Assembly (NCBI GenBank): GCA_030267965.1
Contig: BRYA01000174.1
Location: 634 to 64,633 of the forward strand
Source of the DNA: Triparma columacea
Taxonomy: Eukaryota > Sar > Bolidophyceae > Parmales > Triparmaceae
Length of the DNA: 64,000 nt
Direction of reading: 5' to 3'
Of the stretch, positions 1-64,000 are shown in pieces. How positions within the stretch are numbered: the stretch's first letter is position 1; each line of letters starts with the position of its first letter. Under the pieces are notes generated by a model. The model did not search any database and was not told where the DNA came from. It worked only from the letters and a program-made list of their open reading frames with translations. The translations under genes and the position numbers were made by a program.

Positions 1-55
1 GGGGGGAGGGGTTAGTATTCGTATGCATGGCAGAATTGTTTGCTAGCTTGCTTAC

Positions 56-2404
56 TTACCTCGCAAAGTGAAGGGGGGTGTACAATCTCGCCACCTCCTT
101 CTTGGATGTCCATGATTGGTCGATGCGAATGAGCAGGGGGACGGCTTGTTGGAGAAGCTCCTGATTTCTGTTGGCGCACAGGAAGTGGAGGGGCGTGAAG
201 GGGGAGATGGAGGCTGATTCTTGGTGAAAGAGCACTTCGGTGCGAAGAGATTGTAGGAGATTTTTGAGTCCCTCAATCGTTAGAGATAAAGACATCAACT
301 TGAAGTGATTGGGGTATTCGGAGAACTGCTTCTTGAAAGAATCTGGCGAGGGGGCTTGGGATTCTTCAAGGCCCTGCATTAAGGAGAGGGGCTTGCATGC
401 TTCGAAGGTTTTTTCTGGTGGAGTCAGGTCTGGGGGAAGTCCAACCAAAGACGTCAAGCCCGTGCATTCCAAAAAGACATATTTACCAATCGTAGTGACT
501 CCCGTAGGAAGACCCTCCAACGATGTCAAGCCCGTGCATCCCTGAAAGGCACCATCACCAATCGTAGTGACTCCCGTAGGAAGACCCTCCAAAGACGTCA
601 AGCCCGTGCATCCACGAAAAGCCTGAGTACCAATCGTAGTGACTCCCGTAGGAAGACCCTCCAACGATGTCAAGCCCGTGCATCCATCAAAGGCCTCTTT
701 ACCAATCGTAGTGACTCCCGTGGGAAGACCCTCCAATGATGTCAAGCCCGTGCATCCCTTAAAGGCCACTCTACCAATCTCAGTGACTCCCGTAGAACGA
801 AGACCCTCCAACGACGTCAAGCCCGTGCATTCAATAAAGGCATAATCACCAATCTCAGTGACTCCTGTAGGAAGACCCTCCAAAGACGTCAAGCCCGTGC
901 ATAAACGAAAGGCAAAATGACCAATCTCAGTGACTCCCGTATGAAGACCCTCAAACGATGTCAAGCCCGTGCATCCATCAAAGGCCATTTTACCAATCGT
1001 AGTGACTCCCGTAGGAAGACCCTCCAACGATGTCAAGCCCGTGCATCCCTGAAAGACAGATCTACCTATCACAGTGACCCCTGTAGGAAGACCCTCCAAC
1101 AACGTCAAGCCCGTGCATCCAGAAAAGGCCTCTTTACCAATCGCAGTGACTCCCGTAGAACGAAGAGATTCCAACGACGTCAAGCCCGTGCAACCATTAA
1201 AGGCCTGAGTACCAATCGCAGTGACTCCCGTAGAACGAAGACCCTCCAACGATGTCAAGCCCGTGCATTTACTAAAGGCACCTTCACCAAACGTAGTGAC
1301 TCCCGTAGGAAGACCCTTCAACGACGTCAAGCCCGTGCATCCAAAAAAGGCCCATTCACCAATCTCAGTGACTCCCGTAGAACGAAGACCCTCCAACGAT
1401 GTCAAGCCCGTGCATCCAGAAAAGGCAGCTTGACCAATCGTAGTGACTCCCGTAGAATGAAGACCCTCCAACGACGTCAAGCCCGTGCATCCCATAAAGG
1501 CCTTCGTACCAATCTCAGTGACTCCCTTCTCACGAAGACCCTCCAACGATGTCAAGCCCGTGCATTCAGCAAAGGCATAATAACCAATCTTAGTGACTCC
1601 CGTAGGAAGACCCTCCAACGATGTCAAGCCCGTGCATCCACGAAAGACATCTCCACTAATCGTAGTGACTCCCGTAGGAAGACCCTCCAACGATATCAAG
1701 CCCGTGCATCCAGAAAAGGCCTGTTTACCAATCGTAGTGACTCCCGTAGGAAAACCCTCCAAAGACGTCAAGCCCGTGCATCTCCAGAAGGCCTGTGTAC
1801 CAATCGTAGTGACTCCCAGAGGAAGGCCCTCCAACGATTTCAAGCCCGTGCATTCACCAAAGGCACCTACACCCATCTCCGTGAATCCCGTAGGAAGAGC
1901 CTTCAAAGACGTCAAGCCCGTGCATCCATAAAAGGCCTCTTGAAAAATCTCAGTCACTCCTGTAGGAAGACCCTCCAAAGACGTCAAGCCAGTGCAGTAA
2001 CAAAAGGCCTCTCCGCCAATCGTAGTGACTCCCGTAGGAAGACCCTCCAACAACGTCAAGCCTGTGCATCCACGAAAGGCACCTCTACCAATCTCAGAGA
2101 CTCCTGTAGGAATACCCTCCAACGATGTCAAGCCCGTGCATCCCATAAAGGCCTTCGTACCAATCTCAGTGACTCCCTTCTCACGAAGACCCTCCAACGA
2201 CGTCAAGCCCGTGCATTTACTAAAGGCATATCCACCAATCGTAGTGACTCCCGTAGGAAGACCCTCCAACGACGTCAAGCCAGTGCATCCCTTGAAGGCC
2301 TTTTCACCAATCTCAGTGACCCCTTCAGCAACAGTGAACCCTGTTATACTCGTATCCCCCTCAAACGACGTTTTCCCGTCGTACACGACAATCTTCTCCT
2401 CCAT
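56..2404 (-). CDS. BspA-type leucine-rich-repeat protein, 3' end outside window
   Basis: Starts at 2404 and is open for 781 codons. The coding part ends at a donor (GAG|GTAAGTAAG) after base 60, so the gene continues beyond the left edge. It holds 26 near-identical 23-residue repeats of the LRR_5/BspA kind, each with an AF-x-x-CTGL-T-SLEGL core and a GVT-x-IG strand. A short tail has two TPLHF motifs, which look like the start of ankyrin repeats. No signal peptide is visible. Such proteins usually act as binding or adhesion surfaces; the ligand is unknown. The 69-base DNA repeats are nearly uniform, so unit number probably varies. Long plus-strand frames here are by-products of the repeat. 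Confidence 0.85.
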   Translation of the reverse strand: MEEKIVVYDGKTSFEGDTSITGFTVAEGVTEIGEKAFKGCTGLTSLEGLPTGVTTIGGYAFSKCTGLTSLEGLREKGVTEIGTKAFMGCTGLTSLEGIPTGVSEIGRGAFRGCTGLTLLEGLPTGVTTIGGEAFCYCTGLTSLEGLPTGVTEIFQEAFYGCTGLTSLKALPTGFTEMGVGAFGECTGLKSLEGLPLGVTTIGTQAFWRCTGLTSLEGFPTGVTTIGKQAFSGCTGLISLEGLPTGVTTISGDVFRGCTGLTSLEGLPTGVTKIGYYAFAECTGLTSLEGLREKGVTEIGTKAFMGCTGLTSLEGLHSTGVTTIGQAAFSGCTGLTSLEGLRSTGVTEIGEWAFFGCTGLTSLKGLPTGVTTFGEGAFSKCTGLTSLEGLRSTGVTAIGTQAFNGCTGLTSLESLRSTGVTAIGKEAFSGCTGLTLLEGLPTGVTVIGRSVFQGCTGLTSLEGLPTGVTTIGKMAFDGCTGLTSFEGLHTGVTEIGHFAFRLCTGLTSLEGLPTGVTEIGDYAFIECTGLTSLEGLRSTGVTEIGRVAFKGCTGLTSLEGLPTGVTTIGKEAFDGCTGLTSLEGLPTGVTTIGTQAFRGCTGLTSLEGLPTGVTTIGDGAFQGCTGLTSLEGLPTGVTTIGKYVFLECTGLTSLVGLPPDLTPPEKTFEACKPLSLMQGLEESQAPSPDSFKKQFSEYPNHFKLMSLSLTIEGLKNLLQSLRTEVLFHQESASISPFTPLHFLCANRNQELLQQAVPLLIRIDQSWTSKKEVARLYTPLHFAR

Positions 2405-2862
2405 TACTGACTCTCAGATCTCCGTTTCTTTGCCTGCTTGTAGAAAACCAAAGGAAACAGAGAGTGCAGGAAGGATAGCGGGGTTAGATCGGTCGGGTTA
2501 GATATTGAGTGTTTGAAGTTGGAAACTCAGGAGACTCGGGGAATGAGAGTATAAATCCTATTTGAGCGGCGGGACGCACCTGATTATGATGCTTGATAGG
2601 TGATTGATACAAAAAAGTTCCTCCTTCTGTTGTCCGAAGAAGTTGGCCGCACCAAAATTCTACTTTTTATATTTCGGACTGTCCCAATTAGCTTTGTTCG
2701 AGGAATCTTCAATTACGGGATTGAGATCTCTTCTTTCGGGATATTCTTTCTCTCTTTCAAGAATCGCTTTCTCTAATCGCCCTCTCATCTCTCTCTTTCT
2801 CTCCCCCGTCCTCTCCCCCCGATCAACAAACACCCATTTGTTTCTCTAAAACTCTCCTTCCT
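2405..2862. other. divergent intergenic region
   Basis: About 460 bases between the divergent LRR and glycosyltransferase genes. The right half is T/C-rich (TCTCTTTC runs), as expected of a 5' leader or promoter of the plus-strand gene. I see no coding frame, RNA gene or repeat. Confidence 0.5.
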
Positions 2863-4432
2863 ATGTCTGATTCTCCCCCCCCCTCCTCATCTCCTCCGCC
2901 TTCCCGCTCCCGCGCCTTATTCGTAACTGTATTCCTAATATTCCTGATTGCTTTAATATCCTTCTCCCGCGAGTCCGCCTTCCTGAACTTTGAGTTTGCC
3001 TACTTCGACGGTGGTGCCGACGTTCTTCCCGGTGAGGAGGTCCCCCACACCGGGGTTCTCCCCCCCCCCTCTTCCGCCCCTTCTCCCGGGAAGGCGGGGG
3101 GGGGGGTTGAGGGAGGGAAGGCACCTTCTCCTGCTCCTACCATGAAGCCTAATGAGGAAGTCAAAGAGACGCCTAATCACACGCCTAATCCCACGCCCGC
3201 GCCTGCGGGGGAGGGGGGGGGGAAGGAAAAGGTCTCTGTTAAGGTGGCCATGCTGACAGTGTCAGCGAACATCGACCAGGATGGGAAGCTTCAATACGGG
3301 GAGACCAAGAGCATGGTGACGGGGCCCATCAGCGTGGACAACAAGGCTAGGTACTGCATAGAGAACGGGTGGGACCTCGTCATTGGGGGGCCGCTGGGGG
3401 AGGGGGAGGGAGGGAAGAGGGGGGGGGAGATGCACGGGAGGAGCAGCAGGTGGTTGAAGATCTACCATTTACTGGAGATCTGGGACGACTACGATATCAT
3501 TGTGTGGATGGATTTGGACACTCTGATGACGACCCCGAAAGTTAACATCGTGGACTACTTCGACGAGGATAAGGAGCTTCACTTCACTGACGACTTGGGG
3601 AATTTCGACAGGATTAATAGCGGTGTGTTTGGGCTCAAGACTACCCCCTTTGCGAAAGATTTCTTCGAGAGAGTTTGGGACCACAACGACGATGACGGCA
3701 AGGGTAATAAGCAGGGCAAGAGCGACCAGAAGTCCATAAACGCCATCCTCAAGTCCCTGAGCGATGAGGATAAGAATTCCAAGGTGGACATCATTGACAG
3801 GACCGTCTTCAACGCCTTCCCTAAGGTCAAGGAGGCCCCCCCTACCGGCGACGGGTACATCCGCGTCCAGGGCTTTAACTGGCCGGGGGGAGCGGAGGAC
3901 GGGGACGAAACGGAAGACACAGTCGTCATTCACTTTGCGGGGCTATTCGCGGGATGCTGCGTTGGGGGGGGGGACATACCTAGCGGGATGCTCGTGCAGT
4001 ACTTCAAGAGGGTGAGAGGAAAGAGGAGGATGGGTTGGGGGGGAGGGGGGGGGTGGGGTAACAAAAAGAGATGAAATTCCCCATGCAACTCTAACCACCC
4101 CCCTTCTCCCTCCCCAACCCCACGTTCCCAACCCCGACCTTACGGCCCTCTCTCAGCTCATGGATTACCACGCCGTGTTCCTCTCCTTAATAGATCCCAG
4201 CTCCGCTTCCTTCCACGTTTACGACGACGGTATCCCTAGCTTGTCCGCCCCCTCTGCCCTCCGTTCAGGCGAGGACATAATAGGAAGGATGGACGTGATG
4301 AAGGGGGAGATAGGGCCGATGGTTGCGGGGGGGCTGCAGACGCTTATGGTCAAGGGGGACACGGACAAGCTTAGAGACTCCATCTTACTACAGATGAACA
4401 AGTTCATACCCAGCCCAGGTGATAAAGAATAG
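2863..4432 (+). CDS. GT34-like (GMA12/MNN10) glycosyltransferase, type II membrane protein
   Basis: Exons 2863..4011 and 4157..4432, phase 0, 474 aa. The intron has a GTGAGA donor and CTCTCAG acceptor. After a proline/serine-rich N terminus comes one membrane anchor (residues about 21-38, LFVTVFLIFLIALISF), then a Pro/Gly/Glu-rich stem and a catalytic domain. The metal-binding DxD lies in VWMDLDTL, followed by NSGVFGLK and DQKSIN, the order expected in GT34 alpha-galactosyl/mannosyl-transferases of the Golgi. Family assignment rests on these motifs; donor and acceptor sugars cannot be told. The low-complexity stem is encoded by G and C runs, where sequencing errors would be likely. Confidence 0.8.
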
Positions 4433-4594
4433 AATGGTTGGCCAAAGGTAATAATATGCATGGTAAGCCTTTGTCAAATAGAATAAAAGAGCTTCAGGTG
4501 TCTTGGGGTAACAAACGTGTGCTCAGAGTTTCACTCCTCTCCCCCCCCCCCCTCTGCTCTCGTTTGTCTCCCCCCCTCCCTTTCCTCCCCCTTA

Positions 4595-5746
4595 TTAATT
4601 CCTTAAGCATTCAAAAAGTTCCTCAAATCCTTCAAATTCCTTTCCAATGATGCCCTTCCTGATCATAAACTCCGCAATAACCGGCACGCAGTTGGCCTTA
4701 TAAACCTTCCCCCACTCCCCTCTCACCCTCGCCCCCTCGCTTTCAATAAGTCCTTCCATAACCTCTTCAACATCGACAAGTTCAAACCTCTCAACCTCCC
4801 CATCAACAGGCTTCGGTACGATCCCCTCCAGTACCTCGAGGTCGTACGTAAATAGTGTGTCCCTCTTATACCCCCCAACCCCCCCATCCCCCCCCCCAAC
4901 ACGCTCTTCGTAACACCAATTATCGTTACCTTCATACATAACCACACCCCCCTCAACAGCACGTCTTGCAACCTCCATATCAAAACCAGCCTCCTCACCG
5001 CACTCCTTAACTACACACTCAAGTTTATCGAGTTCGTCTAAACCAAGCCCCCCAGCTACTACATGGTCAAGCTGATTTGGGCAGACGGATTTTTCATTAG
5101 AACGTACTCCTAACCACATACTGGTAGGAGCTGTATGACCTGGGGGTGGGGGAGGGTAACCGTTTATGTGGACACCGTAGGAACGGAATCCAAAGACTGG
5201 TGCTGCTCCTCTTTCTACCTTCAAGCCGTTGTATTTGCCTTTTTGTGGACCGTTTTGAGGGATTAGGGTTGCTGTGGTTGTAAAGTCGTTCACTATAGGT
5301 ACTAACTCATCCCTCCATGTTGAGAGGAGGTTCTTTGAACGGAGGAGGTTTGAGGCTTTGGATATCTCTGTGTTGCAGGTGTTTATTGATGGACAGGTAA
5401 GGGTTATGGTGTTTGATGATTGTGAGTAGACGAATGATGATGATGATGATGTTAATATAGGTATGATTGATGGATTTATGAGGCCAATGTTTGAGGAGGA
5501 TAAGTCGGAGTTGATAATTTGAGTATCTGTATCTCCATTATTCTCGGGTAATTTGATGTAGAATGGAATCAAGGGTTTAGATGGTGGTTGAGAACATAGG
5601 GATATTAAACGTGTTAAAGATGGGCAAATATTAGATGTGATTGAGAGAGGAAGAGGATTTGTTGTCATTGATTTCACTGATTTTACGTCAATAATCAATA
5701 TTATCAATAACAATACTAACGTAAGCGTGCAAACAAACATACGCAC
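4595..5746 (-). CDS. Nudix hydrolase of the DUF4743/Nudix-20/24 (Tnr3-like) type
   Basis: Single exon, 383 aa. A strong N-terminal hydrophobic segment (residues 4-20) suggests a signal peptide or membrane anchor. The middle contains GFRSYGVHINGY and then a Nudix box: GGLGLDEL, a spacer, and KECGEEAGF, with Lys for the usual Arg. The domain order (DUF4743-like N-terminal part, then Nudix) matches plant Nudix 20/24 and the Nudix half of yeast Tnr3. Those enzymes are linked to removal of damaged (oxidised) thiamine diphosphate forms. That role is by family; the sequence shows only the fold and box. Convergent with the glycosyltransferase gene. Confidence 0.8.
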   Translation of the reverse strand: MRMFVCTLTLVLLLIILIIDVKSVKSMTTNPLPLSITSNICPSLTRLISLCSQPPSKPLIPFYIKLPENNGDTDTQIINSDLSSSNIGLINPSIIPILTSSSSSFVYSQSSNTITLTCPSINTCNTEISKASNLLRSKNLLSTWRDELVPIVNDFTTTATLIPQNGPQKGKYNGLKVERGAAPVFGFRSYGVHINGYPPPPPGHTAPTSMWLGVRSNEKSVCPNQLDHVVAGGLGLDELDKLECVVKECGEEAGFDMEVARRAVEGGVVMYEGNDNWCYEERVGGGDGGVGGYKRDTLFTYDLEVLEGIVPKPVDGEVERFELVDVEEVMEGLIESEGARVRGEWGKVYKANCVPVIAEFMIRKGIIGKEFEGFEELFECLRN

Positions 5747-5833
5747 GCGTCAAAATGTCCTAAACTGACTTATAGAGATCAAAAATGAGATTACAAAATG
5801 AAGTGGAAAAAACACAAGGATACTTTTCGACAA

Positions 5834-5953
5834 AACTCAATGGTTACTTTAAATTGCAAGAGGATGGAAGCGCCGCCAGTGCCGCCCTTTTTCGTTCCCC
5901 TCATCTTCGTTATCCCATCTTCGTTATCACATCTTCGTTATCCCATCTTCCTC
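5834..5953. repeat. dispersed direct repeat, copy 1
   Basis: This matches 8561..8643 in the same orientation. Shared blocks are AACTCAATGG, ATTGCAAGAGGA, AAGCGCCGCC, a C/T stretch, and CATCTTCGTT...CCCATCTTCCT. This copy carries extra ATCTTCGTTATC units. The two copies bracket the zinc-finger and p23 genes. Confidence 0.65.
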
Positions 5954-6002
5954 AGTCAAATGCCTTTGTATTACATTCACACCCTTCTTGTGGGCACAGA
6001 TG

Positions 6003-7337
6003 CTACGTTACGCCAATGCCGTGAATATTAGCAAGATGTAACTTGATTTTGCTTCTCTTCTTCGCCTTATATTGACACCCCTCTTGCGGGCATGAATGCC
6101 AGGTTACACCAATATCGTGAACATTAGCAAGGTGCTGCTTGATGCCGCCTCTCTCCTTCGCCTTATATTCACACCCTTCTTGCGGGCATGTATGCCATGT
6201 TACGCCAATATCGTGAATAGTAGCAAGGTGCCTCTTGATCTTGTCTCTCTCCTTCGTCTTATATTCACAACCCTCTTGCGGGCATGGATGCCACATTACG
6301 CCAATATCGTGAATATTAGAAAGGTGTAACTTGATATTGCCTCTCTGCTTTGCCTTATATTCACACCCTTCTTGTGGGCATGTATGCCACGTTACGCCAA
6401 TGTCGTGAACATTAGCAAGGTGCCTCTTGATAGTGCCTCTCTCCTTCGCCTTATATTCACACCCCTCTTGCGGGCATGGATGCCACGTTACGCCAATGCC
6501 GTGAATATTAGCAAGGTGCCTCTTGATAGTGCCTCTCTCCTTCGCCTTATACTCACACCCTTCTTGCGGGCATGTTAATGTATGCCATGTTGCGCCAATA
6601 TCGTGAGTATGAGCAAGGTGCTGCTTGAGATCGCCTCTCTGCTTCGCCTTATATTCACACCCCTCTTGCGGGCATGGATGCCACGTTACGCCAATGCCGT
6701 GAATATTAGCAAGGTGCTGCTTGAGATCGCCTCTCTGCTTCGCCTTATATTCACACCCCTCTTGCGGGCATGGATGCCACGTTACGCCAATGCCGTGAAT
6801 ATTAGCAAGGTGCCTCTTGAGATCGCATCTCATCTTCGCCTTATATTCACACCCCTCTTGCGGGCATGGATGCCACGTTACGCCAATATCGTGAATATTA
6901 GCAAGGTGGATCTTGAGGTTGAACCTGTCCCTCGCCCTATATTTGCATCCTCTCTGTTTGCAACGGTAAGGCCTCTCGTCTATCTCTTCCTCATCGTACT
7001 CGTACATCCTCGCAGCCACCTGTCCATTCAACCCCATCACCTCCACGCCACTGCTGTTGGTCTTCCTTTCAGCAACAACCTCCACATCCTCATCACATGG
7101 TTGGCAGACAAGCAGATCATGCTGTACCACGTTACCATCTTCAACCACCTCCCCGTTTTCCGCATCCTTGATACCATTCACTGTCGTTGTACCCTTGTGC
7201 TGTCCTTGAAACCCAGGAAGGATACCCAGGTTTGCCGAAGAAGCTTCTTCCACCTTGAATTCATCGATTATGGTGATACTATGCGTAAAGTTGTTGATAT
7301 TCAACCTGTGCTCTCCAGGCACCGGTACACCCGACAT
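6003..7337 (-). CDS. tandem C2H2 zinc-finger protein, ten fingers
   Basis: Model of 444 aa. An upstream ATG (7460) would overlap p23 exon 1 on the other strand, so I prefer the Met at 7337, 90 bp from the divergent p23 start. After about 125 residues without a clear domain come ten fingers with C-x4-C-x12-H-x4-H spacing (CPQEGCEYKAK...HLANIH) joined by GIGVTWHP-type linkers. The spacing differs from the classic C-x2-4-C-x12-H-x3-5-H plus TGEKP linker array, but it could bind nucleic acid. Units are nearly identical, so recent unit duplication is likely. The reading frame stops inside the linker (TGG to TAG); see findings. Confidence 0.75.
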   Translation of the reverse strand: MSGVPVPGEHRLNINNFTHSITIIDEFKVEEASSANLGILPGFQGQHKGTTTVNGIKDAENGEVVEDGNVVQHDLLVCQPCDEDVEVVAERKTNSSGVEVMGLNGQVAARMYEYDEEEIDERPYRCKQRGCKYRARDRFNLKIHLANIHDIGVTWHPCPQEGCEYKAKMRCDLKRHLANIHGIGVTWHPCPQEGCEYKAKQRGDLKQHLANIHGIGVTWHPCPQEGCEYKAKQRGDLKQHLAHTHDIGATWHTLTCPQEGCEYKAKERGTIKRHLANIHGIGVTWHPCPQEGCEYKAKERGTIKRHLANVHDIGVTWHTCPQEGCEYKAKQRGNIKLHLSNIHDIGVMWHPCPQEGCEYKTKERDKIKRHLATIHDIGVTWHTCPQEGCEYKAKERGGIKQHLANVHDIGVTWHSCPQEGCQYKAKKRSKIKLHLANIHGIGVT

Positions 7338-7427
7338 GAAGTCTTGTCTTTGTCGAATAGGTCCAGTTAGTAGCAAATGCTTCCAAGCCCAAGTTTTCCC
7401 AAAATCCCCCAAGTCAAAAAAACTAGA

Positions 7428-8504
7428 ATGCCAAATACTGCGCCAATCAAGTGGGCTCAACGAAGTGATGCCGTCTTTTTAACCATCTCCGTCGTTGGTA
7501 AGTTTCTCTTGTTTGATGAACCCTAACCCTAACTCATATACACATAAATTATAACTTATTCCGGAAACTGACAGAAACGTGACTTGCAACATTTGGGAAA
7601 TTATCTTTGAGTTATGAATCAACGTCCAGTATGATCGTCATTACCAATACTAAATATTATATATGACACTAAGAGATGGAAAAAATGCGAGAAAATACGA
7701 GTAAAGCCCTATAGGCAGGGGTACACACGACAGCGGACTCGACAGAATTGTTGTTTGGGTCTATCATGGCAGAATCTCGCTTCTGTGTACAAGGATCGCG
7801 CTTGTGTATATAATATTAGCGCATGTGGTTGCACTTCTCGCTTCGCTCACCCCCGATTTCTCCCCCCTCCCCCAAAACTCCCAGACCTGAAGGACGAGAA
7901 GGTAACCCTCTCCAACGACAAGCTCGTCTTCACCGGAAAGTCTGGGAATGAGGACTACGCCTGTGACATCACCTTCTTCGCCACCTGCGACGCCGAGAAG
8001 TCCTCCTACAAGGTCCTCCCCAGGAGCGTTCAGCTCCACGTCGTGAAGGAGAAGCAGGAGGAGGAGTTCTGGCCCAGGCTGCTCAAGGACAAGAACCTCG
8101 AGAAGAACCAGGTCTCCATCGACTGGAACAAGTACGTCGACGAGGACGAGGAGAACGAGGCCGAGGGTTTCGACCTCGACGGTTTCGGGGGGGAGATGGC
8201 GGGAGCCCAGCAGGGCGTGCCCCCAGGGATCGCGGATACCGTAGGGCAGATGGGGGGGATGGAGGAGATGATGAAGCAGATGAACTCGGGGGGATGGAAC
8301 ACTGGACCACCCCCGGGGGTCGACCCTAGCATGATGGGGGGGATGCCAGGGATGGGGGGGATGCCAGGGATGGGGGGAGGGATGGAGGGGATGGCTGAGA
8401 TGATGGCCAAGATGAAGACGGACCTGGAGGGGAAGAAGGGGGGGGAGGCGGAGGAGGAACCGGATAGTGATGACGATGACTTGCCGGACCTCGAGGAGAG
8501 CTAA
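7428..8504 (+). CDS. p23/Sba1-type HSP90 co-chaperone (CS domain)
   Basis: Exons 7428..7497 and 7885..8504, 229 aa. Exon 1 encodes the family hallmark PIKWAQRSDAVFLTI and ends at G|GTAAGT. The acceptor CCCAG|ACCTG restores GAC, giving ...VVDLKDEKV. The CS beta-sandwich continues to about residue 110, including FWPRLLKD and the W of VSIDWNKY. The tail is Gly/Met-rich (GMGGMPGMGG) and ends in an acidic DSDDDDLPDLEES. p23 stabilises the ATP-bound closed form of HSP90 in the cytosol. The 387-nt intron is unusually long and AT-rich for this window and holds CCCTAACCCTAAC at 7521. Confidence 0.88.
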
Positions 8505-8560
8505 ACGTGAAGTTGAAGGACGCAAGGGGGGGTATTTAACAGAACATTTGGGGTGATGGA

Positions 8561-8643
8561 AATTCAATGGATCACGTTAGATTGCAAGAGGAAAGCGCCG
8601 CCCTTTTTTTCATTTCCCCCATCTTCGTTCTCCCATCTTCCTC
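8561..8643. repeat. dispersed direct repeat, copy 2
   Basis: Second copy of the element at 5834..5953. It shares ATTCAATGG, ATTGCAAGAGGA, AAGCGCCGCCC and CATCTTCGTT-TCCCATCTTCCT. It lies just downstream of p23. Confidence 0.65.
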
Positions 8644-8651
8644 CCCAAAGT

Positions 8652-9870
8652 CTATTCGCTCCAAAAGCCGTCGAATTCAGGCTCCCTCTTCTCCATGACC
8701 GCATCTAACCCCTCCAGCCAGTCCTTCCTCCCGTAGCAGATTGCCTGCTGGTCAGCCTCTCTCCAAAGAGCCTTGTCGAGACCTTCATCTACCCCCGCCC
8801 TGACCGTCTTGACCAGCCCTCTCGTTGCCACCGGTGAGTTCGCCGCCCACTTTGACCCCAGCTCCAGGAGGTCCTCCTCAAAGGTATCGGAAGGCAGGAG
8901 GGAGTTCACTAGTCCGAGGGAGAGGCTGGAGGAGGGGGAGTAACGACCGGCACCTAGCAGAACGCCGGAGGCGGCACCGGGACCGATAAGGGAGGGGAGG
9001 AAGTGACTGAAATGGGGGGGGGGGCGGAGCGAGAAGGGACGGAGCGGCAAAGTCAGCTCACTTACTAATTTGCACCCCCTCTTCGCAGCTTCCAGAGCTT
9101 CGGTAAAAAGTTGGCAGCCTCACCTCCCACCCATCCCCGGATGTATTCCCAGCTTAGAAAAATTGAAGCTCATCATGTTCTTGGCGTCGTCGCTCATTAC
9201 CCGATAGTCAGCCGCCAGAGTAAGGCAGGCCCCGGCGCCGACGGCGGGACCGTTTATGCCGGCGATTACGGGGACGGGGAGGGAACGAATGCAGAGGAAG
9301 GATTGGTCTGTGGGAGGGGGAGGGGGGGGGGGTTAGGGCGAGTAGGGCAAGATCCTGTAGAGGTTTTCCGCGGCCCCGTAACTTTTGATTGGCCTTGACC
9401 CCTCAAATTCCCTTTGCGCCTTTATGGATTTATCTCTAGCCGTCGCGAACCTGTCCGTATCGTTAGATACCCTGTCCAAAACTCCACCCTCTCTCTAACT
9501 CACAGAAATTACGCATCACCTGGGAGTTCACGTGGGAGGGGACTTCGGAGCGCGACTTGAGGAAGGCCATCGAGCCACCCGCTGAGAAGGCGCGTCCTGC
9601 CCCTGTCAGGATAATGGTGTTTACATCTGGGGTGCCCTCAGGGAGGGGTGGGAGGGCCTTCAGGTCACCCTTGGAGTCGACGAAGGTCTTCCGGACGATG
9701 GGGTCTAAAGCATCGGGGGGGGTCGTCAGGGCTGCGTTGAGGGAACTCACGAGAGAGCTGAACTCAAGGCCCATGTCAAAAGTTAAAGCATTGAGGGTCT
9801 TGGGGGTGTTCAGAGTTATAACACCAACACGCTTGCAGGCAGTAGGGAGTGAGAAGGTTACGAGGCTCAT
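8652..9870 (-). CDS. enoyl-CoA hydratase/isomerase (crotonase) family protein
   Basis: Exons (transcription order) 9504..9870, 9124..9307 and 8652..9006, 301 aa. Splices recreate Tyr in VMRNFYQSFLCI and Ser in GMGGSHFLP. Crotonase landmarks are [13 protein letters not shown] (first oxyanion loop), [20 protein letters not shown] (second loop), LGIHPGMGG and a C-terminal [17 protein letters not shown]. The two Glu residues of true hydratases appear to be missing: the GGGCELA-like site reads GAGACLTLA and the QPE-like site reads NFSK. Isomerase, hydrolase or another acyl-CoA chemistry is therefore as likely as hydration. No clear targeting peptide; location unknown. Confidence 0.85.
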
Positions 9871-9957
9871 ATCTACAGTACAGGCACAGGTGAACGAGCA
9901 TACAGGGAGGTAGAAATTGTTAAAAAGTAGTATAACTTCACCTCAGCAAAACAGCAA

Positions 9958-11282
9958 ATGGATTCTAAAGAGCTCGTAAATGACTGGGATGTAGCTGCCC
10001 TGGCAGCTACTGCTCATTTAGTTGGTATGAATAATGATGATGAGGAAAAGGATGAAGAATCGATGAAAATGGAAGGTACCGAAGGGGTGGTCGATGCTGT
10101 TGAGGAGGATAATAGAGGCTCATCTGACACAAAACCCGATGAGAACGGGGGTACTGACGTGAATATTGGCGATGATGAAGATAATAATGCTGAAGATGAT
10201 GCTATGGTTGCTAAAGATGACCAGGATGGAGCCAACAACAAGGACAACCAGGACAACCACGATATACTGGAGGAAAAGGAGGAAGACGACTGCTCCTCCT
10301 CGTCAGACTCGGACTCCGAAGCAGACTTGGACTTCGCGAAGGAGGTAGCAGCCCTCGAGGCAATGTCAGAAGTTGTAGATGATGATGACCTTCCACCCTC
10401 CGAAGTAGAACCCAAGGTGTTCCTCAGGACTGCCAACGAGGTCGCTGAAGTCGAGCCTCTTTATCCGCTCACCAAGGAGGGTTTGACCGAGGTTTCGAAG
10501 TCCGCTGTCGCCGAGCTCAAGTTGGTGGGGGTGCTAATGGGGACCATGCTGGACGATCGTCTCGTGGTCGTGAGGAGCAAGGGAACTCCCGTGAACGAGG
10601 GGACCGTTTTAGCCGTGCGAAAGTCGGACGTTAAGGTTTGGAAGGAAGGGTGCGAGGAACGGGGGAGGTTCGGGGAGGTCATCACTCTGGGGACGGTAGG
10701 TGAAGTCTTTGGACCTGTAAGCGGATGCATGTACAAGGTGGACCTGCAGAGCACGGAGGGACCAAAAACTGAGATTGAAGGGGACGAGATAGAGCTCCCC
10801 GACGGCGACGACGAGCCTCAGCCGGAGCTGTTCGCAGACCTAGAGTCCCCGGGTTCCGTCCTTCTCCTCTCCAACCCCTCCCTTCCAGTGTATTCCGTGC
10901 CGTCCCTGACCTCCTCACTGTCAGTGAACGAGATCCGAGAGCGTAGTGGCAAGGGCTGTGACGCAAGGTGAGAATGGACATGGACAACCCCCCCAAAAAA
11001 AAGTGAAGGGCTGCACACTGGGCATCAACTCACGCCGCCGCTCCCTTCGCCTTCCCCGCAGCAACGTATGGGATGAGGAGGGTAAGGAGGAGTGGAGCGA
11101 CGACGAGAAGGAGAGGGAGGCCAAGTCCAAGAAGAAGAAGAAGAAGCAGGGGCAGGGGAACAAGAGGGAAGAGGGCGGCAAGGGGGCAAGGGGGAACAAG
11201 CAGTACATCGACGTCACATCAGGCAGGCGGGACGGCCCTGCTGGCAGGGGCGGGTCTAATCCCCACCCCGGTGGTCTCACCT

Positions 11283-11315
<33 letters not shown>

Positions 11316-11689
11316 TGGCTGCCTACCAGCACTCACAGCTTGTCTACCAGCAGCAGATGGCCATGTACCACCACCACCAGCAACAGCAACAGCAGCAGCA
11401 GCAACAACAGCAGCAACAGCAGCAGCATTTACATCCCTCCGCTTACGGTCAAGGTGTTGGTGTAACCTACCCCTACCCTCCCCCCCCCTATGGTGTTGCT
11501 TACCCCCCCGGGGTGCCAATGGGTTACGTATCCTCACCGTACGGACAACCGAATTACGGGGGATATGGAACACCGTACGTGGGGGGAAATACAATAACAC
11601 AACAAGGACAAGGACAGGGACAGAGACAGAATGGGAATACACAAGAGGGGGGAGGAGGGAACGGCGTTTATAAGAAGCATAAATCGTAG
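9958..11689 (+). CDS. NAF1: NAF1, H/ACA snoRNP assembly factor
   Basis: Exons 9958..10967 and 11062..11689, 545 aa. The first 150 residues are highly acidic. The Gar1/Naf1 beta-barrel follows (about residues 185-290: GVLMGTMLDDRLVVV, LGTVGEVFGPVSG, YKVDL). NAF1 escorts dyskerin/Cbf5 during H/ACA RNP assembly in the nucleus and is replaced by Gar1. Exon 2 starts with SNVWDEE, then a Lys-rich patch, then two polyglutamine tracts (10 and about 18 Gln) and a Gly/Pro/Tyr-rich tail. Those Gln runs are encoded by CAG/CAA near 11284-11426 and may vary in length. The splice GCAAG|GTGAG...CCGCAG|CAACG keeps phase 2. Confidence 0.85.
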
Positions 11690-11822
11690 CTTTTCTCATC
11701 AAACGGAATAATTTATTGGTCAACTTAGGGGGGACGGTGTTGTTTTTTTATTGATTTTAAACCCCGACCTCACCCTTTCCCCCTTTCCTTTTCCCCCTTC
11801 CCCCTTCCCGTGTGTATTTTTT

Positions 11823-13549
11823 TCACCTTCTCCTTTTGCTGCTTCTAGTGTTTTGAATAACGTTATCCTCCCCTCCCTGCACCTTTCTTTTTTTCCTCGT
11901 CTGTACTTTTTCCTTAACCTCCACCACAGCCTCCTCTTCCTCCTCCTCCTCCTCCTTCTCCCCCTCTCCCTCCTCCTCGGTGGTCGTCGTTGTCGTTGTG
12001 TTGTTATCCCTCCTTCTCCCTCCTCCTCCCCCTCCTCTATCTCTCCTGCTTCTAGTAGTTTTCTTACTATCCTCCTCGATTACTTCTACCTTATCATCCG
12101 CACCCGTCGTCGTCGTACCTCCAGCGGGTGGGGGGGGGGTTGTGTCCTTCTTCTTCTTACCCTTCTTTGTCCCTGCCTCCTTTACGTCCTGGTTCTTTTC
12201 AGGCGTTGATTGTTGTTTTTTCTTGCCCTTTTTCTTCGGCGTCTCAACCTCTTCCTCCTCCTCCACCACCTCCTCCTCCTCCACCACCTCCTCCTCCACT
12301 TCCTCCTCCTCCCCCTTGGATCCCTCTCCCTCATCCTCGACATCATCCTTCCCCTCCTCTTCTTCGTCCATCGAATCACCTTCCTTACCCTCCTCACCCT
12401 CCTTCTCACCCTCACCCTCACCCTCCTCACCCTTCTCCTCCCCCACCTCCTCCCCTTTCCCCCCCACCTCCTCCTTCTTAATCCCCTCCCCCCCCTCCCC
12501 AATCTTCCCCTCCTCCCCCTTAACCCTAGGTGGTATATAAACCATCCCACTATCAACTCTAACCCTAACCCCCCCCTCCCCCACCTGCTCATTAGCTTCA
12601 ACCATAACCTCCCCAACAAACTGCTCGAACTCACCGGCAACGTCCGCGTAGTCGGAGGCACGGGTGTTAAACTTAACGCAGTTATAAGCGATCAGCCCCG
12701 CCCACTTCTTGAAGCCGTGGAGGTCGATGATTATCTCGTTTACGATCATCTTTCTTAGCATGGATAGATCCATGGGGAAGGTTATGCGGGCCTCGTAGCC
12801 TGGGGCTTCCTTGTTGGAGACGGGCTTCTTGAAGGGACCGGCTGAGGGGTGGTTTTGGATACGACGGAATACGGCGAGGAGGTAATCGGAGGGGAGAGGG
12901 GAGAGGGAATTTGAGGGGAGGGATAGGAGAGGGAGACGACCTATTATTGCAGACGCGGAATAGTTGTGGGTGGCAAATGGGGCTGGTTCTGATGGGGAGG
13001 ACAGGGCCTGATGAGGGGGGGGGGGGGGAGAGTGTGGTGGGGTTTTGGGTTGAGGTTTGGGTGTGGGTGTGGGTGTGGGGGTGTGGTTTGGGTGTGTTGT
13101 TTAGTCTGTCTGTCTAGGGTCTTTTCTATATCTTTCCTGCTTGTACTCGGAGATTGTGGTGGCACCGATACAACGGACCTCACTGCGGGCGATGGCGGGC
13201 TTCCTTCCTCCTCAAGAAGGCTCTCTTGTTTGTAGCTTGTTTGTTCCCTTCCCTTCTCAAACCCCCTATGACTCCCTGCATGTGCTAGTGTGTGTGTATG
13301 TATATGATGTGTATATGATGTGTATATATATGTAACATTTGTGACTCATTTGAATCCAATTAGTGCTTAAAAGAGATATAAAATGAGTTGTCTTCTCCCT
13401 CCCCCCTCCCCGCCCCCCACTTCCAAACTAACCTCCTTCCAATCACGTGCTTGTGATACTATTTCTGCAATCTCTGACTCATATAACTGAGATAGTAATT
13501 GTCTTATAGACTCATCACGAGATAAATAGGCCATAACACAGATTGACAA
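11823..13549 (-). CDS. bromodomain protein with long charged tail
   Basis: Exon 2 is 11823..13007. A proposed exon 1, 13433..13549, joins it in phase 0 (GAG|GTTAGT donor, CATCAG acceptor) and gives 433 aa. The bromodomain is clear: SDYLLAVFRRIQNHP, GPFKKPV, PGYEARITFPMDLSMLRK, then AYNCVKFN, where the Asn that contacts acetyl-lysine is expected. The rest is Glu/Lys-rich and probably disordered, ending in a basic KKRKVQ and SSKRRR nuclear-type signal. It should read acetylated histones. Exon 1 (MAYLSRDESIRQLL...) is less sure. The 425-nt intron between the exons carries a stray ClpB fragment. Confidence 0.7.
13137..13202 (-). pseudogene. ClpB exon fragment, displaced
   Basis: On the minus strand this 66-base stretch reads [20 protein letters not shown] then KQ. 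The ClpB gene about 2 kb away reads [20 protein letters not shown] at 15133-15192 on the plus strand. DNA matches for long runs (GTGAGGTCCGTTGTATCGGTGCC differs at no position). Homology fades on both sides. It lies inside the proposed bromodomain intron, so it is probably a non-functional duplication scar. Confidence 0.75.
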
Positions 13550-13632
13550 AAAAATGAAAAAGTGGATTTGAGCTTTCCGGATTCAGCCCCTCCTTTTCTC
13601 CATTTCTCACCTTTTCACCAAACTTCTCCAAA

Positions 13633-16600
13633 ATGAGACTGCTTCTAGCCATTCTTATAGCTAACATTTATCAAGTACCATCATATCACCTAAAACCTTA
13701 CATATCACGCATAACACACATATCAGAACCAGTCAAAGAACAAAGAAGAACCACCCCCCGACAAAGGCGACTCACTGACATCACAACAACAGCCCTATCA
13801 TCAACTCCTCCATCATCCAACAACCAGGACTTCTTCTCAGACGACCTATACACTGACTCAGCATGGTCTTGCATCCAATCACTACCAAAGTCAGCTGAAA
13901 AGTTCCGCTCACAGACAGTCCAACCTTCCATGCTCCTCGACACTATCCTAAACGAGTACTACAACGCTCAGGACAGCGACGCGAACCCAGCTAGGGCGAG
14001 CACAGAATACGCAGAGAAGATTCTCGCCGACGCAGGCGTTGACGTCAAGCGCATCAGGTGAGCTATTTACACAACACAGGATCTGACAGCTGGTGAAAGA
14101 AACGCACGGCCAGATGTAGATGCCTACCTCACAACGCTGAAACAAGGGAGGTTACAATTGGTACCTCAACACCCGAAGGATACAAATGAAGCGATGCCCC
14201 CCCCCCTCCCCCCCCCCCTTGACACAAACACCAACCCATCCCCCCCCAAAACCCCTCCTCGGCAACACAGGGAAGAGCTCAGGCAGAGTCTAGATGCCCT
14301 CCCAAAGGTTTCCGATACCTCCAACAAGATAATGTCCCCATCTCTCCAGAAGACTCTCTCCTCCGCCTTCTCCTACATGAAATCCAACAAGGACTCCTTC
14401 ATCTCCACCTCAGCCCTCCTCTACTCTCTCTCCACCACAGACGTCGACTTCCTAATCCCCGCCCTATCTCGTCAGAGCGTAACCCCCACCTTAATCGCGG
14501 AATCAATCGCCTCCCAGCGCTCAGTGTCAGGTCCAGTGACATCAAAGTCAGCTGAGCAGTCACTGGACGCGCTCTCAAAGTACGCCGTAGATTTCACTCA
14601 GCGCGCCCGCGAGAACAAGCTCGACCCAGTAATCGGTCGCGACGGTGAAGTCCGTCGTGCTATTCAAGTCCTCTCACGTCGTACTAAGAACAACCCCGTC
14701 CTCCTCGGTGAACCTGGCGTTGGTAAAACAGCGGTTGCGGAAGGTATCGCACAGCGTATTGTTGAGGGGGATGTACCTGACACGTTGAAGAGATGCAAGT
14801 TAATGGGACTTGATATGGGCGCGCTTATTGCGGGTGCTAAATATAGAGGGGAATTCGAGGAAAGACTTAAAGGGGTTTTAAAGGAAGTACAAGGAAGCGA
14901 GGGGGAGATTGTACTTTTCATTGATGAAATGCACACGGTGGTGGGAGCGGGGGCTACGTCAGGGAGCATGGACGCAAGGTGAGAAAAAGGGAGGAGGAGG
15001 AATAAACAACTTAAGACGTGCAACGGGTTAGGAGGAGCTTTTTATGACCACCCCGCAAACACACATACACAACATACCAAACCCTAACCCCCCCCCCCCA
15101 ACACACACACACAATAGCAACCTGCTAAAGCCCGCCCTCGCCCGCGGTGAGGTCCGTTGTATCGGTGCCACCACTCTCTCCGAGTACAAACAGTACATCG
15201 AGAAGGACAAGGCTCTCGAGCGCCGGTTCCAGAAAGTCCAGATAGGCGAACCTACCGCAGAAGACACTGTCAGCATATTAAGAGGACTGAAACCTAGGTA
15301 TGAAATGCATCACGGTGTTAGAATAACAGACGACGCGTTACTAGCGGCGGCGAAGTTAAGCGATAGGTATATACAGGATAGGTTCCTGCCGGATAAAGCG
15401 ATAGATTTAGTCGATGAGGCGTGCGCGAAGTTGAAGAATGAGCTTACTAGCAAGCCGCAGGTGCTGGATGAAATCGATAGGAGGGTTGTGCAACTTGAAA
15501 TGGAAAGGTAAGACAAGCGAGGCTGTAGCGCTGAGTTAACGGTACTAAGGGTTAGGGAATGGGGGGAGGAGTGGGGGGGGGGAGGGGGGGGGGGAGGGTG
15601 GGGGGGAGTGTGTGTGTGTGTTGGGAGGAGGGAGAGGGGAGGGGGAGGAAGGGGATAGGATTATACAGACAACGACGACAACAACAAAGATTGACCAAAA
15701 AAATATAACATCACTAACCACAACAACCGTTCAGGCTGAGCCTGGAGTCAGACTTTGGGTCAACGAACAAGAAGCCCGACGCCCCCCGACTAGCATCAAT
15801 AAACTCTGAATTAAAATCCCTCCAATCACGTCAGACATCCCTCGAGTCTCAATGGATGCTTGAGAAGAACCGTGTCGGTGACGTTACAAGTCTAAGGGAA
15901 GAAATCGATGGACTGGAGAAGGATATCGGGGAGTGTGAGAGAACTTTTGATCTTAATAAAGCGGCTGAATTGAAGTATAATGAACTACCTAAACTCGTGA
16001 TGAAACTCAAGGATTTAGAAGAGGTGAGAAATAAGGGAGGAAGGATTTTTTAGCAACATTCCGACTCCTGTCAAACGATGCGAACACAACCTAGCGGCTC
16101 TAACCCTTTACCCTGCCCGTGTTATAATTTCCCCCTCGCTCGCAGAGTGGCTCAGCATCTAAAACCTCAGATGATCTGCTTCGTGACGAGGTGACCTCCA
16201 GCGACATAGCCGACATAGTATCCGCCACAACCGGTATCCCCGTCTCCAACCTCCTAACAACCGAGAAGGAGCGTCTGTTAAGGATGGACGAGATAATATC
16301 AGAGAGGGTTATAGGACAACCCGAAGCTGTACTAGCGGTCACTGAGGCTATACAAAGATCAAGGGCGGGACTTAGCGACCCTTCTAAACCAATCGCAGGT
16401 CTAATATTCCTCGGCCCTACAGGTGTTGGAAAGACAGAGCTTTGCAAGGCGTTATCATCCTTCATGTTCCAGTCCGATACCGCTATGATAAGGTTTGACA
16501 TGTCTGAATACATGGAGAAACAGTCCGTATCCCGTCTTGTAGGTAGTCCCCCCGGATACGTTGGTTACGAGGAGGGCGGTCAGTTAACAGACGCCGTAAG

Positions 16601-17228
16601 GAGGAGCCCTTACTCTGTGGTTTTATTCGACGAGGTTGAGAAAGCGCATAGAGACGTTCTTAATTTACTACTTCAAGTACTGGACGACGGGAGGCTAACG
16701 GACGCGAAGGGTAACGTTGTGGACTTCAAGAATACCGTTATTATCTTCACATCCAACGTCGGATCACAGGCCATCGTTGAACTCGCACAAGAGGGAGGGT
16801 CGGAAGAAGAGGGGGGTAAGGGGGAGGAAATGAGGAGGAGAGTACAGGAGGCTATGAGGAGAGAGTTCTCACCGGAGTTCCTTAATAGGTGCGAGGCTGT
16901 TATCTTTAACTCACTGGGGAAGGACGACCTTAGAGGGATTGTTAAACTTGAGATGAGTAACTTGGAGGAGAGAGTTAAGGACCGTGGGTTCAAGATAAGG
17001 GTTAGGGATGAAGTTCTTGATTACCTTGCGGAGATTGGGTTCGACGGTGTGTACGGGGCGCGGCCTTTGAAACGCGTCATACAGAGGGAGGTTGAAAGGA
17101 AACTTGCCAAGATGATTCTTTCGAGCGAGGTTGGTGAGGGGGATATTGTGGACGTTGAGATCGACGAGAATGATAGGGTCAAACTCAGCGTTGTCGTCGG
17201 TGCGGCAGTAGGAGGGGTTTCGGGTTAA
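13633..17228 (+). CDS. CLPB: ClpB/Hsp100 disaggregase, probably organellar
   Basis: Exons 13633..14057, 14271..14978, 15118..15507, 15735..16023 and 16146..17228, 964 aa, all phases closing. A leader ([13 protein letters not shown], then a Ser/Thr/Arg-rich stretch) looks like a signal peptide plus transit sequence, so plastid or mitochondrial import is likely. It has an N domain, NBD1 with Walker A GEPGVGKT (about residue 286) and Walker B LFIDEMH, a coiled-coil M domain split by two introns, and NBD2 with GPTGVGKT (about 699), LFDEVEKAH, sensor TSNVGS and the arginine-containing GARPLKR. ClpB pulls proteins out of aggregates with Hsp70 help. The first intron (213 nt) holds an in-frame open stretch but no ClpB similarity. 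Confidence 0.93.
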
Positions 17229-17240
17229 CGTTATCTTCAA

Positions 17241-18725
17241 TTAGTTGCTGTCTGAACGCCCGATGCCGACGCTAAGGACGTCTTTAGTCTTCAAATAACC
17301 CTTCTTCGTGAATTTCTTGACACTGTAAGACGCACCACGCACGAAACTAGTTGGTCTTCCTCCGCTTCTCCTCGCCATGCCCTTGCTGCTTCGGAGCTCT
17401 TGGACGTCATCGTCATCATCCCAATCATCCTCTTCGTCTGTTTCGTAGCCGTCGAGCTTGGGGCAGAAGTCACCGTCTTCCGAAAAGTAAGCCATGAAAC
17501 CGATGTGCGCGATACCAGTAACAAGTGGAGGAGTAGCGCAGTCGGGCATCGTTGCTGCTGCGGAGGAAAGCTCGGCTATGAATTTGAAGGGGTAGACTCC
17601 CCCGACCAAAGAAATAAACTGCCCAGTTACGAAGGAGGGGAGCTTCATGTCCAGGCCAAAAACCATCGTTAACTTGCATTTCTTCCCACAAGGACTGCGG
17701 CGTGCGACGGTGATTATTATTTAAGTTGCTTGAGTCGAGGCATTGTTCAAGCACTTCTCATATATTATACACTCACCTGGGATCCAACCAAAGGCAACCT
17801 CCAATAGCGACCGCGGTACTACACTCCACCGAGGCTGGGTGGTCCTCGAAGCCTCTGTGCACCAGGCAGTATGAAATGGTGCCGTCGTCGTTCTTTATCC
17901 AGCGCCGCTGGACTGCCGTGATGAACGTCTTTGGGCTCAAGAAGAGGATCTTCTTAGTTTTCGCCTTGATCACCTTGCAGGAGCCGCCCACGTCCTCCAG
18001 CTCCTCCATGCTGTCCTCGTCCATGATACGGTTGTACGCTTGGGCTCCATTCCTGTCGGACATAGCAGAGAGAGTCTTGTTGAAGGTTTCTGGAATTTCC
18101 GCCGCTAAGACAAAGACAGGAAATGTCTTATTGCTCTCCGGATTGCAGGGATGTCTCAGGTACTTAAGCTTGCACGATATGGAATCCCCGTAGCTGCTGC
18201 TGCTTGGTTTGACTGTTTCCCACCCTTTCTCCTCAAGACTCTCACTTCTGTGGTGCAGTGTAAGAGGGAATCAGTCGTTGACTTCAAAGTCTAATGATGT
18301 GTAGACTCATTCACACAGTAAATTCAAAATTGTTGACACTGTCAACGCGTACCCGCCCACTGCACTCACCTTGATGTTTCCGCCCATTTTTTGACCTCTG
18401 AAAAGTTCCTCTTGTGGCGTTGACTGCGTTCCTTCTTGCCACTGCCTTTCTTCTTGTGCCGATTCGTGGTATTGTCCCTTGATAGCCAAGTCACTGACGA
18501 CCTATGAACACTACCACGACCTTGTGTCGACCTATGACCACTACCACGACCTTGGGTTCCCATTTTTGAGAGGACGAGATGCAGACATTGTGATGCTCTT
18601 CTGAGCTCCTTCCACACAAGGAATAGAAGGAGGATGATAACGGTTGTCGCTGCGATAGCAAAGTTAGAATAAACGCTGGGAAGCTGTGTGCAACTGCGAG
18701 GCTGTGGTGTGCAAAATTCGTCCAT
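17241..18725 (-). CDS. membrane-anchored START-domain protein
   Basis: Exons 18370..18725, 17777..18247 and 17241..17694, 426 aa. I start at the Met of MDEFCTPQP, which leaves about 100 bp to the divergent RCC1-WW gene; an earlier in-frame ATG at 18890 would overlap that gene. One membrane segment (FAIAATTVIILLLFLVW) is followed by a basic linker. A START-like lipid-binding domain follows: FPVFVLAAEIPETF, ILFLSPKTFITAVQRRW, YCLVHRGFEDHP, GGCLWLDP, MVFGLDMKLPSFV. The C terminus is acidic then basic. START proteins carry or sense lipids; here the membrane anchor suggests action at a bilayer. The lipid is unknown. Confidence 0.72.
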
Positions 18726-18829
18726 AATGTTTGCAGAAGTAGAGGGGGACACAGTTTGGCTGAGTCCAAAGCAAAGTCCTTGGAGTCCTGGAGGTCCTGG
18801 CAATTTGGACAAAACAGTTTGAGCCTGAA

Positions 18830-21800
18830 ATGGAGGAGTCCAACTCGAGTGCCGCGCTTGATGCGGGTAGTTCGTTGGACGCGCCTTCAACGTTGGCCCC
18901 AGTTACTCCGCAGGGGAGCTCCATAACCCTTGAGAAGAGGGTCACTGTGAGGAGGATGTTGCCCAAGCCCAAGGCTCGGGGTGCTCCGAAGTACAAACCA
19001 AAATTAGAGGTTTTCCCACCGATTTACGAGGATAATGCTCTGTTACCGAAGGAGAAGGAGACTAGAGATGACGATGAAATAATGTGAGTGTTGTTGTTTC
19101 CCTTTTAAACCATGACTCTCCCCCCCTCCTTGTGCTGTTGTGCCATCGCCTCTAACAATTATCCTCCCCTTCGTGCTTCCAGCCTGACTGCCGCGCTCTG
19201 TCGAAAGGCACTTGACCTCCGTATGCCTCCGAAGGAGGTCTTGTTGAAGCTGGAGGGGGAGAAGGCGTGGGTGAAGAACACTGGCGATAAGCATGAGACT
19301 TTGGGTTGGGGTTGGGGTGGTGAGGGCGTCGCGGGCACCCTGTCGTTCGGCGCTCAGACGAGTCCTAAGCCAATGTATAGTATGGGAGGGAAGAAGTTCG
19401 TCGACATTGCGAGTGGTAGACGCCACACCCTGCTGGTCTCTGAGGAGGTAAGTGAGAATTGGCGAGGAATTGCGACTCGATGCGCACTGTATGACTAGCG
19501 GGGTGAGGTGGAGTATTAACGACGACTACATATATAAATAGCCGCCCCCGCCCCCCCTTTGCCCCTTCTCAATGCGCAATATAAACTAATCTCTCCTTGG
19601 ATTTCGTCGCTCCGCTCCACCCGCCACCTTCTCAGGGGATACTTTATGCTTGCGGGGAGAATAAGGGGGGCGTCCTCGGTAACGGAAGCAAGGTCCTGGG
19701 CATGTCGAAGCAGTTCAAGGAGAGACAGGAGGCACTAAGGAAGAGGCCTATGAAATGGTTCCCTTCCCCTGCGCTGCCTTCAGGACAACAGAAAGGGGGG
19801 AGTGATTTCAAAATAGGCCAGGTCCAATGCACGGATGGTGCTAGCTTCGCCAGAGAGGTGTGCCCGGTTGAGGGTGAGCTCAGCGTCGAGGCCTTGACTA
19901 AGATGATAAAGAGGGTCGAGGAGATGATTAATAACGTCGGCGGAGACAGGTTCGAGGGTAACATTGGGCTGTTGGAGGTAAGAAGGAAACCCGACTTGAA
20001 TCTAAAATGTCACCCACCCGGGACCACCCCTAATCCTTCCTCTTCCGCTCCTCGCAGCTAAAAGCCCACCTCGTTGAGCAGAGGGCCGCAATACACCGCA
20101 AGTTCGTCGGTACCGTTCTCGTTTGGGGTAGTGGAGAGAATGGCCAGCTAGGTTTAGGCCAGTTCGACAAGGCCAAGAGGCCCATAACCTCCATCGAGTC
20201 GCCTACGCCTCTTACGGGCCTTTTCGGGAAGCAAGTTAGGCATCTGGCGGCAGGAAGCAACCATGTTTTGGCTCTCACGGAACACGGCTCCGTTTACTCG
20301 TGGGGGATGGGCAAGGATGGAAGGCTTGGGCACAATGACTACTATGATAGGTGGGAGCCGACACTCATTGAAAAGCTGTCCAGGAAACACATCAAGGGTA
20401 CTTCTTATCGAATTAATGTGATTGGTGCAGGCCATGCCCATTCGATTGCATGCTTCGATAATGGGCGAAGAGTTTACTCATGGGGGAGGGGAGGTCACGG
20501 CCGCTTGGGAACCGGGAGGCACCTCAACGTGAAGTCACCGTATGAAATGACCCACAACTTCCCCGCCTCTTACCTGGATAATGGATTCAGGGTTGTAAAG
20601 GCCGCCTTGGGCGGGGCCCATACTCTCGTGCTATGCGAACGCAAAGTCGATGCTAGGTTGACAAATCCCTGGGGGATCGAGACGAGACTATACGCTTGGG
20701 GCTACGGGAGGCACGGCCAGCTCGGAACCGATGAGATCGTTAATTGTCCCATCCCTCATGCTGTCAAGATGCCAAAGTGGGAGCGCATCGTAAACATATC
20801 GGCGGGTAAGAGTCATAGCTGCGCCGTCACTGTGTACGGTCAAATGTATTCGTGGGGAAAGGGTTGGTTCGGCGTGCTAGGACACGGAGACGACCATACG
20901 AAGATTGCCCCCTGCCTTCTTGAGACGACGAAAAATATGATTTTAAAGGTTTCCTCTGGGCAAATGCACACCACGGCACTGAGTCTTCGGAGAGGTGGGC
21001 TGAGTAGGAGGGCGGTCGAAAGGGCGGACGTTGAAGATACAATGAGGGGAGCCCCGCCTGTGTACTTGGGACTGCCTAAGAGCACTGCCAGCGCTGTCGC
21101 CTACTGGACCAATGCGAGGTGTCTCAAGAGAGTGACAAAGAGTAAGGATAGCATCAAGGATGCGGATAGCATCAAGGATGCTATAATTGTGGATGAAACA
21201 GTCGGTTCCGATGAAGAGACCACTTTAGTTCCTCCCACGACTCCCACGGTAAAGGCCGAAACTTCGCAGAAGATTGTCTTTGGACAGGATCCTGAGGGGA
21301 CTCGGAGGGCGGCTTGGAAAGAGCCGATTGAGGGAGACGCGGGCATCTCTGAAGAGAAGAAGAACGACTCCACGCCGCCGCCATCAACACAAAAGTCCGC
21401 CGTCGCAAATGAGCTCAAGGAGCTGACTAAAATGAATGCAGAATTCAATCAAGCAATGTCGGTGTCGCCTAGCAGCAGGCTGGAGAAGAAGAAAGAGAGG
21501 GGAAATAGAGAGAGAACTTGGAGGGATCTCAAACCGAGCGAGTTTTATAGCCCCAGCAAAAAGCTGGAGCAGTTCTACAAGTGTCAAGAGGCCGGCTTCA
21601 CGTGTCTCTCCTACCACTGCGCGAGGCAGTGCATGAACGGGAATTACAACAATCGGATGCGCCTGCTCAAACGCTCGTTGGCGAGGCAGGAGAACAAGGT
21701 CCTCGTTAAGAAGAATGTACAGGAACTTAGGAAGGAGGGGCATAGGGAGGGTGACGTGAAAAGGTTCATCAAGCAGTTCAAGAGAAAAGAGGAGAAAATC

Positions 21801-24104
21801 ATGCAGAAAATTGACGTTGATTGGGCAACAAATGTGAGGCGCGTGGAGCTCATTGAAGGCGACTTGAGGCAGATCAGCCAGTGCAGCTTAACAGACGGCT
21901 GCAGACTGCTTCAGTGCATTCCCGAGTATGACGATCACCTCGAGCACAACAATGCGGCCATTGAGATTCAAAGGGTCAGCAGGGGCGGAAGGGGGAGGCG
22001 GAGGGCGAATGATAAGAAGAAAGAGGTGAGGCAGGGCAAGGGGCGAAGCGACGAGCTCTCAGCGTTAATGTTGGCGATGAATTGTTACGTATCGCTTATT
22101 TCTCGCCGTCCCTAATCCGATTTCTTCTCTTCGCCAATTGCAGCTTGAGCTCAGACAAAAAGTTGCCGCAACGAATGCGTTCCAGCTCAATGTTTTGAAC
22201 AAGGTGGAAAATAATGCCTTGTCTCACAAGCAGGACGAAATAAGGAAGCAGGCTAGGCACATGTTGACCGTGGCTGACCACGACAGCAAGCAGTTCAGAT
22301 GGTATGGGAAGTTGCAGGTTGCCCTGCAGTTCATTGAACAGCAGAAAGAGGCTGTCGCCTCAATGATCGCCGGGGGTGGGATCAGGGACCCCCACTACAG
22401 CTTGGAGGAAAGCATATTCGAGCCGAGCTGTAGGAGTCTACAGGAGGTGAGGCAGAGCGGTGAACGAAGCGAGCCACAGAAAGGTTTGGAGTGCAACACG
22501 CGCTAACGCCAATGCCGCGCTTTTCGCTTCGTAAAAAAAAAATGCGTCCTCTCTCTCTCTTTGCATTTATACCCCTCGCCTTACCCTCTAACCCTTTTCT
22601 CGATCCGCTTTGCTCATTGCAGCTTCGGGAGAAGCAGAGGAGGCACAATCAGGTTGAGCGAATCAATCGGACGATGCTGGTGAGGTTGGCCGAAAAGCAC
22701 AAGTTGCCAGCTTACGCCCTTGACACTTGCGGTGACCTCGGAGAGCACATTTTTAGCCCCATGAGCGTCTTCGCGAGGCTGGGGAACATACAAGATGAGA
22801 CGAAAGAATTTTTTGCGACAGTTGCAGTAATCAACAAGGAGCTTGGAGTTTGTAGAAAGGATGAGGCGCATTGGGACGATCCTAGTGTAAGGGCGAGGTG
22901 GACAGCACAGGAAATCAACAGAAACAAAAAGAGGATTAAGGAGGACAGGGAGAGGTTGGAGGAACAGCTCAGGGGGAGGAGGCTCAAGAGAGAGATGAGC
23001 AAGGGGAGGAGGGCCAGCTTGAGTAGGATTGAAGAGCTGAGCGAGTTCGTCGTTGGGACGAGGGGGCGGCAAAGGTTGAGGTCCGTGGCGAGGAGGAGGA
23101 GAAGCTTGAACTTGAGGGAAGCAAGGGTGAGAAAGGACATCGAGGAGGAGGACGTGGTATGGAAAGAAATCATGAAGGAGAACAGCCAGGAGGTGGAGAG
23201 AAGCTTGAATGCATGCAAACTGCTAAGCTTCGGGAAGCACCACAACGATGGACACAGCCTTGAGAACTTGCTGGACGAAGAGATTCTGCACAGTGCCCAG
23301 GGCTGGGAGGATTACACTAAGTTTGTCAGGTTCAGGACGTTAGGGTTTATGGATGTAGACACGTACAACATTAGGGAGAGCACAATGAGGAATAGGAGTA
23401 GGAGCATTTGCGCGCCTGAGAGGTACAGGAGCAGCAAGGAGCTGTACGTTGAGAGACTTGACGGATTTGAGGCCGTGTGGGATTTGGCTAGAGACAAGGA
23501 TTACCCGCTCATCCACAGCACCATGTGGCACGACGAGCCTGAAAACAAGAGGACAAAGCGACCAAGGTACCCAGATCCACAGATCTACAGCTGGAGCAGA
23601 GACAGGTGGGAAGAAGAAAGCAGCAACATAGATTTGCTTGCGGGGAAACATGACGTTAAGATTGTTAGCCTTGAGCTACAGGAGGAGATGGAAGCTCTCA
23701 TGTTGAAAATGTACCCGCCCAAGGTCGAGGGGGAGGGAAAGGGTGAGGAAGAGGAGCTTGCTAGTGACGAGGAATGGGCCACGGATGAGGAGGGGGAGTG
23801 GGAGGAGGACGATTGGGAGGAGGAGGAAGAGGGAGAGGAGGAGCGAGGGGGGGAGGATTTGCCGGAGGGATGGGTGGAGGCGTGGGACGAGGAAGGAAAC
23901 AAGTACTATGAAAATCCAACAACTGGGGAGAGCAGCTGGGATTTCCCGGTGGGTGCGGGGGGGGGGGGGGAGGGACAGCAGGTTGCAGTTGCAGAGGAGG
24001 CCGAGATCGGGGGGGAGGAATGGGACGGGTGGCAAACTCTTCAGGATGAATCTGGTGCGTGGTACTATTTCAATCCAACTACGGGGGAGTCACAGTGGGC
24101 ATGA
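18830..24104 (+). CDS. giant RCC1-repeat protein with IQ motif and two WW domains
   Basis: Exons 18830..19083, 19183..19447, 19636..19977, 20058..22025, 22144..22446 and 22623..24104, 1,537 aa. RCC1-type beta-propeller blades occur from about residue 115 to 560 (ILYACGENKGGVLG, VWGSGENGQLGLGQ, YSWGMGKDGRLGH, YAWGYGRHGQLGT, YSWGKGWFGVLGH). The middle is charged and helical. An IQ-like motif (IEIQRVSRGGRGRRR) lies near residue 930. Two WW domains close the protein (LPEGWVEAWDEEGNKYYENP; WDGWQTLQ...YYFNPTTGESQW). This combination suggests a calmodulin- and proline-binding scaffold, perhaps flagellar or cytoskeletal, not a Ran exchange factor. Five introns are 80-190 nt, several with complementary ends. 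Confidence 0.85.
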
Positions 24105-24156
24105 TTTTAGGGTAACAGAGATTTTGTTGTTGTTGTATGGAACAAACAGATTGAAC

Positions 24157-25080
24157 TTATTTTTTTGGCGTCTTCAAATTTCTTATCTTCTCTCTTCCTC
24201 CGTAATCTGCGCGTCGAATTGGCTCGGGCACGCGGTGGACTGACAATCTATGAACAATCCAGATAGACTCTCGCAGTGATATGTTGTGGCCGGAGGATAT
24301 GAAGATCGGGTTGACATTGGATGTCATCGAGTTGAGGTAGGCAACTCCACAAGGGACCTCGAACTGATTGTTGGAGTAAAGGTAAAGGATAGCGGAGGCT
24401 GGAGGGGGGGGGGGGGGGTTGGGGGGGTTGGGTAGGGGGTCGAGGAAGGTGGGGGGGAGGCACTGGAGATTCACGATGGAGGAAGGAGGGTGTGGGGGGG
24501 GGGGAGAAGAGAGCATGTATGCCCGGAATATTGACTTGACCATCTTGGCGGTTACGTCCGCTTCAGGATAGAGTGGGGTGCGTAGGTTCTCGAAGGAGTG
24601 CAAATTCTTGCCTACGCCAATGGTAGGAATGGGAGCTGTCGTACTGGAGAGGAGTATGCCAAGATGAGAGGCAAATCCCAGGCCACGAGGGTGAAGGAGG
24701 CCGTTCCCATCACAGAGGAGGTAGTTGGGCAAAGGGAGCGGAGCAGATAGGATGGAGGGGAGGAGGGGAGGGGCCTCACGGAAGGAGAGAAAGCCAGGAA
24801 CGTAGGGGTGGGGGATTGACACCTCTGTGTGAGACTCGTGGGTGGAATTTAAGGCTGAGTCGAGGACAACGTAAGACGCTATTGAGGGGAGGGTGGCATC
24901 TGTGGGTTCGGTTAGATCGCAGCCGGCAAATAGAGTGGAAGGAGAATTGCAGGGATGAGAGGTGGGGAGGGGGGGGAGCGTAGGGAGGGTTCTATCGGAG
25001 GAGGAGGAAGGGTCGGGGAGGAGGTAGGTGAGAAGGTGGAGTTGCTCATCTGTCCAGGAGGGGGGGGGGAGTGTGGTCAT
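24157..25080 (-). CDS. ENDOV: endonuclease V, inosine-specific nuclease
   Basis: Single exon, 307 aa. Motifs in order: FAGCDLT (catalytic Asp), [12 protein letters not shown] (Tyr wedge and Glu), [20 protein letters not shown] (Asp and the PRG loop), PTIGVGKNL, then ISSGHNISL with the active-site His and PEPIRRAD. EndoV cuts one base 3' of deoxyinosine in DNA or inosine in RNA. A proline-rich loop of about 35 residues (near residue 205) interrupts the core and is encoded by C runs. Tail-to-tail with the RCC1-WW gene, 52 bp between stop codons. Confidence 0.9.
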
Positions 25081-25085
25081 CTAGA

Positions 25086-25461
25086 CTAGAGTGGAAGGAA
25101 TTTGTACAGAAAGTATCTCAATACCGTGGCGACTATAATTTGCGTGATGAGAACGGTTTTGCTAAGGAGGGGGGGTGAGAGGGTGGTGAAGATGGGGGGG
25201 GGGGGCATTTTGATCAAATGAAAGTGCTCACCGGATCTTGTGGTTCGCGAGAACAAAGGAAAGAAACAGGCCGCCGCCTCCACCGAAGAACGCAACGACG
25301 ACAAAAGTGTACTCAGGAATTCTCCAACCCCCTTTTTTCGCAATCAACTTGTCGGAGAAGGATAAAATAGCACCAAGCAACGATGCATAAATAGAACCGA
25401 TTGTCAATTGTGAAAATAACGCGAGTGATAAGAAAAGCACAATAGAGGAGGTGCGAATCAT
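25086..25461 (-). CDS. small DUF1294-like membrane protein
   Basis: Exons 25232..25461 and 25086..25161, 101 aa. The splice CCG|GTGAGC...CCTTAG|CAAAA rebuilds Arg, giving ANHKIRKTVLI. Three hydrophobic segments flank FSDKLIAKKGGWRIPE and a GGGGG turn followed by HKIRK. This is the DUF1294 pattern (YDK-x-A, R-x-PE, GG, HK-x-x-K). Function is unknown in the family. It lies 5 bp upstream of endonuclease V on the same strand, so the two may share regulatory sequence or be a read-through pair. Confidence 0.65.
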
Positions 25462-25463
25462 GC

Positions 25464-25517
25464 AGCCTGTGTGTCGGTAGGGGTGTGCAAAGCCTGTGTG
25501 TCGGTAGGGATGTGCAA
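25464..25517. repeat. 27-bp tandem duplication
   Basis: Two 27-base units (AGCCTGTGTGTCGGTAGGGG and next bases) lie head to tail with one mismatch, at the boundary between the DUF1294 gene and the AT-rich island. Confidence 0.8.
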
Positions 25518-25534
25518 GGGGTCTCGCAAGGGGC

Positions 25535-25985
25535 TCAAAAGATTTTTTTTAGATTTTTTCTACTATAACTGTTTTCTAGTATTCCAAAAAATGTAATTAC
25601 TTATCTTAATCAATTTTTATTTATTTAAAGATCACTGAAGATTGAAAAATACGATTGACTTAAAGCAAAAAAATATTATTTTATAATTTCAATTCTGTTC
25701 ATCCAAATTCACTTAAAGGTTTTGCATATGATCAAATAGTATTGTGAAAGTTTTTAACTAACGAAATATTTTTTCTTAATTTACTTTTCATTTTCGTAAT
25801 TAATCTAAAAAGGAGATTATATTTTGGATATTTTTGATAATGCTATAATATATCAAATAAACAAATTTAATGAATATTATCAATTATCAAAAACAACTGA
25901 AAAATGGATTTTTGACAATTTTTCCACATTCTATATTTTCGACAGTTTTCAAGCATTTACGTAGAATTTTTGAATCGTCACGCTA
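25535..25985. other. AT-rich island
   Basis: About 450 bases of roughly four-fifths A+T, with runs such as AGATTTTTTTTAGATTTTTTC and TTTTTATTTATTTAAAG, in a window that is otherwise GC-rich. No coding frame. It ends 10 bases before the CIA30 start codon, so it may serve as that gene's promoter or 5' leader, but it is much longer and poorer in GC than any other intergenic stretch here. Confidence 0.7.
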
Positions 25986-25993
25986 TCTCAACG

Positions 25994-27011
25994 ATGTTCC
26001 TCCTACGAAGAGCAACCAATATTCAGCGATTACCGCTTAATAGATCATTTTTCTCTGGAATATTCGAGACTGGCCTTTCCCCTCTTGCCAAAAAGAGCAT
26101 AGTGGAACCTTTGGTTAGCGAAGGGTGGAAGGTGACTACAGATATGGACATAAGGGGGTCTTCCAGGGCTACCTTGGAGAATAATACTGAGGGGGGTGAG
26201 GGTGGTTTGAGGTGGAGAGGTCACACGTCTCTAGACTTGGATCAGAATAGCAAGGCTGTGAAGACGGGTGAGTTGGGTTGTCTTGAGTGTTGCGTCGGAT
26301 CTTCGCGTTTCACTTCTCGACTTTTATTCCTCTTCCTCCTCTCCCCCCCCCAACCCTTCTCCCTCCACCAACCCTTCTCCTCCCTCCAACCTTCCACCCA
26401 GGATTTGTTTCTATAACGTCTCCCCCCCTTGGGGGCATGCTGACGCCATACCTCGACCTCGACGACTACGAGACTCTCATGTTAACTCTCCGGAAGCGCG
26501 ATAATCGGAACTACATTGTGAACCTTCACCCCGACTCATATATAAATGGGGAGATATACCAGGGTTATATAATGGACGATCGCGAGGAGGAGGACGTTTT
26601 GGCGTTGGGCGATAATGTGGAGGAGATAACAGTGAAGGTGGGTTAGGGAGGGAAAAGTGACACCCAGTGCCAACCAAAACCAACCAACAACCAACCTAAC
26701 ACTTCTGCCTCCACACTCCCTCTTTCAGCTGCCCTTCTCCAACTTCATGCTCACAAAGGAGGGTCGTGTCTCCACTCACCAACGCACGATGGACGGTATA
26801 GTCAGGTTGCAGGTGAGACTGATTAAAAAAAAAACCAAAACAGACGACTGAAAAATTCAACACTAACGCAAACCTTTACTGCGGCTCACTTTGCTCTGTG
26901 CACTCGCCCTAGAACGTCGGTCTACTGCTTGCAGATGGTAGGGAAGGAGATTTCGATCTCGAGGTGATTAAGATAGAGGCGATTGGCAAATACTATCAGG
27001 AAGAGGAGTAA
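25994..27011 (+). CDS. NDUFAF1: CIA30/NDUFAF1-like complex I assembly factor
   Basis: Exons 25994..26267, 26402..26637, 26729..26812 and 26913..27011, 230 aa. The N terminus (MFLLRRATNIQRLPLNRSFF) is a typical mitochondrial presequence. The CIA30 beta-sandwich follows: WKVTTDMDIRGSSRATLE, a GF splice into VSITSPP, DLDDYETLMLTLRKRDNRNY, LPFSNFMLTKEGRV, then GLLLADGREGDFDLEVIKIE, split by the last intron. The family helps assemble the membrane arm of respiratory complex I. It is shorter than human NDUFAF1, in keeping with a CIA30-only protein. Confidence 0.82.
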
Positions 27012-27102
27012 CGCTAACCCCAATGACTACAAATACAAAAAAGGCCCGACCTTCTTGTTTATTCAACAGACACTCTACAGCTATCCAAATTACGCCAGCC
27101 AT

Positions 27103-27955
27103 TCACCTCTTCTCGTTCCTCTCCTTTAAAAACCTGTGGAACCCATTGTAGCTCTTGTCGAGGTCAAATAGGAGCTCCCTCCCCTGCTCCTCGTCTAGTT
27201 CCTCCGCCGCCTTCATCCCATTCAGCCTAATTAGCCACCTCTCCACGCTAGACGTAACTTCCGTCGGTACCCCCGGTATGAGCGTGACGCTGCTCATCAG
27301 ATCGCTGAGCATGGGGTGCAGATCGTCTGCCGCCCGCTGCTCCAGCCTGACACTGTCCATTAAAGTGATGAAAAACTGCACACACTCCGCCACCCTAACA
27401 CTTTCACCGTTATCGTCCACCTGCGCGTGCAGCGTCGTCGCAGGCACACCAGTGTGGACGAGCCTGTTGACTGCACGCGGGCAGTCCACAGTGTAGATTC
27501 TGCAGAACTCAGTAGGGTCGATTTTCAGAGCGCTGACGGTGGACTTGAACTGAGATATGAGCTTTACGCAAAGCTTCTCGTATTCGTCTCCCCCCACCGC
27601 ATCACGAGCGTAAGCCTTCTCCAAAGTCTCAGTTGCCTTGAGGATGGCATAAAGGTCAGCTGTGTGTGGGAGGGTAAACGTGGGAAAGATGCGGGAGAGA
27701 TGTGGACTCGGGTAAGTATATTGTCCCCAGCACCCACGAGCACCCACCAAACTTGCTGATCAACTTGTACCCCACTCTGTGCGACAAGGAGACCATAAAG
27801 AATCATGAAAATCCAATTCGACGACCGTATCATCGACACAAACGTTACTTCACGATCTATCAAGTACCCTCACGCACCCACTAATCCCCTTTCTCACCCG
27901 AGTCATCAAAAAATCTTCTGTCCCTGCTGCTCTCGTGGAGTTGGATAAGTGACAT
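27103..27955 (-). CDS. VPS28: VPS28, ESCRT-I subunit
   Basis: Exons 27898..27955 and 27103..27659, 204 aa. Exon 1 (MSLIQLHESSRDRRFFDDS) joins through G|CT to ADLYAILKATETLEKAYARD, the conserved VPS28 N-terminal helix pair. The C-terminal four-helix domain includes PGVPTEVTSSVERWLIRLN and ends DLDKSYNGFHRFLKE. VPS28 links TSG101/VPS23 to ESCRT-II in endosomal sorting of ubiquitinated cargo. Convergent with CIA30 (91 bp between stops). The intron is 238 nt. Confidence 0.9.
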
Positions 27956-28151
27956 TTTCACGCTTTTTAGACGCTTCTGAGAGGTTGTTGTTATGTGCTG
28001 CTAGGAATTTATTATTATGGTTACTGTGTTTCAGTTGTATTACAAAAAAACAACGAATAAGTCGAAATAACTAGAAATAACTCTCAAAAAACAAGAACCC
28101 TCTCAAGACTCAGGAACTCAGCCCAGGCTGGGCCCTTTCCAAACTCTCTCC

Positions 28152-29880
28152 ATGCCATTGTATGTGGGGGGTTACGTAGCCGGGCCGACCACCAAGTCTG
28201 CCCCACCTTGCGATCTTACACACCTCGAACAAACGTTAACGTCGTTCCGACCCGCTTCAATCCGTTCAGGATTCAAGCACTTCATTGTTGCTGGTGAGAC
28301 TGCCAATGGAAAAAGGCTTTACGGGTTCGGAAAGGGCGAGAATGGGAGGCTCGGAGTCGATTGGCATACGGGGAAGGACGAGGCGGGCACAGTGGAGATA
28401 CCAACGAGCTGGTTGCCAGATTCTGTAACTGTAAAGGCTGTTGCATGTGGGAGAGGTGAGATGGGCGGGGATGAAGCGTAGCAGCGTAGCGACGATGACG
28501 TTGATTCTACCAACTAACGCAACCCTTCGGTCGTCGCTCCGCTCTCTCCGCGCAGAGCACAGTCTCTTCTTGACTTCCTCCTCTCTTGTCTTCTCTTGCG
28601 GTTGGGGTGAAGCTGGCCGCCTTGGTCACGGTCCCGACGTAACGGAGCTGCATACCCCCAAGCAGGTCCTCGAGTTCCAACTCCTACCCGGAAAGCCCGG
28701 AAAGGTCTCCACGTCGTCCACCTGCCCCTCCATCAGGGCGGTGGCTGCGGGAAGGGAGCACAGTGTGTTTGTGACAGAGAAGGAGGGTTACTGCTACGCT
28801 TGTGGAGCGGGGTTCGGTGGCAGGCTGGGTATCTCTGAGGGTCACGAAGAGGTGAGAACGCGAAGACCTTAAAATCGCTTCGCTCCTTGCCTACTAACGC
28901 ATCCTTTTCCATACTTCGCTTGGGTTCGCTTGCCAGGTGGATGTATCCTATCCCACCCTGTGCGGCCTCTCCGGTACTACCTTCCAGCGCTCTCGGTACC
29001 TGCGCCTGAACGGCCACGAGCTCCCCAACGTTGACGACGTCATTGCGCCTCAGCTCAGGGGCGTTGTGCAAGCTGCTGCGGGCGACCTGCACACTCTCGC
29101 CCTTGACCGGTATGGTTCCGTATACTCCTGGGGTTTCAACGAGGTGAGATTGGAGGGCAGTGAAAAAGTATAACGAAAGCAACTACAATTCGCACATCGA
29201 TGACGATATCGACTAACGCAACCCTTTCGTCGCACTCCTCGCTCTTCCCCCTCCTGCCCCCCCCCCCCCCCCCGCAGACTGGAGCCCTCGGCCGCCCATC
29301 CTCCGACCGAAACCACCACATCCCGGAGAAAGTAGAATTCCCCCCCCCCCTCCCCAACTCAATGACAAACATTGCTGCGGGTGCTTATCACAGCCTTGCG
29401 CAATCCGCGTCCGGAGAGTTGTACGGTTGGGGAGACGGGGAGGACGGCCAGCTCCTCCCTGAGCGTGGCAAGTTGACGAGTCCAACGAGGACCCCCCTTC
29501 CAGAGAAAGCTATTGACGTCAAGGCTGGGTTCTGCACCTCCGGGGCACTGTCAACCACGGGGAAGCTTTATGTGTGGGGATGTCCGGAGGGTCAGGATGG
29601 GAAGCCCCCGACGCCTTCTCACGAAGTCAAGGAGGTCAAGGTCGTTGAGGATGGCTTTGTTGAGGATGTGGTATTTGGAGGCTTTGACCTTGGAGGATAC
29701 AGTCTCGTTGCGAGGTCGGGGAAAGTGGAAGAAGAGGTGGATAAAAAGTTCAAGCACCGGAGACGGCCGAAAAGGAACCTCAGCGTGTCAAAGAAATTGA
29801 TGCAGAGCAAGCTCTTTACTAGGGCTGCCAGCAATCCAACATCTTCCCCCAACCACTTCAAGGCGACATCTATAATATGA
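28152..29880 (+). CDS. RCC1-repeat protein
   Basis: Exons 28152..28455, 28556..28851, 28937..29143 and 29278..29880, 469 aa. Blades of a seven-bladed-type propeller are visible: LYGFGKGENGRLGV, VFSCGWGEAGRLGHG, CYACGAGFGGRLGI, VYSWGFNETGALGR, LYGWGDGEDGQL, LYVWGCPEGQ. A basic C-terminal tail (KFKHRRRPKRNLSVSKK) follows. It is not recognisably nuclear RCC1, so Ran GEF activity is unsupported. Its three introns share a CTAACGCA block near the 3' end; see findings. Confidence 0.85.
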
Positions 29881-30194
29881 TATTCAATTTCTTTTGTTTG
29901 TACGTGTTTTATTTATTTATTAGCTGGTATGATAATTATGAGATAGGTCTGTCATAACTACAAAATAAATTGAAAAAGAACCCAACCACCGAAAAATGGT
30001 CGCCTTTCCGCTTTGGTTCGTCATTATTATTTTTCCTCCTCCCCACTACCCTTTAGGCACCTATTCCTAGAAACCTGTCCTTCAGAAGCGAGTACCTACT
30101 ATACAAGTACCATACAAGACCCGTCTAGTAATTCCAAGTGCCTTACCTCTTAACTTAACCTCACTCTCAACCGATCGCCTTGGTGGCATTTATC
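29881..30194. other. intergenic, same-strand genes
   Basis: About 310 bases between two plus-strand genes. An AT-rich 3' part with ATTTATTTATTAG follows the RCC1 stop. No coding frame or RNA gene seen. Confidence 0.4.
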
Positions 30195-32012
30195 ATGGAC
30201 AAATCTTTGGCTCTCAAAGCCCCCCCCCCTGCCGACATCACTGCCGACATCCTTGATGACTTCCGTAAGGCAATGTCCGGAGTGCTCGACACAGTCTCCC
30301 ATCACGACCTCGCTCAAATCAAGGCCTTTGTTGATCGAGAGGACATCCCCAGAGGTTTGTCCATGCTCGCTACCTCTTGCCTACAGGAGTTGGAGGAAAG
30401 GCGCAAGCGGGAGGCGAAAGAAGAAGAAGAGGCTAGTCAAAGTATCAAGAGAACACTGACATCGGCAGAAGCACCTGGTACCAGGAGGGGAGCAACACAG
30501 GAAAACAACATTCTTCATTCTTTGTTGGAGTTAGGCGAGAGGATGGACGCCGATAAGGCTGCAATTAAGAGCGGCTTCAAGGAGGGTGAGGAAGCTCATA
30601 GCTTAGACATCACACTCAAGGAAGCGCTCGTTCAGACAACATGGAATATTGGAGTCATGTTGCTCATATCTGCTTTGCTATGCTTTGTTACAGCAGGGGT
30701 AGTCTACGTATTTTGGAGTTTTCTACAAGGAGTTTCTATCCGAGACGCTGCTGTACTTCAATTTGGAACTAACTCGACGATCGAGGATTATGGTCGAGTA
30801 GAGTTTGTGGATATTTACTCTGACAAGAGAGAAAGACGGACAAAGCAATTTCTCAGCATAGTATGCTCGTTTTCTTGGGCGTGCACGATGGCGTTCATGT
30901 TATTTGGGCTTGAGAAGGGCGTGGCGTTGGTTTACTATTCCAGATTCTTCCTCCTCATGACACTTCCGGCGTTTTTGCCGACTGTTTATTACGCTTGCGG
31001 TGGCAAAAGTCTAGGGAGTGGCGTACTGATTGTGATTATGTGCGTCTTTGTAGGGGCATGCGTCTCTATAATGACTGATCTCATTGGTAAAGGCATTGGA
31101 GATTTGACGCAGTTGGCTGTAAAAAGTACCCGTGACAAAATAGCCTCTAACAACGGAGAGATGGTGAAAGTAAAGACGAAGAAGACAATGAAACAACGAC
31201 TGAAAACTGCCATGATCACTGCCCTCCCCGGTCTCTTCATCTGCGTAATGGTCGTTGTGTACACGTCCCTTATATTTGCGCTCTACAATGCATACGACAA
31301 CGACGCGTGGAAAGCGGCAATCTCTGTTTTTGCTCTCTTGGTGAAAGTCACTGGCAACAAGGCTGAAATCAAACTTATCGAGCTCGGAGGCGATGGGCTC
31401 TCTGTTTGGGCTGCCGATGTCACGCTGTTCGAATATGAGTTTTCTACAGCGTTGCTCTGTAGGGTCCTCCAGCTATCTATCCCTTCCAAGCAGATTGCAC
31501 AGCTCATGTCGCTGTTTGGATGCATTTTAGAGATGGGCGTCAGGGTCTTCTTTTTCAACAACTACCTAAAGGATGGTTTGCGAAAGGGAGGGAAATGGAC
31601 AGAAGAGGAAAAGGTTGCTTACAGGAAGAGGGGAATGCTGCGTGCACAGGATGGAAATAATGATATGGTTGTGGAATATGCGTCTTCTGCTGCAGCTGTG
31701 GCAATCCTGATTTTCGCTGTACCTACGGGCGCATTAGAACTCGAGGCAAGTCAAGCTGTGGATAGATCGCAAATATTATCGGTCGTCCTATTTCAAGTAG
31801 GCCCGGAAGTCATACTGGACTTCTACTGCGTCTTCATGGAAGTTTTTGGAGGCTTGGGTGTCTTTCACTCAAAGTATTGGAACTTACATACAGGTGCAAA
31901 GACGACGGAGGGTCGGTGGAGTCTCTTTGGGAACCTGTTGAAGAGCCTTGTAGCGAAGATATTTAGCATTCTGACGCTCTCCTCTGTGATCCTCCTGTCA
32001 ATCGCAAAGTGA
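30195..32012 (+). CDS. multi-pass membrane protein of unknown family
   Basis: Single exon, 605 aa from ATG 30195. A cytosolic-looking charged N terminus of about 140 residues precedes eight or nine hydrophobic segments (for example IGVMLLISALLCFVTAGVVY, MTLPAFLPTVYYA, GVLIVIMCVFVGACVSIM, PGLFICVMVVVYTSLIFALY, AVAILIFAVPTGALELE, VAKIFSILTLSSVILLSIA). A KTKKTMKQRL basic loop lies mid-protein. I do not recognise the family. It is one of few long intronless genes here. A channel, transporter or scaffold are all possible; no motif decides. Confidence 0.7.
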   Translation: MDKSLALKAPPPADITADILDDFRKAMSGVLDTVSHHDLAQIKAFVDREDIPRGLSMLATSCLQELEERRKREAKEEEEASQSIKRTLTSAEAPGTRRGATQENNILHSLLELGERMDADKAAIKSGFKEGEEAHSLDITLKEALVQTTWNIGVMLLISALLCFVTAGVVYVFWSFLQGVSIRDAAVLQFGTNSTIEDYGRVEFVDIYSDKRERRTKQFLSIVCSFSWACTMAFMLFGLEKGVALVYYSRFFLLMTLPAFLPTVYYACGGKSLGSGVLIVIMCVFVGACVSIMTDLIGKGIGDLTQLAVKSTRDKIASNNGEMVKVKTKKTMKQRLKTAMITALPGLFICVMVVVYTSLIFALYNAYDNDAWKAAISVFALLVKVTGNKAEIKLIELGGDGLSVWAADVTLFEYEFSTALLCRVLQLSIPSKQIAQLMSLFGCILEMGVRVFFFNNYLKDGLRKGGKWTEEEKVAYRKRGMLRAQDGNNDMVVEYASSAAAVAILIFAVPTGALELEASQAVDRSQILSVVLFQVGPEVILDFYCVFMEVFGGLGVFHSKYWNLHTGAKTTEGRWSLFGNLLKSLVAKIFSILTLSSVILLSIAK

Positions 32013-32126
32013 CGAAGCACGCAACTGTTGAAAAGAAATTAACGAACATTTTTGTATCTTCATCTCCTGCTTTGTTACGTTTGTTAGGCCCAGCCAAACA
32101 ATCTCCCATCCATAACACCATACCGT

Positions 32127-34054
32127 CTAAGCTGCCGCAGGTAGAGCAGCGACGGCCTTCTGAGCGGCGTCATCAAGGTTGTCCGCGGTGATGATAGGCA
32201 GGCCAGACTCCTCCATGATCTTCTTCCCCATTTCTACGTTGGTTCCCTCAAGCCTAACGACGAGGGGGACCTCAAGACCGACCTCTTTGTGAGCGGCGAC
32301 GATGCCCTCAGCGATGATGTCGCACTTCATGATCCCGCCGAAGATGTTGACGAGAAGCCCCTTGACGTTTTGGTCGGAAGTAAGAATCTTGAAAGCTTCA
32401 GCAACCTGGTCCTTTGTCGCCCCTCCTCCTACGTCCAAAAAGTTGGCGGGTTTTCCACCGTTGAGGCTAATGATATCCATTGTAGCCATGGCGAGGCCAG
32501 CTCCATTCACCATGCACCCGATGGTTCCGTCAAGGCCGATATAATTGAGCCCCGAGGCCTCGGCGGCGAGGTCCCTGGGGTCCTCCATGGAGGTATCGCG
32601 CATTGCAAAAATGTCCTGTGGGGGTTGTGGCGAGGGTGGGGGATGGGGGGATGAGCGACGTGAGCGATACTGTGGGTAGTAGGATGGCTGGTCGAGGTAT
32701 GCGGCGGTCGGCTCGGTTGACTCGGAGTATATTAAAGTTTATTCCCTTCCATTGCGCAATGCGCATCAAGTTGGATTAGCATTTTTTCGTCACAGTCATT
32801 CTCATGCTTGTCAAGCCCCCTCTCCCCCACCTTCCCACCCCCTCCACCATCTCACCTCCTGCCTGAACTTAGCATTGTCATCGAAGTTGAGTTTTGCGTC
32901 GACGCAGTAAATCCTATTATCGGTGGCGACTGCCAGGGGGTTGATCTCAACCTGAGTGGCGTCAGTGGCGCAAAACATTCCGTAGAGGGCCTTGACCTGG
33001 GCACGGCACTTCTCGACGAGGTCGCCGGAGAGGTTAAAGGCGGCAGCGACTTGATCGCAATCCTCATCGGTGACTCCCTTGAGAATGTCAATGGGGATGG
33101 TGACAATCTGGGGGCATCGGGGTGAGAGGGGTGACGGGTTAGGTGGGGTGGGGTGGGGATAGGGGTGGGGATAAATGGGAGGTTGGTGTGTTCTAGATCA
33201 ACAAATATGCCATCGATTCTCACCTTCTCGGGTGTCGCCTCGGCCACAGCTTCAATGTCCATACCTCCCTCAATACTGCAGACGATAGCAGGCCCTCCCA
33301 CGGCACGGTCGAGGAGGATGGCGAAGTAGAACTCGTCCGTAATGTCGATCCCCTTGTTGACGAGGACCATGTTTACAGTTTGGCCGTCTTCGGAGGTCTG
33401 CTTCGTGACGAGGTTGTCGCCAAACATTTGAGCGCTGTGTGATAGTCAGGTCAGGACCATAAGCCAAGCGAAAGTGTTAGTAAATAGTTGGATTAAGACC
33501 GGAAGCAATACCCCTATATCTCAACAGGTTCATTTCAATGTGCCCATTTCGATGCGCCAATCTCACCTCAGCTTCTCAACCTCAGCAGAATTGTTCAAGA
33601 TCTTGACACCGCCCTTCAGGCCGGATTTGAGGAAGTGACCCTTTCCCCTGCCCCCGGCATGGATCTGAGCCTTAAGGATGAGATCAGCATCGGGAGTACC
33701 CTCAAGAATCTGGTCGGCGACCGCCTTGGCCTTCTCAGGGGTATCAGCAGAGGATCCAATCTGGACGACGACGTTGTGTTTCTCCATAAGGTCCTTACTC
33801 TGGTATTCATGAAGATTTAACGAGCGTGTTTGGGTCGCAGCGATAGGAACACGCTGTCGAGGGGGGAAACATAGGGGTGAAGGAGATCCAATTGTGAGTA
33901 AATGACCAACTTCACATCCCATCGACGAGCGGAAGTTGGGTGCGTTTTCATTCCTGGGACACCCCTTTCACTACTGATTGGCGAGATTACCCCTACGTAC
34001 CTTAGTCGAAGCTCGAGCCAAGGAGCGGACGGCGAGAGTACGGACAGCGTTCAT
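32127..34054 (-). CDS. succinyl-CoA ligase beta subunit, mitochondrial
   Basis: Exons 34001..34054, 33567..33853, 33224..33434, 32856..33107 and 32127..32615, 430 aa, all phases closing. A presequence ([18 protein letters not shown]) leads into [11 protein letters not shown]. The ATP-grasp domain shows [14 protein letters not shown], and the ligase C terminus shows [35 protein letters not shown] and [10 protein letters not shown]. With the alpha subunit (not in this window) it makes succinate, CoA and ATP or GTP in the TCA cycle. Nucleotide specificity cannot be told by eye. Convergent with the membrane-protein gene. Confidence 0.95.
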
Positions 34055-34290
34055 GGCAGCTTGTTTTTCTCAATTCCTATGCAGATGTCAAAGTTTGTCA
34101 TGACACTCCACTTACTTGACACAACAACAACAACAACAACAACCACGCAAAAAACGAAACATAAAAAAGTGAAAACAAATAACCCACATTTGGCTTTATG
34201 AACAAGTAAAGACTAGAAATTATACGGCGTTTTGTGTTGTGCTCCTTTCCAAATCACCACTGTTCACTTGTCCATTCCTTTTCAGTTTTC

Positions 34291-34929
34291 TTAGAAAAGA
34301 GGGGACTTTTCGAGCCTACCGTGGTAGTTGTTGACCTTGACAATGTTTCCATCGGCGCTGAGCTCTCCATTCTTACGGCGCATGACATATTCCTCGCGGG
34401 TGAACTTGGTGAACCCCCACTTGGTGGACTTCAAAATCTTTTGGCGTCCAGCGAACTTGAACTTTCCACGGCGAAGGGCCTCCACGACGTGGTGAGCGTG
34501 GGCGTCCTTAGCGCGAACAGAAATCAAAACCTGGCCGATCGACACACGGGCAGCAGTGCCGATGGGCTTACCGTAAGAGTGACGCATACCGGAACTGAGG
34601 CGATCAGCTCCGGCGCACGAAAGCATCTTGTTAGCGCGGAGGATGTGGAAGGGGTGGGCGCGCATGCGGATGTGGTAGGCGTCCTTTCCGACGGTCTTGG
34701 TCAAATGCTTGTTGATGGCAACACGGGCAGCCTCAAGAGCCTCGGAGGAGACCTGCTGCTTCTCGTCGCACACCATGTGGCAGACGAAGGGGAAGAGATC
34801 GACAGCAGCCTTCTTGGCTCCAACATCGAAGATACGGATCTTAGAGTCTGGCACTCCACGGCAGTACCTACTCTTGATGTAGGGCTTGTTCTTCTGGTAA
34901 CGGTAGCAACGGGAAGGGCGGCGTCCCAT
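34291..34929 (-). CDS. RPL10: 60S ribosomal protein L10 (uL16)
   Basis: Single coding exon, 212 aa, full length for the family: [35 protein letters not shown], the conserved [20 protein letters not shown] loop near the peptidyl-transferase centre, and a GRLEKSPLF end. It joins the 60S subunit late and is needed for subunit joining. The bases just before the ATG (CATCCCATTAG|AAC) could be a splice acceptor, so a 5'-UTR intron is possible. Confidence 0.97.
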
Positions 34930-35909
34930 GTTCTAATGGGATGAGCAGATCAAGGGAGAGGGGAGGGCGACGGGTGAAATAGGGTGAGAATGAGGGGCAA
35001 ATAGGTGTTGAAAGATAAGGACGTTGGTGGGCACAGGTAAAGTGGTGGTGTTATTCCGTATCCTTTGAACGTTGATGCGTTTGTGCTATCTAGAATGATG
35101 AGGATGTCGCATGACTGCTTCTGACTGCTTCGAAAACCCTGCTTAGCCCCAATTATGCCCATTCAACCTTTCATCGAAAGGAGAGGTTGATGTATCTCAG
35201 CCAATTCGTCAATTTACTACACGTCATGGATTGAGAGTGGGCAATAGGGTAATAAAGTTGCGTGATTGTGTAAATATACGAAAATTGATCCCAGGAAGGC
35301 CGGGATTTGGCGATTGTCTGGATCCCGATGGCCGACTCTTGGTTGGCTTGTTCCGGGGCTGGTGGCACATATATCGCATTTCGTTCGTTCGAGAGGTCTT
35401 AAAAAGAGACAGGTGGCACATCGCTGAAAGGGGACAGGGTGTTTCGCACGTTTGTCGGAGTTTGGAGGTGAAGGACTCACAGTCGATTTTGTCTTTTTCT
35501 TGATGAGGAAATTGGGTGATGAGACATGTTGGAGAGCTCTTCAAAATTGTGATGGTCGTGACGTGTGGGAAAGATGGGGGCGGAGGGGGGGCGATAGTGC
35601 GTTGTTATGTGTGCAGTGTGTTTGGTTGGGGCGGGGAGGTGCGGGGAAACTGAAAAAATTGAAGTTTCATGCCAAAAGAGGTCCGTCAGAGATGTGCTGA
35701 CAGAGGGGAGGGGTGCGGTAGGAAGGTGGTTGATGGGGGGTTGCAGTGGCCGCTGTGTGGTTAGTTGGTGCGTGGGGACGTGACGACGGAAGAGGGGAAA
35801 ATAGATGAAGACGATGGACTTTGGCCCTGTTTGTTCAAAACCATCTTCCCCTAAAATTACCAACGTAATCATTCCAACCACCATATACTTCGAATGATCG
35901 CTGTATCCA
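34930..35909. other. intergenic region upstream of RPL10
   Basis: About 980 bases between RPL10 and the IQ-protein stop. The first 200 bases should hold the RPL10 promoter/leader. No confident gene; one weak minus-strand candidate is listed at 35217. Several overlapping frames of 60-150 codons lack domain support. Confidence 0.4.
35217..35423 (-). CDS. possible RanBP2-type zinc-finger exon (weak)
   Basis: After an acceptor-like CCCCTTTCAG the frame reads RCATCLFLRPLERTKCDIC, then about 45 residues to a stop. The spacing C-x2-C-x10-C-x2-C fits a RanBP2-type finger, but the usual Trp and Asn are absent. A GTGAGT donor lies 53 bases upstream, yet I found no start-containing exon in the right phase. 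Treat as a candidate only. Confidence 0.2.
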   Translation of the reverse strand, partial: RCATCLFLRPLERTKCDICATSPGTSQPRVGHRDPDNRQIPAFLGSIFVYLHNHATLLPYCPLSIHDV

Positions 35910-36587
35910 TCATCCTCCACCCCTCAACACCTCGATGTTCTCCTCGAAAACCACGCCATCTGTGTATTTTTTTGCCGGCTTCCCCCTTTCCGGCTTTGTC
36001 GTCACAGTCAGGCCTCCTCCCTTTCCTCCTCCCGATTCCTCAGCCAGCAGCTCGGATGGGGTAAGTAACCCTAGGCCAGGCTTGTCCGCCCAAGCCTTTG
36101 ACTGCGCTTCAGCCGTCGTCCATATGCCGCAAAGCCCGTTCTTTACCCACTCCCACAAGTTCTCGTCCTCGTCTGCGGCCAAACCAGGCATGAGAGCGGG
36201 ATAGAAAATCCTCTTGGTGCAATCGCCGAATTTGGCGCGGACGCTGCTCCAAGATAGAGGGGGGGGGGGAGGGGGGGAGGGAGGGAGTGCGAGAGTTGTG
36301 TGGTTAACGAGCAGCGTGTTAGTGAGCTTTAGAGACACGAATGTTGTTGTCCTAACGAAACGGAACGAACGGCTTGGAGCTTAAGCAGAGCGAACAAACG
36401 CAAACGAATGTACTGCAAACCTCATCACTCCTCACCGAGCACCCCTAGCCAATGCTTGAATCCTCATGGCAGAGATCCTCTCAATAGCAAACCAGTAGGG
36501 CTCACTGTTGTCACTGTCGACATCTGTTTGTGTGACAATTTGATTTTTCACCGGGGATACTGTTACTATCTCAGTGGGCATCGTCAT
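35910..36587 (-). CDS. small IQ-motif protein
   Basis: Exons 36436..36587 and 35910..36243, 163 aa from the first ATG (a second in-frame ATG lies two codons on). The splice falls inside a textbook IQ motif: IQALARGAR from exon 1 joins VRAKF from exon 2, giving IQ-x-x-x-RG-x-x-x-R. Such motifs bind calmodulin or light chains. After it come FYPALMPGLAADEDENLWEW and a Gly/Lys-rich end without known domain. Coherence of the motif across the junction is the main support for the model. Confidence 0.65.
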
Positions 36588-36996
36588 GAGTGCAGGTGTG
36601 CAAGAGGTTCAGGGTGTTGTCGATCAGGGGTTGTCGGAGAGGATGTTGTCACAGTGCACTGTGTGTTTGTAACGACGAAATAAGTTGTAGAGTAGATTGA
36701 TTGCAGCGATAAATAGCTTATGGAAGCAGGAAGCGTAGCTAACGTGTTGTTTGAGGATGAAAAGTGAAGGTTTATCAAGATATTTCGGGGTTTTGAGAGA
36801 GAGAGTCTTTCTAAAAGCTCAAATTTCTCCAAAGCAAACTTTCAAGAGACTTTAATACGATTAATACAGCTATAACACAAATTTGACTTCATAACAGCTA
36901 CATTATCTCCGCATCTGTAAGCCTTGCCCCAACTGTGCCTGCAGTTGGAGAAATACCACCCTAAGTGTGAGAGAAAACCTTCGAAACACATCACTA
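36588..36996. other. divergent intergenic region
   Basis: About 410 bases between the divergent IQ protein and large unknown protein. AT-rich in the middle; no coding frame, RNA gene or repeat noticed. Presumed shared promoter region. Confidence 0.4.
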
Positions 36997-39900
36997 ATGG
37001 AACCATTTCTTCCCCTTCCTGTTACCTACGGCGGTGAATCAAGCCCAGAGATCAACGCTTGGTCCCATGAACTCAACCTCGTCTTATGTAGAGCAGATGT
37101 AAGGGGATACAATGGGGGGATAAGCGGGTTGATTTCTGAATTCGATAGAAAGGTGAGAAAGTATCAGATTGTGCGCATGTTAGCAGCGCTACCAACAAGC
37201 ACGAGGATAAGCCAGATTTGTACAGGTCACTCAGACCCCCCTTCGCCACCGCTTCCCATCTCTTCAGTTTAAATTCAACATTGAAAACCCCCCAGAAAGA
37301 GTCAAAACACTTCGAAAGAAGGGACCCTCACTAAGCGCCTACTTTAGCAGTTGCGCAACCCCGAATTGTGGTGGTGTATCGGATATTTATGAAAGGGCCT
37401 TCGTACCTAATTTTCCAGTTACCTACGACGCAATGTCCCGAACCTCAGTGAAGTCGTGGGGGAGCACGGAGGAGGACGAAGTGGACAGATGGGTTCCCCC
37501 TTCTGCCGAGGACTCGCGTGGTGGAGGTGTGACTCCGTCAGGCCCTTCCGTCCCAATTCCGCCAGGATGTATCACTAAGGGCAAGGTTGTTTACGAAGGT
37601 CTAAAGATCACCGATACGTCAATAACTTCACCTTACACGAGAGGGTTCAGGCAACAGCTCACTCACATGGAGAACCTCAGACTGTTCCCCCCCGACTACA
37701 CTCATATTGAGAACCTCAAACTGTACCCCCCCGACTACAAGAGCGATGTGCCTGTCAACTGGGACGAGGAATTCTACCACTTCGTTAGAATGTGGGCCTC
37801 GGACATGAGCAGTTGGTCCGGCGGTGCTGTCGACGTTCCCGAGATAATGATGGCCTCTCTCGAGCACTGCGCCGTCACCGGCTGGTCGTCAGGCTGCCGG
37901 TCCTCGACCATCCTACTACTCCTTAACACACTGTCGACGTACATGCTACACAACCTCGAACCCTACATGAAACGGCTCACGTGTAGAATGTCGCAAACAA
38001 GGAGAGGACTACCAGCCTCGTTCCCCATGGGAATCGGGACTGGGCAGTGGGGGGCTGTAAACATGTGCATGTCAAAGGGTAGGAGCGGATGGCTGTGGGA
38101 CACCGTGCTTGAAATCGGGGGAGACGACCCGCTGCTCCTTTCAAAGCTGGGCATGCGGTGTCAGAGCAAATACTCGGCTGGAGCTTTCCTCCCGACCTTC
38201 CTATCCCGCTGGCTCAATGTTCACCTCCCTCTCCTTACCCTCATGCAGCCGATGCACGCCACGAGAATCGCCCTCGTCTCCTCCCTCGGCCACCTCCTGA
38301 TCCAGGCGACCCCAGAAGATGTCACGTCCATTCTCGAGGTTATGTCAAAAACCGTAGACGATGACAACAAAGTGGAGCTCGTACTTTTCTGCCGTGGGCT
38401 CGAGTACTACCTCCAAACTTTCTTCGCCCTCCTCTCTGTGTGTGAGGGGGAGGAGGAGGACACGTGGAGGTACAAAGATTACCTCTCAGCCGCCCTTTGG
38501 ATTGTTAGCAACATCTTCTCATTATCACCGAGCCTCCCGACTGGCAAGGACCGGGATGCAGTCAATAGAGTCTGCTTTCGCATCGTACTTAAAATCCTAT
38601 GTACGTCAGAGGCTGTATCGACGGTGGTGCAGAATCGTGCTTTGGGCGTGCTGGCAGACGCCATCAAGAGAGTTAATTTTGAGCTACCCGACACCGACAG
38701 CCTCGCCCTTGCAATCTCCTGCTCTCTCAATAGCCAGTTTCTCTGCATACGAGCCGGGGCCCAGGAGGTCCTGGCCAGGGCGATAGAGAGGTCGCGGGAG
38801 AGGGGCAACATTGCAGACCTCGTCTCGTCCTTTCTCAGGAAATCTTTCGAGTTCGTCGCGGTTCAAGTCACAGCCTACGCCGTCAAGGGGGCCATCTCCT
38901 ACGTTCCCGACCTCCACGCTGCCTTCAAGCCAATTTATCGGTCTTTCCACGACCTTCGCGAAGACTATTGCGTGGACGAACTCATCTCAGAGGAGGGTAG
39001 GAAAGCAATTCGGGACATCGTGAGGGGAATGTGGGGGATCATCGAGTGCACAATGTGGGAGATAATCATAGGAGAAGGGGGGGGGAGAGCGTCCCTGCAA
39101 GAGATCCTCAAATTGCCCAACGCCACGAGGTGAGTGTGTGATTGAGCGATTGTTCAAGGGTTCAAGGAATGAGGAGCATGAAAAGTGGCGCTGACGAATC
39201 TAACCCCTTTGTGACACTTTCGCGCTTCAATTCGTGCATCACAGCCCAACTCTATTCCCTTTACCTCCCACCACCCCCCTCGCTGAGTTCACGAGATTCA
39301 ATCCAGATGTGGACATCGAGCCACTCTCCCTCTCAGGTCTGCCGACCCCGATCCCCGTTGCTCGTCGCTACATCGACATCCGATTTATCTTCGACGCCCT
39401 GTCTGCCTTCCCGTGCAAGTCTTCCTCCACCTCGATGATTCAACGACGCCTCCGACTGCTCCGACTCCTTAAACTTCACATCTCGAGCTCCCGCAACTGT
39501 GTCGAAAGCGCCAATGTTCTGCTCCTCACTGCGGACGCTCTCCTCAACGGCTTACGAACCATGGGGCGGATAGATTCCGACAGCAACGATACGCCCATTT
39601 CAAGCCTACACGATGCAAAGAGAATGGATATCTTTAGGGAAAGACAATCGCACTTCAACGCCCTGAGGTACGGATCTGCAACAGCTTGTCTCGTGGAAGA
39701 GGCAATCAAAGCCATTGGTCCCCTCCCTACGAAGGCCTACGAGTTCGGATCGTCCTTCTCGTCGATCGTTTACGACCTCATAGGGACTACGAAACTCGCA
39801 GTGACTAGGCTTGTCGAGGGCGGGTACAGTGCACACGCCTTATCCAGGGCCACGATGCTGAATTCGTTCCTCGACGAGTGCTCACAGGTGTCCAATATAT

Positions 39901-40424
39901 CGCCGAAGTTTCTCCCGGTTAGCCTTCCCAACATTGTGTCCACACCCACCAGGGACGAATCCTTCTACCACGTCAAGCTCACCGGGAAGAAGGTGGAAGC
40001 GGTCCAAAAGCTTGGCCTCTACCATGAATACTCTTCTATACGCTTTCTCATAGGGAGTGAGGAAAAGGAAGGGGAAAGTCTCGACGACGACGGTTTCATT
40101 CTAAGGAGTGAAGACGGGGAGGCCGAAGTTGTCGATTTGGTGGAATGCGTGAAAAGCTTTTTCGAGACGAGGACGGAAACTGACCTCAAAGTAATCAGGC
40201 GCGAAAAAGACGTGAGATGGGGATCGAAAGCGTTTTTACTGATCCGCGAAGTTACAGGGGTAAGGGACGAGAATGATGACTTCACCTTCTGGTATATTGA
40301 GGGGAAAGAGGGAGCACCCGGAGGGCAAGTCTCGAAGTATAAGTGTGTCAAGGGGGGGGAGGGGGACGAAGGGGGGTTCTTCGGTTTCTGCGTGCAAAAA
40401 AAATTGCAAGCTTTGGCATTATAA
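36997..40424 (+). CDS. large protein of unknown family, probably alpha-helical
   Basis: Exons 36997..37152, 37268..39129 and 39245..40424, 1,065 aa. I do not recognise it. The central 600 residues look like stacked helices (for example ILLLLNTLSTYMLHNLEPYM, ALVSSLGHLLIQATPEDVT, DADAIKRVNFELP-type stretches), so an ARM/HEAT-like scaffold is possible. A local 14-residue duplication (ENLRLFPPDYTHI / ENLKLYPPDYKSD) lies near residue 140. No signal peptide, membrane segment or catalytic motif. Convergent with the ankyrin gene, with 25 bp between stops. Confidence 0.75.
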
Positions 40425-40449
40425 ACAAGAACAATTACTGCAGTTACGG

Positions 40450-41675
40450 CTATGGCGCAATTGTCACATATTTGATAATCTTGTCAACCAGACCTTGCAT
40501 CTCGCGTTCCTTGAAGTGCACCAATACTTCAAAAACAAACTTTGTGTTGGGGACAGAGAGGTCATCTGTTGATCTCAATCTCCCGCACTTCATTCTGCAA
40601 ACGAGTAAACGAGAACGCAATGGGCAAAGCGAATCGCGAAAGGCTGTGTTAGTTGATCCGTTTTTCGCACGCAGTGTTATATCATGACTGGTGACTGGAA
40701 CATTCCTTCTCGAAGTTCTTCAGACTCACCTTGCAAGCCTTGCATTTACACAGAAATCAAGGGACCGCTGTACATTAAACGAGAGCATTTTGAATCCGAA
40801 ACATATGTCGTGGTTGTAGTGTTCGGTTGCCTCTTTGAATATTTTGACAAATTCATCGTGGCGCGACGAGTCTACATTGTGAATGTTTACCTTCGCTGTA
40901 TCAAGAGGAGTCTGCCCGCGGCAATCCTGCGACGAGCGAATGGCGAGAGGGTAAGCGAAGAGGTTTGGTTGGTACACTAATTGTGCACTAATGCCATCGC
41001 TCCGATCTCACCTTCATCACCAGGGCTTGTGGATGCCACCTAATTAATACCCGGAGGATCTCAACATCACCCGGAGTAAAACTAAAGTATCTTGCGACGA
41101 AATGGAGAGGAACGCAGTCAAATGAGTCTCTGGTCGCGAGCAACACATGCCTATCTTTCATCCGCAGAGGCAAAACGGTGTCCGCAAGACATAAAAATTG
41201 CTCAAGAATGTTCCTCGGAGATTTATGCCACAGAAGCAAGGTCAGAGGCGTGGTATCTTCCTCCCCGAGTTGAAAAATGACTTTCCAGAAATCTTGTGAT
41301 GGAGGACTCATTGACATCTGTCGAATAAGAGTCTTGGAGGTACACATTGGGGAGGAAGGGGAGGGAGGGCGTGAGAGAAACGAGAATAAGTAACATAGCG
41401 AACGAGCGAGGGCGAGGGAGGGCGAGGGAGGGCGAGAGAGAAAGGAGAATAAGCGACCCCACCTGGACATCATCCCAGCTATTGTTCTCTGCAGCAGCCT
41501 CAATCGCAGAAACCAAATCAACGCTAGGGTTAGCCTCGCGTGGGACCCAGCCGCTCATAGCAATACAAAGCGAGCAAACAGAGTGCAGCAAGTGAAATTT
41601 AATGAGACGATCTTCTGAGAATTCTCCTCCTGCTGATTCATCAAATTTTTTGAGTGTAATTTTGTGCTCGTTCAT
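40450..41675 (-). CDS. ankyrin-repeat protein
   Basis: Exons 41463..41675, 41012..41332, 40730..40926 and 40450..40594, 291 aa; an in-frame ATG at 41762 would add 29 residues but leave only 35 bp to the upstream stop. Ankyrin-like units appear in exon 2 (CVPLHFVARYF...VLRVLIRWHPQALVM) and run into exon 3 (KDCRGQTPLDTAKV). Two earlier degenerate units are likely (TPLTLLLWHKSP). Generic protein-interaction role. The exon 1/2 junction has two usable acceptors (41332 or 15 bases on), both in phase. Confidence 0.68.
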
Positions 41676-41796
41676 ACGATAATTTAGCGGTAATTCCCGA
41701 TTTTTCCACAAACTCAACCTCTTTTCTTCATTAGGCCTCAAACTCCCTATCGCCCCCCCCACTGTCTACGTCCTCCTCGGCCTTCTTTCCATTGTT

Positions 41797-43027
41797 TTAA
41801 GCAGCCTTGGCCTTGACAATCTCCAAAACGCTGCTGATGACGGCTTGCGCCTCCTTGTCCTCCACGACCTTTCCCTTGTTAGCCTTCTCTTCCGCCGCCG
41901 CCGCCTTCCCCGCTGCGTCGAAGAACTTCACGAACTCCCCATCGATGGGGTTGGGCCCGGCCTTCCCTACGAGGGCAGAGATGGCGTAGGTGGTGGAGGC
42001 GTCGACAGCCTTGGCATCAGCGAGGAAACCGTCGCGGACAGACCTGACGGCGTTGGCGGCGAGATCCTGGGAGACCTTCTCCTTGGCGATGAGCTCCTTA
42101 TTGTAAATGTCAGCGAGGGCCTTCTCGATGGAGGCAGCGACCTCGAACTTGGCGACCGCAGGGACGATGGCGGCGGCCTTCTTCTCGTACTCTCCGGCCA
42201 TGGACTCGAGGGTGGCGAGGTCCTCCATGGCGGCGATACGGTTCTTGTGGGCAGCAATGATGGACTCGACGGCGGCGATGGAGGCGTTCTCAGCGGCGTT
42301 GTGCTCTTCGGTGATGGCCTTAGCCTTGTCGTCCATCATCTTGGCGACAGCATCCCCACCCTGGGTGTAGGCGGTGATGACGAAGGCTGCGAAGCAGCCA
42401 ACCAGCTGGGTCTCCTCGTTGAGGACAAGGAACTCGTTGTTGATGATGGGAATACCAGCAATGATTCCGAAGGGGATGGCGTACATGGGGTCAAGCCCGG
42501 TGCCGAGGAAGCCACCGGCAGGGGCTGCAGGGGCCTTCTCCTCAGACTGGGAGGGGGCAGAGGAGTGGAATGCACTGCGGGTATGGGGGGGTAGATAGGA
42601 TGTTTTGGGTGTTTTGAGGGTTAGTGAAGGAGAACGAGGGAGGTAAGTTGGTGTAGAGGGCAAAAAGATGTGAATATTTGCAGCAAATGTGTACGCAGGT
42701 TGAAAATAAAAGTTGACCTTAGCCGCCCGTGGTCGTTTGGATTTGGCCCAAATTTGCCTCACTGGAGATATCTATGCGCATGTTGTTGATATATTTGTAT
42801 TATGTTTATAATTATTATACAATATAATGCAACAACATACACTAAAGTATCAAGATGAAGCCAAAAACAAGCCATACATACGGGTGCAAACCCCGGAGCA
42901 ATACAGATCTCTGGCCCATTTTTATCCCCCCTTAGGCACTCAACGCCATCACGTTGCCACCAATCAATAATACTAACCTCACAGATCGCGGAGTGAACCT
43001 CGAAATTCGACTAACGCGCCCAAGCAT
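41797..43027 (-). CDS. probable mitochondrial ATP synthase subunit b-like protein
   Basis: Exons 42978..43027 and 41797..42574, 275 aa. Exon 1 gives a presequence, MLGRVSRISRFTPRS, joined through AG|T to VSAFHSSAPSQ. Then a membrane hairpin-like region (YAIPFGIIAGIPIINNEFLV, LVGCFAAFVITAYTQGG) and a long Ala/Glu/Lys-rich coiled coil of about 190 residues. This is the architecture of peripheral-stalk subunit b (ATP4) of the F1Fo ATP synthase. The family call rests on architecture and the hydrophobic block, so another inner-membrane coiled-coil protein is possible. The intron (403 nt) uses a GAG|GTTAGT donor. Confidence 0.72.
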
Positions 43028-43280
43028 CTCAATATCCTGTGATGAAAGTGGGGTCTGATGGAGAGCAGTGGAAGGGTGCCTTCTCGGATTTTCTCGGAGT
43101 TAAGCCAGTACACAATTTACCCTTCCATACACCCCCCTCTCCACCTCCACCAGCCGCCCACAACACCACCCGCTCCCCCTCCTTGCCCCCCCTCCCTCCC
43201 CCCCCCCCCTCCCCGCCCCCCTTCCACTCCATCTCCCCCTCACCCCCCACCTCTACCCCTTGTTCTCCATAACGACCACT

Positions 43281-46200
43281 ATGCAAAACACAAAGTCCTC
43301 CAAGGTTCAGCGCTACGTCTCCTCCTCAGGCGCCTCAAACGGCTTCCCTCACCTTGTCGTGAGCCTCGCTCAGGCGGAGAGACTGGGGGGGGTCACATAT
43401 TCTGACTTGAGATATACTGCTACACTCGAGGAGGTGAGAAATTAGAGGGAGGGGAAGGAAGGACAGATGTGGGGCAGTGAGGGTGAAGGGTTTCGTATAT
43501 AGAACAACAGAACCTCGCTAACTTGTTTGTCGCAAAACCCCCCAACAAATACACAACTCCCACACCCATCTGTGCCCTTGACAACCCAGACTTTGGAGAG
43601 AGGTCCACCCCGGGAATTGCGTTCCTCGCAAACCAAGGGTGGGCACACCCGGCCTAAAAAATCCACCCGCAAGCGGCACGCCCGGGACGATGACGAATCG
43701 TCCGTGAACTTGACTTCCTTCCTCTCCCGTCCCTCTGTTGTTGCCAGCCTCATGGGCGACTTCGCCGTCCCCGAAGGGGGGTCTACTTCGACGTCCTCGA
43801 TGGATGGGTCTTTAAACTCACCGGGAGGGAGCAGCGCAAGCTCAGAAGACGAGGAGGTCAGGGTCAACATTAAAAAGAGGAAGATGGCCCAGAACACCAC
43901 AGAGGGTGAACCGCCAACAAGAAATATCCAGATTACCGTCCCTGCAGACGCGTCGGTCGACAAGGACCAGCCCTCGACCCCCCCCCCTTCTAAATCAGCC
44001 CCTGTCTTCCATGCCCCCAAAACTCAAACAAATACCCTAACCCCCAACAAGATAAACCCATCCCTAAACCTCCCATTGATCCGTGCCGTGTCCCCCCGGA
44101 CAGCTCGTAAGCTCGCTCGGTTACCCAAACCCAATTCCAAGGAAGTCAGTCGGGTAAAGGAAATCGAGGACAAGTTCGAAGTCCAAAAATCCGCCGGCAT
44201 GTTCAGCGTTTACGCGAAGGACAAAAGAAACAGGCCGGGGGGACTTTACGGGAAGCTGGGGATGGAAAGAGTTAAGAAATACGGGGACAACATGGGAGGG
44301 GCTGAGGTTAACGACACGAAGCTGATTAGCCAGCTTCTGAAGGGGGATATTGGGGAGTTGCTTGGGGACGATAGTGTTGCAAGGGGGGTTAAACGGATCA
44401 AGGACGCACGGAAGAAGAAGGCTAAATCGGCGACGAGAAGCAATAATGGGGGAAACACGACGAGACCAAGCTTCTCGGTTACGACACCGCTCCCGCAGCA
44501 ACCACCGATCTTTGAGGTTAAGACCAACGAGGGGCTGATGAAGAGCTTGAAGGAGTTCTACGACGTGGACGTGGTGGAGAAGGTGAGACGAAGGAGATGG
44601 AGCGAGGCGACGAAACTTAGGTTGCACGATGATGGACGATGATGATGTGGAATTTGTATCTGTGCACTGCACAAGTCACGCGTCTCATCTCTCAAGCGCC
44701 AACACCCCTCGGTCGCTGCTCTGCCCTCCACTTTCGTTCCTCCCGCAGGTTGAGAAGGATAGGAGGCATAAGGTGAAGGAAATGAGCAAAGAGATCCAGA
44801 AGGAGAAATTCCGCATCGGTGACGAGACTGCTAGTCACATTTTGAAGCTCAGGGCGCAGCTCCGAAAGTCGGAAGACTTAATCGGGGCCAAGAAAGCTGA
44901 GGCCCAGGCCGAATTACATGACGCCAAGCACGCGGGCTTTGTACCAGAGGACATGCTCGATGAAGACGAGAAGAAGGGCATGCATTTCGAGAAGGGCATC
45001 GTTGTTCTAAACAAGTTTCTCGGTCGTCAGGCTGACAAGCTAATGCTGCACACGCTCAAAGCTTGGAGAGCTGCGGCCGAGGAGGTCTACCAGGAAATGC
45101 TGGTCAAGAGCGCTCGGGTAGTCCAGAGGGGTTACAGAAAACACCAGGCTCGGATGGAGCTGGCGGAGCGGATGGAACAGAGGAGGATCCAGAAGGCCAG
45201 GGAGGACGAGATCAAAAGGGCGTTTGAGTTGAAGGTCAATAGGGCGGCGCTTATGATCCAGCAGTCGTGGCGGACAAAAATGGCCGGCCGCAAGGTAGAG
45301 AGGCAGAGGGTCATGCAAAGGGAGAGCCAGGTCATACAGAGGGCGTGGAGGTGTTGCATGGCGAGGGACGTCCTCAAGGGAAAGCAGGACTACTGGCAGT
45401 TCAAGATCGACAATTCTGTGCTGATACAAAAGAGCTGGAGGGCCAACAGGGGGAGGATGCGGTTCAGGGTGTTCGAGAAGATCAGGGTTTCAGAAAGGTG
45501 AGAATGGAAACTTTTGGACAACGACTCCAAACACACAAAAGCGATAACAATTCTAACACGTTTCACTTGTCACAGGATGGAAAAGGATGAGCTGGAGAAA
45601 AAGGCCAAAATTAAGGCGTTGTTTGAGGACCAGGGAGCGGCCGTTCAGATCCAGTACGCGTGGAGGAGGAGGCAACTGTGGCTCAACCTCAGGTACTTCA
45701 TGGGGGCGCAGAAGCAGCTCAAGGCCGTGAGGTTGCAGCAGGGATACAGGTTGTTTAAGGCCAAATTGGAGGTCAAGCGCCGAAGGGCTGCCAAGAGGAA
45801 GGCTGACGAGCTCCGCATGTCGTCGATAATCACGATGCAGACGCAGGTCAGGAGGTACCTGGCCAAGATCCACGTAGACAAGATCAAGTTTGATAAGGAG
45901 AAGGCTTCCATCATCAGGCAGCTCGAAAAGGTTCACGCCCTTAGGCCGCGCATTTTAACCCTTCCTATTAATTTGCCGCCCCCGAAGGAGAAGGAGGGGG
46001 AGAGGAAAGGGAAGCCCAAGATCGACCCCAAAACCGGACTCGAGATGACACCCAAACCCATCGTCATTGACCTCAAGAAGACAAAGAGGCAGGCAATCGA
46101 CTTAAAACGCCTTGTCAACCCTTACACATTCTCAAATGAGAAAAAGCGCGCCACCCTCATCCAAAAGATTTACAGGGGTCACAGGGCGAGGGCTAGGGTT

Positions 46201-49200
46201 ACGTTCAAACGCCAGATGGAGAAGGTGGCGCTTAAGGTATGGCAGCAGAAGCGGCAGGTAACGTGCGCTATAACCTTTCAAGCTGTGTTTAGGGGCCACA
46301 GGGGGAGGAAGTATGTGACCCTCCTCAGGCACACGACCTCATGTCTTCTCATCCAGAAGTGCGTGAGGGGGTGGTCGGGGAGAAAGGTCGCCGCGACAAG
46401 GAAGAGGGAGAGGATCGCTGCGGTTTGCATCCAGAAGCAACAGCGCGGTTACGTCAAGAGGGTGGCTTACGACGAGTACGTCAGGACGTTCAAGGTTCAG
46501 CAGAAGCCCGCCAGAGTTATACAGCGGGCTGTCAGGGCATGCATCGCCAAGATGGCGGTCGCGAGGGCTAGGCATGCGGCGAGGTTAAAAGGGGAGCAGA
46601 GGGTCATTGCTAAGGCCAACGGTGAATTTTGCTGGAAGAGGAGCAGGTGAGAGAACGAGAACAATGATATAGAAGGGAAGATAACGATCATTATTCAATA
46701 CTAACGCAACCCTTCGACGCAGGCTCGACCTCCTCCTCAAGTCCATATACGCGCCTAATGGACACAGGCACAATGGCGTTTTCCAAGAGTTCTTCAAGTT
46801 CTGGAGCGGGAACGACCACGGTGCCGGGGGCAACCACATGGAGAACGCACATTTCATCAAGGTGTTCAGGGATCTTGGGGACAAGGATGTCCTGGGCGTT
46901 AAGTTCCACGATTATAACATGAACAAGGACCGTCCGTTCGAGGTGACTGACCTAGATCTTATCTTCAGCAAGCAGAAGGGCCAAGACACGCAGCACATCA
47001 CCTACCTTCAGTTTATTGGGATTTTGGACCAGCTTAACGCTGAGCTGTTTCCTAAGTTCAAGGACTACCTGGGATTTAGGGGCAAACAAGCGAGGATGCT
47101 TGATCTGGTGCTCAACAAATTCTTCAAGTCACACTACGACGCTAACCACAAAACGAAGGAGAAGCGGAAGCCCAGGCCCAGTGGGGTCAAGTTCACAAAG
47201 TCCCTCAAAGATAGGACCGACAGGTACATCTTCCTGAAGGCGAGCAAGATCCAGGCGCAGGCCAGGGGCTTCCACTGCAGGCTTACGTTCGCTAAGGACA
47301 AGACCGAGAGGCAGAGGCAAGAGGAAATAAGGAGGAACCAGCTGAAGAGCATCGGCATCCAGGCTTTGGTTAGGAAGTTCCTTGCAAGGATGAAGGCGAT
47401 CAGTATGGCGGAAAGGATTTACATCAAGTACGTCGATCCGTCTAGCGAAGATCCTTACTGGAGCAATCCGAGGACCAAGGTCGTCACTTGGGCCAAACCC
47501 AAAATATTTGGCAAGTTTGCGGACGTGAGCCATCCAACCATCCTCCCCCACAAGGGCACCGAGTTCGTAATAATGTGCGTGAACTGCAACATCGAGATAT
47601 GCGATCTGGTTTGCCAGTCTTGCGACGACGCTTACTGCAAGGACTGCTTCACCTCTCTCCACACGAAAGGAACAAGGAAGAAGCACCAGCCCCTCGTCGT
47701 CCCCACGTGCATGGAGTGCGACTACCAGCTGGCGACCAAGACCTGCGAGACGTGCACGGCCGAGCAGCACAAGGCCTGCAACTACTGCGACGTGTGCCAC
47801 ATCAACGTTCACAGGTACGAGGGCGTCGGGAAGAACAAGAAGCACAACTGGAGCTGGAAGGTGCAGCCCTGCGTGGAGTGCAAGAGCTACGCGGCGAGGT
47901 GGAGGTGCGAGGACTGCGAGGACGTTTACTGCACGGCCTGCTTCGACAAGGTTCACAAGAGGGGGAGCAGGGTTAATCACAAGTGCGAGCCTCTGACTTA
48001 TTACACTCCGATGATACACGATCACTACGAGAGGGACATCAGGGAGAAGACGAGGAGGGCAAGGAAGGCCGGCGACGACGAGGAGATGGAGAGGTTGAGA
48101 CAGGAGAAGGAGTACAAGTGTGCGAGGGTCGTACAGAAGCGATTCAGGGGCTACATGGGGAGGAGGATCGGGAAACCAATATTGAAGGAGGGCAGGAAGA
48201 AGATTAGGGAAGCGTGGAAGCAGCGGAAGAAGGACGATGCGATCAGGGCGACGAGGAAGTACCAGATTATGGAGCCGATTGGTTTCGCAAAGAGGCTCGA
48301 TAGCGACACTATGGAGGAGGCGGTTCTAAAGCGCCTGCCTATCGTATTGAGGCCTAGGGCAAAGTGGTGGATCACGAAGAACCTGCAGGACGATTACTGG
48401 TACGAGGAGAACATTAAAGACAAGAAGAAGATCCCCAAGAGGGGCTTCGAAGTCGGCAAGTACGAGGAGCTGGTGGAGCAGGCCTGGCACGGGGGCATCA
48501 GGCTGCCAGGCAAGGTCGGCATATTGCAGGGCAAGATGGATGTCAACACGGACGAAGTGCCATTGAATAGGTGAGTGCAACGAGATCAAAGTAGTAGGGG
48601 TTGGGATAGGGTTGGGATAGGGTTGGGATAGGGTTGGGAGTAGGATTACGACAATTGCTAACCCCCTTCCCATCGCAGGTTCGTCGCCGTGAATGACAGG
48701 GTAAGGCTGAAGAATTACTGTTACTCTGTGGACAAGGACGGGTTCGAGCTATTGACCGAGAAGATTATACCGCTAGACAGGGTATGGAGGTTCAAAGAGG
48801 AGCCTAAGCTCGTAATGTACAAGTACCCGCCCCTGAGCAAATACGCGAGGATGGTGAGGAAAACCGTTTACGCCATCATCGAGAGTCAAGGCCTGCAGAT
48901 CGTCCTCCGCGGCACCTTGAAGGGCGGGAACATCTTGGAGAAGCTCATGGAGATTGCCGTGAGGTTAGCGAAGGACAGGCTGAGCATGAAGTTCGCAGCC
49001 AAGGTGAAGAAGGTGAAGGATGGTTTCAGTATGAGGAAGAAGAAGATCAACTACTTTGACAAGGCCAAGCAGAGCAGGATGGCAGTTGAGAATGAAGAGG
49101 CCGCGCTAGCGACAACTCTATTGGACCCGAACGCCGAGGAAGACAAGGATGCGGAGAGGGCGAACGCTTATTTGGACGACAATTTGGGAGACTGGGAGGA

Positions 49201-49387
49201 GAGGGTAGACGAAAAGACCTTGAAACAAATCTGGGTGCACAAATTCACTGGAGAAATCACGGACATCAAACCAGACGAGGCGGAGGAGAAGGCAGCCAAG
49301 GTGGAAGAGGAGAGGAAATTCAAGGAGGACCAGAAGAGGATTGCAAAGTTGAGGAAGAAGGGGAGGAAGCAGCTGGGGAAGAGGTAG
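43281..49387 (+). CDS. giant IQ-repeat, WW-like and B-box zinc-finger protein
   Basis: Exons 43281..43433, 43590..44582, 44749..45497, 45576..46646, 46723..48570 and 48679..49387, 1,840 aa, all in phase. The first 380 residues are Ser/Pro-rich. Many IQ motifs follow (VVQRGYRKHQAR, MIQQSWRTKMAGRK, LIQKSWRANRGRMR, LIQKIYRGHRARAR, AVCIQKQQRGYVKR). A WW-like YWSNPRTKVVTWAKP precedes about 140 residues with three Cys/His clusters of B-box kind (CQSCDDAYCKDCFTSLH, CDVCHINVH, CEDCEDVYCTACFDKVH). Likely a calmodulin-binding cytoskeletal or axonemal scaffold; not demonstrated. Possible further upstream exons were not found. Confidence 0.85.
48597..48644. repeat. G-rich 11-12-bp tandem repeat in an intron
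   Basis: Four copies of GGGTTGGGATA-like units lie within the last intron of the IQ/B-box gene. The repeated GGG blocks could form a G-quadruplex on the transcript. Confidence 0.8.
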
Positions 49388-49659
49388 GGATAATCTGTTG
49401 TTGTTTTGTTTATGGAAAAGGGAAAGGTTTTCAAAACCGTTTATTTTGCTCTTCCATCCCCCCCCCCCTCCCCCCGTGGGTAGTGAGCCCCCCCCGTTTT
49501 CTTGCGTGCAGTCCCCCGCGTCCGTCAGCCCCGGCCCTTCCCCCCCAGCTTATAAAACAGCTCGAGAGGTGTGCCAAAACGTCATTAGTACGGAGGCTTG
49601 CATGCTTGAAAAAACCCGAGAACTAACACCCTTCATCGTCCATCGTCTGAGGGTAGAAG

Positions 49660-50404
49660 TTAGAGCTCCTTCTCATCGAGCAGGTCAACAATGTCCTGCT
49701 CGAGATTGGAGCTCGCCGCCTTGACTCCCCCGTCCCTTCCTACCAGGAATTTCCCCTTAAAGTTCCATCCGGGTTCAGGCGCCCCAGTCTGCTCGTAGAA
49801 GAACGACCACGCCTTCCTTGCGTTTGGACCAATCACGTCACCTATAGACATAACCGTACCCTCGAAACCTTTCCCTTCAGCGAACTCAAGGACGGCCCCC
49901 CCGGAGCTTAGCTCCTGCCCCCCGAACTGTGGGCATGGGAACAGCACAATCTCGAGCCCCCTGCTACCGTAGGACTCGGCTAGGGAACGGAACTGGCTGT
50001 ACTCCCTGGAGGTCGCGCCTCAGCGGCTGGCTACGTTCACGCAGTAGACTACCTTGCCTTTGAAGATATCGAATGATACTGGTTGTCCGGTTGCGTCGGT
50101 GTCGGAGAGATCGTAGAAGGAGGACATACCAGAGGGTGGGAAGGAGGCAGAGAAAGCACGGGAGGAAGGGTAGATTGATAAAAGACCGAGGAGGGGCTTG
50201 CTAGCACGACTGGGGGGGATGAAAGTGGGGGGGAGATGGGTGGGGAGGAGGGAGAAGATGTGTGTGAGTCGGGTTTGTTTAGTTTGGGTTGTTTTACATA
50301 ATGATGAGGTTAGGTGAGAGATTAAGTGATGGTTCGGGTAAATTCAGTAGTAAGGGTTTACGAATTTGCATTCATTTTGCGTGAAGTTACCTCAGTAGTT
50401 TCAT
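49660..50404 (-). CDS. glutathione peroxidase, selenocysteine (UGA) enzyme
   Basis: Core frame 49660..50127, 155 aa, with an in-frame TGA at 50022-50020 exactly at the catalytic position: VNVASR-U-GATSREYSQF (compare NVAS-x-[U/C]-GT). Downstream motifs fit: LFPCPQFGGQE and the catalytic Trp in WNFKGKFLV. The missing oligomerisation loop fits the small monomeric GPx4-like type. The frame stays open upstream to an acceptor (CCCAG|T, exon from 50209). A 14-nt first exon (50391..50404, MKLLS) joins in phase and would add a presequence (RASKPLLGLLSIYPSSRAF), 187 aa. Reduces (lipid) hydroperoxides. A SECIS was not identified by eye. The 14-nt exon is tentative. Confidence 0.8.
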
Positions 50405-50519
50405 AAACAGGTGAATGGATTTGTTGTTTTTCTCCTCCTTGTTTTCCCTTGGGCCCCCTTGTTTTCCCTCAAATTGTTCTAAATTTGCTTGACTCAATTT
50501 GTGAAGGCATAACGATATA

Positions 50520-53500
50520 ATGAAGATGAAAAACAACACTAAACATAAATTATCACCAAAAGCATCTAAAAGTGTAAAAAGTGATGAAATAGTTGGAGAA
50601 ACAGGAGCAAGAGTCTCCCCCTCCACGGAGGATGATGAAGCGGCTGGTTCTCAAAATGACTCTCCAAATGATACCGTAGGGGATGATGAGGATCAAATGT
50701 GAGTAAGAATGTGTAAATATATGTGTGTGTATATGTATATATATCTATATATACATCTAAATGTGTTAAATAAATGAGTCAATAATACGAGTCAGCCCCG
50801 ACAATATCACATCTCCGTTAAATCACATAAAACACCATCAAAAAACATCAAATACCACAACCCGACATACACACAAACAATAATCCACCCATTTACACAA
50901 TTACCTCCCTAAACACACATAATTATACATACACTTAACCTCCCCCCAACCCTCCCCCCCCAACCCCCCCCTTACCCTTCCCTTTAACCCAAGGTTCGCC
51001 GAACTCGAGGCCCAGCAAGCTCTCGAGAGCAGCGGACCGCTCGTCGCCCCTTCCCTTCTCGGAGGGGATGCAGCTACAGCCTCTCTGGAGAAGCAGTCAA
51101 AGACCGACCAGCTTGACGAACTCCTTAACAAGGCAAAGGAGGTGAGATGAAACGACGAAGCACATGCTGTTTGTCTTGGCTGAGGTCGTCTCGTGATTGT
51201 CACCCATCGCATCGACCTAACCCTTCTTCTTCGCTCTTGACAGTACTCTAACTTTATCGCTGAGGACCTTAAGAACCTTAGGGAGGACATGGCTAGGGAG
51301 GCCCAGGAGAAGGAGACTACCACCCAGAAGGGCAAGAAGAGGAGCAAGAACGCTGACTCCTCTGTCCCCTCCAAGGTGGAAGCCAGCACTGACAAGAAGA
51401 AGGTTTTCATCCAGCCCGAAAACCTCGCCGAGAACTGCTTCCTCAAGAACTACCAGCTCGAGGGCCTCCGTTGGCTCGCCTCCCTCTACGAGAACGGCGT
51501 CTCCGGCATCCTCGCCGACGAGATGGGTCTAGGCAAGACCATCCAGGTAATCGCCCTCCTCGCCCACCTCCGCAAGAACGGCACCTACGGCCCTCACCTT
51601 ATCGTCGCCCCCCTAGCGACCCTACCCAACTGGACGAGGGAGCTCGAGAAGTGGCTCCCGTGCGCGAACGTTATCAGGTACCACGGTACCAAGGACGAGA
51701 GGGAGGCATACTTCAAGAAGATAGACCCCACGACAGGTCGCGACATGGCTCCCTTGAAGAAGAAGAACAGGAAAGCCCCGACCTTCCCGGTAATCGTGAC
51801 GAGCTATGAAGTGGCGATCAGGGATATGAAGCAGTTGAACAGCATGAGGAACTATGCGTACATGATCGTGGATGAAGGACAGAGACTTAAGAATAGGAAG
51901 TGCTGCCTTATCAAGAACCTTAGGCAGATTGGGGCTGACAACAGGTGAGGGATATTTATTTTGAGGGGAGGGCACGAGGGGAGGGGAGGGAGGGGATGAG
52001 GGAAAATAAAGATGAGGGAAAATAAATATATAGGAGGAAGTGAAATTAATACAAGCGTACACAAACACAAGAGCGAAACCAACAACTGCACTCTCGACAC
52101 ACACGATACTCCTTCGGCTAACTCCCTCACTCCCTCACTCCCACACTCCCTCACTCCCTCACTAGACTGCTGTTGAGCGGGACACCCATCCAGAACAACC
52201 TCGACGAGCTCTGGAGCCTCCTGAACTTCATCAACCCCCAGATCTTCGACGACCTCTCCGTGTTCCAGTCCTGGTTCGGCTTCAAGGACATCGGAGCCGG
52301 CGGCACCGACGAGGAGGAGATCCTCCGCACCCAGAAGAACGACGCCATCGTCTCCAAGCTCCACGAGATCCTCCGCCCCTTCCTCCTCCGCAGGATAAAA
52401 AAGGACGTCCTAACCGACATGCCCCCCAAGAAGGAGGTCGTCGTCTACGCCGGCATGAGCAAGCTCCAGCAGGGCTACGCTTCCAAGATCAACAACCACG
52501 AGCTCCGCACCGAGCTCATGAAGACGGGCATCGACGGGGCGAAGAACATCAGCGAGGTCAACCCACTTATGAACCACAGGAAGAACTGTAACCACCCGTT
52601 CCTGTTTGGGGAACCTATCGACCCGGCGACTGGACAACACATCGGGACTACGCACCCACAGATTCTCATCAGGGCGAGGTGAGAAGGGAGGTTGAATGGG
52701 AATGGAATGTCTACAAATAACTATATTTCAACACAGTAGCTCGCACCCGCTCACCCTCTTCCGCTCTCCTCCGCTTGTCGCTCCGCAGCGGTAAGATGAA
52801 CCTGCTTGATAGGATGCTGACCAGGCTCTGGAAGGACAAGCACCAGGTGCTTATCTTCAGCCAGATGACGTCCATCCTCAGCATAATCGAGGACTACCTA
52901 ATACTTAAGAACTGGAAATACTGCCGCATCGACGGCTCCACCAAGATCGACGACCGCCAGTCCCAGATGGACGCCTTCAACGCCGAGAAGACGAACGGCG
53001 CCGACGGCGGCCGCAACAACGGCGACGACAGGCACTTTGTCTTCCTCCTAAGCACTCGGGCGGGGGGGCTAGGGATAAACCTGGCGAGCGCGGACACTTG
53101 CATCATATTCGACAGCGACTGGAACCCACACCAGGACAGCCAGGCGCAGGACAGGTGCCACAGGATAGGCCAGAACAAACCGGTCGCGGTTTACAGGCTG
53201 CTGACGGCCGGGAAGGACAGCGCGGATATGGACATGATGAAGAAGGCTATAAGTAAGAAGAAACTCGACCGTATGGTCATTGCAGGAGGAGACTTCAGGG
53301 AGGGTGGACAGAGGAGGTGAGAACGGGGGGAACAAATGCGGGGAGAAGCACGCACCGCATTTGCAACGTTACTAACGCACAAGCCCCCCGTTCTCGATCG
53401 GCCGGCTTCGACCATTTCGCAGCAAGGGAGAACTCACCGAGGACACTCTCAGCTCTCTCCTCGCTGACGACCTGAAGAAGGACGATGTTGAGGACATCAA

Positions 53501-53639
53501 AATCAGCGAGGACGAGCTCGACATGATAATGGACAGAGGTAGACTCTTCGGGGAGGTTGACCTTGAAAGCGACGGGAAAATGTACAGCATTTTGGAAGAT
53601 AAGGAGGGGGAAAGCGACTTGCTTAAGAGCACTTTTTAA
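50520..53639 (+). CDS. SNF2-family chromatin remodeler, LSH/DDM1-like
   Basis: Exons 50520..50698, 50994..51141, 51244..51944, 52166..52678, 52789..53316 and 53423..53639, 761 aa. Helicase motifs in order: GILADEMGLGKTIQ (I), IVAPLATLPNW (Ia), YMIVDEGQRLKN (II), LLLSGTPIQNNL (III), VLIFSQMTSIL (IV), LLSTRAGGLGINL (V), QAQDRCHRIGQ (VI). The LRPFLLRRIKKDVLTDMPPK linker and KNCNHPFLF are typical of SNF2. Overall length, the DEG-x-R-[IL]KN motif II and absence of SANT/SLIDE domains favour LSH/HELLS/DDM1, which remodel nucleosomes for DNA methylation maintenance. Motif II reads DEGQ, not DEGH. ISWI is the main alternative. Confidence 0.88.
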
Positions 53640-53850
53640 GGGTGAAGCCAAGGTCTCTATGCAAGGCGAAGAGTTTATGGGAGTTACTCTTAGCGCGAAG
53701 AGTTAAGGGGAGGGGGAGGGGGAGGGGAGGGGAGGGGGGAGTTAAGGGGGAAGGGGATAGGGAGGGAAGGGGAGGGTAAGGAGTCAAACACGCCCGTTTT
53801 TATATTGAAAAAAAACTAAAAAACAACTACAACAACAACAACTATCAGGG

Positions 53851-55383
53851 TTACGGGGCCTCTCCGTCGGAGTAATTTTCCACCCATTCGTTTAACGCAA
53901 GACCCTCCAGTCCGGGGGCTTGTATCCTTGAAGTGATGGCCTTTATAGACTTGTCAACCACGCCTTCGAGCTCCTCGCACTCAGCCCTCCCGCCTGTTAA
54001 GCAACCGTCAATCAAAGGAATCATCACCTCTGCATTCCTCACGTCTCTACCCCCCTCCAAAATATTGGAAAATATTTCACGAGCGCCTAACACATCGCCC
54101 AACAATATCTTCCGGAACGCAGCCCGCTCGGTACCCTCCGCCTCTTCCACCACCTGCTTGAATACTGCCTTGTTACATACCCCCTTCCCCTCCTCGTGGA
54201 TCCTTCTTTGCAGGTCAGGTGGTACGTCGAACATAATAATCGTCTCACGGTGGCAATTCAAAACCCCGTTGAACCGACCCTCGTTCCAACCCTGGACGCC
54301 CAACGCGAACATCCAAAGTCCGACCTGGACGTCGTCGATATCACAGCATTCAACTGAAGGGCCACCCTTGTTTCTTATCAAACCTGCGACGTGGCGGTGG
54401 GCGAGGCCGGCGTGGGGAAATGGGCATGTGTTTGTAAGCGTAGTCACTTCGCGGCGCCCCCTCCTTCTCTGTGCGTATTCTCCAAACCCCATTCTTACCT
54501 TCCCTCAGCAGTTCCGCGTTGCTGCTAATGTACTCAACCAAGTCTTGGGAAAGGATATATCCGGCGCCGTAGGCGAAGGGCGGGAGCATGGGTAGGGGCA
54601 TGCACCTTTCTGTGACGTGGTTCTTGTGTGAGGGATCGCGGATTGGATTCATTGTGAAGAACAAACCGCGGTAGTGACGGCGACGTGGGCTAGTGAGGAG
54701 GGTGGAAAATAGAGAGGCTTCATCGACGTAGACGTCGTCGTCGAGCTTTACGATGTAGTCGTATTCTGTGATACCGTCCATTGAAGTCAACACCTGCATT
54801 AGCTTTAGAATGTTGTTTCGGTAGACGTCCTCGACTCCTGTTTTGTGTATCGATACCCTCGCAGGGAGATCTTCAACTGTAAAATCATCACAACGCTCAG
54901 ATCGACCGATCGAAAAGACTAGATCGACGTGCCTGAGGTTGGATCCTGCCAAGAGTAAGGATGTGTTGTTAGTGCCATGGAAATAAATGCATGACAGTCG
55001 TCCCACACCATGCGNNNNNNNNNNNNNNNNNNNNNNNNNCCCCCCCCCCCCCTCCCCCCCTCCCCAACTACCGCGCGCTCACCCCATGTCTCAACGATTG
55101 CCCTTCTCCTCTCCATATTGTCGCAAGCAGAGTTCACAAGCAGTAAAATCTGAGGCTCACTAGCGTCGCAGTCCTCAAAATCCGAAGCAGTACCATATGT
55201 AGCCATAAGTAGTACTCCCCACGCCAGTGCTCCTCGAAGAGGCAGCCACATCCCTCCCCAAACTGCCTTGAATTTGGACAACCCAAAGGGAAACAACAAC
55301 AAAGTCCAAATGAGCGATTTCATTGCCAAACCCGCCCAATATACGGGGACGGTCGACGCCGAGACCGGTATAATCCACGGCAA
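53851..55383 (-). CDS. GT31-like beta-1,3-glycosyltransferase, type II membrane protein
   Basis: Exons 55083..55383, 54499..54945 and 53851..54383, 426 aa from the first ATG. A second ATG at 55323 (MKSLIWTLLLFPFGL) would begin at the signal anchor. GT31 features: ILLLVNSACDNMERRRAIVE, a splice that yields TWGSNLRHVDLVFSIGRSE, KLDDDVYVD (DxD), PPFAYGAGYILSQDLV, and DDVQVGLWM. A Golgi or ER galactosyl- or N-acetylglucosaminyl-transferase is expected; substrate unknown. The assembly gap lies inside intron 1, so the coding sequence looks complete. Its 5' end overlaps the proposed first exon of the MORN gene. Confidence 0.8.
55015..55039. other. assembly gap (25 N)
   Basis: Twenty-five N next to a long C run (55040-55078 is almost pure C with a few T). 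The true gap size is unknown. It falls inside intron 1 of the GT31-like gene. Confidence 0.99.
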
Positions 55384-56730
55384 GTATTACAATCGACGCC
55401 CAACCCATCCTGTCTATCACTCTAACCTCTGAACCCCCCCCCCTTCGAATCCCTCCTTTCCCAGGTCAAGGCAAAATGGTTTACTCAGACGGCTCATCGT
55501 ACGATGGTACGTTTGTAAAGGGTCGACGAGAGGGTAATGGCACACAGGTCACAATAGAGGCCGACGGGAAGGAGTCGAAGTACACAGGAGACTGGCTAGA
55601 CAATATGATTCAGGGTAGGGGAGTAGCAACATTCAACAACGGCAACGTTTACGAGGGTGAGTTCTCTAAGGGGAAAATTGATGGGGAAGGTACCCTGACT
55701 ACCTCGGCCGGCGACAAGTATGTGGGCTCTTGGCGAGGAGAAAAGATGCATGGGCATGGTACCTACTATTATGCTGACGGGGATACTTACACGGGGGAGT
55801 GGCAAAACGATAAGCGCCACGGAGTCGGTAAGGTCACCTACTGCGATGAGTCCGGCGCCGTGTCTGAGTCCTACGATGGCGATTGGAAGTTCGGTCGCAT
55901 GCATGGGCGGGGTAAATACACGCACAAGGACAAGTCCATCTACGAGGGAGAGTGGGTGGAGGGGAAGATGGAGGGTTGGGGAAAATTCAACTTCGCGAAC
56001 GGCAACGTGTACGACGGTAACTGGGCAAATGACGTCAAGGCTGGGTTCGGGACCCTCTCGTATGCGTCTGGAGAGCGCTATGAGGGACAATGGAAGAATG
56101 ATATGGCAAACGGAGAAGGAACACTCATATACGCCAACCAGGACACCTACAAAGGAATGTGGGCGGACGACAAGAAGGTGAGGGAAAGGGCGAAAATGCG
56201 AACAAGAATAAGGTGCAAACAAGATAAGAAACAACCAGCCACAGGGGGGGGTCGTTCTCGGCACGCTCCGTGAACCCCGACCACCTCAACTCTCCTATCC
56301 CCCATCCCCCCTCTCCCCAATTCTCAAAACCTCCCCCCCCATCCCCCACCCCTTACCCCAGCATGGCAGGGGAGAGCTGCACTATGTGAATGGAAACGTT
56401 TACAAGGGCGAGTGGAAGGACGACATGGCCGACGGGGAAGGTACCCTCTCTTACAGCAACGGAGACATTTACGAGGGACTGTGGAAAAACAACCTTCGGG
56501 ATGGGCAAGGAAACTTCAACTGCGCCAAGGACGGATATATTTACAGCGGAGCCTGGGCCCGGGGGTGCAAGAACGGCATCGGGAGCATCACGATGCCCAG
56601 CACGAAGGACGTCTTCAAGGGAGAGTTCCTCGACGGTCGCCTTGTCGGCCCTAAGCTCTCTGACGGCTCCCTCGTGTGGGCCTTTGCCGAGGACTCTGAC
56701 TGGGCGAATGTGGACTCCAACGCATTTTAA
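55310..56730 (+). CDS. MORN-repeat protein
   Basis: Exons 55310..55367 (proposed), 55465..56177 and 56362..56730, 379 aa; without exon 1 the frame begins at ATG 55476. At least 13 MORN units of the form Y-x-G-x-W-x-x-x-x-x-x-G-x-G fill the protein (YTGDWLDNMIQGRGV, YEGEFSKGKIDGEG, YTGEWQNDKRHGVG, YEGEWVEGKMEGWG). The first unit is completed by exon 1: YTGTVDAETG joins QGKMVYSDGSSYDG, which is why I favour it despite a GTATAA donor. No kinase or phosphatase domain is attached. MORN proteins bind membranes or build cytoskeletal scaffolds. Confidence 0.8.
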
Positions 56731-56956
56731 TTTTTTGGAAGTTATGCGTTCAAACATTTACGTCATTTCTTACGCGCCTTTGGGCCACGTATTGACATAC
56801 ATTGATCCCTTTACAGGATATGGGGCCGAAAACCAGTCCTTGAAATATAATGGTTTTATTTTATTTTTAGGTTGAGGAGCTGGTCTGGTGTCGGAAAATG
56901 GGAGAGAAGATAGGGTTGTCCTATATACTCTTCTATCCTACCGACGACCCCCAAAA

Positions 56957-59023
56957 ATGTACGGGAAGCATCAAAATCAACACTCTACGTCAATTCAAAG
57001 CGCTCAGAAGAACGTGTCCAGGACCATGTCTGATCTTATCCATGTTCATCCCCGAATCTGCTGGACGTGCCTTTCTCAACCCACTGCCCTGACGAATGAT
57101 GATCTCCCAAAGTCGACCTCAGACACCCACTACTTCCAAACAGACTCCACGCTAGTGTACGAGCACTTCTTCGCTGATCATGGGCCCTTAAATTTGGGCC
57201 AGCTTGTTAGATTCTGTCGCCTTGTTGCATCCCTTCTTTCTCAAAAGGCCCTGGGGAGAAAGCAGCTAGTTTACGTGTGCTCATCGCACAACCACTTACG
57301 CTCCAACAGGTATGTGTGTGTGTGTGTGTGTTGAGCGGTGCGGAAATGTCAACTGAGGAGCGGAGAATTGATGCGGGGTGTTTGAGCAGGGGGACTGAGG
57401 GCTTACATTGCGGGTGTAGGGGGGAAAGGAGAGGGAGGGATGGTGGTTACTGGTCGTTGCGCTAGTGGTTGATTTCGGCTTCGTTTCGCCTTCCCCCATC
57501 TCACCCTATCCAACCCCTGCCCCTCTATCCCCCCCCCTATCCTCAACCCCCTCTCCTTCCTCCGTCTCAGCATCTTCCTCATTTGCTCGTACATGATAGT
57601 ATGCGAAAACAAGACTGTCCCAGAGGCATACGCGCCCTTCTTTAATCTTTCCCCTCCCCCCTCCCCGTTCCGTGATGCCGCGTTCTCAATATGCCCGTAC
57701 TCTATTACAGTCATTGACGCCTTGAAGGGGTTGAAAAAGGTGAGCGATGTTGGAAAGCGAGGATGTTATGTCTTCACCTTCTGAGATTTGTCTTCACTTT
57801 CTGAGATTTGTCTTCACTTTCTGAGATTTGTCTTCACTTTCTGAGATTTATCTTCACTTTCTTCGCTATCTTATCCCTGTTGCTGTTGTTTATGCCCCGT
57901 TGACCCCTGTTGACCCCCCTCTCCCCCGCAGGCAATCTCCTTAGGTCACTTTGAGTATGAATCCTTCGACCCAGACGCTTACGATGAAATGGACAAACTT
58001 GAAAATGGAGACTGCACGTGGATCGTTCCTGGGAAGCTCATGGCGTTTTCTGGACCCCACAACCACAAAAAGCAGATTTCCCCTGGCGTCTTCACCATGA
58101 GCATCGATGAGTACGCCCCCCTTTTCAAGAAGTATGGGGTTACGGGAGTGGTTCGCTTCAACAAGAAGCTTTACGATAGGAACGAATTGACGAAGAGGGG
58201 CGTCAACCACTACGACCTGTACTACGAGGACGGGGGAAACCCAACGGAAGCGATTGCGCAAAAGTTCCTCAAGATCTGTGAGGACGAGAAGGGAGCTGTC
58301 GCCGTCCACTGCAAGGCAGGCCTGGGAAGGACGGGCACCAACATTGGAAACTACATGATGAAGCACTACGGATACACCACCAACGAGATGATTGCGTGGT
58401 GCAGAATATGCAGGCCGGGAAGTGTGGTTGGCCCACAGCAGCAGTTCTGCGCTGACTACGAATTCAAGCTTGTCAGGGACGGCGAACTTTTTAGGAGGCG
58501 ACACGGGGGGGGAGGGGTGGGGCGAGAGAAGCCTACAGGTGAGGATGGATGGGTGGGGGCTGGGAGGTTAGGGCGAAAACACAGCCAGCATTGGCAATTT
58601 GAAAACCACCCATATTGTACTCACACCACCTCCGTATGAACACACACGTTTCGTTCACTTTCGTCCATAACAGCCTCGGGGTTCGCTTCCTCCTCCACTG
58701 GGTCCCCAAATAAGTTGAAGCCTCTCTCACCAGAGAAAGATTCAACAAATCTGCAAAATCTATCGGCCATAAAGGCGAGACAGGTCTCAACAAGCCCTAT
58801 CAAACATAGATCAAGACCCAGAACGGGAGACTCATCCTCAACCGGAAACATGCCAACAATGAGCATGAGATCGCAGTCAACCCGCCGGGCCGGCGGAGGC
58901 TCCTCCTCCTCTTCATCGCCGTCCACCAAGAGGCCCACCTCCACAGGGATCTTCAGGTCGTCAAGAGGAGCATCAAAGAGACAAATTGGAAGCAGACGCG
59001 ACGACAGCACAGCGGACGTCTAG
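56957..59023 (+). CDS. CDC14: CDC14 dual-specificity phosphatase
   Basis: Exons 56957..57309, 57571..57739, 57932..58538 and 58674..59023, 492 aa. The N-terminal DSP half shows YFQTDSTLVYEHFFADHGPLN (compare Y-x-x-FY-x-DFGPLNL), an RSNSIFLICSYM junction, and SPFRDAAF. The catalytic half shows CTWIVPGKLMAFSGPH, VTGVVRFNKKLYD and the CX5R loop VHCKAGLGRTGTN, then CRPGSVVGPQQQF. A Ser/Arg-rich tail of about 115 residues follows. CDC14 removes CDK phosphates during mitotic exit and cytokinesis and has ciliary roles in some algae. Intron 3 carries 20-bp tandem repeats. Confidence 0.92.
57771..57860. repeat. 20-bp tandem repeat in a CDC14 intron
   Basis: Four and a half head-to-tail copies of TCTTCACTTTCTGAGATTTG (first copy with one change, last with one change) lie just after the donor of intron 57740-57931. 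Confidence 0.9.
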
Positions 59024-60115
59024 GGAATTAACGATGTTGTAAATATTGAAAAGGTATGTTACTATTAACCCTAACCCTCTTATTGTTGTTATTGCATCCT
59101 GCAATCTGTTAAGTGATGCGTACGGATTAGGGATGGGCTTGGAGGGGGGGGGAGGCGCGGGGGAAGCAGAGAACGGATAGAATTGTCGATTCAGTGGAGG
59201 ACGAGCCGAAGTCTTTAGCTTAGTGTTCCGAACCTCATCCTTGCTGCAAGCCCGCACCCAACTCCTTCGGTCGCCCCGTCCGTTCCCGTTCCTGTTCACT
59301 CCTCCCCCTTCCTTGGGAAGAAGCGACCCTTGACTGAAGCTCGAATGTCGTTGGGGAAAGAAAATACATTGGCTTTTTATGGCGTTTTCAGTGCATTGGC
59401 GACCGAAAGTGAATGAGGGAGGGCACCGGGACGGCCCTGGGAGTTTAGTAAATGCAACAAACTTTAAATCAAAAATTTAATTTTGGAAAAGAACCAAGAA
59501 AAGCGAAAGTTAGAGGTAAGGACGTACAAAGAGTGACCGCTGTTTATTAGTTGGCGCGTTTTAATGCATAAGAAACACAAATTCGGCCGTATATTGAAAT
59601 GTCAGAAGTGCTCCCCCGAAACCAGTAAATGAGGTTCCACGGATAATTCTCTTCATGAGATGCCCGACGGGGATTTTAGCTACACTCCCGGGCTTGCAGT
59701 ACCCTACGCCCGGACTTACTGAGGTTCTTTGACGAATATTATCACCCTTTATCCCTCACCCCCCCCCCCTCTTTCCCCTTCCCGTCCTCAGCCAAAGTAA
59801 ACCCCAAGAATTAGCCCCTGTAAAAGCTTCGTTGAAGGTAAGAATGTGCATGGAGACCCAAACTCGGGGGGTACGAGACGTAAATTGAGGAAGATACGAC
59901 CGCAACGTAAAAATACACGCTCAGCTCAAATCCACCTTGGTGCCTCGACCAGGACTGTGGGGTTGGTTGACTTCACTGGAGTCAATCGCCGTATATTAAT
60001 TAGCGAAAACTCTTGTTGCCCCTCATCATCTCGCCGCGACAGATACCGTTTCAAAAAACACCCCACTTATCCCCAAACTACCCTTCCACCTTTCAGCCTT
60101 CCCCCCCTCTTGAGC
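59024..60115. other. gene-poor intergenic stretch
   Basis: About 1.1 kb, the longest stretch here without a supported gene. It contains TTAACCCTAACCCT near 59065, an AT-rich palindromic AAATCAAAAATTTAATTTT around 59464, and a C/T-rich leader just before the next ATG. I saw no tRNA-like fold, coding domain or transposase. Confidence 0.45.
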
Positions 60116-63100
60116 ATGAAGCAGAGGGACGAGCAAGTCATCGCTGTAAACGACGACGAGAGGGGCCTCACTGACCAAGAAAAAAATGTCGACGTAGAGA
60201 GCGAAGTAAACCAGGAGATTGTTGGTGCTCCTGACGATGTTATTGAGTTGATCAATGACAATGATATGGAGAAGGGACGCGTTACTCGCGTCGACGATCC
60301 CCCCGACGACCTTGATGTCGCCGAGAATCTGGTGGACAAAAAAGTTGAGAAGAGCGAACTGCCCCCCGTCGGTGTCGGCGACACCAGACAGACCGATGAG
60401 GAGATTGACCAAGCTGCGCTGGAGGCTCTTGCCAATATTATTAGGAATGAGCCTCAAGATTATACCAAGAAGGAGGAGGCAGCAATTATGAGGGGGAGGA
60501 AATTCTATGAGAAGTGCAAGGTGGATAAGAACTTTGATGAACTGAAGAGTCCTGATGAGAGGGTCAAGATGAAGCTAGTTCATGTTGATGGGGCAAGCAG
60601 TGGGACTGGTTTTGCCACTACTGTGGTTGATGCGAGTGTGGAGGAGTGCACATCATGTGAAATTGCAAAATTGAGTGGAAGAGAAAACAAAAAGAGAGCA
60701 AAAGAGATCGGAATAACCTTCTTGAAAGTCATCAACATTAATCCACACTCCAATTACTATGTGACAACGAGAGAGCTTGGTCTCCCTGGTTTTGCTCCGC
60801 GTGATACTCGGAGTAGAATTACATGGTGCAAGCAAGATGATGGCAAAATTATCATTGATGTTGCAGACACAGAGGATATTCATGTAGACTTTCCAGTGAA
60901 GGCTAGAAATATTTTAGTAAAGATTCACACAGTATGGGTATTTGAGCCACTTGACCCTATTGGAGATGTGCCACAAACATCAGTAACTTTCACAACAAAG
61001 GTAGATCTTGGTGGCTTCTTCTTCTCTTCCATCATGAACAAAATTGCACCAAGGTTTCTTGCACAAGTTTCACACTTGAGGAAGAAGTTTGACAAGAGCA
61101 GAGATATTGACGGCTTTAAGCTGCTGCAGACAGTGGATATCATCAACAACGAGATCCAGGATTACACTGACGAGGAGGAGGCGGTATTAAGGGATGGCAA
61201 AGAGTTCTATCGAAAGTGCATGACAAGCAAGAAATTCAAGGAGGTGAAGAGTCCAGATCCCAGGGTGAAGATGAAAGCTGTGCACCTCAAGGGTGAAAGC
61301 CTTGTGACAGGCATGTGCGAGGCTGTTGTCGATGCTTCACTTGCAGAATGTGTGGCATACGAGTTCATTAAGGGTTCAAGGGAGAAAAAGTACAAGGCGA
61401 TTGAAACAAAGAAGCTGAATGATCACTCACAGCTGTACTTACAAAGGAGAAATGTTGGGGTACGAGGATTATCTGATAGGGAGTGGAGGAGCATTGGTAT
61501 GTGGAAGTTTGAGGAGGGAGAAAAGAAGTGTTGGACAGTGTATAAGGATACTGACATGCTAAACAAAGACTTTCCTTTGAGCTCAGGAACCCAACGTGCA
61601 TCAGCTAGAACTAGCTTTAAATCTGGAACTGTGCTTGCATCTGCAACAACTACCTGGTTGTTTGAGGCGCTCACATCTACTGGTGGCGTTCCACAGACTA
61701 GAGTCACATTTGCTGTTGAGGTGGACATCAGGGGATCTGTGCCAGGCTTCATCATGAATCACTTGTCTTCCGGGTATGCAAGCAACATGATTGAATTGTG
61801 GAAGAAGTTTCACCAGAGTGATGACAAGATTGACAGGGCTGCGCTGCAAAACCTTGCAAATATCATCAAGAATGAGCCTCAAGATTATACAAAGGAGGAG
61901 GAGGAGGCCATTAGGAAGGGGACGGAATTTTATGAGAATTGCAAGAAGGAGGAGAATTTTGATGACTTGAAGAGTCCTGATGAGAGGGTTAAGATGAAGC
62001 TAGTTCATATTAACGGGGCAAGCAGTGGGACTGGTTATGCTACTACTGTCGTTGATGCTAGTGTGGAGGAGTGTGCTGCAAATGAGTTTTACTTTGATTC
62101 AAGAGAGTTCCGTAAAACTTCAAAGGAGCGAGGGATCACTGAGTACCACATCCAAAAAACCAGTGCCCATACTCTATACCTCATTACAACAAGGGGGTTC
62201 GGTATCCCTGGAGTTGCTCCTCGTGTTAGTAGGAGTAAAATTACCTGGATCAAACAACAGGATGGTAAAGTGATCATTGATGTCGCAGACATGAAAGGGT
62301 GGCTTCATGAAGACTTTCCAGTGAAAGCTGGCAATGTTTTACTGAAAGCACACACAGTATGGGTGTTCGAGCCAATGGACTCTATTGGAGGCGTGCCACA
62401 AACAGCAGTCACTTTTATATCAAAAGTAGACCTTGGTGGTGCATTCTTCTCTACCGACGTCGTCGTGAACAAGATTGCACCAAGGTTTCTTGCAAAAGCC
62501 TCACACTTGAGGAAGAAGTTTGACAGAAACAGAGAGATTGAAACCTTTAAAAGACAGCAGATCATTCAAAAGTTGGAAGTGAATGCAATTGAGGGAGTAT
62601 TAGGGATTGAAAGTCACTTTGATGAGATTCAAGGAGCTCAAGAGATCGGTAGTGGGTTTATTGGGCAGACATTGATGAAGGTAGAGAAGGGAATGGGGTG
62701 GGGGAAGACTTCAATAATTGTTAGAGCATCCCACAAGGAAGTTGCAGCGTTCTTCTGGGACTTTAAAAGTGGAGTTGAATCCCAGCTTGTGATTCACAGA
62801 GTTAACAACAAGACACTTGTCATCACAGTTGAGAGTGAAGGGCATTTCACTGCTGTAAGGTTCTCAGAGGCTGGCCAGATGAAGACAGACGTTGAAATGA
62901 TGACTAGACAGGAGGGTTTACGAAAGACTGCTAGCAAAAAGAGTGTAATTAAGCACCTGAGCATGGCAACTGATGTTGCTTACTACTTTGATAATCTGCT
63001 GAAGAGCAATGAAGCAGGGGAGAAGGATGGGAGGAGATTTGGAGAGCAGCTGATGGAGAGAGTGAAGAGAAGGCATTTTGGGTACAGTAAAGTAGAGGTT

Positions 63101-64000
63101 GTGAAGCACTTTATTGTGGCCAATAGGGCACTGAGAGAGATTACAGAGCAGCATGGTTTCATGAGAACTATGCTGTATGCTGTGGTTATGAACAAGTTTA
63201 AAAGGAGAGCAACAAATGAGGGAGAAGATAACAGTGAGGAGGAAGCCAGGGGCTGGGAGATTGGGAGTACAATGACTGCAGTCATGTTGACAACAGCAAC
63301 TGCTACTCATGCTGTAGATGAGTGGGCCCATCAATTCACTGAAGTGCAGGAGGTTATGAATGAACAAGTGTGGTTAAGGCCCATGCTTGAGGAGATTGTT
63401 AAGAAACTATTTATGAAGTCTACCTTAGGCTTGAAGGCAAGGGTCACTGTTGGTGCTGCCACAAGCATGCTTGATTTGGTGACTGATGTGTATGTGACGC
63501 ATATGTTTTGGAGTGATGAGAAGTATGGGTACTTTAGGGCTTCTTTGGCAAGTTTGGCAGTGTCAATTGGGTTTCAGATACTTGCTGTTGGGGTGCAAAA
63601 TAGGAGGCTGGGGATGAAGAGGGTGGCTTGGGAGTTGATTCCAATCTTGCTTGGGTACAAGCCTGCAGTAGATGCCTATAGGGTAGCAACTGGTGCAAAA
63701 CAAGAGGTTGGGGTTGTAATTGACCCAATGACGGAGATGACATCTATGAAAGTGATTGAGATGTTTGCTGAGGCAATCCCTGGTGTGATAATCCAACTTA
63801 CGGCTATAGTAACAAGTGACAAAGATGTTGGAACTTCAGCATGGCTTTCAGTTGCAGTGTCGGCAATTACAACAGGCTTTGCCTCTGCAACAATTAGTTA
63901 TGACTGGGACACAGACCCTGGAAGGAGAGAAGGAACACCAGACTTTTATGGGTATATACCTGCAAAAGCAAGCAAGAGAACACTAGTATTTGTGTCAATG
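60116..64000 (+). CDS. giant protein with three START-like repeats and a membrane region, 3' end outside window
   Basis: Open without introns for 1,295 codons to the right edge. An acidic N terminus of about 110 residues precedes three START-like repeats of about 230 residues (starting near 115, 340 and 590). Each begins with a QDYT-x-EEE-A-x-x-x-G-x-x-FY motif and contains RVKMK-x-VH, VVDAS, a T-W-x-FE block and the helix ending in ...FLA-x-SHLRKKFD. A fourth, diverged START-like unit (AAFFWDFKSG) precedes hydrophobic segments (GAATSMLDLVTDVYVTHMFW, SLASLAVSIGFQILAVGV, MFAEAIPGVIIQLTAIV). Base composition is lower in GC than neighbouring genes. Lipid binding at a membrane is plausible; the family is not one I can name. 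Confidence 0.75.
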   Translation, partial: MKQRDEQVIAVNDDERGLTDQEKNVDVESEVNQEIVGAPDDVIELINDNDMEKGRVTRVDDPPDDLDVAENLVDKKVEKSELPPVGVGDTRQTDEEIDQAALEALANIIRNEPQDYTKKEEAAIMRGRKFYEKCKVDKNFDELKSPDERVKMKLVHVDGASSGTGFATTVVDASVEECTSCEIAKLSGRENKKRAKEIGITFLKVININPHSNYYVTTRELGLPGFAPRDTRSRITWCKQDDGKIIIDVADTEDIHVDFPVKARNILVKIHTVWVFEPLDPIGDVPQTSVTFTTKVDLGGFFFSSIMNKIAPRFLAQVSHLRKKFDKSRDIDGFKLLQTVDIINNEIQDYTDEEEAVLRDGKEFYRKCMTSKKFKEVKSPDPRVKMKAVHLKGESLVTGMCEAVVDASLAECVAYEFIKGSREKKYKAIETKKLNDHSQLYLQRRNVGVRGLSDREWRSIGMWKFEEGEKKCWTVYKDTDMLNKDFPLSSGTQRASARTSFKSGTVLASATTTWLFEALTSTGGVPQTRVTFAVEVDIRGSVPGFIMNHLSSGYASNMIELWKKFHQSDDKIDRAALQNLANIIKNEPQDYTKEEEEAIRKGTEFYENCKKEENFDDLKSPDERVKMKLVHINGASSGTGYATTVVDASVEECAANEFYFDSREFRKTSKERGITEYHIQKTSAHTLYLITTRGFGIPGVAPRVSRSKITWIKQQDGKVIIDVADMKGWLHEDFPVKAGNVLLKAHTVWVFEPMDSIGGVPQTAVTFISKVDLGGAFFSTDVVVNKIAPRFLAKASHLRKKFDRNREIETFKRQQIIQKLEVNAIEGVLGIESHFDEIQGAQEIGSGFIGQTLMKVEKGMGWGKTSIIVRASHKEVAAFFWDFKSGVESQLVIHRVNNKTLVITVESEGHFTAVRFSEAGQMKTDVEMMTRQEGLRKTASKKSVIKHLSMATDVAYYFDNLLKSNEAGEKDGRRFGEQLMERVKRRHFGYSKVEVVKHFIVANRALREITEQHGFMRTMLYAVVMNKFKRRATNEGEDNSEEEARGWEIGSTMTAVMLTTATATHAVDEWAHQFTEVQEVMNEQVWLRPMLEEIVKKLFMKSTLGLKARVTVGAATSMLDLVTDVYVTHMFWSDEKYGYFRASLASLAVSIGFQILAVGVQNRRLGMKRVAWELIPILLGYKPAVDAYRVATGAKQEVGVVIDPMTEMTSMKVIEMFAEAIPGVIIQLTAIVTSDKDVGTSAWLSVAVSAITTGFASATISYDWDTDPGRREGTPDFYGYIPAKASKRTLVFVSM

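Follow-up and report, generated by a model that had tools for sequence, protein, structure and literature searches.

A hairpin-bearing intron in an SNF2-type gene of Triparma columacea, and introner-like intron families in the same genome

Introduction

An earlier note on a 64,000-nt stretch of Triparma columacea DNA (below, the window) drew attention to an intron of an SNF2 gene in which two nested pairs of segments are exactly complementary, and suggested that it might be an introner carrying terminal inverted repeats (TIRs). The question raised by the locus is where this intron came from and how its hairpin is to be read. The answer that we regard, with some reserve, as the probable one is that it is an ordinary GT-AG (U2-type) intron gained in this lineage, perhaps as a decayed descendant of an introner, and that the hairpin is private to this copy.

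Results

The intron and its gene

The intron lies in the SNF2 gene exactly where the earlier note had placed it (Table 1). The host protein has a Pfam match to SNF2-rel_dom (2.6e-81), and its closest solved relatives are DDM1 proteins, the best of them DDM1 at E 1e-146. Its protein matches include many diatoms, and the best named one, at 65%, is from Parmales sp. scaly parma. The gene's stop codon is at 53636-53638. Removal of the intron restores the reading frame across an AG|C junction, and the spliced protein of 761 aa reads on into a C-terminal tail that can be aligned with its relatives. If the intron is retained, the unspliced translation meets an in-frame TGA at 53318-53320. With GT...AG borders, a restored frame and a branch-point-like motif, the intron has at sequence level the features of a spliceosomal GT-AG intron, and the reading frame argues that it is a real intron, probably spliced by the ordinary machinery. 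Downstream, at window positions 55015-55039, there is a run of 25 Ns inside an apparent intron of a minus-strand gene.

Table 1. Positions in the window of the features discussed, with the family-B copies found elsewhere in the genome
Feature	Position	Strand	Remarks
Host gene, SNF2/DDM1-HELLS-type remodeller	50520..53638	+	exons 50520-50698, 50994-51141, 51244-51944, 52166-52678, 52789-53316, 53423-53638
Focal intron	53317..53422	+	106-nt GT-AG spliceosomal, phase 2, near 3' end of the SNF2 (DDM1/HELLS-type) gene; from frame continuity and protein alignment
Left outer arm GAGAACGGGGGG	53319-53330	+	intron +3 to +14; overlaps donor
Right outer arm CCCCCCGTTCTC	53384-53395	+	intron -39 to -28; between branch point and acceptor, 27 nt short of intron end
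Left inner arm CAAATGCGG	53333-53341	+	
Right inner arm CCGCATTTG	53355-53363	+	inner helix between donor and branch point
Putative branch-point motif TACTAAC	53370-53376	+	within TACTAACGCA, common to other introns of the genome
Intron of neighbouring gene, starting GTGAGAATGG	45498..45575	+	first residues of unspliced ORFs P0122 (98%) and P0124 (91%) fall within it (by eye)
Intron with TACTAACGCAACCC	46647..46722	+	absent from P0121 and P0123 (by eye)
Family-B copies L083, L085, L086, L089, L093, L095, L098, L103, L105			acceptors set by hand

The hairpin

The arms described in the earlier note are present as claimed: the outer pair is complementary at 12 of 12 positions with 53 nt between the arms, and the nested inner pair at 9 of 9 with 13 nt between. 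Half of each outer arm is a G6/C6 run, and TACTAAC sits downstream of the right inner arm and upstream of the right outer one. The further claim that the arms bring donor and acceptor together stands for the donor side and falls for the acceptor side, where the right arm stops short of the intron end (Table 1).

The comparison with shuffled sequence that the note had proposed gave a clear result: the intron had an MFE of -41.6 kcal/mol and a z of -3.34, and none of 200 dinucleotide shuffles folded as low. In a separate run its z was -3.64, which ranked second among 85 introns, and the mean z of 55 unselected introns was -0.56, which points to slightly more structure than in their shuffles. Intron 3 of the same gene (51945-52165), with a purine-rich start and a pyrimidine-rich end, had the lowest z of the 85 (-4.55), and so folds better relative to its shuffles than the focal intron does. 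When 40 nt of each exon were included, predicted pair probabilities were 0.98-1.0 for both helices of the focal intron, which are separated by an asymmetric internal loop of 2 nt on one side and 20 nt on the other. Donor accessibility in the predicted fold was the 12th lowest of 55, an ordinary rather than an extreme value. An Rfam scan of the window found nothing at gathering score.

The pairing compared with swapped introns

To gauge the outer pairing, the donor side of one intron was set against the body of another, a control that keeps the layout of base composition. For this test 147 predicted introns were used, and the arm was taken as positions +2 to +15. A 12-nt complement occurred in 7 of 21,462 swapped pairs (3.3e-4), and in 1 of 2,970 in a stricter set. 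By crude extrapolation to about 9,000-32,000 introns in 37.85 Mb, some 3-10 such introns are expected by chance per genome; the base for this was the 55 strict or 199 loose introns that our own gene finder predicted in 238 kb. The gene finder merges some genes, and filters dropped 144 of the 199 predicted introns to leave 55 'confident' ones. The 12-bp pairing is thus beyond chance for a single intron, yet a few are expected genome-wide. Because the nested second helix adds rarity, and because the intron comes from a single 64-kb window, we do not assert pure chance with certainty.

By eye, many introns of this genome seem to start G-rich and to finish C-rich. A general rule that introns of the genome pair their ends was considered and dropped, since the swapped control with a 14-nt arm did not bear it out: the first 14 nt after +1 did not in general pair more with their own intron body, where the longest run averaged 5.11, than with swapped bodies, where it averaged 5.00 (p 0.23, n=55). 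With a 30-nt arm and introns of at most 150 nt, the mean was 5.73 with the intron's own body and 5.37 with others (p 0.018 uncorrected, n=41, one of several tests). Given this excess and the mean z of -0.56, some selection for structure may be at work.

The intron site in relatives

The presence or absence of the intron in related sequences, which the note had also proposed to examine, was read from ORFs. An ORF of 83% identity (P0007, 515 aa, on a 12.6-kb contig) continues across the focal site with no intron, and two more distant ORFs, P0010 (13.7-kb contig) and P0082 (124-kb contig), also run across it. If these ORFs are unspliced genomic sequence, as we take them to be, the focal intron is probably a recent gain. 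The note had held that conservation of the intron at the same site in distant relatives would count against an introner; this does not apply, because the intron is absent from the 83% ORF and from the more distant ones. Other aligned relatives are likewise uninterrupted at the site, though these could be transcript sequences or spliced models. Two sequences (P0129 and P0130) appear by eye to end shortly before the focal site, at different positions, as introns there would cause. Among nine proteins with E 1e-70 or better, the top-scoring at 77% and none above 82%, there was no same-species ORF ending at the focal donor.

The protein database does hold at least some unspliced ORFs, since P0122 (98% identical) starts, by eye, with translated intron 45498-45575 of the neighbouring gene, and ends at the donor of intron 46647-46722. 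Intron 45498-45575 is absent by eye from P0125 (81%), P0121 (67%) and P0123 (59%), the ORFs of which are continuous there, whereas P0124 (91%) has an intron at this place; it was likely gained on the line to this alga. Intron turnover appears high, as P0007 also lacks two other introns of the SNF2 gene and begins with residues that look like a translated intron absent here.

An abundant, decayed family of introner-like introns

The note had suggested, as an inference, that the focal intron is of the introner type. Two introner-like families were indeed found in this genome; membership of the focal intron was not supported. Family A is marked by a 14-nt donor end, GTGAGAAYGGACAA, which has 630 matches in the genome at no more than one mismatch, the reversed pattern having 41. 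When 40 of the 100 exact GTGAGAAYGGACAA places listed were fetched, AG preceded the motif in 37; 32 of the 40 introns passed a coding-junction filter and 8 failed, and phases 0, 1 and 2 were represented 16, 2 and 14 times. Several of the automatically chosen acceptors look wrong. TACTAACGCAACCC has 208 matches in the genome versus 36 in the control. In introns selected by the branch-point region, GTGAGAAT was found upstream in 8 of 16, compared with 5 of 55 unselected introns that start with it (p 0.0008); the two criteria differ slightly, and GTGAGAAT is present in about 1% of random 180-nt stretches.

A profile of the family-A body was made from 26 introns with the donor end removed and was scored on the 55 unselected introns. 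With a cut-off of 9.9 bits it found 7 of the 55, none of 1,100 shuffles and none of 55 reversed introns; at 5 bits it found 7 unselected introns, no shuffles and 2 reversed. Linkage between the family-A donor and the body profile in unselected introns was not significant (p 0.22, 9 versus 46), and four 3'-side motifs compared between family A and other introns gave p values of 0.05-0.19. There was no excess of target-site duplications (TSDs) among 32 family-A introns. The 55 unselected introns had a weak excess of 4-nt TSD-type matches, five versus 2.1 (p 0.03), and in one of them the start matches the following exon over 6 nt (p 0.02), each being one of 24 tests. No family-wide TIR was seen in family A, with inverted-end counts near control. 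That extended splice signals alone explain family A is a live alternative.

The focal intron shares the first 10 nt of family A and the branch-point region, with GTGAGAACGG and TACTAACGCA in common. Because the body profile gives it no score, any descent from family A would rest on about 20 nt beside the splice signals. Two introns, at window 22026-22143 and at L009 9787-9900, have by eye a GCGAAGCGACGAGC-like sequence near the donor that nearly matches the common 3' segment when reverse-complemented; these are possibly insertions in the opposite orientation.

A young family of introner-like introns

Family B was defined by its 22-nt end, GTGAGACTGGTGAAAGATGGGG, which has 13 matches at no more than three mismatches, 10 of them exact, versus none in the control. 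Eleven of the 13 start with GT, and the two that start with GA lie within longer introns (L087, L094). The 22-nt end had been reached through one longer copy, which as a query gave 56 matches including itself, the others being 77-96% identical over parts; 40 of 67 candidates were scored. Nine copies (Table 1) have a mean identity of 87% (70-97%) in aligned columns, and their flanking peptides have no BLAST similarity to one another. Six of the nine have 120 nt of open frame on each side, L089 and L103 have an open frame on the exon adjoining the intron, and L098 is not supported. Two further copies, L102 and L104, have lost the common 3' end. Repeats of the TSD type, with the exon end found again at the intron end, occur in two of eight copies (7 and 4 nt), and none of at least 4 nt in 56 cross pairs; with ends set by hand, they are suggestive only. 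By eye, no TIR was seen. As far as could be tested, family B shows what is expected of introners, i.e., similar introns in unrelated genes with similarity near both ends, and extended splice signals alone do not explain it. On one contig (C663), L096 and L097 have the 3' segment of families A and B preceded by another intron-like 5' segment that is repeated, GGTATGCCTCTAATAGTCATAGCAACCTTCGCT.

The focal intron compared with its family candidates

In the genome-wide search for introns with homologous arms that the note had called for, two whole-genome DNA searches, of a kind that skips very common words, returned the focal intron only; the intron is single-copy in the assembly. On this side the refuting condition set by the note, that no other intron aligns to it, went against the introner reading. 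A local alignment of its body against 94 other introns had a best score of 21, compared with a shuffled mean of 21.7 (p 0.7). The end of the exon and the end of the intron have only AG in common, so that no target-site duplication is seen. Inverted copies of GTGAGAAYGG within 51-111 nt of each other gave 7 matches at 6 places, the focal intron included, against 3 in a reversed-arm control, which covered this range; at 112-172 nt there were 6 matches at 5 places.

PMC9860276 recognises introners by similarity to other introns at unrelated sites that reaches near both splice sites, and TIRs as family-shared repeats within 20 nt of the intron ends. What the focal intron shares with other introns is short end motifs, and its right arm lies well inside the intron, at -39 to -28. 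Because it is single-copy, inverted ends are near control and no TSD is present, we do not assign it to a family of TIR introners, and the TIR origin proposed in the note is not supported.

A subfamily based on GTGAGAACGGGGGG was tried and rejected: only five were found in the genome and two in the reversed control, and one of the five lacks a preceding AG. C163 and C542 have the full 10-nt end GTGAGAAYGG inverted on both sides; considering how abundant the motif is, we estimate, rather than compute, that this is about the chance rate. A 140-bp stretch of C163 (24796-24935; L058/L068) has GTGAGAACGG at its two ends in opposite orientations, and either strand of it starts like a family-A donor.

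Discussion

Origin of the intron and of its hairpin

The most likely course of events is that a G-rich donor side and a C-rich acceptor side came to pair, by chance or through local sequence change, and that the hairpin is tolerated. Folding would let the inner 9-bp helix shorten the path from the donor to the branch point, and the outer 12-bp helix would tie +3 to +14 at the donor to the stretch separating the branch point from the acceptor. Should the outer helix form before U1 binds, it would compete for the donor at +3 to +6 and retention would be favoured. Retention would place a stop codon at the junction, and the last ~72 residues would be lost. The focal intron itself matters little, since an intron-rich genome should contain a few such hairpins.

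More speculative, and short of an even chance in our estimate, is an introner-driven history of this genome: hundreds of its introns would go back to elements with GTGAGAAYGGACAA as their end, a sequence doing duty as splice donor as well, and the focal intron would be a late relic whose remaining element sequence folds on itself. With the same tentativeness, the copies would then run from the young, highly similar family B to decayed ones of which just the donor and branch point can still be recognised. If GTGAGAAYGGACAA and the branch-point-to-acceptor segment do mark element ends, introns in this genome could be traced from a fresh copy to an ordinary-looking intron, and that step is what makes introner-derived introns hard to recognise.

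It is unlikely that the focal intron is an older one lost in relatives, with a chance hairpin and no introner connection. The swapped-pair rate allows for a hairpin of this kind, and the intron body matches no family, but absence from the 83% relative and from P0010 and P0082 makes loss the less parsimonious account, and the neighbouring gene has a likely gain in intron 45498.

We would put at a similarly low level the idea that the hairpin has been selected, its inner stem acting as a zipper and its outer stem closing the branch-point-acceptor spacer, and that it tunes splicing or retention in the SNF2 gene. The layout is like that of the yeast zipper and downstream stems in the passages of PMC12350175 that describe them, both helices are predicted at near-certain probability, and retention gives an immediate stop. 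By position the inner helix fits a zipper stem, but the outer helix covers donor +3 to +6, and a zipper stem should, we infer, leave the donor free. Moreover, donor accessibility is ordinary, and the relatives' ORFs seen lack the intron and give no sign of conservation.

Still less probable is an origin from a TIR DNA transposon (MITE-like), the arms being the TIRs and the left one carrying the donor. The exact 12-bp inverted arms, the probable recent gain, the introner-like families and the inverted ends at C163 and C542 would all fit. Against this are the single copy, inverted ends near the level of their control, the lack of a TSD or of a family TIR (for B, by eye), and a right arm that does not reach into the final 20 nt of the intron, where PMC9860276 looked for TIRs. 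A 3'-tailed mirtron, in which the spliced intron would be a pre-miRNA-like hairpin with a 27-nt tail, is most improbable, for although a 3' tail follows a hairpin that starts at the donor, the stem is split by the large asymmetric loop and no Rfam match was found in the window.

We return to an ordinary, recently gained intron as the preferred reading. Among the papers listed in the literature searches, none connects Parmales or Bolidophyceae with introners. Neither 'intron' nor 'introner' occurs in the main text of the genome paper on Parmales (PMC10328945), and that of PMC9860276, the supplementary tables of which span many marine genomes, has no 'Bolido', 'Parmal' or 'Triparma'. Priority for introner-like families in Parmales is not established by these main texts and listings.

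Comparison with known systems

The comparisons below draw on those passages of the cited papers that concern each system. Like introners (PMC9860276, PMC3879977), the focal intron is probably lineage-specific and occupies an AG|GT site in a unicellular alga, in a genome with intron families that are similar near both ends. Unlike introners, it has no relative found in the genome, no TSD and no family TIR. With the TIR introners of Aureococcus (PMC9860276, PMC7789003), also an ochrophyte, it shares complementary segments inside the intron and canonical splice sites. The Aureococcus elements are described as present in many copies, with TIRs whose length is constant and with direct repeats, whereas the focal intron is present once and has no direct repeat. 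In the nonconventional and intermediate introns of euglenids (PMC4770533) the end regions likewise pair in the fold, but there +4 to +6 pair with -8 to -6, often with non-canonical borders, and the right arm of the focal intron is much farther from the acceptor.

The systems nearest in look are the introners of Amoebophrya and the intron stems of yeast. Amoebophrya introners (PMC7789003) resemble the focal intron in having inverted repeats (8-20 nt) inside a single intron that form a predicted hairpin, none of them family-specific. They were defined among non-canonical introns, with direct repeats of 3-5 nt at the borders, and for canonical introns a comparable arrangement is reported at 1% and 15%; the focal intron differs in being GT-AG with TACTAAC and in having no direct repeat. 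The zipper and downstream stems of yeast introns (PMC12350175) are likewise stable stems that shorten the distances from donor to branch point and from branch point to acceptor. The outer stem predicted here differs from the yeast stems in that one of its sides is the donor itself and the other the branch-point-acceptor spacer.
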